DNA from: a bacterium
GTDB lineage: Bacteria; SZUA-79; Acidulodesulfobacterales; Acidulodesulfobacteraceae
Length of the DNA stretch: 64,000 nt
Direction of reading: 5' to 3'
Assembly (NCBI GenBank): GCA_021845685.1
Contig: JAJZVN010000002.1
Location: 62,001 to 126,000 of the forward strand
Shown: piece by piece, positions 1 to 64,000 of the stretch
Numbering within the stretch: position 1 is the first letter of the stretch
Layout: each line of letters starts with the position of its first letter
Made by a program: the position numbers and the translations under genes
The notes under the pieces: generated by a model
Databases searched by the model: none
What the model saw: the letters and a program-made list of their open reading frames with translations, nothing else
What the model was told of the DNA's origin: nothing

Positions 1-86
1 TGATTTAAGGTATAAATACAGTCTTTTAAATATAATTAATTATAAATTAAATTAATATAAAGGAAATTTAAACGGGAGGGCAAAAA

Positions 87-770
87 ATGAAGATAATTGA
101 TTTTTATGACAAGGCTGCAATTCAATTAGAATCAGGAATTATTTCAGGGCTATTTGAAGAACAATTATTTAACAAATTAAACCGTTATACTTATTTTATA
201 TTTTTTTCAAAAAAATATATTTTTAATAATATTAATTTTATTAAAAAAAATAATAGAAATAATATTAAAAATTATAAGCATATTAACAATATTAACAATA
301 TTAACAATAGTAACAATAGTAACAACATATTTTATCAAATATTTCAAACTAAACAAAAAAATATTTTTTTTAATTACCGTAATAAATTTAAAAAAATATA
401 TTTGCCGTTATTTTTATTTTCACTTTCAATTTTGTCAATTGCTTCTCCAGCTTATTCTTATATAAATTTAAATCAAGGCTCGCTCGGTATAGGTGCTTCA
501 GGAATATTAAACGAAGCTACAACATGGATTTGCTACAGGTTAGCTCCTGCAACATTAACATTAGGATTAATTAAAGGGTTTTATGATATAAAGCAGCATA
601 AACCTGATGCAGCAAGAAAAGCTTTTATAACTGCAGCTGCGGGAACCGGCGTTATGCTTGCTCCGACAATTACAGGCGCAGTTTTAGGCATTGTTCAAAA
701 TGCCGGAGGCGCAGCTAACAGCGTAACTATAGGTTCGGGAAACGGTTCAACGACTGTAGGACAGCCTTAG
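87..770 (+). CDS. VirB2/TrbC-like pilin precursor (probable)
   Basis: Probable major pilin subunit of the type IV secretion system encoded by the following genes. The C-terminal ~100 residues fit a TrbC/VirB2 pilin: a hydrophobic signal-like segment at about residues 105-125 ending in Ala-rich SPAYS, then two hydrophobic segments separated by a short basic loop (KQHKPDAARK), and a Gly/Ser-rich tail. The first ~100 residues are odd: basic and Asn-rich, with NNI/NNS repeats from a tandem 9-base repeat near 283-325. There is no later ATG before the signal segment, and a strong Shine-Dalgarno (GGGAGGG, 74-80) precedes the ATG, so this start is supported. The family is called from architecture and synteny; sequence identity to known pilins is not obvious. 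Confidence 0.6.
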   Translation: MKIIDFYDKAAIQLESGIISGLFEEQLFNKLNRYTYFIFFSKKYIFNNINFIKKNNRNNIKNYKHINNINNINNSNNSNNIFYQIFQTKQKNIFFNYRNKFKKIYLPLFLFSLSILSIASPAYSYINLNQGSLGIGASGILNEATTWICYRLAPATLTLGLIKGFYDIKQHKPDAARKAFITAAAGTGVMLAPTITGAVLGIVQNAGGAANSVTIGSGNGSTTVGQP

Positions 771-1042
771 TCTTAATAAATTAGGTTGAAATATAAATAT
801 ATTATTTTTCGCTCTTTGTATAATCTTTTAATTGCCATGATTTAAATTATAAATTTAAAATATAAAAAAATAGAGTAAATATTCTAAAACTATATTAATT
901 TTATTAAAACATTAAAATATATACAAAATTAGTTTAATTATATAAATCATAAAAAAATATACATAATAAGTATCATAAGTATCCTAAAAAATAAAATTAA
1001 TAATGTATAAAAATGATTAATTAAAATAAATAATAAAATAAA

Positions 1043-1357
1043 ATGGGTTTTACTAATTTTAAAATACACAGAGGGATTCATGAAAAAGTAACAAAATTAG
1101 GTTTAGAACTTTATGATTGGGGTTTATACATTTTTCTAACGATGTTCATAATATTATTATTAAAAAAAGAAATTCTGATAACTATTTTATTAGATCTTTT
1201 AATTTTTATTTTTCTAAAAAAGTATAAAAAAGGGAAACCTGATTTTTATACAACTACACTAATTAATTACTTTTTTATAACAAAAAAACTTTTTGTTTTA
1301 GAGCCGCACCGTGATATTGCAGAGGCAAAAAATATTATTGAAATCTATTATGAATAA
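1043..1357 (+). CDS. VirB3/TrbD-like inner-membrane protein
   Basis: A 104-residue protein with a short N-terminal basic/amphipathic stretch, a hydrophobic hairpin at about residues 28-58, and a polar C-terminus. Size, topology and its place directly before the VirB4 ATPase gene match VirB3/TrbD, a small partner of VirB4 needed for pilus assembly in the inner membrane. No Shine-Dalgarno is evident, which is common in this cluster. A 270-bp AT-rich gap separates it from the pilin gene, and 66 bp separate it from virB4. The call rests mainly on context. Confidence 0.55.
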   Translation: MGFTNFKIHRGIHEKVTKLGLELYDWGLYIFLTMFIILLLKKEILITILLDLLIFIFLKKYKKGKPDFYTTTLINYFFITKKLFVLEPHRDIAEAKNIIEIYYE

Positions 1358-1423
1358 AATAAAATTAATAAATAAATCGCTCTGACTATAACCTTAAAAT
1401 TAACTATCTTATAACTATCTTAT

Positions 1424-3997
1424 ATGTTTGCAAATACTGTTTTAAAAAAACAAAATCAATATGAATCTTTAAATAATTATATAAATCTATTAAGTATATT
1501 TAAAGATATTATTATAGGTATAGACGGGTCGCTGACTATAGGATTCGCGGTACGGGGATTTGATTATTTTATGGCAAACGACGAAATAATTAACGATACC
1601 GCTTATATTAACGATGTTTTGTTAAATTTATTAAATGAAGACATTTCGCTTCAATGGGTATACAAAATATCAGGTTCCGATAAAGATTTTATATCAAATT
1701 ATACAAAAAGTTCAAATCCTCCTGAAAAATATTTATATATAAAAGAAAAAAAGATTAAATCTTTAAATGCCGATTTAATTAAAAAAATAGATATATTTCT
1801 TTTTTGCACAATGTCAGGCTTTAGACCATGGAAAATTAATAATATAAATTTATTTTCAAAATTATCTCAATTTGTCTCTAATCTGCTAACAATTAAACCA
1901 AAGGACGCACTTAATAAAAATTCAAGAGAGAAAGCAAAAAAAGAGTTTGACTATATGCTGAAAAAAATTGAAAACATTGAAAATAATTTAAGCTTTTTTT
2001 CTTCAAGGTTAAACATAAAAATAAGACGAATGTCAAATCAGGAATTGGTTGATTATTTTTACAATGAACTTAATCCGGAAAGATCGCAATATGTAAAAGC
2101 TCCATTTTATAATAACATACTAGCCGAAGCTGCATATAGAAGTTCTTTAATATTTTCGCCTGCAGAAATAAATAAAGATTATTTTTATATTGACGGATAT
2201 TATTTTAAATTTATTAATATGCATCGCCTTCCTTCGCAGACAGATTCATTCGGCATCACAAAAATATTAAATTTAGAATCTAACGATATTAAAAACTTTT
2301 TTCCGTTTGATATTCAAGTTGCCTTTAATATACCTGAACAGGAAAAAATAATTAATAAAATTCAATCGGAAAGAAATATTAAAGCAAGTTTGACAGATGC
2401 CGTCAACGGCGGTTATGTTGACCATAAAGGGACCAATATTACATCTCAGATGGATGAATTTTTGGCGGAAATATCTAAGTTTCAAAAAAAAGCCGTAAAT
2501 ATGTCGTTCTGCGTCAGATTAAAATCTAGAAATTTAAAAGAGTTGGATTATATGTCTTTGAAAATTTTACAATCATTTAAAGATTTTAATTTTATGGAAG
2601 GAATAACTGACAATATGGAACATCATAATTTATTTTTATCATTTTTTCCGGGGCAGTCTTTTTTCAATAGAAGATTTAAAACTTTGCTGTCTCCGGCGGC
2701 ATCCTCATTTTTTCCGCTGCATGAGGGATTTAGAGGAACGAATAATTGCTCTATACCTCTAAAAAATAACAGATTTGAGCCTGTCAGTTTAGATCTTTAC
2801 AATAATCAACTGCCTTCAAAGCATGGCGTGATTTTTGGAAAGACGAGAAGCGGAAAAGGATTCATGCTGAACGGATTTTTATCTAATTTCTTTTTATCAG
2901 GGGATAATTATCATATTATCGGAGTTGATATAGGAGGCACATACAGAAAATTTTGCAGAATATTTGACGGAGACTATTTTGAAATAGATATGGACGGAAC
3001 TTATTGTTTAAATCCTTTCCCGCCTAAAAAAAATATTATTAAACGAATAAATAATGAAGAAGTATTTGATGCGGATATTATGGTTTTTTTAATCGGCATT
3101 ATAGCTCTTATGGTAGAGCCTGAAAACAGCCTTTCCCCGAATGATAAGACAATTATAGCAAGAGCTATTCAGGCTTCGTACGATGCAATAAAAGACGAAA
3201 ACGATATGCCTATTATTTCGGATATCAACAATGTTTTATTTAATTATAATGAAGCAAGAGATGCTGAAGATAAAAGAAGAGCTATGGAAATGGGAAAAAA
3301 TCTTTTTCAATGGACGGACATTGGTTCACCATACAGTATATTGCTTAATAGAAAAGGCGGTTTAAATATTGAAAATAAAATAGTAATTTTTGATTTACAA
3401 AAATTAAAAGGGCATGAAGATTTACAAAAAATTGTGTTTGCCATAATAAAAAATTTATCTTTTAAAAAGATGTATGACAAACATGCCAGAGTATTTTTCT
3501 TTTATGATGAGTGCTGGGAATTTATGAATGATTCTAAAATAGCGGATTTAATAATACATTTATATAAAACTTCGGCAAAATGGGGGTCTTTAGTATGGAG
3601 TATAACGCAGGAGCCTTCTGATCTTTTAAAAACCGGAAATGCGGGAAAAAGCATAATTGAAAATTCTACCGTTAAAATTTTTTGCCAGTTAGATGCAAAT
3701 GTTTCGCCCGATGATTTAAAAATATGCGGTTTAAGCAAAAAAGAAATTGACATAGTAAAAAATTTAAAAGTTATCAAAGGACATTATGCAGAATATTTTT
3801 TAAAGTTTGGAAAAGATTCTACGGTTATAATGAACAAACCGGATCCCTTTGAATACTGGCTGTATTGCAAATCATCGGAAGATGAAGAATTAGAAAATAA
3901 AATTGCAGATAAATATCCTGATAAAACCTTAAGAGAAAGACTTGAAATTTTAGCATCTAAATATCCAAACGGACCATACGGAGTAAAAAAGATATAA
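1424..3997 (+). CDS. VirB4/TrbE/TraC-family T4SS ATPase
   Basis: Large (857 residues) cytoplasmic/membrane-associated ATPase that energises type IV secretion and pilus assembly. The C-terminal half has a clear P-loop (GKTRSGKG, about residues 474-481) and a Walker B region (FFFYDECWEF, about 690-700), followed by a VirB4-typical stretch containing SITQEPSDLL. The N-terminal half (about 1-400) is the family's less conserved domain. Length is normal for the family (about 800-900). This is the most securely identified component of the cluster and anchors the VirB-type calls around it. A weak hairpin follows the stop. Confidence 0.92.
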   Translation: MFANTVLKKQNQYESLNNYINLLSIFKDIIIGIDGSLTIGFAVRGFDYFMANDEIINDTAYINDVLLNLLNEDISLQWVYKISGSDKDFISNYTKSSNPPEKYLYIKEKKIKSLNADLIKKIDIFLFCTMSGFRPWKINNINLFSKLSQFVSNLLTIKPKDALNKNSREKAKKEFDYMLKKIENIENNLSFFSSRLNIKIRRMSNQELVDYFYNELNPERSQYVKAPFYNNILAEAAYRSSLIFSPAEINKDYFYIDGYYFKFINMHRLPSQTDSFGITKILNLESNDIKNFFPFDIQVAFNIPEQEKIINKIQSERNIKASLTDAVNGGYVDHKGTNITSQMDEFLAEISKFQKKAVNMSFCVRLKSRNLKELDYMSLKILQSFKDFNFMEGITDNMEHHNLFLSFFPGQSFFNRRFKTLLSPAASSFFPLHEGFRGTNNCSIPLKNNRFEPVSLDLYNNQLPSKHGVIFGKTRSGKGFMLNGFLSNFFLSGDNYHIIGVDIGGTYRKFCRIFDGDYFEIDMDGTYCLNPFPPKKNIIKRINNEEVFDADIMVFLIGIIALMVEPENSLSPNDKTIIARAIQASYDAIKDENDMPIISDINNVLFNYNEARDAEDKRRAMEMGKNLFQWTDIGSPYSILLNRKGGLNIENKIVIFDLQKLKGHEDLQKIVFAIIKNLSFKKMYDKHARVFFFYDECWEFMNDSKIADLIIHLYKTSAKWGSLVWSITQEPSDLLKTGNAGKSIIENSTVKIFCQLDANVSPDDLKICGLSKKEIDIVKNLKVIKGHYAEYFLKFGKDSTVIMNKPDPFEYWLYCKSSEDEELENKIADKYPDKTLRERLEILASKYPNGPYGVKKI

Positions 3998-4003
3998 AAA
4001 AAA

Positions 4004-4025
4004 GACATCAATAAAGATGTATTTT
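4004..4025 (+). terminator. Weak hairpin after virB4
   Basis: Starting 7 bases after the virB4 stop there is a 5-bp stem (ACATC/GATGT, 6-base loop) followed by ATTTT. It could be a weak intrinsic terminator or a processing hairpin within the cluster. The stem is short, so this is tentative. Confidence 0.22.
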
Positions 4026-4232
4026 AAAAAAGGCAATTCCGATGTATGTGTTTCAAGACAGCGTTTCAAATTACAAATGTATAGAATAGAGAAGATATTA
4101 AAAATAGGTATTTTAAAATAACAAATAAGTCAAGATTCTATTTTGCAATAATGGGTAATTTTATTATGCAATAAATAGTTAAGTTAAAATATTTTTTTAT
4201 TTTATATAAAAAATAAAAAAGGAGGTATTGAA

Positions 4233-5519
4233 ATGTATAATAATCATTTTGATAAAGATTTCAAAAAACTTAATACGGTTAATAAACTTAATGCATTTAA
4301 TGCAATAGATAAATCAGATAATTTTTCTTGTAATCATCGTAATGATAATCTTAAAATTTATAAAAATTTTAAATTAAATTTTAAGAAAATTTTATTAACC
4401 GCATCAATAGTTTCTTTTTCATTATATACTTATGTTCAGACAGCTTTTGCTTTAGGACTGCCTTTGCCTGATATAAATCTAATTACAAGCCAGATTCAAT
4501 CCGTTGCATCAGCAGCTTCGGGAGTAATGGCTACCGTCGGAAATGCTGCATCGACCGCTCAATCCGCAGGTTTGCCTGTTGCTACTCCGGGAATCGGGAT
4601 AGGGCAGGCTCTTCAATCATTTGAATCTCTCACGGCTGATGAATCAAAAATGCAGGAAATGGAACAAAATATAATTATAAATTACGACAAACTAACTCAT
4701 ATAACAAATTCGGTTCAAAATGCAATAAGCAATTTAAATAGTTTAAACAGCCAAATTAAAACTGCATTTAGTGAAATACCTCAAGGATTAACCCAAAATG
4801 ATGTTTCGGTAAATACTTCGCCTGCAAATTCAATAGCAGGTAATATTAATTCAGAGAATAATGCATTTAATTCATTGCAAAATACGTCTTACGGCAGCAA
4901 TATACAAAATATAGTTTCAGGAAAATCTCCGAATAAAGAAGAGTTATCCGCAAATGCGCAAAGTTTTGCAAATTCAATGATATTAAATTCAAACGGTATT
5001 ACAGCGCCAGCGTCCGTTAATTCTATAAATTATAATTGTCAGCCTGATTTAACAAACAACAACGGCGGCGGCAGTAACGGTATTTCGGCCGCTTCAAGCG
5101 GTATTGAAAATATCAACGGTAATAATGCCGGCAACACTGTTCCCAATACTCAAAATTGTATGGATTACGTAAATGGATTTGAAAGCGACGTTGCAGCGTC
5201 TAATCTTTATAACGCAGGTATTTCATCGTCAAGAGCTCATAAAGCCGAATTAGAAGGAGACGAGTTTGAAAACGAAATTGCAGGAGGAAAGTTAGGGAGC
5301 AGCAGTAATTATTATACTTACCAAAGTTCAATATTAACTTTAATGGCGGAAGAAAACGCGGCAGATTTAAAAAACATGGGCTATATTGAAAGCCAGCTTA
5401 AACAGCTTGAATTGTCTAAATCTGCTGCCGAAATTAAAAAAGAGCATATAGGCGCTTCACTTCTTGAGCAAAATAGCCGGAACCCAGATTTAAATTTTTA
5501 TAATCAAACTACATTATAA
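4233..5519 (+). CDS. Exported VirB5/TrbJ-like T4SS protein (probable)
   Basis: A 428-residue secreted or periplasmic protein. An N-terminal polar extension (about 1-48) precedes a signal-like hydrophobic segment (about 50-73, ending QTAFA). The mature part is Ala/Ser/Asn/Gln-rich and mostly helical, with a predicted coiled-coil stretch at about 140-180 and another in the last 60 residues. A pair of cysteines flanks an Asn/Gly-rich segment and could form a disulfide. Its position between virB4- and virB6-like genes and its helical secreted character fit TrbJ/VirB5, the minor pilin/adhesin. A good Shine-Dalgarno (GGAGG at about 4220) precedes the ATG. Identity with known VirB5 proteins cannot be judged by eye. 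Confidence 0.55.
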   Translation: MYNNHFDKDFKKLNTVNKLNAFNAIDKSDNFSCNHRNDNLKIYKNFKLNFKKILLTASIVSFSLYTYVQTAFALGLPLPDINLITSQIQSVASAASGVMATVGNAASTAQSAGLPVATPGIGIGQALQSFESLTADESKMQEMEQNIIINYDKLTHITNSVQNAISNLNSLNSQIKTAFSEIPQGLTQNDVSVNTSPANSIAGNINSENNAFNSLQNTSYGSNIQNIVSGKSPNKEELSANAQSFANSMILNSNGITAPASVNSINYNCQPDLTNNNGGGSNGISAASSGIENINGNNAGNTVPNTQNCMDYVNGFESDVAASNLYNAGISSSRAHKAELEGDEFENEIAGGKLGSSSNYYTYQSSILTLMAEENAADLKNMGYIESQLKQLELSKSAAEIKKEHIGASLLEQNSRNPDLNFYNQTTL

Positions 5520-5697
5520 ATAATTATAAATAAAATTTTTACAATAATTGAAATAGTTAATTTTAATTAATAATAACGATAATAAGTATACTTGAAATCA
5601 ATTAATAAACATATTTAAACATCACATAAATTATAAAAAATTATAAAATTTAATTTATAAATAAAATAATATCAATAAACTAAAATCAATAAATATT

Positions 5698-6792
5698 ATG
5701 ATAAATAAATATATTTTAATTTTTATACTTATTACAGGTTTTGTTTTTATAACCGAATTTTCTATAACGCCTTATGCAATGGCTTTAACTAAGGGGGGAA
5801 ATAATTCAAATTTAAATTTAAATTCATCGTCGCTGTCTATTTCAAAATTAAATAATGGGGAAGATTTGACTATTCTGTCTATAGATTCTATTCCTTCAGC
5901 GCTTAATAATAATTCAAGTTTGGTTCAATTAACGACTTATTTGTTTTATTTTTTATTTGCATCGGGTATTATATTTTCTTTATGGGAATCTTATAAATTA
6001 GAATTAACGGGTCAATCTTCAAATTACTACGGCTTACTTATCAGAATTATTTTAATAGCGGCGGGATTCTTATCATGGAAATCTGCCGGAATGTCAAATT
6101 TTGCTCAGGATATTTTAACGCTTGCAGATAAAATTCAGCTATACATTATTAAACTAAATATATCAGGCATAGGGCAAAATGTTTCGCAGATTAATTCCTC
6201 TATCGTAAACAGCCTCCATTCTGTTTCATTGCCGACAATATCGTCAAACGGTACCAGTTCTGTTCAAAAAGGCTGGAATCTTAATCCCGTATCATGGTTT
6301 GCGGGAGCGTTACATGCATTAACAGGCGCAGTTTTAATGGGCATATTCTGGTTTTTGTTTAATCTTTTATATATCGGTATTCAGCTTTTTATGGCTTTAA
6401 TTCAGGTTGTTATTCTAGGACTATTGTTTTCCATCTTTCCTATAATTATAGGATTTGAAACAATACCATATACAAAAGGCGTTTTTGGAAAATGGCTAAA
6501 GCTTTTTACCGAAATATCATTCTGGGGAGTGATAACAGGCCTTGAACAATTAATTTTTTTCACAATGCTCGGAAAAATAATGTCTGCAAATATGCAGTCA
6601 ACGGGAACGGGATTAGGTCAGATATTAGGTCTATTCACTTTTGCGGAAGATATTGTAATTTTTATAGTAATGATAACAATTTCTGCATCTGTACCTTTTC
6701 TTGTCGGAAAAATATTTGACGGAATAGGCGATAAATATCATACAAGCATAAAAAAAACAATAACTTCGGTGGGTAAAGCAATTGTATTTTAA
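5698..6792 (+). CDS. VirB6/TrbL-like polytopic membrane protein
   Basis: A 364-residue protein with an N-terminal signal-like helix, a transmembrane segment near 75-97, another near 112-128, and a cluster of at least four hydrophobic segments between about 200 and 340. A Ser/Asn-rich periplasmic loop lies between them. This is the topology of VirB6/TrbL, the polytopic inner-membrane channel subunit, and its place before a VirB8-like gene agrees. The 3' end overlaps the start of the next gene by 11 bases, suggesting translational coupling. No clear Shine-Dalgarno precedes the ATG. Confidence 0.72.
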   Translation: MINKYILIFILITGFVFITEFSITPYAMALTKGGNNSNLNLNSSSLSISKLNNGEDLTILSIDSIPSALNNNSSLVQLTTYLFYFLFASGIIFSLWESYKLELTGQSSNYYGLLIRIILIAAGFLSWKSAGMSNFAQDILTLADKIQLYIIKLNISGIGQNVSQINSSIVNSLHSVSLPTISSNGTSSVQKGWNLNPVSWFAGALHALTGAVLMGIFWFLFNLLYIGIQLFMALIQVVILGLLFSIFPIIIGFETIPYTKGVFGKWLKLFTEISFWGVITGLEQLIFFTMLGKIMSANMQSTGTGLGQILGLFTFAEDIVIFIVMITISASVPFLVGKIFDGIGDKYHTSIKKTITSVGKAIVF

Positions 6793-7426
6793 TAATAGTA
6801 AAAATAATAAAAGATTTTTTTATGAAATTTGGGGCGATTTAAATGCCCAAAATACAACTTTAAAAATTGTAATAGTATTAATGTCTGTTATTACTTCTAT
6901 TGCTCTTTTTACGGCTTATTTTACTTATAGAATCAATAGAGTCCCGATTGTTATCAGGGTTTCTAAAACAGGCGGCGCAAAAGTTTTAAGAGATTTGCCT
7001 TTTAATAATAGGGTGGGTATGGGTGAAATTGTTTATTTCTCAAAAACTTTTATAAGAGAATTTACGGGATTTAATTCTATTACTATTAAAACCCAGCTTT
7101 CAAGAGCATTGAATAAAATGGGTAAATCTTACGGTGAAAGTACGCTTAAAATGATAATAGGAGAAAAATTTATACAAAAAATGGAAAAAGCTAATATTTC
7201 TTCCGAAATTAAATATAAAAAAATTAAACTTATAAGACAAACCGTCAATCACGATGAATTAAAACTGTATATAATAAGAACCGTGATTTCTAATGCAGAT
7301 TTAAGCGTTAAAAGCAGTGCCGCTTATGAAGATAAATTAATACTTAAAAGAATAAAAAGGAGTATTCAGTATCCTTTCGGTTTAGAAGTCGTATATTTTA
7401 ATACGTTAAAATTAGGCGGAGCGTAA
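6782..7426 (+). CDS. VirB8/TraE/TrbF-like bitopic T4SS protein
   Basis: A 214-residue protein with a short cytoplasmic N-terminus (about 1-25), one transmembrane helix (about 26-47), then a soluble periplasmic domain starting with RVPIVIRVSKTGG, which resembles the P-x-V-V-x-V-D-x-x-G region after the membrane helix in VirB8/TrbF/TraE proteins. VirB8 is an inner-membrane scaffold that joins the core complex to VirB10/VirB6. The start is TTG and lies inside the 3' end of the virB6-like gene, an 11-base overlap. The family is supported by topology, motif and position. Confidence 0.72.
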   Translation: MYFNNSKNNKRFFYEIWGDLNAQNTTLKIVIVLMSVITSIALFTAYFTYRINRVPIVIRVSKTGGAKVLRDLPFNNRVGMGEIVYFSKTFIREFTGFNSITIKTQLSRALNKMGKSYGESTLKMIIGEKFIQKMEKANISSEIKYKKIKLIRQTVNHDELKLYIIRTVISNADLSVKSSAAYEDKLILKRIKRSIQYPFGLEVVYFNTLKLGGA

Positions 7427-7433
7427 TGATAAA

Positions 7434-8771
7434 ATGGATGACAAATTAAATAATCCGCATATTATATCTGAAGAACAATTAAATGCGGAAAATTCAAATA
7501 ATGATAATGATAATGATAATGATTATAGTTCTAATAATTATAATGGCGATAAGAATAAATATAGCTGCGCAGAAAATAAAAAACAATTGGAAGAAGATAA
7601 TCAAAATGCAAATACTGTTATAGATACAAATACAGATACATATAATTCTGTGCCGAATTTAAAAAATAAAAATAATAAATATACTTTTTTTAGATCATTT
7701 AAAGGAATTATAATTTTAACAGGGATTATTATAGGAATTTTTATTATGTTTAAATTTTTATATTTAAATAGTTTAAATAATAATGGTCAAAAATACAATA
7801 ACATGACCGGAAATGGAATCAAACCGATAAATAAATATAAAAATAAGATTATTAATTACAAAAAAAGATTTCGCCCCAATATTTTTAATTATACTTATAG
7901 AGATAAAAATAATAATTTAAAAACTGCAAATCAAATAAAATTTAGTAAAAAATTTTATAGAGAAATACAGCTTTTAAAAAAATTAAAAAATTATAAGAAT
8001 ACAATCGATAATAGCAATACTGATAAAAATAACTTAAAAAACACTAAAAAAAATTTATTGCCTATAAATAAAAAAATAGTTGTTTTTATTAAACAAAGCT
8101 ATGCGGTGTCAATTCTAAAAAATGAAAAAGAAGCGAATAAAAGAGCAAATAAAAACAATAAAAAATTGGGTAATTTTAATTATTATAAAAAAGCCGCCGA
8201 TAAAAAAATTTCTACTGCTGTAATAGCAATCGGTACCGTAGTTAACGCATATATAAAATATAAAATTTTTTCATATAACACTGAAGTTCCGGTAATAGCA
8301 ATTTTATCAAACACATATTATTACAAAAGGAAACCGTTTTTAAAAAAAGGAGATAAATTTTTCGGTATGGTAAGCGTAAAACATTCATTAGACAGATTAA
8401 ATATACATTTTAACAGAATAATCAAAACTAACGGTTTGTCTTTAGGTATTAACGCTTTAGCAATGATGCCGAACGGTTCAGGCGGAGTAAAAGGAAATAT
8501 CCATCGCCATTACAAAACCAATATTTTGACATCTTTAGCCTCGGGAGTCGTCGGAGCGGCAGCGCTGTTTGCAGGAGGCGGGTCGGCTGCCAATGCATCA
8601 AATCCTTATACTTTTCAAAATCAAATAAGGCAGAATGTTGCGCAGAACGAATTAGGACAGGCGCAAAACGGTTTAAATTCAATTGCATCGTCAACGCAGC
8701 AAGCAACTATTACATTACCTGAAGGAACGCCGATAAAAATTATTTTTTTAAGATCCGTGAATATCAAGTAA
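7434..8771 (+). CDS. VirB10/TrbI-like core-complex protein
   Basis: A 445-residue protein with an Asn/Asp-rich cytoplasmic N-terminus (about 1-80), one transmembrane helix (about 88-108), a Lys/Asn-rich linker (about 115-250) and a C-terminal beta-rich domain. The domain runs from a stretch ending TEVPVIAIL through a hydrophobic AASGVVGAAALFAGGG-like segment, probably the outer-membrane-crossing hairpin, to a closing LPEGTPIKIIFL. These are hallmarks of VirB10/TrbI, which spans both membranes and senses ATP use by the secretion ATPases. It starts 8 bases after the virB8-like stop. The linker is unusually Lys/Asn-rich. Confidence 0.8.
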   Translation: MDDKLNNPHIISEEQLNAENSNNDNDNDNDYSSNNYNGDKNKYSCAENKKQLEEDNQNANTVIDTNTDTYNSVPNLKNKNNKYTFFRSFKGIIILTGIIIGIFIMFKFLYLNSLNNNGQKYNNMTGNGIKPINKYKNKIINYKKRFRPNIFNYTYRDKNNNLKTANQIKFSKKFYREIQLLKKLKNYKNTIDNSNTDKNNLKNTKKNLLPINKKIVVFIKQSYAVSILKNEKEANKRANKNNKKLGNFNYYKKAADKKISTAVIAIGTVVNAYIKYKIFSYNTEVPVIAILSNTYYYKRKPFLKKGDKFFGMVSVKHSLDRLNIHFNRIIKTNGLSLGINALAMMPNGSGGVKGNIHRHYKTNILTSLASGVVGAAALFAGGGSAANASNPYTFQNQIRQNVAQNELGQAQNGLNSIASSTQQATITLPEGTPIKIIFLRSVNIK

Positions 8772-8787
8772 ATATAAGGATATTAAT

Positions 8788-9675
8788 ATGGAAATACTTA
8801 CATTAAGCAGGTCAAATTCTGGAATCAACGAAGTAATAAAAAAAATAATTTCTATAATAAAAAATCTTGATACATATTTTTTTGAAAGATATGAACTTAT
8901 AGAAGCTATTTTAATTTCAATTATTTCAAAACAGCATATGATATTAATAGGTGAGCCTGGACTTGCTAAAACCGCAATATTAAAAGCGTTGACAAAACAT
9001 ATAAACGGAATGAAATTATTTGATTATCAAATGACTCCGTACACGGAAATAAATGATTTATTATCTAATAATCCCATAAATAAAGGCAAAGGCATAGATA
9101 AATGCGAAATTATATTGATGGACGAATTTTTTAAAGGCAAACCTTCAACGCTAAATTCATTGTTATCCGTAATGAATGAAAGAATATTGTATAATCCTGA
9201 GCCAGTAAACATTCCGCTTATTAGTTTATTTGCAACTTCAAACGAAAAGCCGGATAAGTCTGTTTCTTCTAATTTATTGCCTTTATACGATAGATTTTTA
9301 TTGAGAAAAGAGGTTTTACCGATAACAGATAAAGATAATTTTAAAAACCTTTTAAAACTAAATGAAGAATATTCATTTAATAATATAAATTTAGAATTAG
9401 ACGATTTAAAAAAAATAATCATGATTTCCAAAGAAATAAATATTGCGGAAGATATTTACAATTTAATTTTCAGGATAAGAGAAGAATTAAAAAACAGGCA
9501 AGTAATAGTTTCCGACCGAAGATGGCGTGATACCGTTAAAATTATAAAAGCAAAAGCATTGCTTGAAAATAGGAATTTTGTCTCCGTAAACGATATTAAA
9601 TCAATGGAATCGTCTATGTGGACTTATTATTCAGATATTAGAACGGTTAGAAACATAATTAATAAATTTACATGA
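8788..9675 (+). CDS. MoxR/RavA-type AAA+ ATPase
   Basis: A 295-residue AAA+ ATPase of the MoxR clade (AAA_3/AAA_5). Visible motifs are Walker A GEPGLAKT (about residues 54-61), Walker B ILMDEFFKG (about 108-115), a sensor-1-like FATSNE (about 150-155), and a sensor-2/lid segment with VSDRRWRDTVK near 240-250. MoxR ATPases act as chaperone-like machines that load metals or activate partner complexes, often with a VWA-domain partner, which is absent here. The gene sits between the virB10-like and virD4-like genes, 17 bases from the former, so it is probably co-transcribed. This is not a VirB11-type ATPase, although VirB11 often occupies a similar position. Its role in secretion is inferred from position only. 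Confidence 0.88.
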   Translation: MEILTLSRSNSGINEVIKKIISIIKNLDTYFFERYELIEAILISIISKQHMILIGEPGLAKTAILKALTKHINGMKLFDYQMTPYTEINDLLSNNPINKGKGIDKCEIILMDEFFKGKPSTLNSLLSVMNERILYNPEPVNIPLISLFATSNEKPDKSVSSNLLPLYDRFLLRKEVLPITDKDNFKNLLKLNEEYSFNNINLELDDLKKIIMISKEINIAEDIYNLIFRIREELKNRQVIVSDRRWRDTVKIIKAKALLENRNFVSVNDIKSMESSMWTYYSDIRTVRNIINKFT

Positions 9676-9831
9676 TTTTTTATATCGGAATAAGTTAAGT
9701 AATTAATTTTATGGATCTATTAAAAAAATGCAAACATTTTTTACATAATCTTATAAATTTATTTTTTATTTATACTTTTAATTAATAAATAAATTTTCTA
9801 TAAAATATTTAAATAATATTATAAGAATTAA

Positions 9832-11613
9832 ATGGATAATAAGAAAATTTTTTTATTAAAATTAACAGTTTCATTGTTTATCTTTGTTACGGAAATTATT
9901 TATCTTTTTATTTTTTCAAATTTTTTCACTAATAAAAATTTAAATTATTATTTCTATTATTTTAACGACGTGAAATTAATTTTAATATTTATGCCTTTTA
10001 TAGTATGGTTTTTTTCTGCTTATTCGCTATCAAACATAATTTATAATAAATATATTTATTTAAAACCTGCAAAAAATAAAAAAATAAAAAAAGTTATTAA
10101 AAACGATGTTCTTTTATGGCCGGTTAAAGAAAACGAATTAAAATTAGTAATAGGCGAAATGCATAATAAAGACGGCAGCAGAAAAGAAAAACCTGATTGG
10201 CTTATTTTAAACGAAGACGGATTATATACGGGACTTATAATAATAGGTTCTACAGGTTCAGGCAAGACAAGTTCATGCGCCTATCCTTTTTTAGATCAGC
10301 TTTTAAACTGTAATAAAAATGACAAAAACAAAAAAATAGGCGGGTTAATTTTAGATGTTAAAGGAGATTTCTGGAAAACAGCGGCAGATATAATAAAAAA
10401 CTACGGGAGGCTTGACGATATTATAATTATAGAGCCGGGTTCAGGTTATTTTTATAATCCAGTCCATTATCCAAATTTAGATGTTTCTATAATTGCCGAA
10501 AGATTATATTCTGTTTTAGAAAATTTAAATTCTAACGACGGAAGACAGGACAGTTATTGGAAAGACAAGTCTATTAATCTATTGGCAAATTCAATCGGAT
10601 TGCTAAGGGTAACTTTTAAATATGTAGCGCTTGATGCAGTTTATGAAATTATATCCGATGAAGAAAAACTGTTGAATATAATTAATTATTCTAAAAATTT
10701 AATTGATTTAAAAAAAATAAATGATGATGATAAAAACAATTTAACTATGTATATAGATTATTTTTCAGGCAGCGACTATAAAAGTCTTGACGAAAGAACA
10801 AAAGGAATAATAAAAAGCGAATCATTAAGGGTTTGTTCCGATTTTATAAAACCTTTATATAAAAAAACATTTTGCGCGTCTGAAAAAGATTTAAATTTTC
10901 CCGGTTTTCAAGAAGTAATAAATAAAGGAAAAATAATTATTTTAAGAATGCCTGAATCTCAATACGGTTTAACAGGACGTGCAATAGGGATTATGCTTAA
11001 ACTTGATTATTTCAGGACAGTTTTAAACAGAGTTTACAATGCAGTCATAAATAATAAAATTAATACGGCAAGACCAGTTCTTTTTCTTTGCGACGAATAT
11101 CAGAATTATGTTACTTCGGGAGATATAGAATCGGATGCAGAATTTTTTGCAAGATGCAGGCAGTCAAAAGCAGTTAATATTATGCTTACGCAGAGTTATA
11201 GTTCTTTAAAATTAAAATTAGGTTCCGAAGAAAAACTTAATTCTCTTATCGGAAATATCAGATCTAATATATGGCTTTCTTTAAGCGACGATTATTCAAG
11301 AGAAAAAGCGTCAAAAATATGCGATAAAGAATTTAAAGCAAAAATTACGGAAAATATTACCGAACAGGATGATAGCGCTAAATTTAACTCATATATAGGC
11401 GGCTTATTATCCGATGACAACACATTATCTCAAGGTACAAGCAAAACAATGGAAAAAATGCCGGCATTTGATACCGATGATTTTGCAAATCTTAAACTTA
11501 ATCAGGCAATATATAGAATTTATTCCGATAAAGGTATTAAAGGACCAGGTATAGTCTATCTTCATCCTTATTATTTATCTAAATACAGGAGTTATTTTGA
11601 TATAGATAATTAA
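9832..11613 (+). CDS. VirD4/TraG-type coupling protein
   Basis: A 593-residue type IV coupling protein that would recruit substrates to the secretion channel. Two N-terminal transmembrane helices (about 8-33 and 45-65) are followed by a cytoplasmic NTPase domain with Walker A GSTGSGKT (about 139-146), the LDVKGDFW motif typical of TraG/VirD4 (about 180), and Walker B LFLCDEYQNY (about 416-425). A stretch containing RCRQSKAVNIMLTQSYSSL matches the family. Its presence implies a substrate-exporting system (DNA or protein), not just a pilus. A 156-bp AT-rich gap precedes the ATG. No relaxase gene lies nearby in the window. Confidence 0.93.
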   Translation: MDNKKIFLLKLTVSLFIFVTEIIYLFIFSNFFTNKNLNYYFYYFNDVKLILIFMPFIVWFFSAYSLSNIIYNKYIYLKPAKNKKIKKVIKNDVLLWPVKENELKLVIGEMHNKDGSRKEKPDWLILNEDGLYTGLIIIGSTGSGKTSSCAYPFLDQLLNCNKNDKNKKIGGLILDVKGDFWKTAADIIKNYGRLDDIIIIEPGSGYFYNPVHYPNLDVSIIAERLYSVLENLNSNDGRQDSYWKDKSINLLANSIGLLRVTFKYVALDAVYEIISDEEKLLNIINYSKNLIDLKKINDDDKNNLTMYIDYFSGSDYKSLDERTKGIIKSESLRVCSDFIKPLYKKTFCASEKDLNFPGFQEVINKGKIIILRMPESQYGLTGRAIGIMLKLDYFRTVLNRVYNAVINNKINTARPVLFLCDEYQNYVTSGDIESDAEFFARCRQSKAVNIMLTQSYSSLKLKLGSEEKLNSLIGNIRSNIWLSLSDDYSREKASKICDKEFKAKITENITEQDDSAKFNSYIGGLLSDDNTLSQGTSKTMEKMPAFDTDDFANLKLNQAIYRIYSDKGIKGPGIVYLHPYYLSKYRSYFDIDN

Positions 11614-11737
11614 TTTAAACGACAGCTTAATAGATAAATTTAAATTATTTATCATACATAACTTATTAATTGTTAATGATAATAATTAATTATAATAAAT
11701 TTTATTCTATGATTTTTATTAAATATGAATTTAAAAA

Positions 11738-12052
11738 ATGGATAATTCAAAAAAATACGGCAATAATGACGAACTGGATATTCTGGAAATAGCTTTTCTT
11801 TGTGTTTCAGGTTTATTTGCTTTATTTTACTTTTCAAACAGTGAGTTTAAATATTATATTGATTGTTTTTATACATTTGCAAGCTATGCTTTTAAGTATT
11901 TTACGGTTGTATCAATTTTATATTTAATTAATTTATATTTATTTTTCGCTGGCATTTACGGTTTATACGTAATAATTTTTGAAATAAAAGTTACTGGAGC
12001 CAAACTTAAAATGCATAATAAATTAGAAAATTTAAAAAAAGAGGATAATTAA
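11738..12052 (+). CDS. Small membrane protein in T4SS cluster
   Basis: A 104-residue protein with two or three hydrophobic segments (about 16-35, 42-65 and 66-84) and a charged C-terminus rich in Lys/Glu. No family is recognised. It is separated by a single base from the next gene, and a GAGG sequence inside its 3' end could serve that gene, so the two are probably co-translated. It may be an accessory inner-membrane part of the secretion system, but this is inferred from position. Confidence 0.6.
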   Translation: MDNSKKYGNNDELDILEIAFLCVSGLFALFYFSNSEFKYYIDCFYTFASYAFKYFTVVSILYLINLYLFFAGIYGLYVIIFEIKVTGAKLKMHNKLENLKKEDN

Positions 12053-12053
12053 A

Positions 12054-13049
12054 TTGGAAAATAAAATATTTAAAGATAATTATTATAAATTTTTATCATC
12101 GCTGCTATTGCTATATTTTTATTTATTTTTATTGGTTTCATTAGTATTTTGCATATATAGTAAAACAGCAGATGCCCAGCCGTATTCAAATTTAGCTGAA
12201 TACAGTTTTAAAAATAGATTATATATCCATAAGCTTCCTATAAAATCAAATATAATTTATAAACTTAATACCGCATTGGGTTATGTAAGTATTATAACGC
12301 TTCCGTGTATTCCGTTAAATGTGGCGATAGGCAGCGCATCGGATTTTTCTGAACAGATTGTAGGAAGACAAATATTTATTAAACCAATAACTTATAATAA
12401 TAAAATTAATACAAACCTTGAAATTTTAACTAAATACGGACTTATTAATATTCTTTTAAAAATTACTAAGCCTGAATATGTAACTTATAATTTAAATTTA
12501 ACGCAAAGAATCAATAATGTTTTTATTTTAAATTATATAAAAGCTAAAATTAAAAAAGAAAAAGAAATATTAAATCAGAAATATGATAAAAAATTCAACC
12601 TGCTTAAAAAAGAACGGCTAACAATAAAAAAACAAAAAAAAGAAATTATGAACCTTGTTTTAGCGGTCAACAGAATTAAAATTAACAAAAAAATCAGAAA
12701 AAAAGGATTAGTATTAACAATTATTTCTTTAAGCCGCATCGGAAAATTTTTTTATTTGCAATATCAAATTACAAACACGACAAATAGCAGTTTTTTTATT
12801 AGAAATATTTATTTATATTTAGAAACGGGAGAAGATTTTTTTAACGGATATAATCCTGCAGGTATAAAGGAAATAAACATAATCAACAGTACGCCTCATA
12901 ATAAACCGTATATGCCTTACAAAATCATAAGAAATGTTATTGTATTTAAAAGAAATAAATTAAAACAAGGAAATAATATAAAATTTTCCGTTCACATATT
13001 AATTCATGGAAAATTTATTAAATTAAATATAGGCAATATATTAAAATAA
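12054..13049 (+). CDS. Divergent VirB9/TrbG/TraK-like outer-membrane core protein
   Basis: A 331-residue exported protein with a hydrophobic signal/anchor segment at about residues 14-37. Residues ~75-140 carry a VirB9-like pattern: a strand, then VAIGSASDFSEQ, then GRQIFIKP, then TNLEILTKYG, then alternating hydrophobics. This parallels the VirB9/TrbG N-terminal domain, where a G-D/S-x-W stretch is followed by xxLFIKPxxxxxxTNLxVxT. A Lys/Glu-rich coiled coil (about 165-205) is inserted before a C-terminal beta-rich domain. VirB9 would form the outer-membrane core ring with VirB10. It starts at TTG, with GAGG ten bases upstream. The gene is displaced from the usual virB8-virB9-virB10 order, so the call is moderate. 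Confidence 0.55.
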   Translation: MENKIFKDNYYKFLSSLLLLYFYLFLLVSLVFCIYSKTADAQPYSNLAEYSFKNRLYIHKLPIKSNIIYKLNTALGYVSIITLPCIPLNVAIGSASDFSEQIVGRQIFIKPITYNNKINTNLEILTKYGLINILLKITKPEYVTYNLNLTQRINNVFILNYIKAKIKKEKEILNQKYDKKFNLLKKERLTIKKQKKEIMNLVLAVNRIKINKKIRKKGLVLTIISLSRIGKFFYLQYQITNTTNSSFFIRNIYLYLETGEDFFNGYNPAGIKEINIINSTPHNKPYMPYKIIRNVIVFKRNKLKQGNNIKFSVHILIHGKFIKLNIGNILK

Positions 13050-13414
13050 AAAGATTATAAAATCAAAAAAATATTTTTTAATTATAAACATTTATATTCA
13101 CAGCAATTATAATTTTAACCAATTTTTTAATCAATTTATATAAATTGATTAAAATTTCTAAAAATTGCAATATACATTATAATACATAATACATAATACA
13201 AAATAATACATTAAAAACAGTCTTTATATTGCATATTGTATAGTGTTAATCCTAATTTAAAATTTTATATCTGAAATTTTTAGTTTTTTTTATTTTTATT
13301 GATGTTATTTTAAAATTATATTATATTAAATGTAGTATAATATAATTTTAAATATACAAATTTTATATAATAATATTATTTTAAATTAAATTTTAAATAT
13401 TATAGGGTTTTAAA
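13050..13414. other. 364-bp noncoding gap after the VirB9-like gene
   Basis: Very AT-rich and without a plausible gene. It holds a 30-bp perfect palindrome at 13125-13154 (listed separately) and short repeats such as ATACATAATACATAATAC near 13182-13200. Nothing else is recognised. Confidence 0.6.
13125..13154. terminator. 30-bp perfect palindrome (terminator or binding site)
   Basis: The arm TTTTAATCAATTTAT pairs perfectly with its complement through a centre between 13139 and 13140. It lies about 75 bases after the VirB9-like stop and about 260 bases before the next gene. It could be an AT-only hairpin ending the secretion operon or a dimeric regulator site. Both are inference, but such an exact palindrome is unlikely by chance even at this base composition. 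Confidence 0.4.
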
Positions 13415-14176
13415 ATGAATAAAAAATCTCCTATTTCAATAATTTCAAGTTTTGTTTTGTTTTTATTTTTAATCGGTTTTAATTTATTTTTTATTAAATC
13501 CGCAAATGCGCTTAATAATTCAATTGCTATGCTTAATGCGCACAAATTAAAATACGTTAGCGCTGTTTATGCTTCAAATCCTATTATTTATGCTATATAT
13601 GTAAAATATTCAGGTGAACCATTAACAAAAAAGGTTATTTCTACATATATTAAAATTGTTAATCCGTCAAAATACAAGCACGACCGTTTCAACGCATTTC
13701 TATGGCAAAAACTTTATTATAAAGATAAAATAAGATTTAAGAAATTACTGGATTATATTTCTCAAGTTCATTGTTTTAAAGAATATATTAAAGCAGATAT
13801 CGGCAATTATAACTTTAAAAAAGACGGTTTTTATTTAAGATATTACAGGTCAAAAAAAATTATTCAAAACGGTATGAAGACTCATAGAAATATTGATTTT
13901 ATAAAGTCAATTCACGGAAATATTTATTATTTATTTAAAAATTTAACCGTTGATAATATTAATGCAGGAAATTTCAATTTTATTAAAGTAAATTATAACA
14001 GGGCTAAACAATTTGTAGATTCAAGAACCGGAGATTTTGGACATATAGGCCGGAGTATTTTTTTAGAGTATTGCTATAAGCCCATAAAAGCTAAAAATAA
14101 TATTTTAAAAGTTAAAATAACAAAAGTTTTTGTATATAATAATAAAAATAAAAGTAAATTAATAGGAAGCTTTTAA
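13415..14176 (+). CDS. Exported protein of unknown function next to T4SS genes
   Basis: A 253-residue protein with a clear N-terminal signal peptide (hydrophobic about 9-30, ending SANA). The mature part is Lys/Tyr/Asn-rich with no transmembrane segment. Two cysteines (in VHCFKEY at about residue 111 and EYCYKP at about 220) could form a disulfide. I recognise no family. A GGGTTTT stretch precedes the ATG, a weak ribosome binding site. It follows the secretion cluster on the same strand but behind a palindrome, so it may be its own transcription unit. It could be a secreted accessory protein; no function can be assigned. Confidence 0.65.
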   Translation: MNKKSPISIISSFVLFLFLIGFNLFFIKSANALNNSIAMLNAHKLKYVSAVYASNPIIYAIYVKYSGEPLTKKVISTYIKIVNPSKYKHDRFNAFLWQKLYYKDKIRFKKLLDYISQVHCFKEYIKADIGNYNFKKDGFYLRYYRSKKIIQNGMKTHRNIDFIKSIHGNIYYLFKNLTVDNINAGNFNFIKVNYNRAKQFVDSRTGDFGHIGRSIFLEYCYKPIKAKNNILKVKITKVFVYNNKNKSKLIGSF

Positions 14177-14221
14177 GAAAACAGTCGTATAATTTTACTA
14201 AATTTTATTAGAGAGATATTT

Positions 14222-14398
14222 AAAAAATGCCGATAAAGATTGTTAAATATAACACAATGCTTTGATAATACCGGATCCATGCATTCGCAGGAATGACATC
14301 CAATTGGTGAACTTTTAAAATTTCTCAAAGTCTTTCCCGTGTAGGCGGGAAAGATCCGAAGATAAAAATGCTCGCCGTTTCTGTTTACCGGTAATTAA
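14222..14398. repeat. R1 dispersed repeat, copy A (diverged)
   Basis: A ~175-bp element related to the copies at 18008 and 24665. It has a left end like AAAATGCCGATA, an internal CATTCGCAGGAATGACATCC segment, TTTCCCGTGTAGGCGGGAAA and a degraded right end. It fills most of the gap between the exported protein gene and rluB, marking the right limit of the secretion cluster. Confidence 0.65.
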
Positions 14399-14417
14399 TT
14401 AATATAGAGGAATATAA

Positions 14418-15449
14418 TTGAATAATCATAATGATAATATTAATAAGATAGGAAATATAAGATTAAACAAATTTATCGCTCTGCATACCGGGGTTTCAAG
14501 ACGTGCAGCCGATGAAATAATAAGAGAAGGCAGAATTACTTTAAACGGAAAAAAAATTAATCAGCTTGCAACAGCCGTAGCCGATAAAGATATTGTTCTG
14601 CTTGACGAAAAAAGAATAGGGGCTGCAGATAAAAATTTTATCTATTTAATGATTAATAAACCAAAAGCGTTTCTTACTTCAAGAAAATCCGAAAAGGGTT
14701 TCAGGACGGTTATGGATTTAATAGATAAACCGGAAATAGCCAAATTTGTTTTTCCGGTAGGACGGCTTGATTTTATGAGCGAAGGTTTATTGCTAATGAC
14801 TAATGACGGAGATTTTGCTTACAAAGTTACCCATCCTAAATTTAATGTTATAAAATCATATATAGTCGAAGTTAAAGGCGACGTTACGCCTGAAATATTC
14901 GCTAAAATTAAAAAAGGAGTATATTTAAACGATGTCGGTCTTCTAAAACCGCATAATGTAAAAGTTATTAAAAAAAATTTAAATAAATATATTTTATTAA
15001 TTGATTTAAAAAACGGAAAAAACAGGGAAATAAGAAAAATCCTTGAATTTCTTAACTTAGAAATTATTTTATTAAGAAGGATTAAAATAGGCGGTCTTCC
15101 TATCGGAGATTTACGCTCCGGCGAATTTAAAATAATAAAAAAAAATATTGCAGAGCTTGTATTTAAAAAAGAGATTAAAATTGAAGATAAAGAACAAGAA
15201 AAAAAGGAGTTCAGCACGGGTGCGAAAAGCAAACTTTATTCTAAAAACTTTAAAGACAGCGATAAATATCATAGCGGGGATAAAGGCAAAAGCAAAAATG
15301 GCAGAAGTAATATTCTTACAGGCAAAAAAAAGGGTGAGGATATAATCTTAAAAAATAATTTACATACTAAATATAAAGATAGTAATGGTAAGGTGATTGT
15401 CAGTCTATCAAAAAAACCGATTACAAAAATAAATAAATCAGTGCGCTAA
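14418..15449 (+). CDS. rluB: RluB/RsuA-family rRNA pseudouridine synthase
   Basis: Converts a specific uridine of ribosomal RNA to pseudouridine. It has an N-terminal S4 RNA-binding domain (about residues 11-60, RLNKFIALHTGVSRRAADEII) and a pseudouridine synthase domain with the catalytic motif GRLDFMSEGLLLMTNDG, whose Asp is residue 118. The GKNREIRK motif near 200 is also typical. The C-terminal ~95 residues form a Lys/Ser-rich basic tail, common in RluB. The start is TTG with AGAGGA 7 bases upstream. The RluB versus RsuA/RluE assignment rests on the S4 domain and basic tail and is less certain than the family. The next gene starts 4 bases after its stop. Confidence 0.9.
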   Translation: MNNHNDNINKIGNIRLNKFIALHTGVSRRAADEIIREGRITLNGKKINQLATAVADKDIVLLDEKRIGAADKNFIYLMINKPKAFLTSRKSEKGFRTVMDLIDKPEIAKFVFPVGRLDFMSEGLLLMTNDGDFAYKVTHPKFNVIKSYIVEVKGDVTPEIFAKIKKGVYLNDVGLLKPHNVKVIKKNLNKYILLIDLKNGKNREIRKILEFLNLEIILLRRIKIGGLPIGDLRSGEFKIIKKNIAELVFKKEIKIEDKEQEKKEFSTGAKSKLYSKNFKDSDKYHSGDKGKSKNGRSNILTGKKKGEDIILKNNLHTKYKDSNGKVIVSLSKKPITKINKSVR

Positions 15450-15452
15450 AAA

Positions 15453-15809
15453 ATGAAAGTAGAAAAAGTAATATATTATTCTTCCGAAAACGGGGTCAGC
15501 CCCGTATTAAAATATATTGAGTCGTTAGATGAAAACACAAAAGAATTAATTTATAATTCAATTAATACATTTGCCAAAGAATTTCCTGAGGTTAAGACCG
15601 TTAAAATAAAGCATATGAGAGATAAATTCTGGAAAATTAAATTGACTGACAGGTTTAAAAGAAATCACAGAATCGTTTATGTCGTAATTAATAATACTGC
15701 TATAATTCTTCACGCATTTCAAAAACGCAACGCTAAACATCCGCCTGTCACTAAAATGGGCGTCCCTGGCAGATTAAACGATATTATAGGAAGATTATCA
15801 TTATTATAA
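15453..15809 (+). CDS. RelE/HigB-superfamily (Gp49-like) toxin-fold protein, no antitoxin seen
   Basis: A 118-residue protein matching the phage-derived Gp49-like/HigB group of the RelE superfamily. It has an N-terminal VEKVIYYSSENGVSPVLKYIESL, a central KIKHMRDKFWKIKL (the L-x-x-G-L/F-W-E-x-R region), then RNHRIVYVVINNTAIILHAFQKR. In the family these are ribosome-dependent or related mRNA endonuclease toxins, normally followed by an HTH antitoxin. None is encoded in the 150 bases downstream or upstream. It is coupled to rluB, starting 4 bases after the rluB stop. It may be a domesticated or solitary member, and activity is unproven. Confidence 0.75.
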   Translation: MKVEKVIYYSSENGVSPVLKYIESLDENTKELIYNSINTFAKEFPEVKTVKIKHMRDKFWKIKLTDRFKRNHRIVYVVINNTAIILHAFQKRNAKHPPVTKMGVPGRLNDIIGRLSLL

Positions 15810-15839
15810 AGATAATATTATAAAAATAATAATGATATC

Positions 15840-15935
15840 GCAAAAATACAGTCAAATAAATATTAATAATAATAATATTAATATTAATATTAATAATAAA
15901 TAATAGAGATAGATAGATGGATAGATAGATTAAAG
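15840..15935. repeat. Simple-sequence tract (TAATAT and GATA repeats)
   Basis: ATTAATATTAATATTAAT-type repeats run directly into GATAGATAGATGGATAGATAG. This is low-complexity DNA between the toxin-like gene and the convergent scpA. It shows no coding potential. Confidence 0.7.
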
Positions 15936-15965
15936 TCTGCGGAATATTAAATAATTAATATTTTT

Positions 15966-16841
15966 TTAATTAATGTTTTCGATTTTTAATTTATAATTTA
16001 ATAATTCATCTTCATTGAATAGCGAGATATAAATTTCTCCAAAATCTTCTTCCTGATATATTTTAATTATTGTAAGCCTTGACATTTCTAATATTGATAA
16101 AAAATATATTATAAATAATTCTTTACTATTATAACTATTACAATAAATAGATATAAGTTCTGAAAATTTTATTGCTTTTGAATCTTGCAGCATATTAACT
16201 ATTTCAATTATTTTTTCTTTTATAGAAAATTTTATTTTTTTTAATTCATAAAAATCAATTCTTGATTTAGCTTCTTTTGCTATATAGTAAAATGCTTTTG
16301 AAAGGGCATATATATTAGCCTCAAATAACAAACTATCATTTTTTTCAATGATACTATCAATTCTGCTATTATTGATGCTAATATTAAACACATCCCTGCC
16401 TAAAATAGGTTTATTATCTAAAAAAGAGGCAATTTCTTTAACTTTTTGATATTCTATTAGCATATATGCTAATTCATTTCTTGGATCACCGTCTGTACTG
16501 CTATCGGAGAGGGATTCATCCTGAGTAATGCTTTTCGGCAGCAGCATTAATGACTTTAGATATATAAGATGAGCTGCCATAACAATGAAATCGCCACCTA
16601 TATCAATATTAATATATTTGCCTATATTAAAACTATTATTATTTAGTTGATTTTCATTTAACCCTATAGCATTTAAATAATCTTCCGTTATTTCTTTTAT
16701 CGGTATATCATAAATATTAATTTTTTTCTTTTTTATCAGAGATAAAAGCAAATCAAGGGGTCCTTCAAAGAATTCAAGTTTTACCGTATTGACAGAGTTA
16801 TTCACTTCAATATTATAATTATTTTCATTATCGGGATGCAT
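15966..16841 (-). CDS. scpA: Segregation and condensation protein A
   Basis: The kleisin subunit of the Smc-ScpAB condensin, which bridges Smc heads in chromosome organisation. The N-terminal signature is clear: VKLEFFEGPLDLLLSLIKKKKINIYDIPI (split here at residues ~23-52), followed by the helical kleisin region and a C-terminal winged-helix part (about 200-285). The length (291) is slightly above the family's usual 240-270 because of short Asn/Ser-rich inserts. The usual partner scpB is not adjacent. An R2 repeat lies directly upstream of the start (16858-17012). Confidence 0.92.
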   Translation of the reverse strand: MHPDNENNYNIEVNNSVNTVKLEFFEGPLDLLLSLIKKKKINIYDIPIKEITEDYLNAIGLNENQLNNNSFNIGKYINIDIGGDFIVMAAHLIYLKSLMLLPKSITQDESLSDSSTDGDPRNELAYMLIEYQKVKEIASFLDNKPILGRDVFNISINNSRIDSIIEKNDSLLFEANIYALSKAFYYIAKEAKSRIDFYELKKIKFSIKEKIIEIVNMLQDSKAIKFSELISIYCNSYNSKELFIIYFLSILEMSRLTIIKIYQEEDFGEIYISLFNEDELLNYKLKIENIN

Positions 16842-16857
16842 ATTTTGATATTATCCT

Positions 16858-17012
16858 AATTCAACTTCATAGTTTTTATTATTATAAAATTATAACTTAT
16901 TGATATTGTTGCATTTTATTTTTTATTTTGTAGTTCCCATAGACATCTTTATTGCCCCCATAAATATAGTAATATCAATATGCTACTGTTAATTATGGTG
17001 AAGTCGGGCTAA
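16858..17012. repeat. R2 dispersed repeat, copy A
   Basis: A 155-bp element with imperfect terminal inverted repeats: left TAATTCAACTTCAT, right ATGGTGAAGTCGGGCTA. Two nearly identical copies lie at 34727-34886 and 62195-62381. The interior is also conserved, including a TTGATATTGTTGCATTTTAT segment that can pair with the later AATATCAATATGC. It is noncoding. It may be a miniature inverted-repeat element or a structured RNA. Confidence 0.75.
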
Positions 17013-17159
17013 TGCCTATTATAAATTTATACAATATAAGAACAATTATCGTCTTGTGCCCCCCCCCGATTTTAGCGGTTAAAATGAAGTTAGCAGTTAA
17101 AATATGGAGCTTCGCGGCAATTTTTGGTGAATTGAAACAGGAGTTTTATATTTTTTAAC

Positions 17160-17882
17160 TTAAATATTTCTTAATATTAGATTATTTACAATAAAGTTAA
17201 ATCCTGCTATAAAAAAATTATACGGGTCAATTAATAATAAAATTAATATAACAAAAATTCCGAACGGTTCCAAGCGGCTTAAAAATGAAGACAGAGGCTC
17301 AGGAAGTATACTTACGGCGACTCTTCCTCCGTCTAAAGGCGGTATCGGTATTAAATTAAAAAGACCTAAAATAACATTAATCATAATACTGATAAAAAGC
17401 ATAAAAGTAACCGGATATATGAAATCTTTAAAAAAAATACCTGTATTTGAGACATCCTGAAATTTAAATGTATGTAAAAATTCAAATAAATATAAATTCA
17501 TTATTGGATAATTAAATAAAATAATTTTTAATAATATAAATGAAACAAAGGCAAGAATAAAATTAGTTACCGGACCTGCCGCCGCAACAAAAGCAGTATC
17601 TCTTTTAGGATTTTTTAACCCGTTAAAATTAACGGGAACCGGTTTTGCGTAACCGAATAAAAAAGGGGAGCCTATAATAATCAAGATAAGGGGCAGCAGA
17701 ATAGTTCCAAAAGGGTCTATATGTTTTACGGGGTTAAGAGTGAGCCTGCCGGCATTTTTTGCCGTATCGTCTCCAAATAAATGGGCTACAAAGCCATGTG
17801 AAACTTCGTGTAAAATAATTGCCGCCAATACGGGAATTATTGCAATAGCAATGAGCTGAATAGTATTGTTCATATTTTCCAA
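17160..17882 (-). CDS. Site-2 protease family (M50) membrane metalloprotease
   Basis: A polytopic intramembrane zinc protease of the short M50 type (YwhC/SpoIVFB-like, no PDZ domain). The zinc-binding HEVSH motif (residues 25-29, HExxH) sits in the first transmembrane helix. The second active-site motif, NLIPIPPLDGGRV (NPxxDG-like, Asp near 183), sits in a later helix. Four to six hydrophobic segments are visible across 240 residues, the normal length. The substrate is unknown. Such short forms are common housekeeping genes often found near scpA/trpS, and scpA does lie downstream here. Confidence 0.9.
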   Translation of the reverse strand: MENMNNTIQLIAIAIIPVLAAIILHEVSHGFVAHLFGDDTAKNAGRLTLNPVKHIDPFGTILLPLILIIIGSPFLFGYAKPVPVNFNGLKNPKRDTAFVAAAGPVTNFILAFVSFILLKIILFNYPIMNLYLFEFLHTFKFQDVSNTGIFFKDFIYPVTFMLFISIMINVILGLFNLIPIPPLDGGRVAVSILPEPLSSFLSRLEPFGIFVILILLLIDPYNFFIAGFNFIVNNLILRNI

Positions 17883-18007
17883 CCTTATCCTTATTCTTAA
17901 TTTATAAAATAAAAAATATAATTAAGATTTAATTTAATAAATTTAAATATTATATAATTTATATAATATTTAAATAAATTTTTGTATATATTGAATTTCT
18001 ATATATA

Positions 18008-18172
18008 CCCAAAATTACCGATAGAGATTATTGAACATATCTCAATGTATTAAGGACACTGGATTCTTGTTTTCGCAAGAATAACATCTTACGAGTAAAC
18101 TTTTAAAATCCATCAAAGTCATTTCCGCGTAAGCGGGAAACCAGAATAAAATTTTCTATCAGTAATTTTGGG
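18008..18172. repeat. R1 dispersed repeat, copy B (intact)
   Basis: A 165-bp element with ~17-bp terminal inverted repeats: CCCAAAATTACCGATAG on the left and CTATCAGTAATTTTGGG on the right, with one mismatch. The interior has TTTTCGCAAGAATAACATC and TTTCCGCGTAAGCGGGAAA hairpin segments. ATATA flanks both sides, which could be a short target duplication but carries little information in AT-rich DNA. Confidence 0.8.
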
Positions 18173-18340
18173 ATATAATTAATGATATATTTAAATATTT
18201 CATTATTGTATAATATTTGTATATGATTAATCAATTAATAAAATTATTAAAATTGATAAATTCAATAAAGATACACGGTGTCCCGCCTAAATTATATAGG
18301 GCTTAAAAATATTATAAAATATTATTTTATCAAACAAATC

Positions 18341-18388
18341 AAGATAAGATAAGATAAGTAAGATAAGATAAGATTAAGATAAGATAAA
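18341..18388. repeat. AAGATA tandem repeat
   Basis: About nine imperfect units of AAGAT(A) occur just upstream of the large radical SAM gene. Copy number could vary by slippage. An effect on expression is only a possibility. Confidence 0.75.
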
Positions 18389-18437
18389 TAAAAAAATTTT
18401 ATATTTTTCTTTATTTTACATAATTAATTAAATTTAA

Positions 18438-21377
18438 ATGAATAAATCATTTTATGATATTTTAAAAGAAAAGATACTCCCGTATGTTCAGAAACCGTCA
18501 AGATATATAGGAATCGAAAGCAACGCCGTAAGAAAAGATTTTCATCTTGCCGAACTTAAATACGCGATTGCATTTCCTGATTTTTACGAATTGGGAATGA
18601 GTCATATAGGAATGGAAATAATATATGATATATTAAATTCTAACGACGATATCTTATGCGAACGTGTTTATCTGCCTTATCAGGATATGATTGCCAAACT
18701 TGTTGAAAATAAACTTCCGCTTTTTTCATTAGAATCAAAAGAACCTCTAAAAAATTTTGACGTTATAGGATTTTCTTTACAATACGAGCTATCTTATACT
18801 AACATTTTATATATGCTTGAATTGTCAGGCATTCCTATTTTATCTTTTCAACGAGATTTAAACGACCCGTTTATTGGAGCTGGCGGTCCTTGTGCTTTTA
18901 ACCCATTGCCGTTAAATGATTTCATAGATTTTTTTATTGTGGGGGACGGAGAAAATGCAGTTGTTGAAATATGCAAAACAATTATAGAAGCTAAAAAAAT
19001 ATACCACAAAGAAGAAATAAATAAAAATACAGAGATAGATAAATATCCATATAATTCATATATAAATGCAGACGCGGATCAATTGTTAAAAATAGTAAAA
19101 AGTGACGAAAATGATGCATTGATGAATATGAAACACTCCGATATTTATAAACAAAATTATAAGCTGAAAGATATGAAATCTAAAAATTTCGGACAATTCA
19201 GGCAATATATAAAAGAAAAAATTTCTAAAATAGATGGGGTTTATGTTCCTGAAATATCAAAAAATATTAAAAAATCAATAATTTATGACTTAAATTCTAT
19301 AAACTACATTAATAAACCGTTAGTTCCTGCAATTGAAACCGTGCATAACAGGTTTTCGGTTGAAATTGCGAGAGGCTGTTCGTCAGGATGCAGATTCTGC
19401 CAGGCAGGATATATTTATAGACCTGTAAGAGAAAGAAAAAAAGAAATAATAATAGATATTATAAAAAACGGAATAGATAAAACAGGTTTTGAAGAGATTT
19501 CATTATCTTCGCTTTCAACAGGGGATTATTCTGAAATTGAAAGTTTGATAAATAATTTATCTGAATTTACCAATGAAAAACTTATATCATTCTCTTTTCC
19601 TTCTATGAGAATAGGCAGTTTAAGCGAAAATATACTGCAAAAGACTTCCGAAATTAAAAAAACAAATTTTACGCTTGCTCCTGAAGCCGGAACCGAAAGA
19701 TTGCGTAAAATTATAAATAAAAATATTTCTGAAGAAGATCTGTTATTAGAAGTAAGGTATTTAGTTTTAAAAGGTTTTAATAAATTAAAACTTTATTTTA
19801 TGATTGGACTGCCATATGAAAAACTTGCCGACATTGAAGGCATAAAAGATTTAATCGTTAAAATTAAAAAAATATCAAAACAATTAAATATTACCGTTAA
19901 TGTAAATAATTTTGTTCCAAAACCTCATACTCCGTTTCAATGGCATCCTATGAATACCGAAGATGAATTAAATTTTAAAATCAATTATCTTAGGCATTTA
20001 TTAAAACCTTTAAACGTGAATTTTAAATATCAAGACCCAAAAGTAAGTTTTATCGAAGGACTTATTTCAAGAGGGGACAGGTTCACGTCAAAAATAATTT
20101 ATAGAGCATATTTAAACGGGGCTAAATTTGACAGCGAAAGAAAATATTTTAATTTTAAAGCTTGGATTGATGCCTTAAAATCCTTTAGTTATGAAGATGA
20201 ATACGAATATGATAAAGACAAATATAATTATTGTAGTTTAAATAAAACAAACAATGAAAAATTATATAATTATGACATTAAAAAAAATAATTATAATTAT
20301 TTTAATGAAAAATTAATCTGCACCTATAATGAATTATTAAATAAATATCTTTATATTCAAAAAGATTTAAAAGAAATTTTACCATGGGATTTTATTGACA
20401 TAATGGTTGATAAAGAATATTTAAAATCTGAATTTAAAAAATCGTTTGAATTAAATAAATTAACAATTTATAATAATTACAATTATAGCGCCGCGCATTT
20501 TAATTCAAATAATACAAGCGGCATAAAAAATTCTAATGAAAATGATAGCAATCCTAATTCTCTAAATGATGATATAACTAATAATAAATTCAGATTAAAT
20601 TGTGATTTACATAATAATATAAATAATAATATTGAAAAAGAAATAAAAGACAAAATAACTGAAAATTGCAGAAAAATATGCTATATTTGCGGCGTATGCG
20701 ATTTTAAAACTGTTAAACCTGTATATTCGTCTAAATCAGAAAATAATAAAATACATAAAAAAATAAATTATAATGAATATAATAATTATAACAAAAACAG
20801 TCATGACGGCAACTTTGACGATAGACAAAACATCAGCGGCAACTTTTTTATAGATATTAAAAATGTGAACGATAACATTAATATAATTAATATAAACGGT
20901 ATTAAAGACACTAATATAAACTATGAAGTAAACGGTAAAGAAAAAAATGACGAAGAAATATACTGTAATAAATTTAGTAATAAATCTATCGGATTAAATG
21001 ATTCTAAATTAAATGATTCTAAAATTCTTATAAAATATTCAAAAAAAGACGATATTAAATATTTAGGACATTTAGAAACAATAAAAATATTATTAAGAGC
21101 GTTGAGAATGTCTGATATTAAAATTTCTTATACTAAATCAAAATTCAGTCCCAAACCGAAAGTAAGCTTTTCAAATCCAATTCCTTTTATGGCTGAAAGC
21201 GATTCGCTCTATATTATTGCGGCAGTTAATAATTGGGATAATGAAAAGGACAGTTTTAATGATTCTATCAAAACCCGACTAAATAATAAATTGCCTGAAG
21301 GGTTAAAAATTATTGAAATAATAAATGTAGAATCTAATTTTAAAATTAAAGATATTAATTTAATGTCAATTAATTAG
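18438..21377 (+). CDS. TIGR03960-type radical SAM protein fused to a DUF2344 (TIGR03936) domain
   Basis: A 979-residue fusion. The N-terminus (about 1-190) is B12-binding-like. The radical SAM core has an unusual CSSGCRFC cluster motif (Cys 314, 318, 321; CxxxCxxC) in the context IARGCSSGCRFCQAGYIYRP, which is diagnostic of the TIGR03960 family. The C-terminal ~110 residues (about 864-970, KYLGHLETIKILLRALR) are the TIGR03936/DUF2344 domain, usually fused or adjacent. The reaction is unknown. In many bacteria the gene precedes rne/rng and the L21/L27 ribosomal genes, but not here. Two Asn/Lys-rich low-complexity regions (about 190-250 and 690-860) inflate the protein. A Cys-rich CRKICYICGVC segment near 745 may hold a second cluster. 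Confidence 0.92.
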   Translation: MNKSFYDILKEKILPYVQKPSRYIGIESNAVRKDFHLAELKYAIAFPDFYELGMSHIGMEIIYDILNSNDDILCERVYLPYQDMIAKLVENKLPLFSLESKEPLKNFDVIGFSLQYELSYTNILYMLELSGIPILSFQRDLNDPFIGAGGPCAFNPLPLNDFIDFFIVGDGENAVVEICKTIIEAKKIYHKEEINKNTEIDKYPYNSYINADADQLLKIVKSDENDALMNMKHSDIYKQNYKLKDMKSKNFGQFRQYIKEKISKIDGVYVPEISKNIKKSIIYDLNSINYINKPLVPAIETVHNRFSVEIARGCSSGCRFCQAGYIYRPVRERKKEIIIDIIKNGIDKTGFEEISLSSLSTGDYSEIESLINNLSEFTNEKLISFSFPSMRIGSLSENILQKTSEIKKTNFTLAPEAGTERLRKIINKNISEEDLLLEVRYLVLKGFNKLKLYFMIGLPYEKLADIEGIKDLIVKIKKISKQLNITVNVNNFVPKPHTPFQWHPMNTEDELNFKINYLRHLLKPLNVNFKYQDPKVSFIEGLISRGDRFTSKIIYRAYLNGAKFDSERKYFNFKAWIDALKSFSYEDEYEYDKDKYNYCSLNKTNNEKLYNYDIKKNNYNYFNEKLICTYNELLNKYLYIQKDLKEILPWDFIDIMVDKEYLKSEFKKSFELNKLTIYNNYNYSAAHFNSNNTSGIKNSNENDSNPNSLNDDITNNKFRLNCDLHNNINNNIEKEIKDKITENCRKICYICGVCDFKTVKPVYSSKSENNKIHKKINYNEYNNYNKNSHDGNFDDRQNISGNFFIDIKNVNDNINIININGIKDTNINYEVNGKEKNDEEIYCNKFSNKSIGLNDSKLNDSKILIKYSKKDDIKYLGHLETIKILLRALRMSDIKISYTKSKFSPKPKVSFSNPIPFMAESDSLYIIAAVNNWDNEKDSFNDSIKTRLNNKLPEGLKIIEIINVESNFKIKDINLMSIN

Positions 21378-21605
21378 TTTATTCTTTTTATTATTTCATT
21401 AATTTATAATATGCAATTAATAATAAAATATTAATAATATAGATTTAATGCTTAAAGAAGGCTTACAGTCAGCAGCCAATGACGGCTGAAAGAATGTCCT
21501 TTGCCGTATTGTTGATTTTTTGATGAAAATAAAACATTAGCTTAGTTTAGTTAACTAATTATTTTATTAATCTATAATCCATTATTAATTATATAAGGAA
21601 AAATT

Positions 21606-22731
21606 ATGAAAAGTAAGAAAATCTCTAAAAAAAGTTATTTTATTGCAAGTTTAATAAGCATTGCTTTAATTTTTCTGTTTATATTTTTATATAAAAATTT
21701 TACATCTTATAATATAAAATTAAAACCAACCGCAAATATTAATATTGCAAATCGCAGCAAACATTTTTTAAAACAAACTAAATATCAAAAATTCAGGATA
21801 TTTTGGAAAGATATGTATTCACGTCTCAAAAAAGAAAAACTGCCTTATAGACTAAGGTTAATCGCCGTCGACAAAATTAATAAGATAAAAACTTACAGTA
21901 TTACTTTAACTTCTTATGACGGTCTTCAGCTTAAAGGCTATTTTGCTATACCTTACGGAGGGGCAAAAAATAAAAAGTATCCCGGCGTTTTATTGCTACA
22001 TGGATACGGTTCTTTCGGCACTCCCGGATGGGCACATTTCTTTGCAAGACGAGGATATGCCGCTCTTTCTATAGATTTAAGGGGTCATGGAAGAAGCAGG
22101 ACGGTTTACAATCCCGGATTTCCGGGATTAATGACGGCAGGCATTACCCATGTTAAAACTTTTTCAATGGTTAAAATAGTTATGGATTCATTAGCATCGC
22201 TTAAATTTTTAGAAAGATTTAAACAAATAAATAATAAATTAATTTTTGTGACAGGCGGAAGCATGGGGGGGAGGGTTATCCCTTATAGACGCAAGCATTG
22301 ACCGTCATGTTGTTGCCGCTGCCGCAGATGTTCCGTTTTTAAGCGATATTCCGGTGCAGATGCCTCTTGCAAAAATGGGTCCATATATGGAAGTTAAAGC
22401 GTTTTTAAAAAAACATCCGAAAGACAGGGCTAAGGTTATGAGGTCGCTATATTATGTTGATACAAAACATTTTGCAGGCTCGATTAAATCGCCGGTTCTT
22501 ATCGGAATAGGGCTTAAAGATGAAGACTGTCCGCCTAAAGGTACTTTAATCGTATATAAACTGATTAAGTCTAAAAAACAGCTATTTATCGCAAAAAACA
22601 GCGGGCATGTAGTCCTGCCTGGTTGGAATTTAGAAGTATTTAAGTTTTTTGCTCCATATCTGCCAAAAACAATAAAGTCGAGCAATACTAATAAAAAAAT
22701 AAATAAAAATAATGAAAGGAAGATTTTATGA
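21606..22731 (+). pseudogene. Exported alpha/beta hydrolase (acetyl-xylan esterase/dienelactone hydrolase-like), frameshifted
   Basis: Two reading frames make one alpha/beta hydrolase. Frame one (21606-22301) has an N-terminal membrane/signal segment (about 10-30), the oxyanion strand LLLHGYGSFG, and the nucleophile elbow GGSMGG. Frame two (to 22731) continues with the Asp strand (KDEDCPP) and the catalytic-His region (NSGHVVLPG). The switch is at a run of seven Gs (22265-22271) inside the elbow. With six Gs the protein reads on as GGSMGGGLSLIDASIDR and is about 374 residues with a complete Ser-Asp-His set. This could be a true mutation, a slippery or phase-variable tract, or an assembly error. 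The stop overlaps the hemL start by 4 bases (ATGA). Confidence 0.85.
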
Positions 22732-24014
22732 ACCGCAATAATAGCCTTAATGCCGTTAAACTTGCCGAAACAGTAATGCCGGGCGGCGTAAACAGTCCCG
22801 TGCGCGCATTTAAGTCGGTCGGTCTTTCTCCCGTTGTCATAAAAAGAGCGGAAGAGAGTAAAATTTTCGATATAGACGGAAACGAATATATCGATTATGT
22901 AATGTCTTACGGTCCTATGATATTAGGACATAGCGATAAGCGCGTGATTAAAGCTATAACGGATGCCTCGGCAAACGGATTCAGCTTCGGAGCAACGACG
23001 GAAGGCGAGATAGAACTCGCAGGTTTAATTAATAGACATTTCCCTTCCGTTGAGATGGTAAGGCTTGTTAATTCCGGAACGGAAGCTGTTATGAGCGCTA
23101 TAAGGCTTGCAAGAGGTTATACAAAAAGAGATAAAATTATAAAATTTGAGGGATGTTATCATGGACATTCCGATTCTATGCTTGTAAAGGCAGGCTCGGG
23201 AGCTCTTACTACATCCGTTCCTTCATCATCAGGGGTTACCGAATGCCTCTCAAAAGATACGTTAGTTGCGAACTATAATGATATAGAATCGGTCAAAAAC
23301 CTATTTCTAAAAAATAGGGGGGGAGTTGCAGGGATAATAATTGAACCTGTTGCCGCAAATATGGGAGTTGTTCTGCCTGAGGAAGGTTTTTTAAAAGATT
23401 TAATAGATTTAACTCATGAAAACGGCGGATTAATTATATTTGATGAGGTTATAACAGGTTTCAGGCTTTCCTTGGGCGGCGCTCAGGGCTTGTTTAATTT
23501 AAAACCGGATATAACCTGTCTTGGCAAGATAATCGGCGGAGGGCTTCCGATTGGAGCTTTCGGCGGAAGGAAAGATATAATGGAATATCTTTCCCCTTTG
23601 GGACCTGTTTACCATGCAGGGACGCTCTCAGGCAATCCAATATGCGTAGCCGCAGGAATAGCCACTATAAAAGCCATAGAAGAAGATAACGCAATATCTA
23701 AGGCAAACGAAGCAGCAAATTATTTGATTAAAAGTTTAAGAGACGAACTTAAAAATTTTGACGATAAAATAACGATAAATTCCATTTCTTCCTTGATCAC
23801 GATATTTTTTAAATGTGGAGGGGTATATAATTTTAGCGATGTAATGAAATCAGATATAAATCATTTTAAGAAATTTTTCGGCATTGTGCTAAATGAAGGA
23901 TTATTTATAGCTCCGTCGCAGTATGAAGCAATGTTTTTGAGTTCTAAACATACGCAGGCAGACATGGATAAAACCGCTTTTATTATAAAAAAAGCAATAA
24001 AGGAAATTCTTTAA
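22728..24014 (+). CDS. hemL: Glutamate-1-semialdehyde 2,1-aminomutase
   Basis: A PLP enzyme converting glutamate-1-semialdehyde to 5-aminolevulinate in the C5 route of haem, sirohaem and cobalamin synthesis. The 428-residue length is typical. Motifs seen are PGGVNSPVRAFK at the N-terminus, FEGCYHGHSD, the FDEVITGFR segment binding the cofactor, and the PLP lysine in CLGKIIGGGLPIGAFGG (about Lys 266). It overlaps the hydrolase reading frame by ATGA, so the two are translationally coupled or were before the frameshift. The gene looks less AT-rich than its neighbours. Confidence 0.97.
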   Translation: MNRNNSLNAVKLAETVMPGGVNSPVRAFKSVGLSPVVIKRAEESKIFDIDGNEYIDYVMSYGPMILGHSDKRVIKAITDASANGFSFGATTEGEIELAGLINRHFPSVEMVRLVNSGTEAVMSAIRLARGYTKRDKIIKFEGCYHGHSDSMLVKAGSGALTTSVPSSSGVTECLSKDTLVANYNDIESVKNLFLKNRGGVAGIIIEPVAANMGVVLPEEGFLKDLIDLTHENGGLIIFDEVITGFRLSLGGAQGLFNLKPDITCLGKIIGGGLPIGAFGGRKDIMEYLSPLGPVYHAGTLSGNPICVAAGIATIKAIEEDNAISKANEAANYLIKSLRDELKNFDDKITINSISSLITIFFKCGGVYNFSDVMKSDINHFKKFFGIVLNEGLFIAPSQYEAMFLSSKHTQADMDKTAFIIKKAIKEIL

Positions 24015-24285
24015 TGACAAATAACGAATATTTTTTTATTCGTCTTTAATATATAGGGTTTTGATATAGTAAGAAACAGTTTTTCTGCAAAAATAATGAA
24101 AGATCGTCTGTGTTGTTCTGTGTGCGGACAAAAATCCCTGTTCCGCTCCCGATTTCTTGGGGGTTTTAGGGGGGGGGTAGTGTCAATTTTTTACCGAATT
24201 TTACATTATTTTACCATTTTTAAGGATATGCTTGTCAAGAGGCAAGAGGATAGTTGCAAGAAGTGCTTATTTACACGGTTTTGAG

Positions 24286-24361
24286 TGGTGGAGGGTATGG
24301 GAATCGAACCCACGACCTGCGCCATGCGAAGACGCCACTCTGCCATCTGAGCTAACCCCCC
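24286..24361 (-). tRNA. tRNA-Ala (anticodon CGC)
   Basis: A complete 76-nt cloverleaf read on the minus strand. The acceptor is GGGGGGU/ACCCUCC, with the G3-U70 pair that identifies alanine tRNA. The D arm is GCUC/GAGU, the anticodon stem GCGUC/GGCGC with loop UUCGCAU (anticodon CGC, reading GCG), and the T arm GUGGG/CCCAU with loop UUCGAUU. Discriminator A and a genomically encoded CCA follow. It faces convergently towards hemL. GCG is a rare codon class in DNA this AT-rich, so this is probably an auxiliary alanine tRNA. Confidence 0.93.
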
Positions 24362-25253
24362 GGTAATTATTTATTGTATCAGTATAAATCTAATAATAAA
24401 TTAAATTTGCAAAAATATTATACTTGAATAATTGTATTATATTATGAATTTTATATCAATATTAAAATGTCTTAAAATTTATAATATAAAAATATAAAAA
24501 TTATTAATTATTAATTATTAAAGCTATTAAACTTATTCAATTTAAATTAAAATGTTTTATTTTTCGCTTTATTTAACAGTTGCTTATTAATTTATTTTAT
24601 TGATAGCAATTTAAATAAAAATTATCCTGAGGAGTTATATAAAAAGCAAAATTTATTGCCACTACCAAAAATTGCCGATAGAAATTATTGAGAATACCGC
24701 AATATTTCAACAATAATGGATGCCTGCCTTCGCAGGAATGACACCCAACAGGTGAATTTTTAAAATCCATCAAAATCATTTCCGCGTGGACGGAAATCCA
24801 GTCTATAAATTTCTATCGGCAATTTTGGGCACTACTTGAAATTTTATAAAACTAGAGTTATAATTTATAATGTAAGTATAGGCTATATTATATTAGTTAA
24901 TAATTACATTATTATAATATTAAAGAATTGCAAAATAAAATATAGAAATAAAATATAGAAATAAAAATAGATTAATAAAAAATTAATAAATAAAAAAGGG
25001 GGGCGAGAAAAAAAATTTTAAAGATTTAAAAAAAATAAATATATTTATATTGCAAGTTATTTTTTTAACTTATATACAAATATATAAAAAATTATATATA
25101 AATTATATATAAATAGATAAATTTTTTTGTTTTTATATTATTACTGCCATTAATATATTGTATTTACTTTTATATTTTTTTTAATTAAATCTATTACAAT
25201 TAGTTAAATTAAAATTATACAAACTTAAATAAATAATAAAGAGGAGCACTAAT
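24362..25253. other. 892-bp gap between tRNA-Ala and a radical SAM gene
   Basis: The gap holds R1 copy C (24665-24829). The rest is extremely AT-rich, apart from a GGGGGG run at 24998-25003 within a purine stretch. No gene is supported. A Shine-Dalgarno (GAGGAG) lies just before the next start codon. Confidence 0.6.
24665..24829. repeat. R1 dispersed repeat, copy C (best preserved)
   Basis: A 165-bp element whose ends are inverted copies: CCAAAAATTGCCGATAGAAATT at the left (split by position from 24665) and AATTTCTATCGGCAATTTTGGG at the right. The interior has a CCTTCGCAGGAATGACACCC hairpin segment and TTTCCGCGTGGACGGAAATCC. CACTAC occurs immediately outside both ends (24660-24665 and 24830-24835), which could be a 6-bp target-site duplication. 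It has no coding capacity. Confidence 0.82.
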
Positions 25254-26732
25254 ATGAAACAATTATCTCCTACCAAAGAAAATCAATTCAAAAATTATAT
25301 TATAAAAAAAAGTGTATATTTGGCAAGCAATTATGTAGTTCCGTATTTAAAGGATGAAACTATTATGAATCTTTCTGAAAAGATTAATAATTTTAAGGCG
25401 CCTGCGGGGAAAATATTTTTTGATCATATTTTTGTCAACTTAAAAAGAAAATTACCTTTCTTATCTAAAAATGTTAAAAAGAAAATATTAGATAACTTTA
25501 TATCTAATTTTTTATTATTAAGCGGTGATAAAAGAAAGGCATTTATTGAAAGAAACGGGTTTTATCCGCCGCTTTTTTATGTAATAAGCCCCAGCATGCA
25601 TTGTAATTTAAAATGCTACGGATGCTATTCCGCTAATTATACAAGAGAAGATAAATTATCTTTTGAAAAAATAAATCAGATAATAGACGAAGGAAAAAAC
25701 TATGGAATATTTTTTTATACTATATCTGGCGGAGAGCCTTTCGTCAGAAAAGATTTGATTGACATTTTTAAAAGAAACAGTGATTGTTATTTTCAGGTGT
25801 ATACTAACGGTTCATTAATTGACGGAAAAATGGCGGAAAAACTTGCGGAACTTGGAAATGTTTTTCCGTGTATAAGTGTTGAAGGTTTTGAAGCTGAAAC
25901 GGATGAAAGAAGAGGCAAAGGTCATTTTAAAAAAATAATATCGGCTATGCAATATCTTAAAGATAACGGAATACTTTTCGGTTTTTCGGCTACCGCCACA
26001 AAATTTAATAATGAAATTATAGTAAGTAATGAATTTATTGATTTTTATATTAAACAGGGATGTTTTTTAGGATGGTATTTTAATTATATACCTATCGGAA
26101 GAGAGCCTGATATCAAATTAATGCCGACCCCGGAACAAAGGAATTATAGAAGAAAAATGGTAGCGGAAATAAGGGAGTCTAAACCTATTGTAGTCGCCGA
26201 TTTTTGGAATGACGGAGTACTCTCCCATGGATGTCTTTCGGGCGGAAGGGTATATCTGCATATAAATGCTAACGGAGGGGTTGAGCCGTGCGTATTTGCA
26301 CAATTTGCCGCAGACAATGTATTTGACAAATCAATTGAAGAAATATTAAATTCAACATACCTTAACTCTATAAGAAGCGAGCAGATTAAAATAAAAAACA
26401 GACTTCGTCCATGTATGATAATTGATCACCCCCAAATTTTACGAAAAATTGTTGCACAAGGAAATGCCAAAGCAACGCAGGAAGGAGGAGAGTCTATTAT
26501 AACAACTCTAAAAGACGATATGGACAGATACTCTTCATCTTATGCAGAAATAGCCGACAAAGTCTGGTCTGAAGAATTCGGAAAAGGAGAGTTTTTTATT
26601 GCAAAAGACGGAGAAAAAATTGGACTTAATGAAGAAGAATATTACAGAAGGCAATTATATCCGCTTAAAGGAGGAAAAAAAGAGGGAAAAGACAACAATA
26701 AACACAGAATTCATTTAGATATAAATAATTAA
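25254..26732 (+). CDS. Radical SAM protein with SPASM-like C-terminus
   Basis: A 492-residue radical SAM enzyme. The cluster motif CNLKCYGC (CxxxCxxC) is near residue 119 in SPSMHCNLKCYGCYSANY, followed by a glycine-rich SGGEPFVRKD SAM-binding motif. C-terminal cysteines in HGCLSGG, VEPCVFAQ and LRPCMI resemble a SPASM/Twitch auxiliary-cluster region. The first ~110 residues are a helical N-terminal domain. The reaction is unknown; relatives include peptide- and cofactor-modifying enzymes. A good Shine-Dalgarno (GAGGAG) precedes the ATG. The gene stands alone between long gaps. Confidence 0.85.
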   Translation: MKQLSPTKENQFKNYIIKKSVYLASNYVVPYLKDETIMNLSEKINNFKAPAGKIFFDHIFVNLKRKLPFLSKNVKKKILDNFISNFLLLSGDKRKAFIERNGFYPPLFYVISPSMHCNLKCYGCYSANYTREDKLSFEKINQIIDEGKNYGIFFYTISGGEPFVRKDLIDIFKRNSDCYFQVYTNGSLIDGKMAEKLAELGNVFPCISVEGFEAETDERRGKGHFKKIISAMQYLKDNGILFGFSATATKFNNEIIVSNEFIDFYIKQGCFLGWYFNYIPIGREPDIKLMPTPEQRNYRRKMVAEIRESKPIVVADFWNDGVLSHGCLSGGRVYLHINANGGVEPCVFAQFAADNVFDKSIEEILNSTYLNSIRSEQIKIKNRLRPCMIIDHPQILRKIVAQGNAKATQEGGESIITTLKDDMDRYSSSYAEIADKVWSEEFGKGEFFIAKDGEKIGLNEEEYYRRQLYPLKGGKKEGKDNNKHRIHLDINN

Positions 26733-26780
26733 CAATAAATACAAATCATGTTTATATTTTAATCCTGCGGGTAGAAATAT

Positions 26781-26902
26781 TAATTATTCCCCTTTAAGAG
26801 GAAGGATAGGACTGGGATGAATAATAAACCGTGCATATTTCACTTTAGTCCTCTATAATTTCTCTACCTTTGCGGAAGGGGAGTTATAGAGGAGTAATTA
26901 TT
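26781..26902. repeat. Imperfect inverted-repeat segment before priA
   Basis: The left arm TAATTATTCCCCT and right arm AGAGGAGTAATTA pair at 11 of 13 positions across about 120 bp, in a stretch richer in G+C than its surroundings. It may be a further palindromic element or leader. No second copy was seen in the window. Confidence 0.4.
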
Positions 26903-26971
26903 TTCCTATTTCAGGATTAAAGTTATATTTTATTATGTCAATTTTTAAAGTAATGAATTATAATTATATGC

Positions 26972-29266
26972 ATGAGCGAAGCTAAAGCTGAAATAATAGT
27001 GCCTAAAAGCGGGTTGGATTATGCATTGACCTATTTAGTGCCTGAAGTATTCATAAATCTTTTGCAAATCGGTGCACCTGTGATAGTACCGCTAAAGAGC
27101 AGAAAAATATATGGATTTGTATCTTCTATAAATTCGGCATATCCGTCAAAGAGCGCTAATTTAAAAAAAATAATATCTATTTCTAAAAATTCATTTTTTA
27201 ATCAAAATCATTTAAATTTTTATAATTGGCTTGCATCGTATTATCACGAAAGTATTGCACGTGTTTTAGATGCCGCATTGCCGTCAATAGACTCAAAAAA
27301 TTTTCATCTATTGGACATCTATGCTGAATATAACAATCAAAATAAAAATAATAAAAATTTAGATAAAAGCAATATTAGCAGTAATATTCCAAAAGGAAAT
27401 AATAACAATAACAACAATACTAATTCTACCGCCGTTCCCGTCATTTCTTCTATTATTTCCTCATCTATTTCGTCTATCCCTTCCTCTGCAATCTCTATAA
27501 CAGGTACTGCAACAGACACCGCCGATTATTTAAAATTAACCGAAGACCAGATAAAAGCTATTAAAACTATTAAAGAACCAATTAAAGAAAATTTTTATAA
27601 AACATTTTTATTACACGGCGTAACCGCAAGCGGAAAAACCGAAATTTATCTGAATTTATTAGAATATACTTTAAGTTTAAATAAGCAAGTTATTATTATT
27701 GTTCCTGAAATATATATTACAAATCAATTTATTGATATAATAAAGAAAAGATTCTCTAAAATGTTAAATCCTCATGAATTTGCAATATTTCATAGTAAAA
27801 TTGCAAAAAAAGAAAAATTAATTAACTGGTTTAAAATATTATCCGGAGAAATAAAAATAGTTTTAGGCGCCAGATCTGCTATTTTTGCTCCATTAATTAA
27901 GCCTGGACTTATTATTGTTGATGAAGAACATGACAGCTCATATAAGCAAGAATCAGATTTTTTATATAATGCAAGAGATATAGCCGTTATGCTAGCAAAA
28001 AAAAGTAATTCGGTTGCACTCTTAGGTTCTGCAACTCCTTCATTGGAATCATTTTATAATGCAAAAGAAATAAAAAAATATGAATACATTAACATAAAAG
28101 AAAGGGTATTAGGCAAATTTCTTCCTGAAATTAAAATTGTTGATTTAAAAAATGAATTTAAATTAAATAATTCAAATAATAATAAGAATAATAATAAGAA
28201 TAATAATAACAATTTTAGCGATGAAATGCTTTCAGGAGTTTCAAAAAATGAAATTATAGAAAATATAAATCAAAAAAGACAGGTGCTATTATTTTTAAAC
28301 AGGCGCGGATTTTCAACTTTTATTATATGTAAATCATGCGGCCATCAATTTATTTGCAAAAATTGCGCTGTTTCTATGGTATACCATAAAGAAAAAAACT
28401 ATGAAAAAAGTTTCCTAAAATGCCACTACTGTAATTATACGGAAGAAGTTCCAAAACTATGCCCTGAATGTTTAAGCGATAATATAGAGCCTTATGGAGT
28501 AGGCATACAAAAATTAGAAGATAAAGTAAATGAATTATTTGGAAATAGCGCTAAAATAGCAAGAATAGATTCGGATATCGGCAGAAATAAAAAGATAGGT
28601 TTAGATATTTTTAATAAAATGAATAATGGCATGATAGATATACTTATCGGTACTCAAATAATCGCAAAAGGTCATGATTTTCCAAATGTAGGTTTGGTTG
28701 TCGTAATTTCGGCAGATAGTCTTTTAAATATTCCCGACTTTAGAAGCGCTGAAAAAACTTTTCAAATGCTAACTCAGGTATCAGGAAGAGCAGGAAGGGG
28801 AGATATGCTGGGAAATGTAATTTTTCAAACATTTAATAGTACAAACTATGTTATTCAATATTCATCAAAACATGATATTGAAGGATTTTTTGAAAAAGAA
28901 CTAAGTTTAAGAAAAGAATATTCTTATCCTCCTTATGCTAAAATTATTGCGTTGAGATTAACGGATAAAGATTTTGATAGATTACAAGAAAGAGCGTTTT
29001 TTTTAAAAAAAATAATAAGTGAAACAATCAAAGAAAATACCGAATTTAAAAAAATTTCTGTTTTAGGTCCTTCGCCTTGTCCAATTTCTAAGTTAAATAA
29101 TAATTTTAGATTTCAAATAATTATAAAATCACCTTTAATATCGGGTGAAAAAAATATTTCATATATGCATAACCTTATAGATATTATTAAAAATAAATCT
29201 GAACTTAATAAATTTTTTATTTCTAGAAAAATAGTTATAGATGTTGACCCTGATGTTCTTATATGA
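26972..29266 (+). CDS. priA: Primosomal replication restart helicase PriA
   Basis: Superfamily 2 3'-5' helicase that reloads the replisome at stalled forks. An N-terminal DNA-binding domain (about 1-110) is followed by a helicase core with Walker A HGVTASGKTEIY (about 214-225) and a DEEH box (IIVDEEHDSSYK). The zinc-binding cysteine set includes CKSCGHQFICKNC, CHYCN and CPEC. Motifs QVSGRAGRG and IGTQIIAKGHDFP follow. The 764-residue length is normal. A low-complexity Asn/Ser/Ile insert (about 115-185) separates the DNA-binding and helicase domains. No Shine-Dalgarno is evident before the ATG. Confidence 0.96.
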   Translation: MSEAKAEIIVPKSGLDYALTYLVPEVFINLLQIGAPVIVPLKSRKIYGFVSSINSAYPSKSANLKKIISISKNSFFNQNHLNFYNWLASYYHESIARVLDAALPSIDSKNFHLLDIYAEYNNQNKNNKNLDKSNISSNIPKGNNNNNNNTNSTAVPVISSIISSSISSIPSSAISITGTATDTADYLKLTEDQIKAIKTIKEPIKENFYKTFLLHGVTASGKTEIYLNLLEYTLSLNKQVIIIVPEIYITNQFIDIIKKRFSKMLNPHEFAIFHSKIAKKEKLINWFKILSGEIKIVLGARSAIFAPLIKPGLIIVDEEHDSSYKQESDFLYNARDIAVMLAKKSNSVALLGSATPSLESFYNAKEIKKYEYINIKERVLGKFLPEIKIVDLKNEFKLNNSNNNKNNNKNNNNNFSDEMLSGVSKNEIIENINQKRQVLLFLNRRGFSTFIICKSCGHQFICKNCAVSMVYHKEKNYEKSFLKCHYCNYTEEVPKLCPECLSDNIEPYGVGIQKLEDKVNELFGNSAKIARIDSDIGRNKKIGLDIFNKMNNGMIDILIGTQIIAKGHDFPNVGLVVVISADSLLNIPDFRSAEKTFQMLTQVSGRAGRGDMLGNVIFQTFNSTNYVIQYSSKHDIEGFFEKELSLRKEYSYPPYAKIIALRLTDKDFDRLQERAFFLKKIISETIKENTEFKKISVLGPSPCPISKLNNNFRFQIIIKSPLISGEKNISYMHNLIDIIKNKSELNKFFISRKIVIDVDPDVLI

Positions 29267-29401
29267 TAATATAAAAAACTTAGCAAATTATCTTGAAGTA
29301 TATTAATTTATAACATTAATTCAGTTTGATTTAAATTAGTAAAATTAATAAATTATTTTACTGCATATATCATTAATATCTATTAATATATAGAGGTGAG
29401 T

Positions 29402-29686
29402 ATGAATAAAGCGGAATTTATAGAATTATTTGCGGAGCAAAATAAAATTTCCGTTAAATTAGCGGAAGCAATCGTAAACTCTATTTTGGAAACTATGATA
29501 GAAGCCATTGTTCAACAAAGAAGAATAGAAATAAGAGGTTTTGGAAGCTTTAAAATAAAAGAATATAAATCATATAACGGAAGAAATCCAAAAACAGGAG
29601 AAAATATTAAAGTAAAAGAAAAATTAGTACCGTTTTTTAAAATGAGTAAAATCTGCAAAAACAACCTCATAAAAGAAAATATTTGA
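29402..29686 (+). CDS. HU/IHF-family DNA-bending protein
   Basis: A small nucleoid-associated protein. The 94-residue product has the family pattern MNKAEFIELF...LAEAIVNSILETM, then the beta-arm region IEIRGFGSFKIKEYKSYNGRNPKTGE, then the C-terminal helix. The RNPKTGE stretch carries the Pro that intercalates into DNA. A GTG at 29396 in frame is possible, but the ATG at 29402 is preceded by AGAGGTGAG at good spacing and is preferred. HU versus IHF subunit cannot be decided by eye; the length and PFFKMS ending resemble an IHF beta-like member. Confidence 0.9.
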   Translation: MNKAEFIELFAEQNKISVKLAEAIVNSILETMIEAIVQQRRIEIRGFGSFKIKEYKSYNGRNPKTGENIKVKEKLVPFFKMSKICKNNLIKENI

Positions 29687-29726
29687 TTTTTTTTCTTTTC
29701 TTATTTAACTTATTTACATTACTACA

Positions 29727-31319
29727 TTGAGTAAACTTATGGCTGTGGAAACTCTCAAGTTTTACATTAAAACTTATGGCTGCCAGATGAATTTTCACGA
29801 TTCGTCTTTGCTTGAAGAAAGCCTAATTTTTAAGGGATTCAAAAAGGCGGCTTCTTTAAATGATGCAAATATTATAATTTTAAATACTTGCAGTGTTAGA
29901 GACAATGCAGACCATAAAATAATGTCCGATATCGGTCGTATAGATAAAAATAAAAAAATAATACTTGCGGGATGTTATGCTCAACAAAAGATTAAACAAA
30001 ACATAAACATAAATAAAAATAAAAAAATAAAACAGGTGAAAGAATTAGACCCTAAAGAATTACTTATAAATTATTATGTAAGTCCTGAAAATATTTTGTC
30101 TATTCCCGATATACTTGAAAAAGAATTTAAAATTTTATTTAATAACGTTAATAATAATATAATATGTAATAATAAAAATAATAATAGTGATAATTATATA
30201 TATAATAAGATAGAGAACAATACAGATAACAACAATACAGATAACAATGCAATCGCTTGCGATTTTGCAGACGGTAAAGCCGATATAAATAATAAAAATA
30301 TTGAAAATTTATATACAAATAAATTTAAAAATGAAAGTTATTATAAAAGGATAGAAAAATCTTTTAATCTCAGGTCTGAAAAAAAAGGCGCATTAAATTA
30401 TACGGAATATTTAAAAATAACGGAAGGATGCGATAATTATTGCAGCTATTGCATAGTTCCGTATGTCAGGGGAAGAGAGAAATCTATCCCTTTAAATATT
30501 TTACTTAACGCCGTTGCAAAATATACTAAAAAAAATGTTCAAGAAATTGTTTTATTAGGGCAAAATGTAAATTCTTATAAATCTCCTGATAATCCTGATT
30601 ATAATTTTATATATCTTTTAAAAAAAATTGCAGAAAATAAAAATATAAAGAGAATAAAATTTTTGACGTCTCATCCAAAAGATATGAGCGATGAAGTAAT
30701 TGATTTAATCGGAAAAGAAAATAAAATATCAAAATGTTTGCATTTGCCGGTTCAATCAGGTTCTGATAGAATATTAAAATTAATGAACAGGGGCTATGAC
30801 AGAAACCATTATTTGAATCTTATAAAAAAAATTAAATCTAGTTATCCTGAAATATTATTGTCAACCGACATAATCGTCGGCTTTCCGGGAGAATCGGAAG
30901 AAGATTTTGAATTAACTTTGTCTTTATTAAAAGAAATAGAGTTTGAATTTATTTACGGATTTAACTATTCGCCGAGACCTTTTACCGCAGCTTTAAATTA
31001 CAAAGACGATGTTCCTTTAAAGATAAAAAAAGAAAGATTAAATAAATTATTTGATTTGCAAAAAAATATTTTTACGTTATCTTTAAATAAATTGATAGGA
31101 AAGAATTATGATGTTATAATAGAAAAAATACGGGAAAACGATGACTATAATTCAGAAATAATTAATAAAGGTATATTTTATAAAGGAACTACCTTAAACG
31201 AAAGGGCAGTATATTTAAAAAATTATGAATTAAATTTGGATAATTTTGAAAATAATAATAATGCAATAGTTAAAATAACTGAAGTTATAAATAATAAATT
31301 ATACGGAGAAATTATTTGA
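29727..31319 (+). CDS. miaB: tRNA-2-methylthio-N6-isopentenyladenosine synthase MiaB
   Basis: A radical SAM methylthiotransferase that modifies A37 of tRNAs reading UNN codons. The N-terminal UPF0004 domain carries three conserved Cys (KTYGCQMN, NTCSVRDN, LAGCYAQQK). The radical SAM motif is GCDNYCSYCIVPYVRGRE, and a C-terminal TRAM-like region covers about 455-530. The 530-residue length exceeds the usual 440-475 because of an Asn/Asp-rich insert (about 130-205). The start may be TTG at 29727 or ATG at 29739. The stop overlaps the next gene's TTG start as TTGA. Confidence 0.95.
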   Translation: MSKLMAVETLKFYIKTYGCQMNFHDSSLLEESLIFKGFKKAASLNDANIIILNTCSVRDNADHKIMSDIGRIDKNKKIILAGCYAQQKIKQNININKNKKIKQVKELDPKELLINYYVSPENILSIPDILEKEFKILFNNVNNNIICNNKNNNSDNYIYNKIENNTDNNNTDNNAIACDFADGKADINNKNIENLYTNKFKNESYYKRIEKSFNLRSEKKGALNYTEYLKITEGCDNYCSYCIVPYVRGREKSIPLNILLNAVAKYTKKNVQEIVLLGQNVNSYKSPDNPDYNFIYLLKKIAENKNIKRIKFLTSHPKDMSDEVIDLIGKENKISKCLHLPVQSGSDRILKLMNRGYDRNHYLNLIKKIKSSYPEILLSTDIIVGFPGESEEDFELTLSLLKEIEFEFIYGFNYSPRPFTAALNYKDDVPLKIKKERLNKLFDLQKNIFTLSLNKLIGKNYDVIIEKIRENDDYNSEIINKGIFYKGTTLNERAVYLKNYELNLDNFENNNNAIVKITEVINNKLYGEII

Positions 31320-31990
31320 TAGCAGATTTTCATACACATACATTATTTTCGGACGGTGAGTTAGTACCGTCTGAACTTATTAGAAGAGCGCTTTGTTCCG
31401 GCATAGACACTCTGGCGATTACCGACCATGCCGATTTTTCCAATATTGAATTTATATTGTCCAATATTATTAAAATAAGCGATAGAATTAATACCGAAAA
31501 TATCAAAAATAATAATAAGTTTAGAGTCTTGCCTGGCGTCGAGATTACACATATACCTCCTTCTTTAATCGGCGAAGCCGTCAACTTGGCAAGAAAGTCA
31601 GGCGCTAAAATAATCGTAGTGCATGGCGAAACTTTAAGCGAACCTGTTGAAAAAGGAACTAATTTAGCGGCATTAAACGAAGACATTGATATTCTGGCAC
31701 ATCCGGGATTATTAACCGAAGAAGAAGCTCTAATAGCCAAAAATAAAAATATATATCTTGAGCTGACTTATAGAAAAGGACATTGTTTGTCAAACGGTCT
31801 TGTTTTTCAAATTGCCAAACGCATAGGCGCAAAATTAATAATTTCCAGCGATGCACATTCACCTGACGATATTTTAGATGAAAATACATATAACAATATT
31901 GCTTTTGGCGCAGGACTTAATGAGTATGATTTAGAAGAAATAAAAAATAATGCTAAAACTTTAGCCGAAAAATATTGTCGCACTAGATAA
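31316..31990 (+). CDS. PHP-domain phosphoesterase
   Basis: A 224-residue PHP-family metal-dependent phosphoesterase. The metal-binding motif HTHTLFSDGEL is at the N-terminus, with AITDHADF, a PGVEITHIPP strand, ILAHPGL and a SSDAHSPDD near the C-terminus. All of these contribute His/Asp ligands in the family. Family members include histidinol phosphatases and nucleotide phosphatases; the substrate here is not predictable. The TTG start overlaps the miaB stop (TTGA), so translation is probably coupled. The next gene starts 132 bases later. Confidence 0.87.
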   Translation: MIADFHTHTLFSDGELVPSELIRRALCSGIDTLAITDHADFSNIEFILSNIIKISDRINTENIKNNNKFRVLPGVEITHIPPSLIGEAVNLARKSGAKIIVVHGETLSEPVEKGTNLAALNEDIDILAHPGLLTEEEALIAKNKNIYLELTYRKGHCLSNGLVFQIAKRIGAKLIISSDAHSPDDILDENTYNNIAFGAGLNEYDLEEIKNNAKTLAEKYCRTR

Positions 31991-32122
31991 AACATTATAT
32001 AAATTTAAATAAGTTTTTAAGAAAATTATACAAAATAATAACTAATAAGTAAGGATAATAAATATAATAATATATGGCAATTTATACATAATAACAATTA
32101 ATATTAATAAGGACAATAAAAC

Positions 32123-32782
32123 ATGGCGATTGACTTAGCAGATTTTTTAAAAAAGAAAAAAATATTAATTATTTTTTTCTCTATCGGCGTTTTGATTGTA
32201 ATAGGAGGCATATTAGGATATAGATATTATAATGGTTATAGAGATGATAGAGCTTATACTTTATTGGGAAAAGGGGTCAGACTTTATCTTTCAATAGGAA
32301 CTTCAAAAACCGGAAATCTAAAAAATATAAAAAAATCTATTATTATTTTAAAACAGCTAAAAACAAAATATAACGGGACAAAAGCAGAGGTTATTTCAAA
32401 TTTTTATATAGGCTCCGATTATTTATTATTAAGAAATTATAAAAAGTCTATAAAATATTTTAAAAAATACACCGACCGTTATCCTATACCCCATAAAAAT
32501 AATATCAGTTATTTAGCTTACAGCAATATCGTAACGGCTGAACTAAATCAGAAAAATAACTTGAAATCTATTAATTATCTAAAAAAAATGGCTAAAATAA
32601 ACAACGTGAAACTTCAAGAATACGCAATGCTTGAAGAAGCTTCTATTTTTACAATGATAGGCAAGCCTAAAAATGCTGTTGCTATTTATAAAAAAATGTT
32701 GGAAAACGATGCTATGACAAAAAATAGAAGTTATATTGAAAATCTTATTCAGCTTAATTCAAGAAATATTACTCATAAATAA
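32123..32782 (+). CDS. Membrane-anchored TPR protein (YfgM-like)
   Basis: A 219-residue protein with a short cytoplasmic N-terminus, one transmembrane helix (about 17-36), and a periplasmic domain with TPR-like repeats. One lies near 92-125 (YKKSIKYFKKYTDRYP) and another near 172-200 (PKNAVAIYKKMLEN). This topology matches YfgM/TPR-anchor proteins that assist secretion at the inner membrane. A GGAC stretch precedes the ATG. There are no linked partner genes that would define a role. Confidence 0.7.
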   Translation: MAIDLADFLKKKKILIIFFSIGVLIVIGGILGYRYYNGYRDDRAYTLLGKGVRLYLSIGTSKTGNLKNIKKSIIILKQLKTKYNGTKAEVISNFYIGSDYLLLRNYKKSIKYFKKYTDRYPIPHKNNISYLAYSNIVTAELNQKNNLKSINYLKKMAKINNVKLQEYAMLEEASIFTMIGKPKNAVAIYKKMLENDAMTKNRSYIENLIQLNSRNITHK

Positions 32783-32993
32783 AACATATAATAAATTATT
32801 TATTTTATTTTCCTTGCTACATATTTAGCTTGAAGAAATTTCTAACACAGGATTAAAAATAGTAATAGTATATGAGAAGGGCATTTAAATTTCTTATGTT
32901 TTAGTTTTGTTTATTATTATAATTATATAAATAATTTAGATGTCCCATAATGAACATTATGTAAACTAATTAATATATTAATGTTATATTTTT

Positions 32994-33022
32994 GACTGAT
33001 TTAACCGAAGGTTAAAATAGTC
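32994..33022 (+). terminator. Imperfect hairpin with downstream T tract
   Basis: GACTGATTTAACC pairs with GGTTAAAATAGTC around a GAA loop, with two mismatches. ACATATTTTTTT follows. It could be an intrinsic terminator for + strand transcription, about 210 bases past the TPR gene stop. The stem's internal mismatches make this uncertain. Confidence 0.35.
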
Positions 33023-33246
33023 ACATATTTTTTTGACTATGGGTATAAAAAATTAGATATTTTTATTTATTATTTATGAACTTTCTTAACTTAAATATCT
33101 ATTCTATAATATATTAATTAATATAGGATTTATAATAATTTTGGAAATAGATTTAAAAGATATATTTACTGAAATTTAAATATTTATTAAATGCTAAAAT
33201 ATTTTAAATATCTTAAATATAATCAATAACTTATAAAAATAATATT

Positions 33247-33345
33247 AATGTAATAGTTTTATTTTTTAAAATGAGCTTTAATTCTGCAGCTATTTCAAAA
33301 CCTTTATCTATTGCAATTTCTTGCAATAAATCCTTTATATAACGT
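33247..33345 (-). pseudogene. Possible IS200/IS605-type transposase fragment
   Basis: On the minus strand, an open stretch without a start codon reads RYIKDLLQEIAIDKGFEIAA and onward. This resembles the segment before the HUH motif in Y1 transposases of the IS200/IS605 family (pattern: I-K-x-L-x-x-I-x-x-x-K-G-F/W-x-I). Neither the HUH motif nor the catalytic Tyr is present, and stops lie just upstream. If real, it is a relic only. Confidence 0.3.
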
Positions 33346-33402
33346 TCTATTTAAGGAGAAGATTTCGCAGTTTGTTCCTAAATTTTTATAGATTAATAAT
33401 TA

Positions 33403-34218
33403 CTATTTTTTATTTAAAAAAAGTCTTTTAAAAAAGGATTCTTTTTCTTTTTCTTCATTATTTATTTTAATCAAAACCACTATATTTCCATTTTTTCCAC
33501 CAAAAACCCCCTCATCTCCCTTGCCGTTAAATACGATAATTTTATTATTGACGATGCTGTTGCTATCGGTGTTATTGGTGCTATGAGTATTATTATTGGT
33601 ATTATTACTTAATATATTTTCCTTTTTAAAATTTAATGTAATTTCTTCTGACTTCTTTATTCTCCCCATACCGTTGCACGTTGCGCACTTATAAAAGAAT
33701 ATGTCGCCGTACCCATTGCAGCTTTGACAAACTTCATTAACCTTTGTTTCGCGATTTTTAACCATGCCGTATCCGTTACATTGAGCGCAAACTCTCGCAA
33801 GCGTGTCTTTTTTCTTGCCTTCTCCATCGCAGTCGGGACATCTTATATATCTTTGTAATATTAAAGTTTTAGCGATTAATTCATTACCTGTTGAGTCTAA
33901 CGAGTCTAAAATATCGTCCGTAAAATCCATTTCTATATTTATATTCCCGCCATCCCTAAGCCTTGTTCTGTAAGGAATAATTTTATCACCAGGCTGAGAC
34001 TCTTTTAATTTATTAAATTCTCTTAAGTCTCTATTATAATATTCTCTAAGAATTGGGTCTATTAGAGTTTTATACGCTTTGTTTAAATCCATAAATTTAT
34101 CTGTATTTTTTGGATTTTTATCAGGATGGTATATAAATGCAAGTTTTTTATATTGGCTTTTAATTAACGTTTCGCTGGCATTTTCTTGAATTTCTAAAAT
34201 AGAATAGTAATTCTTCAT
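33403..34218 (-). CDS. DnaJ-like cochaperone, short form
   Basis: An N-terminal J domain (about residues 2-65) carries the HPD motif that stimulates Hsp70 ATPase (YHPDKNPKN). A cysteine-rich zinc domain (about 128-200) has four CxxCxGxG-type repeats (CPDCDGEG, CAQCNGYG, CQSCNGYG, CATCNGMG). The protein is 271 residues, shorter than canonical DnaJ (about 370), with no clear Gly/Phe-rich linker and a much reduced C-terminal substrate domain that includes an Asn/Thr-rich low-complexity stretch. It is probably a second, specialised DnaJ. The next gene in transcription order from the right ends 11 bases before its start. Confidence 0.85.
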   Translation of the reverse strand: MKNYYSILEIQENASETLIKSQYKKLAFIYHPDKNPKNTDKFMDLNKAYKTLIDPILREYYNRDLREFNKLKESQPGDKIIPYRTRLRDGGNINIEMDFTDDILDSLDSTGNELIAKTLILQRYIRCPDCDGEGKKKDTLARVCAQCNGYGMVKNRETKVNEVCQSCNGYGDIFFYKCATCNGMGRIKKSEEITLNFKKENILSNNTNNNTHSTNNTDSNSIVNNKIIVFNGKGDEGVFGGKNGNIVVLIKINNEEKEKESFFKRLFLNKK

Positions 34219-34229
34219 AAGATATTAAT

Positions 34230-34682
34230 TTAAAAGCCTTCAAATTTTTGTATAGCATTTCTAATATAATCGGGAATTTTACGCGGTTTAAAATCAGTGC
34301 TGTTAACACAGACTAAAACCGTATTCCCTTTTGCTATGCTAATTTCAGATTCTTCATTATTTTCATTTTTTTTAACAATTTTATATAAAAAATTAAAGCT
34401 TGAATTTTTTATATATTCTACCTTGGCATATATTTTTAATGAATCGTCAAATCTTGCAGGTGCAATATAATTACAGTTTGATTCTACAACGGCAAAATAA
34501 AATCCGCTTTTTTCAATATCAATATAATTATAACCGATTTTTTTAATATATTCTGTTCTTGCAACTTCAAAAAAAATAAAATATTTTCCGTAATAAACAA
34601 CCGACATAGCATCGGTTTCTTCATATCTCACTTTTAATTCCGTAAAAAATTTAAAATCAGCGATACCATTATTATTAAGCAT
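34230..34682 (-). CDS. YbgC/FadM-type acyl-CoA thioesterase
   Basis: A hotdog-fold thioesterase of 150 residues, the family's usual length. The motif YEETDAMSVVYYGKYFIFFEVAR (split at about residues 15-37) contains the catalytic Asp of the 4-hydroxybenzoyl-CoA thioesterase/YbgC group; a Tyr replaces the common His in VVYH. The substrate may be short-chain acyl-CoA or acyl-ACP. It lies just upstream of the dnaJ-like gene on the same strand (11-base gap), and the two are probably co-transcribed. Confidence 0.85.
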   Translation of the reverse strand: MLNNNGIADFKFFTELKVRYEETDAMSVVYYGKYFIFFEVARTEYIKKIGYNYIDIEKSGFYFAVVESNCNYIAPARFDDSLKIYAKVEYIKNSSFNFLYKIVKKNENNEESEISIAKGNTVLVCVNSTDFKPRKIPDYIRNAIQKFEGF

Positions 34683-34726
34683 TATTAAGCATTTTTTTTT
34701 AATTTTATCTATTTAATTTAATTAAA

Positions 34727-34886
34727 TTAACTCAACTTCAACGTTTTTATTATTATAATAAAATTATAACTTATTGATATTGTTGCATTTTATTTTTTAT
34801 TTTGTAGTCCCCATAGACATTTTTATTGTCCCGATAAATATAGTAATATCAATATGCTGCTGTTAATTATGGTGAAGTCGGGTTAA
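34727..34886. repeat. R2 dispersed repeat, copy B
   Basis: A 160-bp element with ends TTAACTCAACTTCA and TGGTGAAGTCGGGTTAA, which are inverted copies of each other with two mismatches in 16. It is nearly identical to copy C at 62195. Its right end overlaps the last five codons and stop of the response regulator gene that starts at 35289, so that gene's C-terminus is repeat-derived. Confidence 0.82.
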
Positions 34887-35289
34887 GGAATTTATTAATT
34901 TTTTCAAACAAAATGTTTTTATCAATGGGCTTTTCAATAAAATCATTAAAACCTAATGATAATAAATGTTCCTTATTTCCTTTCATTGCATGAGCAGTAA
35001 CAGCTATAATAGGAATATCGGCGGTATTTTCCGATTGCTTTAGTCTTTTAAACACTTCTATTCCGTCTATTCCCGGAAGACCTATATCTAACAATATCAA
35101 AAAGGCATCATTATTATTATTTATTTTTTCAATAGCTTCAAAACCGTCATAAGCTTCAACTATATTAAAATCATATCTTTCAAGCATTGCTTTAATTAAA
35201 TCCATATTTATTTCGTTATCTTCTACTATAATTATTTTTGAATTATGTATTTTATCATTATTATTAACACTGGCATTTTCAGCATCCAT
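34867..35289 (-). CDS. Single-domain response regulator (DivK/CheY-like)
   Basis: A 140-residue receiver domain with no output domain. It has an acidic pair at the N-terminus (VEDNEINMD), the phospho-acceptor in FLILLDIGLPGIDG (about Asp 66), the Thr/Ser in PIIAVTAHA and the Lys in FIEKPID. Such receivers relay phosphate from hybrid kinases, and the kinase gene lies 183 bases upstream on the same strand, a likely partner. The last residues (NPTSP) and the stop codon come from the R2 repeat at the 3' end. Confidence 0.93.
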   Translation of the reverse strand: MDAENASVNNNDKIHNSKIIIVEDNEINMDLIKAMLERYDFNIVEAYDGFEAIEKINNNNDAFLILLDIGLPGIDGIEVFKRLKQSENTADIPIIAVTAHAMKGNKEHLLSLGFNDFIEKPIDKNILFEKINKFLNPTSP

Positions 35290-35472
35290 AAATAAATTAC
35301 CGATTAGTATTTTATTATTTTTTTAGAGTTCTTTAGCATTTTTTTTTATATATATAATGTAATTTTATATAAATATGTATAGTATATAAAATTTTGGCAT
35401 GCACTATTTATTACTTTATTTCAATTTTTATACGTTTACAGCATTAGTATTTTATTATATTTTATTATATTT

Positions 35473-38400
35473 TTAAATTTCTTTTACGATATTTCCTCCT
35501 GCGCCCTTAAGTTCGCATAATTTATTAAATATTTTAGATATAATTTCTTCAGGCGTCTCGCCGTCTTCAGGATAAGATGCGACCACAAATGTTGCCGTTA
35601 AAAGCTTTGAAGCAAGTTCTTCTTCTTTATAAAAGGGATATTCTTTTATTGAAGCAAGAAATCTGTTCGCAACATATAAAGCAGGTTCTTTTAAAGTGTT
35701 ATTGAGTATTATTGCAAATTCGTCATATCCGTATCTGACGACTACATCTGAGCCTCTGAGAGATTTTTTGAAAATATCAGCAATCTTTTTAAGCGCAATA
35801 TCTGAATGAAAATTACCGACTATGTCGTTATAATCTTTAAAATTATCTATATCTATAAATATAACGCTAAAAGCTATTTGGTATCTTTGAGCCCTGTTAA
35901 TTTCCTGAGCAAACCTGATATTAAAATAATTATGATCCAGTAAACCTGTTATATCGTCAAATAATCCTGCTTTATGAGGATATATAAGTTCTAATTCTCT
36001 AATTGATCTCGTTAGTTCTTCGGATGAAAATATTCTTTTCCCTATTACTCTGTCAATATTATTTGAAAGCCTCATTCTTTCTTCAACCGTTAAATCCTTT
36101 GATGTTATTATAAAAATAGGTATTTGAGATGAGACGGGATGTTTTTTAATATTTTCCGCTACTTCAAAGCCGTTGACGTCAGGCATTATCAGGTCTAATA
36201 ATATTAAATCAGGTTTATATTCAATAGCTATTTTTAATCCTTCATCGCCTGTATAAGCATGCAAAAGGTTAAATCCTTCAGGCTCAAGAATTTTTGAAAT
36301 CATTTTATGCGTAATTTCTTCATCGTCTATTAATAAAATATTTACCTGTCTTTTTTTTCTTTTTGTAGTCAATGTAAATTCAGATAAAGTTTTTATCAAA
36401 GTTTCTTTGTCTATCGGTTTAACAAGATAATCCGTTGCTCCGAGCGCATATCCTAAATCTTTATTGTCAATCATACTGGTAATTACGACAGGAATATTTT
36501 TTGTAGTTTTATCCGATTTTAAATCGCTTAATACTTCCCAGCCGTCTTTTTTAGGAATCATTACATCTAAAAGAATTGCAAAAGGTTTATATTCTTTAGC
36601 TTTTTCAATAGCTTCTATTCCGTCATAAGCATGAATAACAGAATATCCCGATTTTACTAAGTTAACGGTAAATAATTCTGAAGTAGGCAAATCGTCTTCT
36701 ACAACCAGCACAACAGGTTTGTTTCTTTTTTTGCCGAAATCGTCTCTAAATGTTTTATATTGAGTTTTGCCCATAATTAATTCGTTATTAACATTAATAG
36801 TTTGGGTTTGATCGACACATTGATTAATATCTATGCCTTCCGCTAAATTTGATGTATTTATTGCGTTTGGAATAATGAACGTAAACGTAGTTTGTCCATT
36901 TTCAACTGACTGAACGTTAATGTAGCCGCCGTGAAGTTCAATAATTTTTTTTGTTAAAGCAAGACCTAATCCTGTCCCTTCAAATTTTCTTGAGTAGCTG
37001 TTGTCAACCTGAATAAATTCGTCAAAAATAACTTTTAGGTTATTTTCAGGTATGCCGATTCCTTCATTAATAATATCTATTTGTAAGTATTCTAATGTAT
37101 TTTTTTTAGATCCTTTATCGGATACTATATTTTGTTCCGTCCTGGATGTATTGTTAACGGTATTATTGCAAATAATTTTAATATTTGAATTTTCAAAAGA
37201 AAATTTTATGGCATTACTTAAAAGATTATAAACTACCTGCTTAAATTTTATCCTATCGGCATACAGCTTATAATTTTCATTGTTGTTATAAATAATACTT
37301 AAAGACAGCATTTTTTGATCAAATAATGATTTTAATACAGTATTTACTTCTCCTAAAACTTCTTTGATAGAAAATATTGAATAGTCTAAATTAAATTTCC
37401 CGGCTTCAATCTTAGCTATATCTAATATATTATTTATTAATTGAAGAAGATGTTTTCCTGAAACTAATATATTATTGATATATTTTTTATGTTTATCGGT
37501 TATATTAGATGAATCTAATAAAAGATCCGAATATCCTATAATGGCGTTTAAAGGAGTTCTGAGTTCATGAGACATATTAGCTATAAATTTTGATTTTAAT
37601 TCATTGGCTTTAGCTAGTTCTTTGATAGAATTTTCTAATTGTTTGGTGCGGTCTATTATCTTTAATTCAAGGTTTTCATTAAGATTTTTAAGTTCTTTTT
37701 CATATTTCTTTTTTTCTGTTATATCTTTAGAAATGCCTATAGTCCCGATTATTTCTCCTTTATTATTTAAAATTCTGGAAATTGTAAGAGAAATATTTTC
37801 AAGACCATTATCTTTTCTTTTTAGAACAGTTTCATAATTTTGAACAAAATGTTCGGTGCGCAATCTATTTAAAATTTCATCGCGTTCAATTTTATTAATA
37901 TATAAATCAGATGCTAATGTACCTATAATATCTTTTTTTGAAAATCCTAATATTTTTTCTCCGCCTTTATTAAATTCTGTAATTTTACCGTTTTTATCGG
38001 TAACTATTATCATATCAAATGAGTCATCCAGAATATTTTTAAAATAATTTTTCTGATTTTTAAGCTGATTTATTATAGATTCTTTGTCTGAATGTGCTTT
38101 GTGTCTGTCATACAGTAAATCCCATATTAATTTAGCGCTTGTAGAATCAATTATCTCAACATTGAATTTCTTTTTTTTATTGCCAACTGCATCTTTGTCT
38201 TCATTAACACTATCATTATTATCACTATCATTATCGCAATTATTAATGTTTAGAGTAAAATTAACATCATATATATCTTTAAGTTCAGGTATAGTATAAA
38301 AAGGTTCTCCAGTTAGATTAAAAATAATATTAAAATCAAAATTATTATCAAGAGCTTCTTGTATTGAGTTTAAACATATAATGTTTAAACTCTTCGCATA

Positions 38401-38559
38401 TTGAACACCTTCTTTAAGCATATTTCTTGAAACTAATGCTGCAATTTCTATATTTTTATCTCCATAAAGAAGTTCTATAACTGATTTAGCGGCTTTCCCT
38501 CCGCCGTAAATTAAAATTTTAGCCATAAATTCTTTCATAAAATTTGTTTTTTTAATCAT
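35473..38559 (-). CDS. Hybrid histidine kinase: Rossmann-like, PAS, kinase, two REC, degenerate GGDEF
   Basis: A 1028-residue multidomain signalling protein with no transmembrane helix, so probably cytoplasmic. Domains in order: (1) a Rossmann-like nucleotide-binding module (about 12-160) beginning KILIYGGGKAAKSVIELL; (2) PAS (about 170-285); (3) HisKA with phospho-acceptor His 331 in MSHELRTPLNAIIGYSDLL; (4) HATPase with EGTGLGLALTKK; (5) REC 1 with LLDVMIPKKDGW; (6) REC 2 with LLDLIMPDVNGF; (7) a C-terminal GGDEF-like domain whose signature is YGYDEF (about 945), so cyclase activity is doubtful. The start could also be Met 8 or Met 12, and no strong Shine-Dalgarno decides between them. The Rossmann module may sense NAD(P)H or a nucleotide. 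Confidence 0.9.
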   Translation of the reverse strand: MIKKTNFMKEFMAKILIYGGGKAAKSVIELLYGDKNIEIAALVSRNMLKEGVQYAKSLNIICLNSIQEALDNNFDFNIIFNLTGEPFYTIPELKDIYDVNFTLNINNCDNDSDNNDSVNEDKDAVGNKKKKFNVEIIDSTSAKLIWDLLYDRHKAHSDKESIINQLKNQKNYFKNILDDSFDMIIVTDKNGKITEFNKGGEKILGFSKKDIIGTLASDLYINKIERDEILNRLRTEHFVQNYETVLKRKDNGLENISLTISRILNNKGEIIGTIGISKDITEKKKYEKELKNLNENLELKIIDRTKQLENSIKELAKANELKSKFIANMSHELRTPLNAIIGYSDLLLDSSNITDKHKKYINNILVSGKHLLQLINNILDIAKIEAGKFNLDYSIFSIKEVLGEVNTVLKSLFDQKMLSLSIIYNNNENYKLYADRIKFKQVVYNLLSNAIKFSFENSNIKIICNNTVNNTSRTEQNIVSDKGSKKNTLEYLQIDIINEGIGIPENNLKVIFDEFIQVDNSYSRKFEGTGLGLALTKKIIELHGGYINVQSVENGQTTFTFIIPNAINTSNLAEGIDINQCVDQTQTINVNNELIMGKTQYKTFRDDFGKKRNKPVVLVVEDDLPTSELFTVNLVKSGYSVIHAYDGIEAIEKAKEYKPFAILLDVMIPKKDGWEVLSDLKSDKTTKNIPVVITSMIDNKDLGYALGATDYLVKPIDKETLIKTLSEFTLTTKRKKRQVNILLIDDEEITHKMISKILEPEGFNLLHAYTGDEGLKIAIEYKPDLILLDLIMPDVNGFEVAENIKKHPVSSQIPIFIITSKDLTVEERMRLSNNIDRVIGKRIFSSEELTRSIRELELIYPHKAGLFDDITGLLDHNYFNIRFAQEINRAQRYQIAFSVIFIDIDNFKDYNDIVGNFHSDIALKKIADIFKKSLRGSDVVVRYGYDEFAIILNNTLKEPALYVANRFLASIKEYPFYKEEELASKLLTATFVVASYPEDGETPEEIISKIFNKLCELKGAGGNIVKEI

Positions 38560-38650
38560 AAATCAAATTATTATTTAGTCTAAAGACTTAATTCTCCCTT
38601 ATTTTTAATTTTTTAGAAAATTTAAATTGTAATAAATTATAATCAAAATT

Positions 38651-39799
38651 TTACAAATTTATAAATTTAATAAATTCATCAACTATTTCAGGATCCCACT
38701 GCCCTGAGTTTTTTTCATTTTCAAATATAAACAAAGCCGCTTCCATAGTCAACGCTTGTCTATATGGTCTATCGCTGGTCATTGCATCGTAAGAATCAAC
38801 AACAGACAGGACTCTTGATAAGTATGGAATATTTTGGCAGATTAATTCACCGGGATAACCGTTTCCGTCAAACCTTTCATGGTGGTATCTGACAATATAA
38901 GATTCTTTTTTAAGAGAAATTAAAGGTTTGCAAATATCGCTGCTTGTTATGGAATGATTTCTTATCAAATTAAGTTCTTTATCGGACAGTTTTTCTGTTT
39001 TATTTAAAATATCATTCGGTATCCCGATTTTGCCTATATCATGTATGCATCCAGCTCTTTTAAGCAGTAAACAATCTTCTTGGTGCAACCCCAAATATTT
39101 TCCGAAATTATAAGCCAGTATACTGACCCGTTTAGAATGACCGCTTGTATATTTGTCTTTGGCTTCAATAGCTAAAGCTAGAGACATTATTATATTTTCT
39201 GAATTTTCTAAAGTATCATGCAGTTTTTTTAAATTTATTAGCGAATTTACTTTGGATTTGAAAATATTTTTTACAATAGGTTTTGCAATATAATCGTTAG
39301 CCCCGAGTTCTATACCTTTAGAAATAATAGAAGATTCGTTTAAAGCGCTTACAATCAAAACAGGGATATTGCCTACAGGATTACCAAAACTGCCGCAGGA
39401 TCTGATTTTTTCCAATACATCAAAACCGTTGATTAACGGCATCATTAAATCTAAAATTATTAAATCAATATTGATCGAAGAAAATACAATATCTAATGCT
39501 TTTTTTCCGTCTTCTGCAATAATTATATTGAATTTAACCGACGCCTCATTTCTTGAAAATTTTTGCGGCGCAGAAGATTCTATTATAGCTTTCATAAGTT
39601 CGGCATTTATTTTATTGTCTTCGGCTATCAGAATATTGAAAGGGATTTTGTCAATTTCATCGGTTTGTTTTTTATAGGAGGAAGAAACATGTCTTGAGCC
39701 AAAGTTACTGCTGTTTCTTTTATCGTGTTTTAAAAGTTTATCTAATATAAATGCATCATCATTTTTTACCAATCTCAGCATTTTTACAGGATCCATCAT
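38651..39799 (-). CDS. RpfG-type response regulator with HD-GYP domain
   Basis: A 382-residue probable cyclic-di-GMP phosphodiesterase. A receiver domain (about 55-190, phospho-Asp in LIILDLMMPLINGFD) is followed by an HD-GYP domain with HSKRVSILAYN, the metal-binding HDIGKIGIPN, HHERFDGNGYPG and DSYDAMTSDRPYR. All catalytic residues appear intact. A ~45-residue polar N-terminus precedes the receiver. It lies next to the hybrid kinase gene on the same strand, suggesting a phosphorelay linked to c-di-GMP breakdown. Confidence 0.95.
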   Translation of the reverse strand: MMDPVKMLRLVKNDDAFILDKLLKHDKRNSSNFGSRHVSSSYKKQTDEIDKIPFNILIAEDNKINAELMKAIIESSAPQKFSRNEASVKFNIIIAEDGKKALDIVFSSINIDLIILDLMMPLINGFDVLEKIRSCGSFGNPVGNIPVLIVSALNESSIISKGIELGANDYIAKPIVKNIFKSKVNSLINLKKLHDTLENSENIIMSLALAIEAKDKYTSGHSKRVSILAYNFGKYLGLHQEDCLLLKRAGCIHDIGKIGIPNDILNKTEKLSDKELNLIRNHSITSSDICKPLISLKKESYIVRYHHERFDGNGYPGELICQNIPYLSRVLSVVDSYDAMTSDRPYRQALTMEAALFIFENEKNSGQWDPEIVDEFIKFINL

Positions 39800-39898
39800 T
39801 AAATGAATAAAATTTTAATTTTAATTATATTTATTTATATATTTACTTAACTTACATATATTATATTTTATTTATGTTTGTCAATATTATTGTTATGC

Positions 39899-40064
39899 CT
39901 TAATCCGCAATAGAAATTATTATATATAAAGCAATATTTTAAGAACTCCGGATTCCCGCTTTCGCGGGTATAACTTTGAGAGATTTTATTCTTTCACCAA
40001 TTTGGTGTCATTCCACCGAAAGCGGGAATATAATGTTATTATTTAGCATTAAAATTTCTTAGAT
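39899..40064. repeat. R1 dispersed repeat, copy D (diverged)
   Basis: A ~165-bp element between the HD-GYP and glgA genes. The left end CCGCAATAGAAATTATT resembles the R1 terminus. The interior has GGATTCCCGCTTTCGCGGGTATAAC and TTCACCAATTTGGTGTCATTCC, the reverse arrangement of copies A-C, and CCGAAAGCGGGAATA. It is recognisable but eroded. Confidence 0.65.
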
Positions 40065-40098
40065 AGCTTTTAAATTAGGTTTTTGGTTATATATTGAT

Positions 40099-41607
40099 TT
40101 ATATTATTTCATTGTATAAGTCAATATATTCATTTATACTTTTTTCCCATGAAAAATTACTTTTCATCCCGTTTAAAATAAGTTTTGCCACAGTATTTTT
40201 ATCATTATAATATAATGAAATTGCATAATTAACAGTTTTAATCAAATCTTCGCCGTTAAAATTATAAAATTTAAAACCGTTTGATTCTCCAATATTAATT
40301 CCGTCAAAATTAATTATAGTATCGTCTAAGCCTCCAGTTCCTCTTACGATAGGAACAGTTCCGTATATTAAGCTGTACATCTGGTTCAGCCCGCAAGGTT
40401 CGTATTTGGAAGGCATTACATAAAAATCGCTCCCTGCTTCAATTTTATGTGCCAGTTGATTATTGTATTCTATTTTTAAACCTACATTTTGCGGATATGC
40501 ATCGGCTATTTTTTTCAGTTCTTCTTCTATTTTAGAATTGCCGGTTCCGAGAATTATAATCACGGCATTATTTTTTATTATTTCAGGAATAGCTTCTATT
40601 AATATATTAAACCCTTTTTGTTCATCAAGCCGCGCAATAATGCCGATTATCGGTTTATCTATTAAATCAGGAATTAAATCTTTTCCAAAAAAAATATTTA
40701 ATAAATCCTTTTTACACGATTTTTTTCCTGTTTTATAATTTTTATATGTAAAATTTTTAGCTATATATTTATCCGTTTCAGGATTCCATTCATCATAATC
40801 AACGCCGTTTAATATTCCGTGAAGCTTTTTATTGCCGGTTTCAAGAACTCCTTCTAATCCAAAGCCGTATTCTTTTGTTTGAATTTCAAGGGCATATTTT
40901 TTGCTGACGGTAGTTACAACGTCTGCAAATTCTATTCCTCCTTTGAGAAGGTTTATTTTTCCAAAATATTCAAACCCTTCAATGTTCAATAAATATTTAC
41001 TTAAAAAAGTGCATTGGAATTGTTCCGCAGGAAATAAACCTTGATATCCTAAATTATGAATAGTCAATAAAGTTTTTGAAGACAGCTTAAATTTAAATTT
41101 TACAAGAGCGGGAATTAACGAAGTTTGCCAATCATTGCAATGAATTACGTCAAATTTCATCATATTGTCGGAAGCATAAACAAGCGATGCGTAATTAAAG
41201 AAAGCAAATCTTAACAAATTGTCCTCATAATCAATATTTCCATTGGAATATAAAAAATCACGATTAAATAAATAATCGTTTTTTATAAATAAAATGTTTA
41301 CCCCTTTATATTTATAAGGTAAAATGTCAAAAAATCGCAATTCGTTTGCAATTTTTTTCTTAGATAAGTTATCTATATTATTATTATGAAAAAATTTTAA
41401 ACAATCCTCCGGCGGATCAATTTCTATTTTGGAAATTTTTCCTGAGATTCTGAATTTTTGCTGACTTACCTGTTTGTAATACGGCACGCAAACCGTAACA
41501 TTTAAACCTTTTTGAACAAGATTGACGGTTATAGCTTCGGCAACTTCGGCAAGCCCTCCGCTTTTGGCAAACGGATAGTATTCAGGCGTCATAAAAAGAA
41601 CATTCAT
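40099..41607 (-). CDS. glgA: Glycogen (starch) synthase
   Basis: A GT5 glycosyltransferase that extends alpha-1,4-glucan using ADP-glucose. The 502-residue length is typical. The N-terminal substrate-binding KSGGLAEVAEA (Lys 15, in place of the more common KTGGL), the HNLGYQG region, and the C-terminal EPCGLNQMYSLIYGTVPIVRGTGGLDDT are diagnostic. It implies glycogen storage, but no other glg gene is in the window. The dksA-like gene lies 42 bases upstream on the same strand. Confidence 0.96.
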   Translation of the reverse strand: MNVLFMTPEYYPFAKSGGLAEVAEAITVNLVQKGLNVTVCVPYYKQVSQQKFRISGKISKIEIDPPEDCLKFFHNNNIDNLSKKKIANELRFFDILPYKYKGVNILFIKNDYLFNRDFLYSNGNIDYEDNLLRFAFFNYASLVYASDNMMKFDVIHCNDWQTSLIPALVKFKFKLSSKTLLTIHNLGYQGLFPAEQFQCTFLSKYLLNIEGFEYFGKINLLKGGIEFADVVTTVSKKYALEIQTKEYGFGLEGVLETGNKKLHGILNGVDYDEWNPETDKYIAKNFTYKNYKTGKKSCKKDLLNIFFGKDLIPDLIDKPIIGIIARLDEQKGFNILIEAIPEIIKNNAVIIILGTGNSKIEEELKKIADAYPQNVGLKIEYNNQLAHKIEAGSDFYVMPSKYEPCGLNQMYSLIYGTVPIVRGTGGLDDTIINFDGINIGESNGFKFYNFNGEDLIKTVNYAISLYYNDKNTVAKLILNGMKSNFSWEKSINEYIDLYNEII

Positions 41608-41649
41608 AGTGTGTTATAATCTTATTTTAATTTTTAATAAAGTTTAAGT

Positions 41650-42015
41650 TTAAATATTATGTTTTTTTTCAAATTCTTCTTCTTTGGTTTTGCATCGTAT
41701 GCACATTGTAGCTTCAGGACGCGACTCTAATCTCTTAACGGAAATTTCCTGTCCGCATTCAATACATATTCCGTAAGTTCCGTTATTAATTCTTTCAATA
41801 GCCTGATTTATTTTAGGTATAAGTTTTCTTTCTCTGTCTCTTATCCTAAGTTCAAAATTTCTGTCAGATTCTAAGGTCGCTCTGTCGGTCGGATCCGGAA
41901 AATTTTCTTCTTCGGTCCGAGACATAGTATCAACTGTTTTAATAGCTTCATTAATCAGAGAATTTAATTTATTATTTAAAATTTCTCTAAAATATACTAA
42001 TTGTTCCTGATTCAT
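41650..42015 (-). CDS. dksA: DksA/TraR-family zinc-finger transcription factor
   Basis: A 121-residue protein that would bind the secondary channel of RNA polymerase with ppGpp. It has a coiled coil with the tip motif DPTDRA (DxxDxA) at about residues 41-46, and a C-terminal four-Cys zinc finger (CIECG...CIRC). Both key tip aspartates and all four cysteines are present, as in canonical DksA. It lies just upstream of glgA on the same strand. Confidence 0.92.
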   Translation of the reverse strand: MNQEQLVYFREILNNKLNSLINEAIKTVDTMSRTEEENFPDPTDRATLESDRNFELRIRDRERKLIPKINQAIERINNGTYGICIECGQEISVKRLESRPEATMCIRCKTKEEEFEKKHNI

Positions 42016-42134
42016 TTTAAAATTTAATAATTAAAATATAAAAAGTTAAAATTTAATTTAGTTGACTAATTTAAAAATTATAACATAATTTTTAAATTTA
42101 AATAATAATAATTTATTATACTTTATATATTTAA

Positions 42135-43184
42135 TCAATAATATTTAATTATCTCATAATTATTTAATCTCTGAGCAGGTATATAACCCGCATCTTTTAT
42201 TATACGGACCATTTCAGTTTCTTCTATCATTGGATTGCATGTGCCTGCAGCCTTGACGACATTTTCTTCAATCATAGTGGAACCTAAATCATTCGCTCCG
42301 AAACTTAATGCCGCCTGAGCCATTTTTGCTCCTTGAGTTACCCAAGAAGCCTGTATATTATCAAAATTATCAAGAATAATTCTTGAAATAGACAAAACTT
42401 TAAGATAATAATGACCATACGTGTTTCTTGGATTTAACTTTGTATTTTTGCTCTGAAAACTCCATGGAATAAAAGCTCTAAAGCCGCCTGTTCTATCTTG
42501 AAGTTCACGTAATTTAAACAAATGCGCTATTATTTCTTCGTCAGTTTCTATAGTTCCGAACATCATGGTAGCAGAAGAATTTAATCCTATTTTATGAGCC
42601 GTTTCCATCACTTCGAGCCATTTATCGCTGCCAATTTTATTCGGACTTATTTTAGCTCTTACTCTGTCGGAAAGAATTTCGGCGCCTCCCCCCGGAATTG
42701 ACTGTAAACCCGCCTCTTTCAAAAGCATAAGAGTTTCTTTAACTGTTAAATTATTATTGTCCGCCAGATAATATATTTCAGGGGGGGAAAATCCATGAAT
42801 ATGAATATCAAAATTTTGTTTGATGCAGGATAATAAATCTAAATAATAATCAAAATTTATATCAAAATTTAATCCGCCCTGTATTAATATTTGCGTTCCG
42901 CCCAAATCAACAGTTTCTTTAATCTTTTTAAATATTTCTTTTTTATCTAATGTATATGCGCCGTCATCGTTTTTGTTTTTATAAAAAGCGCAAAATTTAC
43001 ACTGCGACGAACATATATTCGTATAATTTATATTTCTGTCTATTATAAAAGTGACTATACTGCCGCCATGTTTTTCTTTTCTAATAGAATCAGCTATTTT
43101 TCCAATTTTAATTAAATCATTATTTTTAAATATCTTTAAAGCCTCATTTTTATCTACTCTTTTTTTATAATCGGTCGGCAGCAT
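42135..43184 (-). CDS. mqnC: Cyclic dehypoxanthinyl futalosine synthase
   Basis: A radical SAM enzyme of the futalosine pathway of menaquinone synthesis, cyclising dehypoxanthine futalosine. The cluster motif is CSSQCKFCAFYK. MqnC-type motifs GGTQILIQGGLN, HIHGFSPPEI, LQSIPGGGAEILSDRVR and GFRAFIPWSFQ distinguish it from MqnE and the F0 synthase CofH, which are related. The 349-residue length is normal. No other mqn gene is in the window. The gene implies that menaquinone, not ubiquinone, is the main respiratory quinone. Confidence 0.93.
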   Translation of the reverse strand: MLPTDYKKRVDKNEALKIFKNNDLIKIGKIADSIRKEKHGGSIVTFIIDRNINYTNICSSQCKFCAFYKNKNDDGAYTLDKKEIFKKIKETVDLGGTQILIQGGLNFDINFDYYLDLLSCIKQNFDIHIHGFSPPEIYYLADNNNLTVKETLMLLKEAGLQSIPGGGAEILSDRVRAKISPNKIGSDKWLEVMETAHKIGLNSSATMMFGTIETDEEIIAHLFKLRELQDRTGGFRAFIPWSFQSKNTKLNPRNTYGHYYLKVLSISRIILDNFDNIQASWVTQGAKMAQAALSFGANDLGSTMIEENVVKAAGTCNPMIEETEMVRIIKDAGYIPAQRLNNYEIIKYY

Positions 43185-43254
43185 AATTATAAATTTCCTT
43201 AAACTTTAATATAAATTAAATATTTTTTTTTAATTAGTTTTCACTTATTATTTT

Positions 43255-43379
43255 TAGCGAAAATGCACCCGTTGGGTGAAAACTTAAATACCCGCAAGGT
43301 CATTCCTGCATAAGCAGAAATCTAATGTTTCATATAACTTTAGAGTTATTTTAAAGATTTATACCGGCAATTTTAAGTT
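43255..43379. repeat. R1 dispersed repeat, partial copy E
   Basis: About 125 bp between mqnC and fliI. It keeps an internal CACCCGTTGGGTGAAAACTT, GGTCATTCCTGCATAAGCAGAAAT, and the right terminus CCGGCAATTTTAAG. The left end is missing or degraded. Confidence 0.6.
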
Positions 43380-43435
43380 AACCGTGTCTATTACTTTATA
43401 ATTATTATATTAACTATATATTATATTAACTATTG

Positions 43436-44758
43436 CTAAATAAGTTCTTTTAGCTGATTTACACTTTCGCCGTAAGAACACTCTTCGTCAAAATTTTGTC
43501 TTATAAAATTTTTTATTTTATCTATACTGTCAATTGCAAAATCAATGTCTTTATTGGAACCTTTTGAATAAGCTCCGATATTAATAAGGTCTTCATTAGT
43601 TCTGTAGTCAGAAACCACTTTTAAAACTTTCCTTGCCTGAACAAGATGTTCATTTGAAATAATATCAGGCATAACCCTTGAAATGCTTGATAGCGGATCA
43701 ATTGCCGGAAAAATACCCTCCTCGGCTATTTTTCTTGATAAAACTATATGCCCGTCTAATATAGACCTAGCGGTATCAGATATAGGTTCGTTTAAATCGT
43801 CGCCTTCCACTAAAACGGTATAAATACCTGTAATGCTTCCTTTATCGGATATTGCAGCCCTCTCTAATAGTTTAGGCAAAACAGAAAAGACATAAGGAGT
43901 ATAACCTCTCATAGTAGGAGGTTCTCCTGCCGACAATCCTATTTCTCTGATTGCCATTGCAAATCTTGTCAATGAATCCATCATTAATAAAACATCCTCG
44001 CCTCTGTCTCTAAAATATTCTGCTACCGAAGTTGCGGCAAACGCGGCTCTCATCCTGACAAGCGGAGATTTATCTGAAGTCGCAACAATAATAATAGATT
44101 TTTTAAGCCCTTCTTCTCCGAGGCTTTTTTCTATAAATTCTCTAACCTCTCTTCCTCTTTCACCTATTAAAGCTATAACATTAACGCTTGCGGAAGTATA
44201 TTTTGCGGTCATGCCCATAAGAGTGCTTTTGCCTACGCCTGAACCTGCAAAAATACCTATTCGTTGTCCTTTTCCTATCGTAAATAATGCATTAATTGCT
44301 CTAACTCCAACATCCATAACTTCTTTTATTCTGCTTCGCGACAATGGAGAAGGTGGGTCATTAACAATTTTTGCATAATCGGCGCATATTATTTTGCCTT
44401 TATTATCAATAGGATTTCCGAAAGCATCGACTACTCTGCCTTTTAAATTGTCTCCAACCGGAAATTTTTCTTCTTCGTCTAATAATATTACTTTGCTGTC
44501 CTGATTGATTCCTGAAATATCGCCATAAGGCATTAAAATAGCTTTTCCGTCTTTAAAACCGACAACCTCAGCAGTGATGAATTGTTCATTGCCCGTTTTG
44601 GCATTATTTATAATTTTACATATTTTTCCGATTGACAAATAAGGGTGTGTAGTTTCAATTGCAAGACCAACGGCTTTAGTTATATTTCCGCTTATAATAT
44701 AAGTATCAGTATTATTTGCCGTATCAAGATATTCCCCTAAATTGATAATTTTACCCAT
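43436..44758 (-). CDS. fliI: Flagellum-specific ATPase FliI
   Basis: The ATPase of the flagellar type III export apparatus. The 440-residue length is typical. Walker A GSGVGKST lies at about 168-175, the Walker B region is VLLMMDSLTRFAMAIREIGL, and GEPPTMRGYTPYVFSVLP follows, an F1-beta-like flagellar/T3SS signature. The first ~30 codons and start region are duplicated in tandem just upstream (44670-44931), so a second, truncated start lies in the leader. It is not next to fliH or fliJ here. Confidence 0.95.
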   Translation of the reverse strand: MGKIINLGEYLDTANNTDTYIISGNITKAVGLAIETTHPYLSIGKICKIINNAKTGNEQFITAEVVGFKDGKAILMPYGDISGINQDSKVILLDEEEKFPVGDNLKGRVVDAFGNPIDNKGKIICADYAKIVNDPPSPLSRSRIKEVMDVGVRAINALFTIGKGQRIGIFAGSGVGKSTLMGMTAKYTSASVNVIALIGERGREVREFIEKSLGEEGLKKSIIIVATSDKSPLVRMRAAFAATSVAEYFRDRGEDVLLMMDSLTRFAMAIREIGLSAGEPPTMRGYTPYVFSVLPKLLERAAISDKGSITGIYTVLVEGDDLNEPISDTARSILDGHIVLSRKIAEEGIFPAIDPLSSISRVMPDIISNEHLVQARKVLKVVSDYRTNEDLINIGAYSKGSNKDIDFAIDSIDKIKNFIRQNFDEECSYGESVNQLKELI

Positions 44759-44931
44759 AAAATCAAAATAATTATTATTTTAAAGTTTATTCGTAACTAT
44801 ACGGCTTTAGTTATATTTCCGCTTATAATATAAGTATCCGTATTATTTGCCGTATCAAGATATTCCCCTAAGTTGATAATTTTACCCATAAAATAAAAAT
44901 AATTATTATTTTAAAGTTTATTCGTAACTAT
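44670..44931. repeat. 131-bp tandem duplication of the fliI 5' end
   Basis: Two near-identical 131-bp units occur in direct tandem, about 44670-44800 and 44801-44931, differing at only a few bases. Each contains the fliI start codon, the first ~30 codons and the upstream TTTTAAAGTTTATTCGTAAC stretch. Part of the upstream stretch (AATAATTATTATTTTAAAG) recurs a third time near 44974-44996. Confidence 0.9.
44797..44889 (-). other. 30-codon truncated fliI start (leader reading frame)
   Basis: Created by the tandem duplication. It reads MGKIINLGEYLDTANNTDTY and ten more residues, matching FliI 1-30, then a stop (TAG at 44799-44797). It ends 39 bases before the true fliI ATG. It could be translated as an upstream reading frame and influence fliI translation, but there is no direct sign of that. 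Confidence 0.6.
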
Positions 44932-44998
44932 ATAGGCTTCATTATCTCTATCCCTAAGCCAAAAGTTTTTTAAAATAATTATTATTTTAAAGTTTATA

Positions 44999-45757
44999 TT
45001 AAAACATTAAGTTATAATATATATCCTCAATTATTCCGACCATTGACCTGTTAATTATTTTTTGAAAAAAAGGTTTCTTAATTTCCATATAAACAACTTT
45101 TTCCGGTTTCGTGCCTATTTTTTTACACAGGTCTTCTATTGCTTTATCTAAATCTGAAATCTCGTCAATAAGTTTATTTGACAATGATTTTTTAGAAGAA
45201 AATAATTCACCCGTAGCAAGTTTTAAAACATCGTCTTTAGGAATTTTTCTTCCTTCAGAAACTATTTCTATAAATCTTAAATAAATATCTTCTTGAAGTT
45301 CGTCTATGCTTGCCCTTTCTTCATCGGTATAATGCCGAGTAAAAGACCACATATCTTTATATTTGCCTTTTTTTAAAATCTCGTATTCTATGCCGATTTT
45401 TCCCAATATTTCTTTTAATACGGGTTTTAAACTTATTACTCCTATAGAACCTATTATTGCTGACGGCGGAGCATATAATCTTTCTAAAGACGAAGCAACC
45501 AGATATCCTCCCGATGCAGCAAGTTCAAGATATCCGTAAACCGTTTTACCTTTTTTCTTAAGCCTTTCTATCGCAAAATATAAAAGTTCTGAATGTATCG
45601 CGCTTCCTCCTGGGCTATCTATTGTAAAGAGAACGCCTTTTATTGAATTTGTTTTTTCAATTTTTTTTATTAAAGCAATGTACGGAGCAATACTTTGAGC
45701 TGTTATAGCGCCTGAAAAATTAACTACGGCTGCTTTATTTCTTTTAAATATATGCAT
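44999..45757 (-). CDS. SppA-type signal peptide peptidase (S49)
   Basis: A 252-residue serine protease of the ClpP/crotonase-fold S49 family. It has a TIDSPGGSAIHSE strand, nucleophile Ser 82 in ELAASGGYLVA, and the general-base Lys in the KKGKYKDMW stretch (about 130-134). Such enzymes degrade cleaved signal peptides or membrane proteins. It lacks the N-terminal transmembrane anchor of typical SppA, beginning directly with the first strand (NKAAVVNFSGAI), so it may be a soluble or divergent form. It lies between fliI and the flgJ-like gene on the same strand. Confidence 0.88.
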   Translation of the reverse strand: MHIFKRNKAAVVNFSGAITAQSIAPYIALIKKIEKTNSIKGVLFTIDSPGGSAIHSELLYFAIERLKKKGKTVYGYLELAASGGYLVASSLERLYAPPSAIIGSIGVISLKPVLKEILGKIGIEYEILKKGKYKDMWSFTRHYTDEERASIDELQEDIYLRFIEIVSEGRKIPKDDVLKLATGELFSSKKSLSNKLIDEISDLDKAIEDLCKKIGTKPEKVVYMEIKKPFFQKIINRSMVGIIEDIYYNLMF

Positions 45758-45786
45758 TATAAATTCCTGTTTTTAAATTATTTTGT

Positions 45787-46716
45787 TTATTTTATATTAT
45801 TATATTCATTATAATAATTTAAAACCTTTTTTACATAATTTTCCGTTTCCGTAAAAGGAGGTATTCCGCCGTATTTATCAACATTGCCCTGTCCTGCGTT
45901 ATAAGCGGCAAGAGCTAATTCTATATTGCCGTTATTACGATTTAGCATTTTTTTAAGATACAGACTTCCGCAAAAAACATTAGATACAGGATTCAAAACA
46001 TCGGAAATACCTAATTCTTTAGCAGTTTCAGGCATCACCTGCATTAACCCTAATGCTCCTTTCGGCGAAACGGCGGAAGGATTAAAGTCTGATTCTGTTT
46101 TTATAACAGCCTTGATTAAATTATAAGGCAGGTCGTAAATTTTAGAAGCGGCCTTTGCTAAACTGTCTATAGAAGTATAGCCGCCTGAAGTATTATCTCC
46201 TGAAATATTACCGCCGTCTTGATTATTTAAGGCGCTTAATTTTTTATAACTATTTAAAACATTTGCGTTGCCTAAATATTTATCTGAAGTATTTACCGCT
46301 TCCATAAAATTGTTTGAACCTGAAAGTTCGCCGGCTTCTGATTTTAATTTTGAAATATTTAAACTATTTTTTATCAATGAAGGGTTTTCCTTAAAATAAT
46401 TAACAATCATTCTTGCTATGCCTATACCCCTTCCGTAAGATTCATCGTTTGCAATTGCTTCATACATCATAGAATTAAAAATTTTATATGCGCTGCCGTG
46501 GTTTATGAACGTCCCGCCGCTATTTTCTTTAGCCATAGAATTAAACAGCATATTTAAAAAAATAGATTCAAACTTGGATGCAACAAGTTTGATTTCGCTC
46601 ATTTCGGCAGGAGTTATATTTTCATCGGCTTTATTATTGTTTATAGTATTGCCGGTTTTGTCGCCGCTTCCGTTTTCATCAATTTTATTTGTCAAATTAT
46701 TAATTATTTCCATCAT
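45787..46716 (-). CDS. flgJ: FlgJ-like rod-binding protein with lytic transglycosylase domain
   Basis: A two-domain, 309-residue protein. The N-terminal rod-binding domain (about 38-115; ASKFESIFLNMLFNSMAK, then GIGIARMIVNYF) matches FlgJ, which caps the growing flagellar rod. The C-terminal domain (about 185-300) is an SLT/goose-lysozyme-like lytic transglycosylase (IKTESDFNPSAVSPKGALGL with catalytic Glu, then QVMPETAKELG and ALAAYNAGQGNVDKYGG). Enterobacterial FlgJ instead carries a glucosaminidase domain. The job, opening peptidoglycan for the rod, would be the same. There is no obvious signal peptide, as in other FlgJ proteins. It diverges from motA across a repeat-rich gap. Confidence 0.9.
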   Translation of the reverse strand: MMEIINNLTNKIDENGSGDKTGNTINNNKADENITPAEMSEIKLVASKFESIFLNMLFNSMAKENSGGTFINHGSAYKIFNSMMYEAIANDESYGRGIGIARMIVNYFKENPSLIKNSLNISKLKSEAGELSGSNNFMEAVNTSDKYLGNANVLNSYKKLSALNNQDGGNISGDNTSGGYTSIDSLAKAASKIYDLPYNLIKAVIKTESDFNPSAVSPKGALGLMQVMPETAKELGISDVLNPVSNVFCGSLYLKKMLNRNNGNIELALAAYNAGQGNVDKYGGIPPFTETENYVKKVLNYYNEYNNIK

Positions 46717-47123
46717 AATAATTAGTATACTAAATATATTATAAAAATTATAGAATATTTTTATAATATATTGAGAAAATTAAATTAATTTGATAATATT
46801 ATAATAATATTTTATTTAAAGTTTTAAATTTATTTTTTATTTAAATCTAAATAAATTTAAAATAATTTAAAAATAGTTTCAAAAATATATTTTATTTATA
46901 AAAATTTTATTAAATTCTTTAATTAAGCCATTTATAAGTTTTGCCATTTAAATTAATAAATAGTTAAATTAAATAGTTAAATTAAATAGTAAAATTAAAT
47001 AATAAAATTAAATAATTAAATTAAATAATTAAATTAAATAGTTAAATTAAATAATTAAATTAAATAGTAAAATTAAATAGTTAAATTAAATAGTTAAATT
47101 ATTCAAATAACAAATAATAAAAA
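46717..47123. other. 407-bp divergent flgJ-motA gap
   Basis: Almost pure A+T. The part next to motA is a 13-bp tandem array (46961-47101, listed separately). Promoters for flgJ and motAB should lie here, but none is clearly recognisable. Confidence 0.6.
46961..47101. repeat. 13-bp tandem array upstream of motA
   Basis: About eleven units of TAGTTAAATTAAA, with TAATTAAATTAAA and TAGTAAAATTAAA variants, run to within 22 bases of the motA start. The unit is not a multiple of a helical turn. Copy number may vary by slippage, and the array occupies the expected promoter/leader position. Confidence 0.9.
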
Positions 47124-47903
47124 ATGGATTTAGCATCAATTATCGGTTTTATTATGGGTATAGGCGGGTTAATAGCCGCTAATGCAATGCAGGGATCTAC
47201 GCTTATGCAATTAATAGATCCTATCGGTTTTACAATCGTTATAATCGGAACGGCAGGTGCTACGATAGCAGGCAATCCTTTGCCGAATTTAAAAAAAGCG
47301 CTTGCAACCGTTAAAGAAGTATTTATTTCAGAAAAAGTTGATTATGCAAATACAATAGCCGACATTGTAGACTTTGCAGGAAAAGCTAGGAAAAACGGCG
47401 TCCTTGCCTTAGAAGCGGAAGTGGAAACTTCTGACGACAAATTTATGAAAAAAGCGTTATCATTAGTGGTAGACGGCATTGATCCGCAGGTTTTAACAGA
47501 AATTATGGAAACAGAATTAGGTAATTCAGAAGATTTTGGAGAAGAAAGCGTCAAAATTTTTGAGCAGGCAGGTGGATATTCGCCTACTCTCGGTATAATA
47601 GGCGCTGTTTTAGGTTTAATTCACGTTATGCAGCATTTAAATAACCCGAATAGATTAGGAGCAGGTATTGCAGTTGCTTTTACCGCTACTCTTTATGGTT
47701 TAGCGTTTGCTAATTTAATATTGTTTCCGATAGCAAGCAAGTTAAAAATAAAATTAAAAGAGAAAATATTAAAAAATGAATTAGTACTTAAAGGAGTACA
47801 ATCAATTCAAAACGGCGAAAATCCTAGACTTATTGAAGAAAAATTAAAATCATTTCTGAGCGAAAGCCAAAAAGCCGCATATGAAACAAAAAATGCTAAA
47901 TAA
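47124..47903 (+). CDS. motA: Flagellar motor stator protein MotA
   Basis: An inner-membrane stator subunit forming the ion channel with MotB. It has four hydrophobic segments (about 1-25, 32-50, 150-170 and 180-205) and a large cytoplasmic loop between the second and third. Signature regions are GYSPTLGIIGAVLGLIHVM and GAGIAVAFTATLYGLAFANL. The 259-residue length fits the MotA/MotP/PomA group. motB follows after a 200-bp gap that holds a strong hairpin. Confidence 0.95.
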   Translation: MDLASIIGFIMGIGGLIAANAMQGSTLMQLIDPIGFTIVIIGTAGATIAGNPLPNLKKALATVKEVFISEKVDYANTIADIVDFAGKARKNGVLALEAEVETSDDKFMKKALSLVVDGIDPQVLTEIMETELGNSEDFGEESVKIFEQAGGYSPTLGIIGAVLGLIHVMQHLNNPNRLGAGIAVAFTATLYGLAFANLILFPIASKLKIKLKEKILKNELVLKGVQSIQNGENPRLIEEKLKSFLSESQKAAYETKNAK

Positions 47904-47946
47904 AAAGCAATGGCTACTTTAGCTATAACGATGTTCTACGCCGGTC

Positions 47947-47983
47947 TATAACTTTAATTAATTAAAATTAATTTAAAGTTATA
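47947..47983 (+). terminator. Long AT hairpin between motA and motB
   Basis: TATAACTTTAATTAAT pairs with ATTAATTTAAAGTTATA with one bulged base, giving a stem of about 16 bp, 44 bases after the motA stop. It could be a terminator or attenuator that separates motA from motB expression. There is no clear T tract after it, so an RNA-processing or stability element is equally possible. Confidence 0.45.
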
Positions 47984-48105
47984 TTATACAGTATATTAAA
48001 TAATAATTAATTAATGCCATAATCAAATAACATAATTATATTTAATAATTAAAATAATGAATAATTATGTTATAATAATTATTCATTGAAAAAATAAAAC
48101 TTAAA

Positions 48106-48903
48106 ATGAGCATAAAGAGAAGAAGAAATACTCAGGGGGAATCAAACAAAGAAAGATGGATGATTAGCTACGGCGATTTTTTGACTACGCTGCTATCATT
48201 TTTTATAGTTATGTTTGCTATATCAAAAGTCAACAATGTCCGCCTGAAAGAACTATCTATTTCAATTCAGCAGGCTTTCGGTGCCAGCAAATTTATTACT
48301 GTAACTAAATCAAAACCTAATATTGCGTCAACGCCAAAACTCGTCGTTGCTAAAGTTGCACCGTCAACCTTTAAAGTTTCGGCGCAAAATAAAAAACTGA
48401 TCAAAGCGGAACATCATGAAGCTCAAGTCTTCAATATGATTTCTTCAAGTATAAAAAAATATATAAAAGGCAATAAGACATTTAAATCGTCTATTAGAGT
48501 CTACAGGTCTACTCGAGGATTAATTATTTCGCTTAAAGGGTCTAGTTTTTTTAACTCCGGAAGCGCTAAAATATTGAAAAAATTTCATCCACTTTTAAAA
48601 CATATTGCATTTTCATTATTAAAAGTTAAAAACAATTTGTCTATAGAAGGATATACCGATTCTACGCCTATTCATACTTTAAAATACCCAAATAATTGGA
48701 TGCTTTCTACCGCCAGAGCCGTTAATGTTCTTAGATTTTTCATAAAAAAAGTTCATTTTCAGCCCTTAAGGCTCTCAGCTTCGGGGTATGGAAAATACAA
48801 ACCTATTGCTTCAAATAAGACCGCTCAGGGAAGGGCTCTCAATAGAAGAGTCAATATTGTTGTTCTTTCTACATTTCTCAATAATGAACTTCCGAAGAGC
48901 TGA
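48106..48903 (+). CDS. motB: Flagellar motor stator protein MotB
   Basis: A 265-residue stator subunit with a single N-terminal transmembrane helix (about 22-42) carrying the ion-binding Asp (YGDFLTTLLSFFIVMFAIS). The C-terminal OmpA-like peptidoglycan-binding domain (about 140-255) has GYTDSTPI, NNWMLSTARAVNVLRF and SASGYGKYKPIASN. The segment after the helix is a plug/linker. It is the partner of MotA upstream. H+ versus Na+ coupling cannot be told by eye. Confidence 0.95.
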   Translation: MSIKRRRNTQGESNKERWMISYGDFLTTLLSFFIVMFAISKVNNVRLKELSISIQQAFGASKFITVTKSKPNIASTPKLVVAKVAPSTFKVSAQNKKLIKAEHHEAQVFNMISSSIKKYIKGNKTFKSSIRVYRSTRGLIISLKGSSFFNSGSAKILKKFHPLLKHIAFSLLKVKNNLSIEGYTDSTPIHTLKYPNNWMLSTARAVNVLRFFIKKVHFQPLRLSASGYGKYKPIASNKTAQGRALNRRVNIVVLSTFLNNELPKS

Positions 48904-48923
48904 ACTTCCTTTAAAATTTAAAA

Positions 48924-49868
48924 TTAACCTTTTTTTATCTGCTGCCTTTGTCTTTCAAGCGTATATTTAATAATCTCGTCTCTGTCATATTCGTTAATTG
49001 CAGCAAACTTGCATGCAATGGAATAATTACTGTCAATTTCAACTCTGACAACCTGAGCAATCAGTTTAATAATAAACTGCGGTATAGTAGGAAATAATAT
49101 AGTCATTTTTAAATAATCGCCGTATTTTAATGAATCTAAAACATTATTATTTTTTTCATTAACCCGATAATTGAACATAATGCCTGAACCGCTAATAGAT
49201 ACCCTCTGTTCTTCTGCATTAGAAAGCAGCGATTTTTCAGGATTAAGCAAAGAAAGTATTATGTCTAATTTGCTATTTATGGCAATTAATAATTTTTCTA
49301 ATCTTGGATTTATAGGCGCTCCTGTATCATCTATAACAGGCATTGAGGAAGACATATGCGGCATATTAATTTTATATATTCCGTAAACTGAAGTAGTAAA
49401 AGAAGATTTGGAAATATATTCTTCTTTTAATTCAATAAACTCCTGCAGACTTATTTTATCGTATGAAAATTGCAAAAAAGCGTTAACTCTTAAAAATTCC
49501 CTACCTTCTCTTTTTGCAGGTTCATTTAATACATTTATTTTTAATACGATATTATCATTTCCTTTAATAATCTCATCAATCTTAATTTTTGCAACATATG
49601 CGTCTTTAATATCTTCATAAATTAGAATATTATCATCAGTTTTATGTATTTCAGATATAATATTGTCTATATTAATATTTGTACGGTCGGTAAAATTAAT
49701 TTCATTGCCCGAATCAAATTTTAGCATATCGTCTTCTTTAAATAATGCATACAAAATTACAAAAATATAATCCCCTTTTAGATCAGAAATATAACCCTTA
49801 TAATTATTTCCTTCGGTTTTAATAATAACTTCTTGATTTTTGTAAAAATATATTTTGTAATCTATCAT
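48924..49868 (-). CDS. PilZ-domain protein (c-di-GMP receptor candidate)
   Basis: A 314-residue cytoplasmic protein. An N-terminal beta-rich domain (about 1-110) resembles the YcgR/YcgN-type region that precedes PilZ. A PilZ-like segment follows, starting REGREFLRVN (RxxxR-type) near 119-130 and ending in SISGSGIMFNY (D/SxSxxG-type) near 225-240. A helical insert (about 135-215) separates the two motifs. Proteins of this kind bind cyclic-di-GMP and act as flagellar brakes. It is convergent with motB, which supports a motor role. Confidence 0.7.
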   Translation of the reverse strand: MIDYKIYFYKNQEVIIKTEGNNYKGYISDLKGDYIFVILYALFKEDDMLKFDSGNEINFTDRTNINIDNIISEIHKTDDNILIYEDIKDAYVAKIKIDEIIKGNDNIVLKINVLNEPAKREGREFLRVNAFLQFSYDKISLQEFIELKEEYISKSSFTTSVYGIYKINMPHMSSSMPVIDDTGAPINPRLEKLLIAINSKLDIILSLLNPEKSLLSNAEEQRVSISGSGIMFNYRVNEKNNNVLDSLKYGDYLKMTILFPTIPQFIIKLIAQVVRVEIDSNYSIACKFAAINEYDRDEIIKYTLERQRQQIKKG

Positions 49869-49885
49869 AGAAATATGACCTTATT

Positions 49886-49977
49886 TTATCAAGTAATATT
49901 AGATTTATAGACATCAAAAAAGAACAATATATTTATTGCTAATTTTGTTATCTTATCAAGTAATATTAGATTTATAG
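49886..49977. repeat. 25-bp direct repeat pair
   Basis: TTATCAAGTAATATTAGATT and five more bases occur identically at 49886-49910 and 49953-49977. The second copy encodes the last residues (YKSNIT) and stop of the gene starting at 50342. The first copy lies just downstream of it and upstream of the PilZ gene. Confidence 0.85.
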
Positions 49978-50342
49978 GCTTTCATAGCATAACTTATTTT
50001 TTTTAAAAATTTTATCTTTTCGGCTAAATTTTCTTGTTTTGCAGAAAATTTATCGGTAATACTTTTTTCGATATTTATATTTTCTGAAATAATTTTTTTC
50101 AAAATTATTATTTTGTTTGTATAGTTTTCATTTAATTTTGATAAATCATTATAATCTATTTTAATTTTTGACATAATATTGATAAATAATTGTTTTTTAT
50201 CAAATATATCAGATAAATTTTTTATATTTTCTCTTCCTTCAAATATAACAAGTAATATATATTTATTTAATATAAGAATTTTTCTTGCAATATCTACTTT
50301 TAAATCAATTAATTTTTCGCAGCTGATTTTAGATAATTTCAT
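49956..50342 (-). CDS. Small helical protein of unknown function in motility region
   Basis: A 128-residue Lys/Ile/Asn-rich protein, almost entirely predicted helical with coiled-coil character and no signal or transmembrane segment. No family is recognised. Size and position between PilZ and c-di-GMP genes would fit a flagellar chaperone or adaptor (FlgN/FliT-like), but no motif supports that. It lies 87 bases upstream of the PilZ gene on the same strand. Confidence 0.55.
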   Translation of the reverse strand: MKLSKISCEKLIDLKVDIARKILILNKYILLVIFEGRENIKNLSDIFDKKQLFINIMSKIKIDYNDLSKLNENYTNKIIILKKIISENINIEKSITDKFSAKQENLAEKIKFLKKISYAMKAYKSNIT

Positions 50343-50658
50343 AAAAATAATAAATATTTAATTTAATAAATCATAACGTTCATGCATCAGTCCTGCGCAG
50401 ACAGAAATCTATTGTTCCTAAAGCATTGCGGTGCTCTATCGGCAATTTTGAGTATTTAGCTAAAACAATTATTAAACTTTATTATATAATATATACAATA
50501 TTATATAATAAAAATATATATTTATTTATTATAGTTAAGTTTTTTGCTTTATTATAATATTAATATATAATACAATATAATATAATAAACATTGTTAAAA
50601 TTCAACGGTCATTCTAACTTAATCGTAAAAAATAAATTTATTAAAAATATAATTATAA
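50343..50658. other. 316-bp divergent gap with R1 fragment
   Basis: The gap holds a truncated R1 copy (50375-50451). The remainder is TATAAT-like AT-rich DNA, for example ATTATATAATATATACAATATTATATAAT, which is too degenerate to assign a promoter. Confidence 0.55.
50375..50451. repeat. R1 dispersed repeat, truncated copy F
   Basis: Keeps the internal TGCATCAGTCCTGCGCAGACAGAAATC and the right terminus CTATCGGCAATTTTGAG. The left half is gone. Confidence 0.65.
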
Positions 50659-50985
50659 ATGAAAAGAATAAAAATTGAAGAGGCCTCGGAAGGCAACATA
50701 TTAGCTAAAAATATTGTTTTAGAAAACGGCATTGTATTATTATCAAAAAAATCAACATTAACTAAATCATTAATTAATCAAATAAAAAAACAGAATATAT
50801 TTTTTATATATATTGAAAATAATAGCAAAGAATATGAAGATGATATCGATTATATTAAAAATGAAACAATAAAAAATAATTTATCCGATATAGAAGAAAG
50901 ATTCATTCTTGTAAAAGATATAAAATTAATGAAAGATATTAAAAATATTGTAAAAGAAGTGATAACTAAAGGATATTCAGATTAA
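50659..50985 (+). CDS. Small protein resembling the N-terminal domain of HD-GYP proteins
   Basis: A 108-residue protein whose first ~55 residues follow the pattern of the short domain found before many HD-GYP phosphodiesterases (K-x-I-x-x-L-x-x-G-M-x-L-A-x-D...G-x-x-L-L-x-x-x-x-x-L-T), here EEASEGNILAKNIVLENGIVLLSKKSTLTKSLI. There is no HD domain. The HDOD gene follows after 2 bases, so the two are surely co-transcribed. It may be a regulatory partner of the HDOD protein. Confidence 0.6.
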   Translation: MKRIKIEEASEGNILAKNIVLENGIVLLSKKSTLTKSLINQIKKQNIFFIYIENNSKEYEDDIDYIKNETIKNNLSDIEERFILVKDIKLMKDIKNIVKEVITKGYSD

Positions 50986-50987
50986 TT

Positions 50988-51908
50988 ATGAAAAAAGATA
51001 AATTTGATGAAATAATGAGCGCTATTAAAAGTACGTATAGTCTCCCCTCATTGCCGGAAGTTATTAATAAAATTAATTATTTGATGGATGACGATACCGT
51101 CTCCGTTAATTATATAGGAAATTTAATGACAAAAGATATAAGTTTATCTGCCAAGATACTCAAGATTGTCAATTCCCCCTATTACGGTTTTCCTCATAGG
51201 ATTTATAATTTAAACCATGCTCTTGTTCTGTTAGGTTCCAACACATTAAAAAGCATTATAATTACATCTTCTATTTTTGATTTAATGAAAGATATAATGA
51301 AAGGGCTATGGGAACATAGTCTATTTTGCGGCTTAACCGCAAAATATATTGCAAAACAAATAAATAACGGTAAACAAATAATTGATGAGGATTTGGTTTT
51401 TTCTGCCGGTTTGCTGCATGATATAGGTAAACTTATCATTGCTATAAAATTTAAAGATGATTTTAATGCCGCAATTAAATTAGCTCAGGAAGAAAAAAAA
51501 GTTTATGTTGAAGCTGAAAAAGAAGTTTTAAGTGTATCGCATGCGGATGTCGGATATTATTTGACAAAAGAATGGAATTATCCTGCGTCTATTTGTACAC
51601 CTATAAAATTTCATCATGAGTTTTTGATGTTATACAGTAATGAAAATATAGATAAAAATTATAATATAAAATCAATAACTAATAATAAAAATAAATTATA
51701 TTACTCTAAGAACTATGTAATTGAAACTGCCATAATTAATTTATCTGATATTTTAGCTAAATCTTTAGGAATTGGTTTTTCAGGAAGTATTTATGTGGAT
51801 GAAATTAAAAATGAAATAATGGAAATATTGTCTATAGATTTAGCTTTCTTAAAAAAAATTATTGAAGAAATTTATTATTTTAAAGATGAATTAAATGTTT
51901 TTAATTAA
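50988..51908 (+). CDS. HDOD-domain signalling protein
   Basis: A 306-residue protein with an HDOD domain covering about 10-215. Motifs are LPSLPEVINKINYLM, DISLSAKILKIVNSPYYGFPHRI, ALVLLGSNTLKSIII and GLLHDIGKLIIAIK. HDOD domains are non-catalytic HD relatives used in bacterial signalling, often with chemotaxis or c-di-GMP genes. It is the middle gene of a likely three-gene unit ending with a GGDEF protein. Confidence 0.92.
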   Translation: MKKDKFDEIMSAIKSTYSLPSLPEVINKINYLMDDDTVSVNYIGNLMTKDISLSAKILKIVNSPYYGFPHRIYNLNHALVLLGSNTLKSIIITSSIFDLMKDIMKGLWEHSLFCGLTAKYIAKQINNGKQIIDEDLVFSAGLLHDIGKLIIAIKFKDDFNAAIKLAQEEKKVYVEAEKEVLSVSHADVGYYLTKEWNYPASICTPIKFHHEFLMLYSNENIDKNYNIKSITNNKNKLYYSKNYVIETAIINLSDILAKSLGIGFSGSIYVDEIKNEIMEILSIDLAFLKKIIEEIYYFKDELNVFN

Positions 51909-51933
51909 AATAATTTTATAACATTCTCTTAAA

Positions 51934-53022
51934 ATGCCCGAAAATAAAGAAACTATTTTTATTGTTTCCCAAAAAAAACCCGAATTAAATAATTATTTTA
52001 CAAAAGAACTATCTAATAATTATAACCTGCAATTTTATGAATCTATAAATCAGGCATATTACTCCGTGTATGTATCTCCTCCAAGTCTTATTTTAATAGA
52101 CATAAGATATGCTTTTGACGAATCAGAAAATAATAGTAAAATAACTGACTTGAATGATATCCGTATTATCCGTAAAAACTATAATAATCCGTCCGACAAT
52201 ACCGAAAGTATCGCTTTAAAAAACGACTGCAGCAGAATTTATAACGATATATTTAATACAACCGATGATATTCAAAAAGATAATGTTATAAGCAACATTC
52301 CTTTAGTTTTTATTTTATCGCGTAATTTCAATTTTAAAAAAATTTTAGATTGCGGCTATGCTATGAGAGATTATATAAAAGAACCGCTTTTAGAAGGCGA
52401 GCTGCATTATAAAGTAAAAATTGCGGCATTATTTTCCAGAACTCAGTTAGATGCTAATCCTTTAACTAAATTGCCGGGAAATTCTTCTATAATTAACGAA
52501 GTAAAAAATAAAATATTAAGCAATATAAATTGCTCATTTGCTTATATAGATATTGATAATTTTAAATCTTATAACGATAAATACGGTTTTTTGAGCGGAG
52601 ACGAAATAATAATGCTAACATCAAGACTCATTGCTTCAACCACATATGATGTATCAAAAAATCACAAAAGAAACATTAAAAGAAATGTTTTTATCGGTCA
52701 TATCGGAGGAGATGATTTCGTAATTATTTCTCATCCAAATGATATTGTAGAAATTTGCAGTAATATAATTTCAAATTTTGATAAAATAATACCGTCATTT
52801 TATGATGAAACAGACAAATCAAACGGTTACATTGAAACTCATGACAGGTCTAATATTTTAAGAAAAATTCCTTTAATGTCTCTGTCTATATCCATCATCA
52901 CCAATATAAACAAAAAAGTATCGCATTATGGCGAAATAAGCGAAATAACTTCATCTTTAAAATATAAAGCAAAAAGTACGCCCGGCTCTAAAATAATTAT
53001 TGACAAAAGGGGAAATAAATAA
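51934..53022 (+). CDS. GGDEF-domain protein with receiver-like N-terminus
   Basis: A 362-residue protein. The N-terminal part (about 1-165) resembles a receiver domain with LILIDIRYAF, interrupted by a polar insert. A GGDEF domain follows, with FAYIDIDNFKSYNDKYGF near 200 and the signature GGDDF (about 258-262). GGDDF retains the acidic pattern, so diguanylate cyclase activity is possible but not certain. It starts 26 bases after the HDOD gene stop. It would supply c-di-GMP signals to the PilZ proteins near the flagellar genes. Confidence 0.85.
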   Translation: MPENKETIFIVSQKKPELNNYFTKELSNNYNLQFYESINQAYYSVYVSPPSLILIDIRYAFDESENNSKITDLNDIRIIRKNYNNPSDNTESIALKNDCSRIYNDIFNTTDDIQKDNVISNIPLVFILSRNFNFKKILDCGYAMRDYIKEPLLEGELHYKVKIAALFSRTQLDANPLTKLPGNSSIINEVKNKILSNINCSFAYIDIDNFKSYNDKYGFLSGDEIIMLTSRLIASTTYDVSKNHKRNIKRNVFIGHIGGDDFVIISHPNDIVEICSNIISNFDKIIPSFYDETDKSNGYIETHDRSNILRKIPLMSLSISIITNINKKVSHYGEISEITSSLKYKAKSTPGSKIIIDKRGNK

Positions 53023-53068
53023 TATATTTTTTACGGCTGTTAATTCTGCTTCTGTTATTTTTCAACTA

Positions 53069-53524
53069 TCATTTAACTGCTATCGGCAATTTTTGATTAA
53101 CGGCATAACTATCATTTGAAAGAACGCACTGAATAGCTTTATTATTTAAGGTATTAATAACTACGGGACCTTTAAGATTGACGGTGGAGTCTGCTATATT
53201 GGCTGCCATAGTGGCTATTACAAATATTATAGCTTTACTTTTATCTTTTAAATCTATAATTTCTTTTTCCTCTTCGCTTATAAGAACGCTATAATCTTTA
53301 AAAAAAATATTTGGGTCTGTAATTATAAAACATAAATTTTCATTGTCAATACTTTGCAATATAAAAAAAGGAGCGTCTTTTTCTTTATCCACATTTAAAA
53401 TGCAAAATTTTTTGTAATCATTAAAACCAAGAATGGGTTTTGAAAATTCAATAATTTTTATTTTTTCTACTTCAACTCCTTCAGGATAATATTTGCTTTT
53501 TACAAAAATAGTTTCAACACTCAC
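53069..53524 (-). CDS. fliW: Flagellar assembly factor FliW
   Basis: A 151-residue CsrA antagonist that binds CsrA and flagellin. Its family pattern includes KIIEFSKPILGFNDYKKFCI, FFILQSIDNENLCFIITDP, and VNLKGPVVINTLNNKAIQCVL near the C-terminus. csrA lies 66 bases upstream on the same strand, the classic fliW-csrA pairing. The last codons (QKLPIA) are encoded by 16 bases identical to an R1 repeat terminus (53080-53095), so the 3' end may be repeat-derived. Confidence 0.93.
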   Translation of the reverse strand: MSVETIFVKSKYYPEGVEVEKIKIIEFSKPILGFNDYKKFCILNVDKEKDAPFFILQSIDNENLCFIITDPNIFFKDYSVLISEEEKEIIDLKDKSKAIIFVIATMAANIADSTVNLKGPVVINTLNNKAIQCVLSNDSYAVNQKLPIAVK

Positions 53525-53590
53525 TATAAAACCTCTAATTAATACTTAATATTTTATTTTATATTATATATTTTAATATAATTTTTACAA

Positions 53591-53845
53591 TTATTTTTTT
53601 TTGTTTAAATCCTCTTCTAAATATTGCAAAGCAGATTTTAGCTCAGACATTTTTTCTAAGTTAATTTTAGAAGCATTAATATTTTCAGAAATTATACTAT
53701 CATATAATTCTTTTCTAAATATGGAAACTTCACGAGGAGCTTTTATTCCTATTTTTACATTGCTCCCGCTCACAGAAATTATCTCTATTTCAATTTCATC
53801 GCCTATCTTTATGCTTTCACCTTCTTTTCTGTTTAATATAAGCAT
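53591..53845 (-). CDS. csrA: Carbon storage regulator / translational repressor CsrA
   Basis: An RNA-binding protein that blocks translation initiation, notably of flagellin, and is controlled by FliW. The N-terminus MLILNRKEGESIKIGDEIEI and the GIKAPREVSIFRKELYDSI segment are diagnostic. At 84 residues it is longer than the ~60-75 usual, with a Lys/Glu-rich C-terminal tail. It lies between flgL and fliW, in line with flagellar-linked csrA genes. Confidence 0.96.
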   Translation of the reverse strand: MLILNRKEGESIKIGDEIEIEIISVSGSNVKIGIKAPREVSIFRKELYDSIISENINASKINLEKMSELKSALQYLEEDLNKKK

Positions 53846-54007
53846 AATTATTTTATTTAATAATTAATTTGACATCTATCCTTCTATCCTAATGATTTAT
53901 TTATAAATTTTAAAAAAAATTAAACAGCATAGATATTAAGCAATTTAATATAAATATTTAATAAATATTTAAAATATTTATACTTTTTTTACATCGCAAT
54001 ATTATCA

Positions 54008-55006
54008 TTATCCTAAGTATTTTAATAGCATAGGCGTTAATTGTGTTATCTGGGAAGACATTGCAAGGGTCGCCTGATAAGTAGTCTGGGCTTGAGTAAG
54101 ATTTGTCATGGCTTGAGGAATGTTAACGTCTTGAGTTTGACTTAACAGCTGCTGTATATTTGTTGTAACAGTCTGATAGCTTTGCGATTGTTCGGTTAAT
54201 CTTTGCTGCTTGGTTCCTATAGTTGCCTGAGCTGAAAGCAATGTGTTTAAACCGTTGTTAATACTGGAAATAATATTACTTGAATCGTTGATAAATGTAT
54301 TTGATTTTAATTCCGATTGAAATAATGATAAAACGGATAATAAACCCGACGGATTATAAGAACTATTTTGAGGATTAGGAACAGGATTGTCGCTGCCGAA
54401 TATTGCATTGGCAGTTAGGCTCGGAGCAATTGTTTCGTTTTGAGTTATCTGATACCGTTGCTGAACATCATTGCCTGCGTAAGTATAGACATTATAATTA
54501 ACCTGCGTAGGCGTTCCTCCGGAAGTTGAAGAAGGAACGCTGTAATAAGCTTGCGATGCCGTATAAGCCGGAACTTGAGAGGTATTTTCACCCGTAAATA
54601 TATTTTGTCCGTTATAATTTGTATTTGCTATCTGCGATACTTCATTAATTAATTGTCCTACTTCATTTGCCGCAGCCTGATTATTCATAGATGTATTAGT
54701 AGCGCTGTTTGCCATTTGTATAGCAAGAGTTTTTGCGTTATTTACCACTCCTACGGCACTATTTAAAGTTGAAGATGCTAATGATGAAATTTCATTAGCC
54801 AAATTTACATTTGAAGTATATTGATTAACATCCGACATAGAATTTTGATATGATAAGACGTTAACCTGCCCTGCAGGATTATCCTGAGGAGAATTAATCT
54901 GCAAGCCGCTTGAAATCTGGTTCTCTAAATTATAAATAGAAAACGATTCGTTGGATAATTGGTTATTTATATTATTGTATATCATATTATTAGTTATCTG
55001 CATCAT
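54008..55006 (-). CDS. flgL: Flagellar hook-associated protein 3 (FlgL)
   Basis: A 332-residue junction protein between hook and filament. The N-terminal helical D0/D1 region MMQITNNMIYNNINNQL...ENQISSGLQINSPQDNPAG and the C-terminal TNLTQAQTTYQATLAMSSQI helix match flagellin-like FlgL. It follows flgK in transcription order and precedes csrA-fliW, the conserved flgK-flgL-fliW-csrA layout with the last two in reversed order. Confidence 0.95.
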   Translation of the reverse strand: MMQITNNMIYNNINNQLSNESFSIYNLENQISSGLQINSPQDNPAGQVNVLSYQNSMSDVNQYTSNVNLANEISSLASSTLNSAVGVVNNAKTLAIQMANSATNTSMNNQAAANEVGQLINEVSQIANTNYNGQNIFTGENTSQVPAYTASQAYYSVPSSTSGGTPTQVNYNVYTYAGNDVQQRYQITQNETIAPSLTANAIFGSDNPVPNPQNSSYNPSGLLSVLSLFQSELKSNTFINDSSNIISSINNGLNTLLSAQATIGTKQQRLTEQSQSYQTVTTNIQQLLSQTQDVNIPQAMTNLTQAQTTYQATLAMSSQITQLTPMLLKYLG

Positions 55007-55209
55007 TTTTTACCCCTGATATCTATCTATACATTATCTATCTATTTATTTATTTAATCTATTTTTATTCAATATATTCATTTTTTAATAATTTTAATTG
55101 CCGTTTTATTACCGATAAATATTTAAAAATTCAAAACAAGTTTTATAATTAAATTTATAATTATTATATATTATTATCGCAAATAAATGTTAAAATTAAA
55201 ATATTTTCA

Positions 55210-57387
55210 TTACGGCACCATATTTAGAAGTGCAGTCATTATAGTTTGGGCAGATTTTGAAAGAGCTGCCGCAGCTTGATAAGAATTTTGATAATTGGTC
55301 AAATTTGTCATCTGGTTGTTCATATTAACTCCGACTGACGAAGAAAGCTGATTGTTAAGGTTTGTAAGCACTGAACTGGAATTTGTATAATTAGAATTGG
55401 TGCTTTGAGCCGCAGTACCTATATCAGATACTATAGAAGCATAATAATTTGAAATAGTTCCGCTTGAACCGTTTATATTTACACTATTGTTTTGAATACC
55501 TGCTATATTAAGCGCATTAGCGTTATTTCCCTGTAAACCTATGCTGTTCATTTGCGTTAAAGTCATAGGCGTAGCATATGCGGCAGGCGCTGAATTAGAT
55601 TGCGGCGATAAAACATTTGCCGTAAAACTATCTCCGTTTTGCGGGACGCCTGTAATTGAAACATGAAAATTTTGCGCATTAGTAGTAGTATTTGAATTAT
55701 TTTGATTTCCAAAAAAAACAGAATATACAGGCTGTCCGCTTGAATTAGTTGTCGACGTTATATCTTGATATTGGGTTTGTCCCGTCGTTGTATTTGTAAT
55801 TGCAAAATTATAAGATGAACCGGCCGTTCCGTTTATAGTAGCAGTTTGAGGAGGATTATAATAAGTTATCGTATATTGCCCTCCTTCATTGCTGTTTGTC
55901 AGGTTTGTTCCATTTGTATAAGTCGTCGGATTAATAACCGAACCGGCGCTAATTGTGGCATTACCAGTATTATTGGGATTAACGGCAGTTGAAACCGCAG
56001 CGGCAGCCGCAACTTGAGACGCAGATAAATTTGGATTAACCGCCATTGTAAAAGCAGGGTCGGTTGTTAGCTGATTAACCGTAAATGTGTCTCCGCTTGC
56101 CGGAGCTCCGCCTGTCGTAGAAGTGGAGGTTATATTCGCCGAAACCCCGTCAAAACCTACAGTATATACTTTTTGACCATAATTATTAGTTGTGGAAGAT
56201 ATATTGACTGAGGAACTGCTTAAAGCTTGATTTGTTGTATTATTATAAACGCTAAAACTGCCTGCAGTTGTTCCTGCGGTAATTGTATAATTATCCCCCG
56301 TCAAATTTTGGGGATTTGTAACCGCGCCAGTTGATATAGTCGCATCGTTAACTGTTGTTCCAGTTAAAGTATTCTTTCCTATCGCAGTTTTTAAATCAGG
56401 GCTAAAAAAATAATTTCCCGTTGAACCGTCAAGACCGTAACCGTTTGATTGCGCCGAATTTACATTGTCGGTAATAGCCGCCGCTACCGAGTTTAGCTGA
56501 TTAATATATGACGGCGCGGCTGTCTGCTGTAAATATACATAAGCGCCTAAAGTTCCTCCCGTTACGCTTGAAGTAATATTTTGAACGGTAGAATCAGGTC
56601 CGTTCCACATAATATTAAGAGAGCTGACGTTTTTGCCGTTAATTTGAGTAGACAAATTGTAAGATGTGTCGCTGGATACTAATGCATTTCCGCCGAGAGA
56701 TATATTAATTTTCCCGTTCTGATTTTCATAATAGGATATATTAACTAACTTTGACAGACTATTTATAGCCGCTGCTCTCTGATCTCTCAATTCGTTTGCA
56801 TTACTTCCCGCATTCTGGGCATATGTAACTTGCTGATTTAAAGATGCAATCTGCTTGGTATAAGAATTTATTTCAGGTATTACTCCGTTTATAGATGTTC
56901 CTGTTGAAGCAACGGTATTAGCAATTGTCGTGTATGCATTATTAATATTTCCGGTTAAAGTTGAAGCATCAGATAAAAGCGCTGTTCTTTGAGCAGTGCT
57001 TGAAGGATTATTTGCAACATTTTGCCAATCGTTAAAAAATTTAGTTATCGCAGAATTAAATCCGGACCCTGAAGTATCGTTAAAAACATTTTGTATTTGC
57101 TGCAGCCCTTGATAAAGAGTATTATAATAGCTGTTGTTGGTAGTTTCGCTATTAACCTCGTTTTGAACAAAAGAATCTGTTTGCCGATGTATTGTCGTTA
57201 AATTAACACCCGTGCCATAATTATAAGGAGCCCCTACAACAGCCGGAGCTTCCGTTAAAATAGGATTTTCATTGTTATAAAAAGGTGTATTTACATTGGC
57301 AATATTTTGACCTTCAACGTTCATTGCCGCCTCATTAGCGTTTAATGCAGAATTGGCAATATTTAATATATTATTTATACTTAACAT
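55210..57387 (-). CDS. flgK: Flagellar hook-associated protein 1 (FlgK)
   Basis: A 725-residue hook-filament junction protein. The N-terminal NIANSALNANEAAMNVEGQNIANVNTPFY rod-type motif and the C-terminal NNQMTNLTNYQNSYQAAAALSKSAQTI helix are diagnostic. It is much longer than usual (about 450-600) because a ~100-residue Ser/Thr/Asn-rich domain, with pattern ATIS-G-V...YTIT...GDTF/GDSF, occurs twice (about 347-437 and 477-587). The repeats likely extend the outward-facing part. It is followed by flgL and preceded by flgN. Confidence 0.94.
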   Translation of the reverse strand: MLSINNILNIANSALNANEAAMNVEGQNIANVNTPFYNNENPILTEAPAVVGAPYNYGTGVNLTTIHRQTDSFVQNEVNSETTNNSYYNTLYQGLQQIQNVFNDTSGSGFNSAITKFFNDWQNVANNPSSTAQRTALLSDASTLTGNINNAYTTIANTVASTGTSINGVIPEINSYTKQIASLNQQVTYAQNAGSNANELRDQRAAAINSLSKLVNISYYENQNGKINISLGGNALVSSDTSYNLSTQINGKNVSSLNIMWNGPDSTVQNITSSVTGGTLGAYVYLQQTAAPSYINQLNSVAAAITDNVNSAQSNGYGLDGSTGNYFFSPDLKTAIGKNTLTGTTVNDATISTGAVTNPQNLTGDNYTITAGTTAGSFSVYNNTTNQALSSSSVNISSTTNNYGQKVYTVGFDGVSANITSTSTTGGAPASGDTFTVNQLTTDPAFTMAVNPNLSASQVAAAAAVSTAVNPNNTGNATISAGSVINPTTYTNGTNLTNSNEGGQYTITYYNPPQTATINGTAGSSYNFAITNTTTGQTQYQDITSTTNSSGQPVYSVFFGNQNNSNTTTNAQNFHVSITGVPQNGDSFTANVLSPQSNSAPAAYATPMTLTQMNSIGLQGNNANALNIAGIQNNSVNINGSSGTISNYYASIVSDIGTAAQSTNSNYTNSSSVLTNLNNQLSSSVGVNMNNQMTNLTNYQNSYQAAAALSKSAQTIMTALLNMVP

Positions 57388-57465
57388 TTTTTTACCAGAA
57401 AATAAATTTCTATGGAAGAATTAAAAATTAATTATTAATTTTCAAGCATAATTACAAAGCCTGTT

Positions 57466-58026
57466 TTAAATTTTTATATCCTTAACCAAACAAACGGATT
57501 TTTTTAAATTTTTATTATTATATGAAGCATTTTTATTATAATCACAGTTATAATCTTTATTGAATAAATTAATTATAAAAGAAATAGTCAACTGATTGTA
57601 ATACATATTCTTATTTACGAGATCGCTGAGTCCGCCGCTTATGTTTATAATTTCATAAATAGAATTTCTTAATTCGTTTTTGATTTCATTTAATTCTAAA
57701 TATTCATCATCATTATTTTCTGCATCGGCATCTCTTTTATCTTCTTTTTTGGTTACGGTTATATTGCTATAGTTAATTGCGCCGTCCATAATTCCGCTAT
57801 ATTTTATTTCAGAATTGTTATTATCTATATTATTTAGCATTAATATTTTTAAGCTGTTTAAATTTAAATTAATTTCTTTTAATTTTTTGTTAAATTCAAT
57901 CAAATGATCGGAATGCGGAACATTTGATGATTGAACTATTATATAAAGTTCTTTAATATCTTTCTTTATAATATTAACTAAATTTAAAAGATTATTTAAA
58001 ACTATTTTTTTTATAATATTTTCCAT
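57466..58026 (-). CDS. FlgN-like flagellar chaperone (by position)
   Basis: A 186-residue, mostly helical protein with a heptad-like N-terminal region and polar Asn/Lys-rich ends. Lying between flgM and flgK, it matches the usual place of flgN, the export chaperone for FlgK and FlgL. Sequence similarity to FlgN is too weak to see by eye, so the call rests on synteny and helical character. It starts 16 bases after the flgM stop. Confidence 0.6.
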   Translation of the reverse strand: MENIIKKIVLNNLLNLVNIIKKDIKELYIIVQSSNVPHSDHLIEFNKKLKEINLNLNSLKILMLNNIDNNNSEIKYSGIMDGAINYSNITVTKKEDKRDADAENNDDEYLELNEIKNELRNSIYEIINISGGLSDLVNKNMYYNQLTISFIINLFNKDYNCDYNKNASYNNKNLKKSVCLVKDIKI

Positions 58027-58042
58027 ACAGATTTATAATATT

Positions 58043-58333
58043 TTATTTAATAATATTTATTAAATTTATAATCCCGGCGGCTATTTTAGAGCTATCCGCA
58101 TATGTTCCTGCATTAATATTATTTTGTATATCGTTTATTTTAGAAACATTAGCCGTACCAGCATTATTTATTTGATTTTTTATATTTTCTATAAACATAC
58201 CGCTATCTGATATATTGATAGAATCAGCCGGAACCGAACCCGAATTGCCGATATTTTTTAAAGCTTTTTCTTTAGTTTTATAAAGATCGGACGAATTATT
58301 GTTAGGTAAAATACTATTAATTTCGATTGCCAT
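58043..58333 (-). CDS. flgM: Negative regulator of flagellin synthesis FlgM (anti-sigma-28)
   Basis: A 96-residue protein that binds sigma-28 until it is exported through the completed hook. The conserved C-terminal region KINDIQNNINAGTYADSSKIAAGII has the FlgM pattern (I-x-x-I-x-x-x-I-x-x-G-x-Y-x-x-x-S-x-K-I-A), and the N-terminus is short and polar as usual. It starts the flgM-flgN-flgK-flgL gene run on the minus strand. Its presence predicts a sigma-28-dependent late flagellar class. Confidence 0.93.
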   Translation of the reverse strand: MAIEINSILPNNNSSDLYKTKEKALKNIGNSGSVPADSINISDSGMFIENIKNQINNAGTANVSKINDIQNNINAGTYADSSKIAAGIINLINIIK

Positions 58334-58430
58334 AATTATTCTCCGCTATATTTAATTTATTATATATAGCAATCGTCATTTTTATTAAAATTCTTTAATC
58401 ATTTATCATTTATTGTTTATTATTTAATTA

Positions 58431-59543
58431 TTAGATTACTTTTATTCTTGCCGACAATGCTCCTGCCGCTTTTATTGTTTCCAAAATAGATATAATACTT
58501 GAGGTAGAAGCGCCGACGGCATTTAACGCCTTAACAAGTTTTGCTACCGTTAATCCTCTTTTGATTAAAAAAGCCTTAGGAAGTTTTTTATGATTAATTT
58601 TCACGGTTATATTTCTGTTTGAAATAGCTACCGATGATATTTTGATATTTCCGCCCATTACTACCGTGCCAGATCTTTCATCTATAACTATAATAGCAGG
58701 GGTATGTGTTTTAATATTTATTGCGTTTATTAATGATATATATTTTGCAACTTTTCCGTAAAATGAAGGTTTAACGTTAACGGCGACGGCTGTAGAATTT
58801 AAATCGGATGCGGTGGCTTTGCCGAATTTTGCATTTATTGCCGATGTAATTCTTTCCGCATTGATAAATCCGGGATTTTTTAAAATTAATTTTAAAATTT
58901 TATATGAATTTAATCCTATAGAAATACCTTTTTCTACAATACCTCCGTCATCGATAATGCCTGCAGTCTGAAAATTTTCGGAAACAGGTATATAGCCCGG
59001 GAGCGGCATAATATTATCGGTGGCAACATTTCCGCCGGTAGAAATGCTGCCCTGCGCTAACGCATAAACTTTGCCGTTAGGTCCTTTCATAGGAGACATC
59101 AGAAGAACACCGCCCTGCAAACTCGTTGCGTTTCCTATAGAAGCTACCGTTACATTGATTTTTTGACCCGGAACCGCAAAAGGAGGCAGCTCTGCCGTAA
59201 CCATAACTGCGGCAGTATCTCTAATTTCATATAATGACGACTCATTGGTATTTATGCCTAATTTTGAAAGCATAGTTACTATACTTTGCTGCGTTACATT
59301 TACTCCCCATTGGTCTCCCGTTCCGTCAAGTCCGACTACTATACCATAGCCTACCAAGGGGTTGCTCATAGCTCCGTATATTGAAGTTATATCGCCTATA
59401 GTTGCAGCTTCGCAATTATTATTTACATTTAATAAAGCAGCATTAAATAAAAGACTAAATATTAAAATTAAAAAAATTAAAAAATTATTTTTTAATTTTA
59501 ATATAACTTTTTTTCTAAATGCATGACAATTAAATATTCGCAT
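58431..59543 (-). CDS. flgI: Flagellar P-ring protein FlgI
   Basis: A 370-residue periplasmic protein forming the P-ring in the peptidoglycan layer. A signal peptide (about 18-47) precedes family motifs NPLVGYGIVVGLDGTGDQ, AAVMVTAELPPFAVPGQKI and IIVIDERSGTVVMGGNIKI. The length is typical. It lies between flgH and flgM in the minus-strand flagellar run and implies a peptidoglycan layer with an outer membrane. Confidence 0.97.
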   Translation of the reverse strand: MRIFNCHAFRKKVILKLKNNFLIFLILIFSLLFNAALLNVNNNCEAATIGDITSIYGAMSNPLVGYGIVVGLDGTGDQWGVNVTQQSIVTMLSKLGINTNESSLYEIRDTAAVMVTAELPPFAVPGQKINVTVASIGNATSLQGGVLLMSPMKGPNGKVYALAQGSISTGGNVATDNIMPLPGYIPVSENFQTAGIIDDGGIVEKGISIGLNSYKILKLILKNPGFINAERITSAINAKFGKATASDLNSTAVAVNVKPSFYGKVAKYISLINAINIKTHTPAIIVIDERSGTVVMGGNIKISSVAISNRNITVKINHKKLPKAFLIKRGLTVAKLVKALNAVGASTSSIISILETIKAAGALSARIKVI

Positions 59544-59751
59544 TTATTTTCTCCGATAATATTATTGTATTATATTTTAACATAACAAATAACACGCAAA
59601 GTGGGTATGTATTGAGTAATAGGTAATATTTATAACATTATATTATTATATTAAATATAAATATTAAATTAATACATTAGATATTATTGTATAAGATATT
59701 GATAATAAATGAAAACATATAAAATTATATTCACTTTTGGTAAAATTTACA

Positions 59752-60471
59752 TTAAAACGGCCATAAGAAATTCAAAATACGATACAGCCAACCTGGTGAT
59801 TGCTGCCAATTGACGGGACCCTGCCCGTTAATCCATATTCTTTCATCCGCAATTTGACTTGAAAGAACCGTATTGCCCGGGGATATATCAATAGGTCTAA
59901 CTATCCCCTTAATTAAAATATATCTTTTTTCCCTGTTCAAAGAAACTATCCTTTCGCCTTTTAATTCTAAATTTCCGTTAGGATAAACCTTTACAACCTG
60001 TGCCTCTATAGTTGTATAAATCTGACCTGAATCTGAAACCCCGCCGCCGCCGTTAAAACTTTCAACATTGGAACCGTTATAGCCTGTGGGTTTTGACGTG
60101 GAACTGCCAAATGAAAAACTTCCCTGCCCAGATGAATTTTTAGATAATGTTGTGCCGGATGCGTCTTGAGCTTGAGTTTGATCATTAACAATTATCGTTA
60201 CTATATCGTTTAAAGTAAAAGCGGTATTGTCGGTAAATAAATTTGATCCTGCCGATGTTCCTGTCCATAAAGAACCTGCTATTTGTTTATGTATGATAGA
60301 ATTTTTTGCTGTAGGCTTAACATATGTCGGCGGAACCATTGATTTAGGAGGTGTTATATTTCCGGCGCATCCGCTCAAAGCAAACGATAAGCTGATAAGC
60401 ATTATTGCGGTAATAATAATTTTATTTTTATGCTTATTGTTTTTAATTTTATAAATCAGCATATTTTTCAT
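59752..60471 (-). CDS. flgH: Flagellar L-ring lipoprotein FlgH
   Basis: A 239-residue outer-membrane lipoprotein forming the L-ring. The lipobox LSGC places the lipidated residue at Cys 35. Motifs are GSLWTGTSAGSNLF, DIVTIIVNDQTQAQ, NLELKGERIVSLNREKR and IDISPGNTVLSSQIADERI, all typical of FlgH. It requires an outer membrane. It sits between flgA and flgI. Confidence 0.96.
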   Translation of the reverse strand: MKNMLIYKIKNNKHKNKIIITAIMLISLSFALSGCAGNITPPKSMVPPTYVKPTAKNSIIHKQIAGSLWTGTSAGSNLFTDNTAFTLNDIVTIIVNDQTQAQDASGTTLSKNSSGQGSFSFGSSTSKPTGYNGSNVESFNGGGGVSDSGQIYTTIEAQVVKVYPNGNLELKGERIVSLNREKRYILIKGIVRPIDISPGNTVLSSQIADERIWINGQGPVNWQQSPGWLYRILNFLWPF

Positions 60472-60516
60472 AATCTTTACTCACTTGTATATTTTTTTAT
60501 TTTTATAATTTTAAAT

Positions 60517-61290
60517 TTAATTCACCGTAACCAATTTATTTGTTTTTACTCTACCAGTAATAATATTGCCTGATTCAAGATTCTTTACTCTTATAGTCTG
60601 ACCGTAAGCGCCCGCTTGCAGAGCCATTCCGCGCATTTTTATATTTATGCCGTACTTTTTATAAACTATTGATATAATATCTCCAAAATTAATAATTCTT
60701 TTTCTTTCGGAGTTTATTTTAGTAATAGGAGTATTTTGAGGTATAAAAATCACTGCTTCTTTTCCTGCAGTTTTATTTAAATAAAAATTATATCCTCCAT
60801 AAATATTTGGAATATTAATATTTTTGATTTTCAACTCTTTTTTATTCAGAATCTGAAATTTTCCTATGGGGCATGAAGAAATAACAACAGGCGCAATTAT
60901 AGTATTATTAAAATCGGCATAGAATAATTTAATAAGTTTGCCGTTTCTTTTGTTTATTAGTTTAATAACTGCCGTATGCATTCCTGCAAAACCTTGATTA
61001 TAAAAATCGTATTTTATAAAATAATTCTGCATATTAATTCTATTAAAATTATTTATAGATAATTTAAAATTTGAAATATGCATATATTTAACATAATTTT
61101 TGTAGCCTGAAGGAATACTGTTAAAAAAAGATTTAATTATATTATTTTTTAAGCTCTTTAATAAAAGAAAATTTCCGCCTTTAATTTTGCCTGCCGCAGC
61201 CCCGGATGCGTAAACATCATTGGCGTTAGCATAAAGAAAAAAAAATAAAAAAAACATTATAGCTAAATTTAATTTAAATTTATATTTCAT
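60517..61290 (-). CDS. flgA: Flagella basal-body P-ring formation protein FlgA
   Basis: A 257-residue exported chaperone for P-ring assembly. A signal peptide covers about 8-27. The C-terminal ~70 residues hold the SAF-like segment typical of FlgA (ITKINSERKRIINFGDIIS, then MRGMALQAGAYGQTIRVKNL and SGNIITGRV). The N-terminal domain is divergent. It sits between flgG and flgH, the common order in delta- and epsilon-type flagellar operons. Confidence 0.9.
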   Translation of the reverse strand: MKYKFKLNLAIMFFLFFFLYANANDVYASGAAAGKIKGGNFLLLKSLKNNIIKSFFNSIPSGYKNYVKYMHISNFKLSINNFNRINMQNYFIKYDFYNQGFAGMHTAVIKLINKRNGKLIKLFYADFNNTIIAPVVISSCPIGKFQILNKKELKIKNINIPNIYGGYNFYLNKTAGKEAVIFIPQNTPITKINSERKRIINFGDIISIVYKKYGINIKMRGMALQAGAYGQTIRVKNLESGNIITGRVKTNKLVTVN

Positions 61291-61322
61291 AGTTTATATT
61301 TGCTAATCTATTAAAAATCTAA

Positions 61323-62108
61323 TTACGGAATCAAAGATGCAGCAGTTTGAAGCATCTGATTTGCAATAGTTATAGCTTTTGAATCTATCGTATAAGCATT
61401 TTGCGCCGTAATCATAGATACCATCTGTCCTACTAAATTAACATTGGACATCTCTAAGAATCCCTGCTGAATAGTTCCTAAGCCGTTTTGACCGGGCGTG
61501 CCGACTTGAGGAACACCTGAAGCTGATGTTTGAAGATATAAATTGTGCCCTATGCTATTCAACCCTGCAGGATTAATAAAATTGGTCAGCGTAATCGTTC
61601 CAACCTGAACAGGATTAGTTTGACCTGATACGGCAGCCGATACCGTGCCGTCCTGAGCTATACTTATAGAAGTCGCATTTGGAGGAATAGTAATAGGCGG
61701 AACTAATGTATAACCCGTTGCGTTCACCAATTGCCCCTGCGAATTAGTCTGTAAAGTTCCGTCTCTTGTATATGCCGTTTGCCCGTTTGCCATCTGTATC
61801 TGAAAAAACCCTTGACCTTCAATCGCTAAATCAAGCGGATTTGAAGTTTGCTGTAAATCCCCCTGCGTAAATTCTTTTTCAATAGACGAGACTTTAGACC
61901 CCAATCCTAACTGAATTCCCGTCGGAACTTGAGTGTATTCGGATGAATATGATCCGGGAGACTTTATCGTCTGATAAAAAAGGTCTTCAAAATTAACTCT
62001 TGATTCTTTATATCCTGTAGTATTGGTATTTGCAAGATTATTTGCTATATTGTCTATTTCAATCTGCTGTCCTTCCATACCTGTGGAAGCAGTCCATAAT
62101 GCTCTCAA
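61323..62108 (-). CDS. flgG: Flagellar distal rod protein FlgG
   Basis: A 261-residue rod protein with the N-terminal ALWTASTGMEGQQIEIDNIANNLANTNTTGYK (in two parts) and the C-terminal EMSNVNLVGQMVSMITAQNAYTIDSKAI. The start chosen is TTG at 62108, with GGGAGGGA just upstream (62114-62121) at correct spacing, so translation begins LRALWTAST as in other FlgG proteins. The longer ATG start at 62159 would add 17 hydrophobic residues unlike the family. R2 copy C lies upstream. Confidence 0.96.
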   Translation of the reverse strand: MRALWTASTGMEGQQIEIDNIANNLANTNTTGYKESRVNFEDLFYQTIKSPGSYSSEYTQVPTGIQLGLGSKVSSIEKEFTQGDLQQTSNPLDLAIEGQGFFQIQMANGQTAYTRDGTLQTNSQGQLVNATGYTLVPPITIPPNATSISIAQDGTVSAAVSGQTNPVQVGTITLTNFINPAGLNSIGHNLYLQTSASGVPQVGTPGQNGLGTIQQGFLEMSNVNLVGQMVSMITAQNAYTIDSKAITIANQMLQTAASLIP

Positions 62109-62194
62109 TTTGTTCCCTCCCTTTATATATAAAATATATAAATATAATTCATATAACATAATATTGTCATATGAATTATAAAATTAAAAAAACC

Positions 62195-62381
62195 TTAACT
62201 CAACTTCATCGTTTTTATTATTATAGTTTTTATTATTATAGTTTTTATTATTATAAAATTATAACTTATTGATATTGTTGAATTTTATTTTTTATTTTGT
62301 AGTCCCCATAAACATTTTTATTGCCCCCATAAATATAGTAATATCAATATGCTGCTGTTAATTATGGTGAAGTCGGGTTAA
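62195..62381. repeat. R2 dispersed repeat, copy C
   Basis: A 187-bp element with ends TTAACTCAACTTCATC and ATGGTGAAGTCGGGTTAA. It is nearly identical to copy B apart from two extra tandem units of GTTTTTATTATTATA near the left end. It sits between flgF and flgG, within the presumed flgF-flgG operon, so it may also affect transcript stability there. Confidence 0.82.
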
Positions 62382-62516
62382 ATTAAGTTAAACTCCCCGC
62401 ATAGATATATATATACGATAAAAATAGCAAAAATACAGCAGCAATATATATGTCAATCATAAGCATAAGTATATAATTATAAGCATCGCCATAGACAATA
62501 AAAGTAAGCTGTATAT

Positions 62517-63293
62517 TTAAACTGCAGCTCCTACGGTATTTATTGCAACATTGTCAATTTGAGAATATGATTTTAAGACATTATTCATTGTAGATTTAAC
62601 CTGGCTTATATCTATAAGTTCAACCATGCTTTGAATTTCATTGACATTTGATTCTTCTATATACCCTTGCTCAATTTTTGGATTTTTAAGCAGCACGGGT
62701 TTTCCCGACTTTTTAGTCTCTGAAAATAACGTATTGCCGTTTCTTGAAAGCAATGAAGAATTTTTAAAATCAACTGTTCCAATTTTACCTGCATATTGAT
62801 TTTCATTGGTTTGCGGATTTAAAATATTTATAATACCGTTCTGTGAAATAGTAATATTTGAGCCTCTTTCCGTAAGGCTAATCGGTTTTCCGTTAGTGCC
62901 TAAAACAAGATATCCTTCTTGCGTTACAATCTGGTTGTCGCTATTTAACGAGAAAGAACCGTTCCTTGTATATTTAATTCCTTCAGGCGTTTTAACTACA
63001 AAAAAACCTTTGCCCGAAATAGCCAAGTCTAATCTGTTTCCTGTATGTTTTAACGCTCCTTGAGAAAAATTATTATAACTGTAAAGCATAATAGGATATT
63101 GATTGTCTGCGAGAGGTTTTTTATCACCTGCATTTACGGCGCTAATAGCTTTTTGTGATAAAAAATCGCCAAACACCGAACCTTCGCTTTTATATCCGAC
63201 GGTATTTATATTGGCAAGATTATTAGTAATAATATTCATTTTATTGCCTTCCGATATAATTCCGCTTAAATTAATATATAATCCGCCGTTCAA
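62517..63293 (-). CDS. flgF: Flagellar basal-body rod protein FlgF
   Basis: A 258-residue proximal rod protein of the FlgF/FlgG/FlgE family. The N-terminus is GLYINLSGIISEGNKMNIITNNLANINTVGYKSE (in two parts), the middle has LDLAISGKGFFVVKTPEGIKYTRNGSF, and the C-terminus is EQGYIEESNVNEIQSMVELIDISQ. FlgF is chosen over FlgG by length, the divergent N-terminus and its position before flgG. It is the first gene of the minus-strand flagellar run in this window. Confidence 0.92.
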   Translation of the reverse strand: MNGGLYINLSGIISEGNKMNIITNNLANINTVGYKSEGSVFGDFLSQKAISAVNAGDKKPLADNQYPIMLYSYNNFSQGALKHTGNRLDLAISGKGFFVVKTPEGIKYTRNGSFSLNSDNQIVTQEGYLVLGTNGKPISLTERGSNITISQNGIINILNPQTNENQYAGKIGTVDFKNSSLLSRNGNTLFSETKKSGKPVLLKNPKIEQGYIEESNVNEIQSMVELIDISQVKSTMNNVLKSYSQIDNVAINTVGAAV

Positions 63294-63658
63294 TTTTGAA
63301 TCTCCTAAAAAAATTAGTATTTTTTTATTAGTATTTTTTATTATTATATTTATATATACGCAATAAATATGCCATTAATTAAGGAAAAAATTTCTCATAT
63401 TTTAAATAAATACGGAAAAAATTGCCGATATTAAATGTAATTTTATTTTTAAATTGATATTATATATAAATATAATTTATAATATTTAAGCAATTCTAAT
63501 ATAAATATCTTGAATGTCTATTAAAGTAAAATATCTTGAATGTCTATTAAAGTAAAATATCTTGAATGTCTATTAAAGTAAAATATCTTGAATGTCTATT
63601 AAAGTAAAATATCTTGAATGTCTATTAAATAAAATAAAATAATAACTATTGAATATTT
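63294..63658. other. 365-bp divergent gap with 26-bp tandem repeats
   Basis: A divergent intergenic region between flgF and a + strand gene. It contains an isolated R1-like terminus (AAAAAATTGCCGAT, 63416-63430) and a five-unit 26-bp array (63503-63629). No gene is seen. Confidence 0.6.
63503..63629. repeat. 26-bp tandem array, five units
   Basis: The unit AAATATCTTGAATGTCTATT plus AAAGTA is repeated four times exactly, with a fifth partial unit, and ends 29 bases before the next start codon. The exact identity suggests recent expansion. A role as regulator binding sites or variable spacer is possible. Confidence 0.92.
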
Positions 63659-64000
63659 ATGTTCAATCTAAAAAAAATTAAAGAAAATCCTAATGTAGAT
63701 ATTGTTTCTCGAAGTAAAGAAATAGCAAATATTTTAAAAAATTTCGCACAAACAAAAAAAAATTTAATAATTTACCCTTTTGTTCCTGATTTGCAAACTT
63801 CTGCTGACAATAGCGATTATTCTACCAATATTATTAAATTTAACGACGATATTATTATGATTGATTCTTTAATGCCTGAAGACGGCAATTTAAAAATGCT
63901 GTCTTCAACTTATCTTAAAGTTAATTTTAACTTTAAAGATAAAGATCATTATTTTTTATCTAAACTTTATAATTTTGCGGAAGATAATAATTATTTTAAT
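63659..64000 (+). CDS. Partial gene: probable YcgR-like/PilZ N-terminal protein
   Basis: An open reading frame beginning ATG at 63659 and running off the right edge, so only 114 residues are seen. The visible part follows the YcgR N-terminal domain pattern: NLIIYPFVPD, then a stretch with IIKFNDDIIMIDSLMPEDGN, then LKVNFNFKDKDHYFLSKL. This domain precedes PilZ in flagellar brake proteins and would fit a c-di-GMP receptor next to the flagellar genes. The family call is tentative because the PilZ part is missing. Confidence 0.6.
   Translation, partial: MFNLKKIKENPNVDIVSRSKEIANILKNFAQTKKNLIIYPFVPDLQTSADNSDYSTNIIKFNDDIIMIDSLMPEDGNLKMLSSTYLKVNFNFKDKDHYFLSKLYNFAEDNNYFN

Follow-up and report, generated by a model that had tools for sequence, protein, structure and literature searches.

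Background

VirB4, VirB11 and VirD4 have been supposed to be the full set of motors of type IV secretion systems (T4SSs), and in the canonical virB order virB11 lies directly after virB10. VirB11 hexamers dock under VirB4 rings, and how the two ATPases cooperate is unknown; the F-plasmid system has no VirB11 and still works (PMC12857230). How F-type systems manage without this ATPase is unexplained.

MoxR-type AAA+ ATPases usually act with a VWA partner (PMC9976466), and in NorQD the hairpin of the helix-2 insert binds the VWA finger (PMC13036017). The nearest precedent for a genomic link between a MoxR-type ATPase and a pilus machine is the MoxR/GvpN-vWA pair of the thaumarchaeal type IV pili (PMC4858521), although these are archaeal type IV pili and not T4SSs, and a vWA gene is present there. 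We found no earlier report in the open-access literature that pairs MoxR with VirB4, VirB11 or conjugation, and two T4SS reviews of 2025 do not mention MoxR.

A MoxR ATPase inside a T4SS locus

The window, which is the whole stretch of 64,000 nucleotides analysed here, belongs to a 3.04-Mb genome (96% complete) of Ca. Acidulidesulfobacter, from the little-known acidophilic phylum Ca. Acidulodesulfobacteriota. Its T4SS locus is chromosomal, and represents the type called A below, where the related types B and C are also described. The features are as follows, in window coordinates.

87..770, + strand: VirB2-like small membrane protein, putative pilin (position and conservation in cluster A and B loci; no Pfam match)
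1043..1357, + strand: VirB3/TraL-like protein (PF07178 TraL, E=2.5e-4, just under the cut-off)
1424..3997, + strand: VirB4 ATPase, TraC-like (P-loop_TraG, 1.5e-31; TIGR02746 below cut-off; VirB4 tree)
4233..5519, + strand: VirB5-like secreted protein (position and conservation in cluster A loci)
5698..6792, + strand: VirB6-like polytopic membrane protein (position, hydrophobicity, and conservation including clusters B and C)
6782..7426, + strand: VirB8-like protein (conserved in A, B and C)
7434..8771, + strand: VirB10/TrbI (PF03743, 6.9e-15; PDB VirB10 match, 0.004)
8788..9675, + strand: MoxR/RavA-type AAA+ ATPase, 295 aa (Pfam, NCBIfam, PDB sequence and fold matches, motif alignment)
8950..8973, + strand: MoxR Walker A, GEPGLAKT, residues 55-62 (alignment)
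9061..9108, + strand: MoxR truncated helix-2-insert region, residues 92-107 (alignment, model)
9109..9129, + strand: MoxR Walker B, IILMDEF, with D112 and E113 (alignment)
9832..11613, + strand: VirD4/TraG-type coupling ATPase (PF02534, 3e-11; PF12696, 1.2e-5)
11738..12052, + strand: small membrane protein between virD4 and virB9, conserved in cluster A (conservation)
12054..13049, + strand: VirB9-like protein (phmmer homology to a cluster C protein)
13415..14176, + strand: DUF4852-like secreted protein, downstream neighbour (PF16144, 5.7e-4, below cut-off; conserved near cluster A)

The earlier note had described a complete VirB/Trb-like set. VirB2, VirB3, VirB4, VirB5, VirB6, VirB8, VirB9, VirB10 and VirD4 are indeed present, VirB2, VirB5 and VirB6 being assigned mainly by position and conservation, while VirB1 and VirB7, like VirB11, were not found in the cluster, so the word "complete" goes a little too far. 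The T4SS core of VirB4, VirB9, VirB10 and VirD4 is found all together. Two of the assignments have further matches: the family HMM of the VirB8-like protein also picks a TrbF/VirB8-like protein of a VirB11-type locus (7e-5), and the cluster C homologue of the VirB9-like protein matches VirB9 (TIGR02781, 3.6e-6) and CagX (8.5e-7). Pfam and NCBIfam gave no match to the F-specific TraU/W/N/F/H or TrbC among cluster A proteins, and no relaxase was recognised by eye among the ORFs flanking the locus.

The MoxR gene that had been noticed between the VirB10- and VirD4-like genes proved to be a real ORF, starting 16 bp after virB10 and ending about 157 bp before virD4. Its product exceeds the cut-offs of Pfam AAA_5, bpMoxR (2.9e-27) and AAA_lid_8, and the T2SSE/VirB11 models of the same Pfam and NCBIfam scans do not match it. 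Escherichia coli RavA (PDB 3nbx, 4upb, 6q7l) is the best match both by sequence (8e-29) and by fold, since the RavA entries top a PDB search with the AF2 model (pLDDT 88.7; TM 0.86). The two proteins share the AAA+ core, the lid and the sensor and arginine-finger residues; throughout the MoxR alignment, the Walker A, Walker B, sensor 1, arginine finger and sensor 2 residues are all intact. The protein is nevertheless not a RavA equivalog, as the NCBIfam RavA model matches it (2.5e-34) with 119 bits against a cut-off of 681 bits, and it has 295 residues against about 500 in RavA with its C-terminal domains. The RavA C-terminal extension is absent from the MoxRs of all three locus types. The moxR gene is under purifying selection (dN/dS 0.07-0.21), which is weaker in virB10 (0.23-0.35).

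Two other features of the window were noted by eye. A RelE/HigB-like toxin-type ORF (15453-15809) lies downstream of a pseudouridine synthase gene, with no obvious adjoining antitoxin, and an alpha/beta-hydrolase gene is seemingly split in two ORFs (21606-22301 and 22354-22731).

Linkage of MoxR to T4SS genes across the phylum

A check of the neighbourhoods of close homologues, which the earlier note had proposed, revealed repeated co-occurrence with T4SS genes, and the opposite outcome, homologues mostly outside secretion clusters, was not observed. MoxR occurs in 34 of the 34 inspected loci, from 24 species, and is always co-directional with the T4SS genes. Neighbourhoods of the window type were found again in 23 species-level genomes, and MoxR is also part of two sister systems. 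In type A (23 loci) moxR always lies between virB10 and virD4, and in type B (five loci) between virB10 and virB9; in both it directly follows virB10, the gap being at most 60 bp for 24 of 28 loci, with an overlap of the two genes in some. In type C (six loci), moxR closes the operon after virB6/virB1 instead of following virB10, and a tyrosine recombinase comes next in the three listed loci that reach far enough. All five MoxR genes detectable with the window query in the window's genome are in T4SS loci of types A, B or C. MoxR was found in 26 of 30 genomes of the family; three of the other four also lack this VirB4, and in the fourth (G024) the contig ends after virB6, before the moxR position. 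The association of MoxR with these T4SSs is not accidental and goes far beyond chance.

Several of these loci have features of their own. The complete type B locus that was read in detail continues with a type-IV-pilus module. In L043:1710-19368 (G003:C2), and also in L044 and L045, the genes after the type B T4SS are PilN/O/P-like genes, a secretin, a pilin and a PilB-like ATPase, and this T4SS with a type-IV-pilus module at its side recalls IncI plasmids. The type C order is virB8-9-10, a fused virB3-virB4, virB5, virB6, virB1 and moxR (L042, L046-L049, L166), and the system, which has ParA, tyrosine recombinases and, upstream, a short VirD4 (L166:1562-2704), resembles an integrative element. 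In the closest relative (G002), virD4 is split in two ORFs (L053:6690-8470), and the type A system there may be decaying or misassembled.

VirB11 is absent from the inspected MoxR loci

The absence of VirB11 noticed at the start holds on both the local and the genomic scale. No VirB11 lies in the 14 kb left of virB2, and only five proteins of the genome exceed the PF00437 cut-off, all PilB/GspE/PilT-like in size (frames of 389-614 aa); the best score of a VirB11 model genome-wide is 58 bits. Relatives do have six real VirB11-like genes (TIGR02788, 162-166 bits; one each in G001, G013 and G016, three in G005). These sit in other loci, where the VirB4s belong to a different branch and MoxR is found in none of the six. 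VirB11 and MoxR are mutually exclusive, locus by locus, among the inspected loci, which bears out the view that this T4SS subtype is unusual and has a MoxR dedicated to it. It differs from the VirB-type systems (MPF_T) in that its MoxR loci have no VirB11. With the F-type systems (MPF_F), it shares a TraL-like VirB3 and the lack of VirB11, and its VirB4 scores best with the TraC model, far below the cut-off; but cluster A has MoxR and none of the F-specific genes, while the genuine F-type loci of the same genomes (TraC of 811-852 aa, TraG-like protein of about 1000 aa) have MoxR in none of five cases and also lack VirB11.

No VWA partner gene in the window's genome and a shortened helix-2 insert in types A and B

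As a rule MoxR proteins work by way of a VWA adaptor, and here that rule is broken twice, as the adaptor gene is absent from the window's genome and two of the system types, A and B, no longer have the gripping hairpin. Three Pfam models (VWA_2, VWA_CoxE and VWA) gave no match in the window's genome, with positive controls; a ViaA-type partner such as that of RavA is thereby missing too, and several MoxR-bearing relatives likewise have no VWA_2 match. This absence rests on the Pfam searches, because a regular expression for MIDAS motifs missed known VWA genes and was dropped.

Types A and B lack about 11 residues of the helix-2 insert that RavA and the outside homologues have. In most A and B loci the spacing from the Walker A lysine to the Walker B aspartate is 50-51, whereas it is 61 in type C and mostly 60-62 among outside homologues. 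Types A and B have another sequence in place of the conserved LPEAHI segment; in seven type A loci the spacer is longer (55-79) and its sequence unrelated. The beta-hairpin of the insert (clade 7) is thus missing from A, including the window, and from B, and is kept in C. In the type A model the region is coil without a hairpin, whereas the type C model keeps a short bridge and a helix, with low confidence.

Trees that point to a single recruitment of MoxR

The VirB4s of these systems fit the model of F-type TraC best; the window protein matches it (TIGR02746, 4.9e-59) at 200 bits against a cut-off of 567. In the VirB4 tree, the proteins of types A, B and C form one clade (100/99) on the TraC side, yet outside the F-type clade; the outgroup branches are long, and the exact sister of this clade is unsure. 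The MoxRs also form one clade (97/98). Since both trees have the topology ((A,B),C), their congruence points to a single recruitment of MoxR.

Proposed role of the MoxR ring

Taken together, the order of the genes, their strict linkage, the selection on moxR and the lack of an adaptor mark MoxR as an active component of the T4SS machine or as a helper dedicated to it. Our tentative proposal, slightly favoured over its nearest rival, is that these bacteria have a T4SS lineage of their own in which a MoxR/RavA-type AAA+ ring serves as the third cytoplasmic ATPase, in a VirB11-like role. We prefer it because VirB11 docks beneath the VirB4 ring and because moxR in types A and B directly follows virB10. 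Like VirB11, TrbB and DotB, MoxR is a small cytoplasmic ATPase next to virB10 (in A and B), with one copy per system and an expected hexameric ring, but it belongs to another ATPase family. By analogy with other MoxRs, the protein would form a hexamer, and the site under the VirB4 ring could take an AAA+ ring. The ring would then sit at the cytoplasmic base of the machine and work like VirB11 without being one, or else remodel the machine during its assembly. The lack of a VWA adaptor suggests that MoxR contacts the machine directly, most likely at the VirB4 ring or at the cytoplasmic tails of VirB10 or VirD4, and its use of ATP would drive assembly or the switch from pilus to channel, as VirB11 does elsewhere. 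A bolder version, which we hold a little more doubtful, is that the VWA-free ring is a structural third motor docked at the base of VirB4, which would make this the first MoxR-powered T4SS.

Several points weigh against a VirB11-like role. Outside these systems, MoxR proteins act as chaperone-like remodellers; in cluster C the insert is retained and moxR stands at the operon end; and there may be no empty VirB11 slot to fill, given the TraC-like VirB4s. The last point also bears on the suggestion of the earlier note that MoxR may replace VirB11. That suggestion finds only partial support: with VirB4s that are TraC-like and an F-plasmid system that lacks VirB11, the ancestor may never have had this ATPase, and a third ATPase added to a VirB11-less system explains the data at least as well.

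Less probable than our proposal by a small margin, and still a serious contender, is that MoxR is a dedicated assembly chaperone, in the manner of NorQ/CbbQ, that transiently remodels one subunit (VirB10, VirD4, VirB6 or VirB4) and is absent from the finished machine. Such a role would follow the general behaviour of MoxR proteins (PMC9976466, PMC13036017) and suits the position of moxR between virB10 and virD4 in cluster A; the fact that the F-plasmid system does not need VirB11 (PMC12857230) is also in its favour. NorQ and CbbQ are, like the MoxR here, single-domain MoxR AAA+ ATPases of about 270-300 aa. They act via a VWA protein, however, which NorQ grips with the helix-2 insert, and the remodelling described in the two MoxR studies likewise goes via a VWA adaptor; the window's genome has none, and types A and B no longer have the hairpin that binds VWA.

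It is improbable that MoxR instead handles substrates, unfolding a secreted protein or a DNA-protein substrate or delivering it to VirD4. In cluster A, moxR does lie immediately upstream of virD4, sometimes overlapping it, but the next gene is virB9 in B and an integrase or other mobile-element gene in C, and a ring that has lost its pore-side insert, as in types A and B, would speak against threading. That moxR is a passenger or regulatory gene merely sitting in the operon is nearly refuted: although the bacteria are uncultured, the presence of MoxR in all 34 loci, across three system types of differing gene order, with congruent trees and strong purifying selection, speaks against it.

The pairing may show that T4SS machines can be powered or assembled in a way not described before. 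A TraC-like VirB4 and an unrelated AAA+ ring in one phylum also amount to a natural experiment in which the contribution of the third ATPase can be studied.

MoxR homologues outside the family

A MoxR profile searched against 386 genomes scored 400-457 bits for full-length family members and 242 bits or less elsewhere, the outside matches being ORFs mostly longer than 380 aa. The nearest outside MoxRs have 29-36% identity, are longer and are not linked to T4SSs. Within this sampling the pairing seems confined to the phylum, the majority of other families having one genome each among the 386.

Candidate second cases were rejected. Six neighbourhoods of plasmid MoxRs from Listeria, Brevibacillus, Alicyclobacillus, cyanobacteria and Hymenobacter lack a set of T4SS genes next to MoxR; in the Listeria plasmid the one gene of this kind is VirD4-like and lies about 7.5 kb off. 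The plasmid MoxRs of Brevibacillus, Alicyclobacillus and Pseudanabaena adjoin a VWA gene, and a module DUF6744 - MoxR - VWA recurs in the three (L074, L076, L078). Among the Dadabacteria, Binatia, Methanosarcina and other RavA-like matches (L103-L158), the one locus with T4SS genes by the HMMs was L105, an instance of type C from the family studied here and not an outside case. Viral contigs gave 13 distant MoxR matches, none with T4SS genes, and the type C query matched none. Myxococcus plasmid relatives of the VirB4 have no annotated MoxR. The ATPase of a Thermus plasmid T4SS was dismissed as a MoxR since the protein is SpoIIIAA/T2SSE-like. That plasmid, from Thermus sp. NEB1569 (L211:18436-19368), combines a TraC-like T4SS, the SpoIIIAA/T2SSE-like ATPase and a lytic transglycosylase, and is another unusual candidate for a third ATPase.
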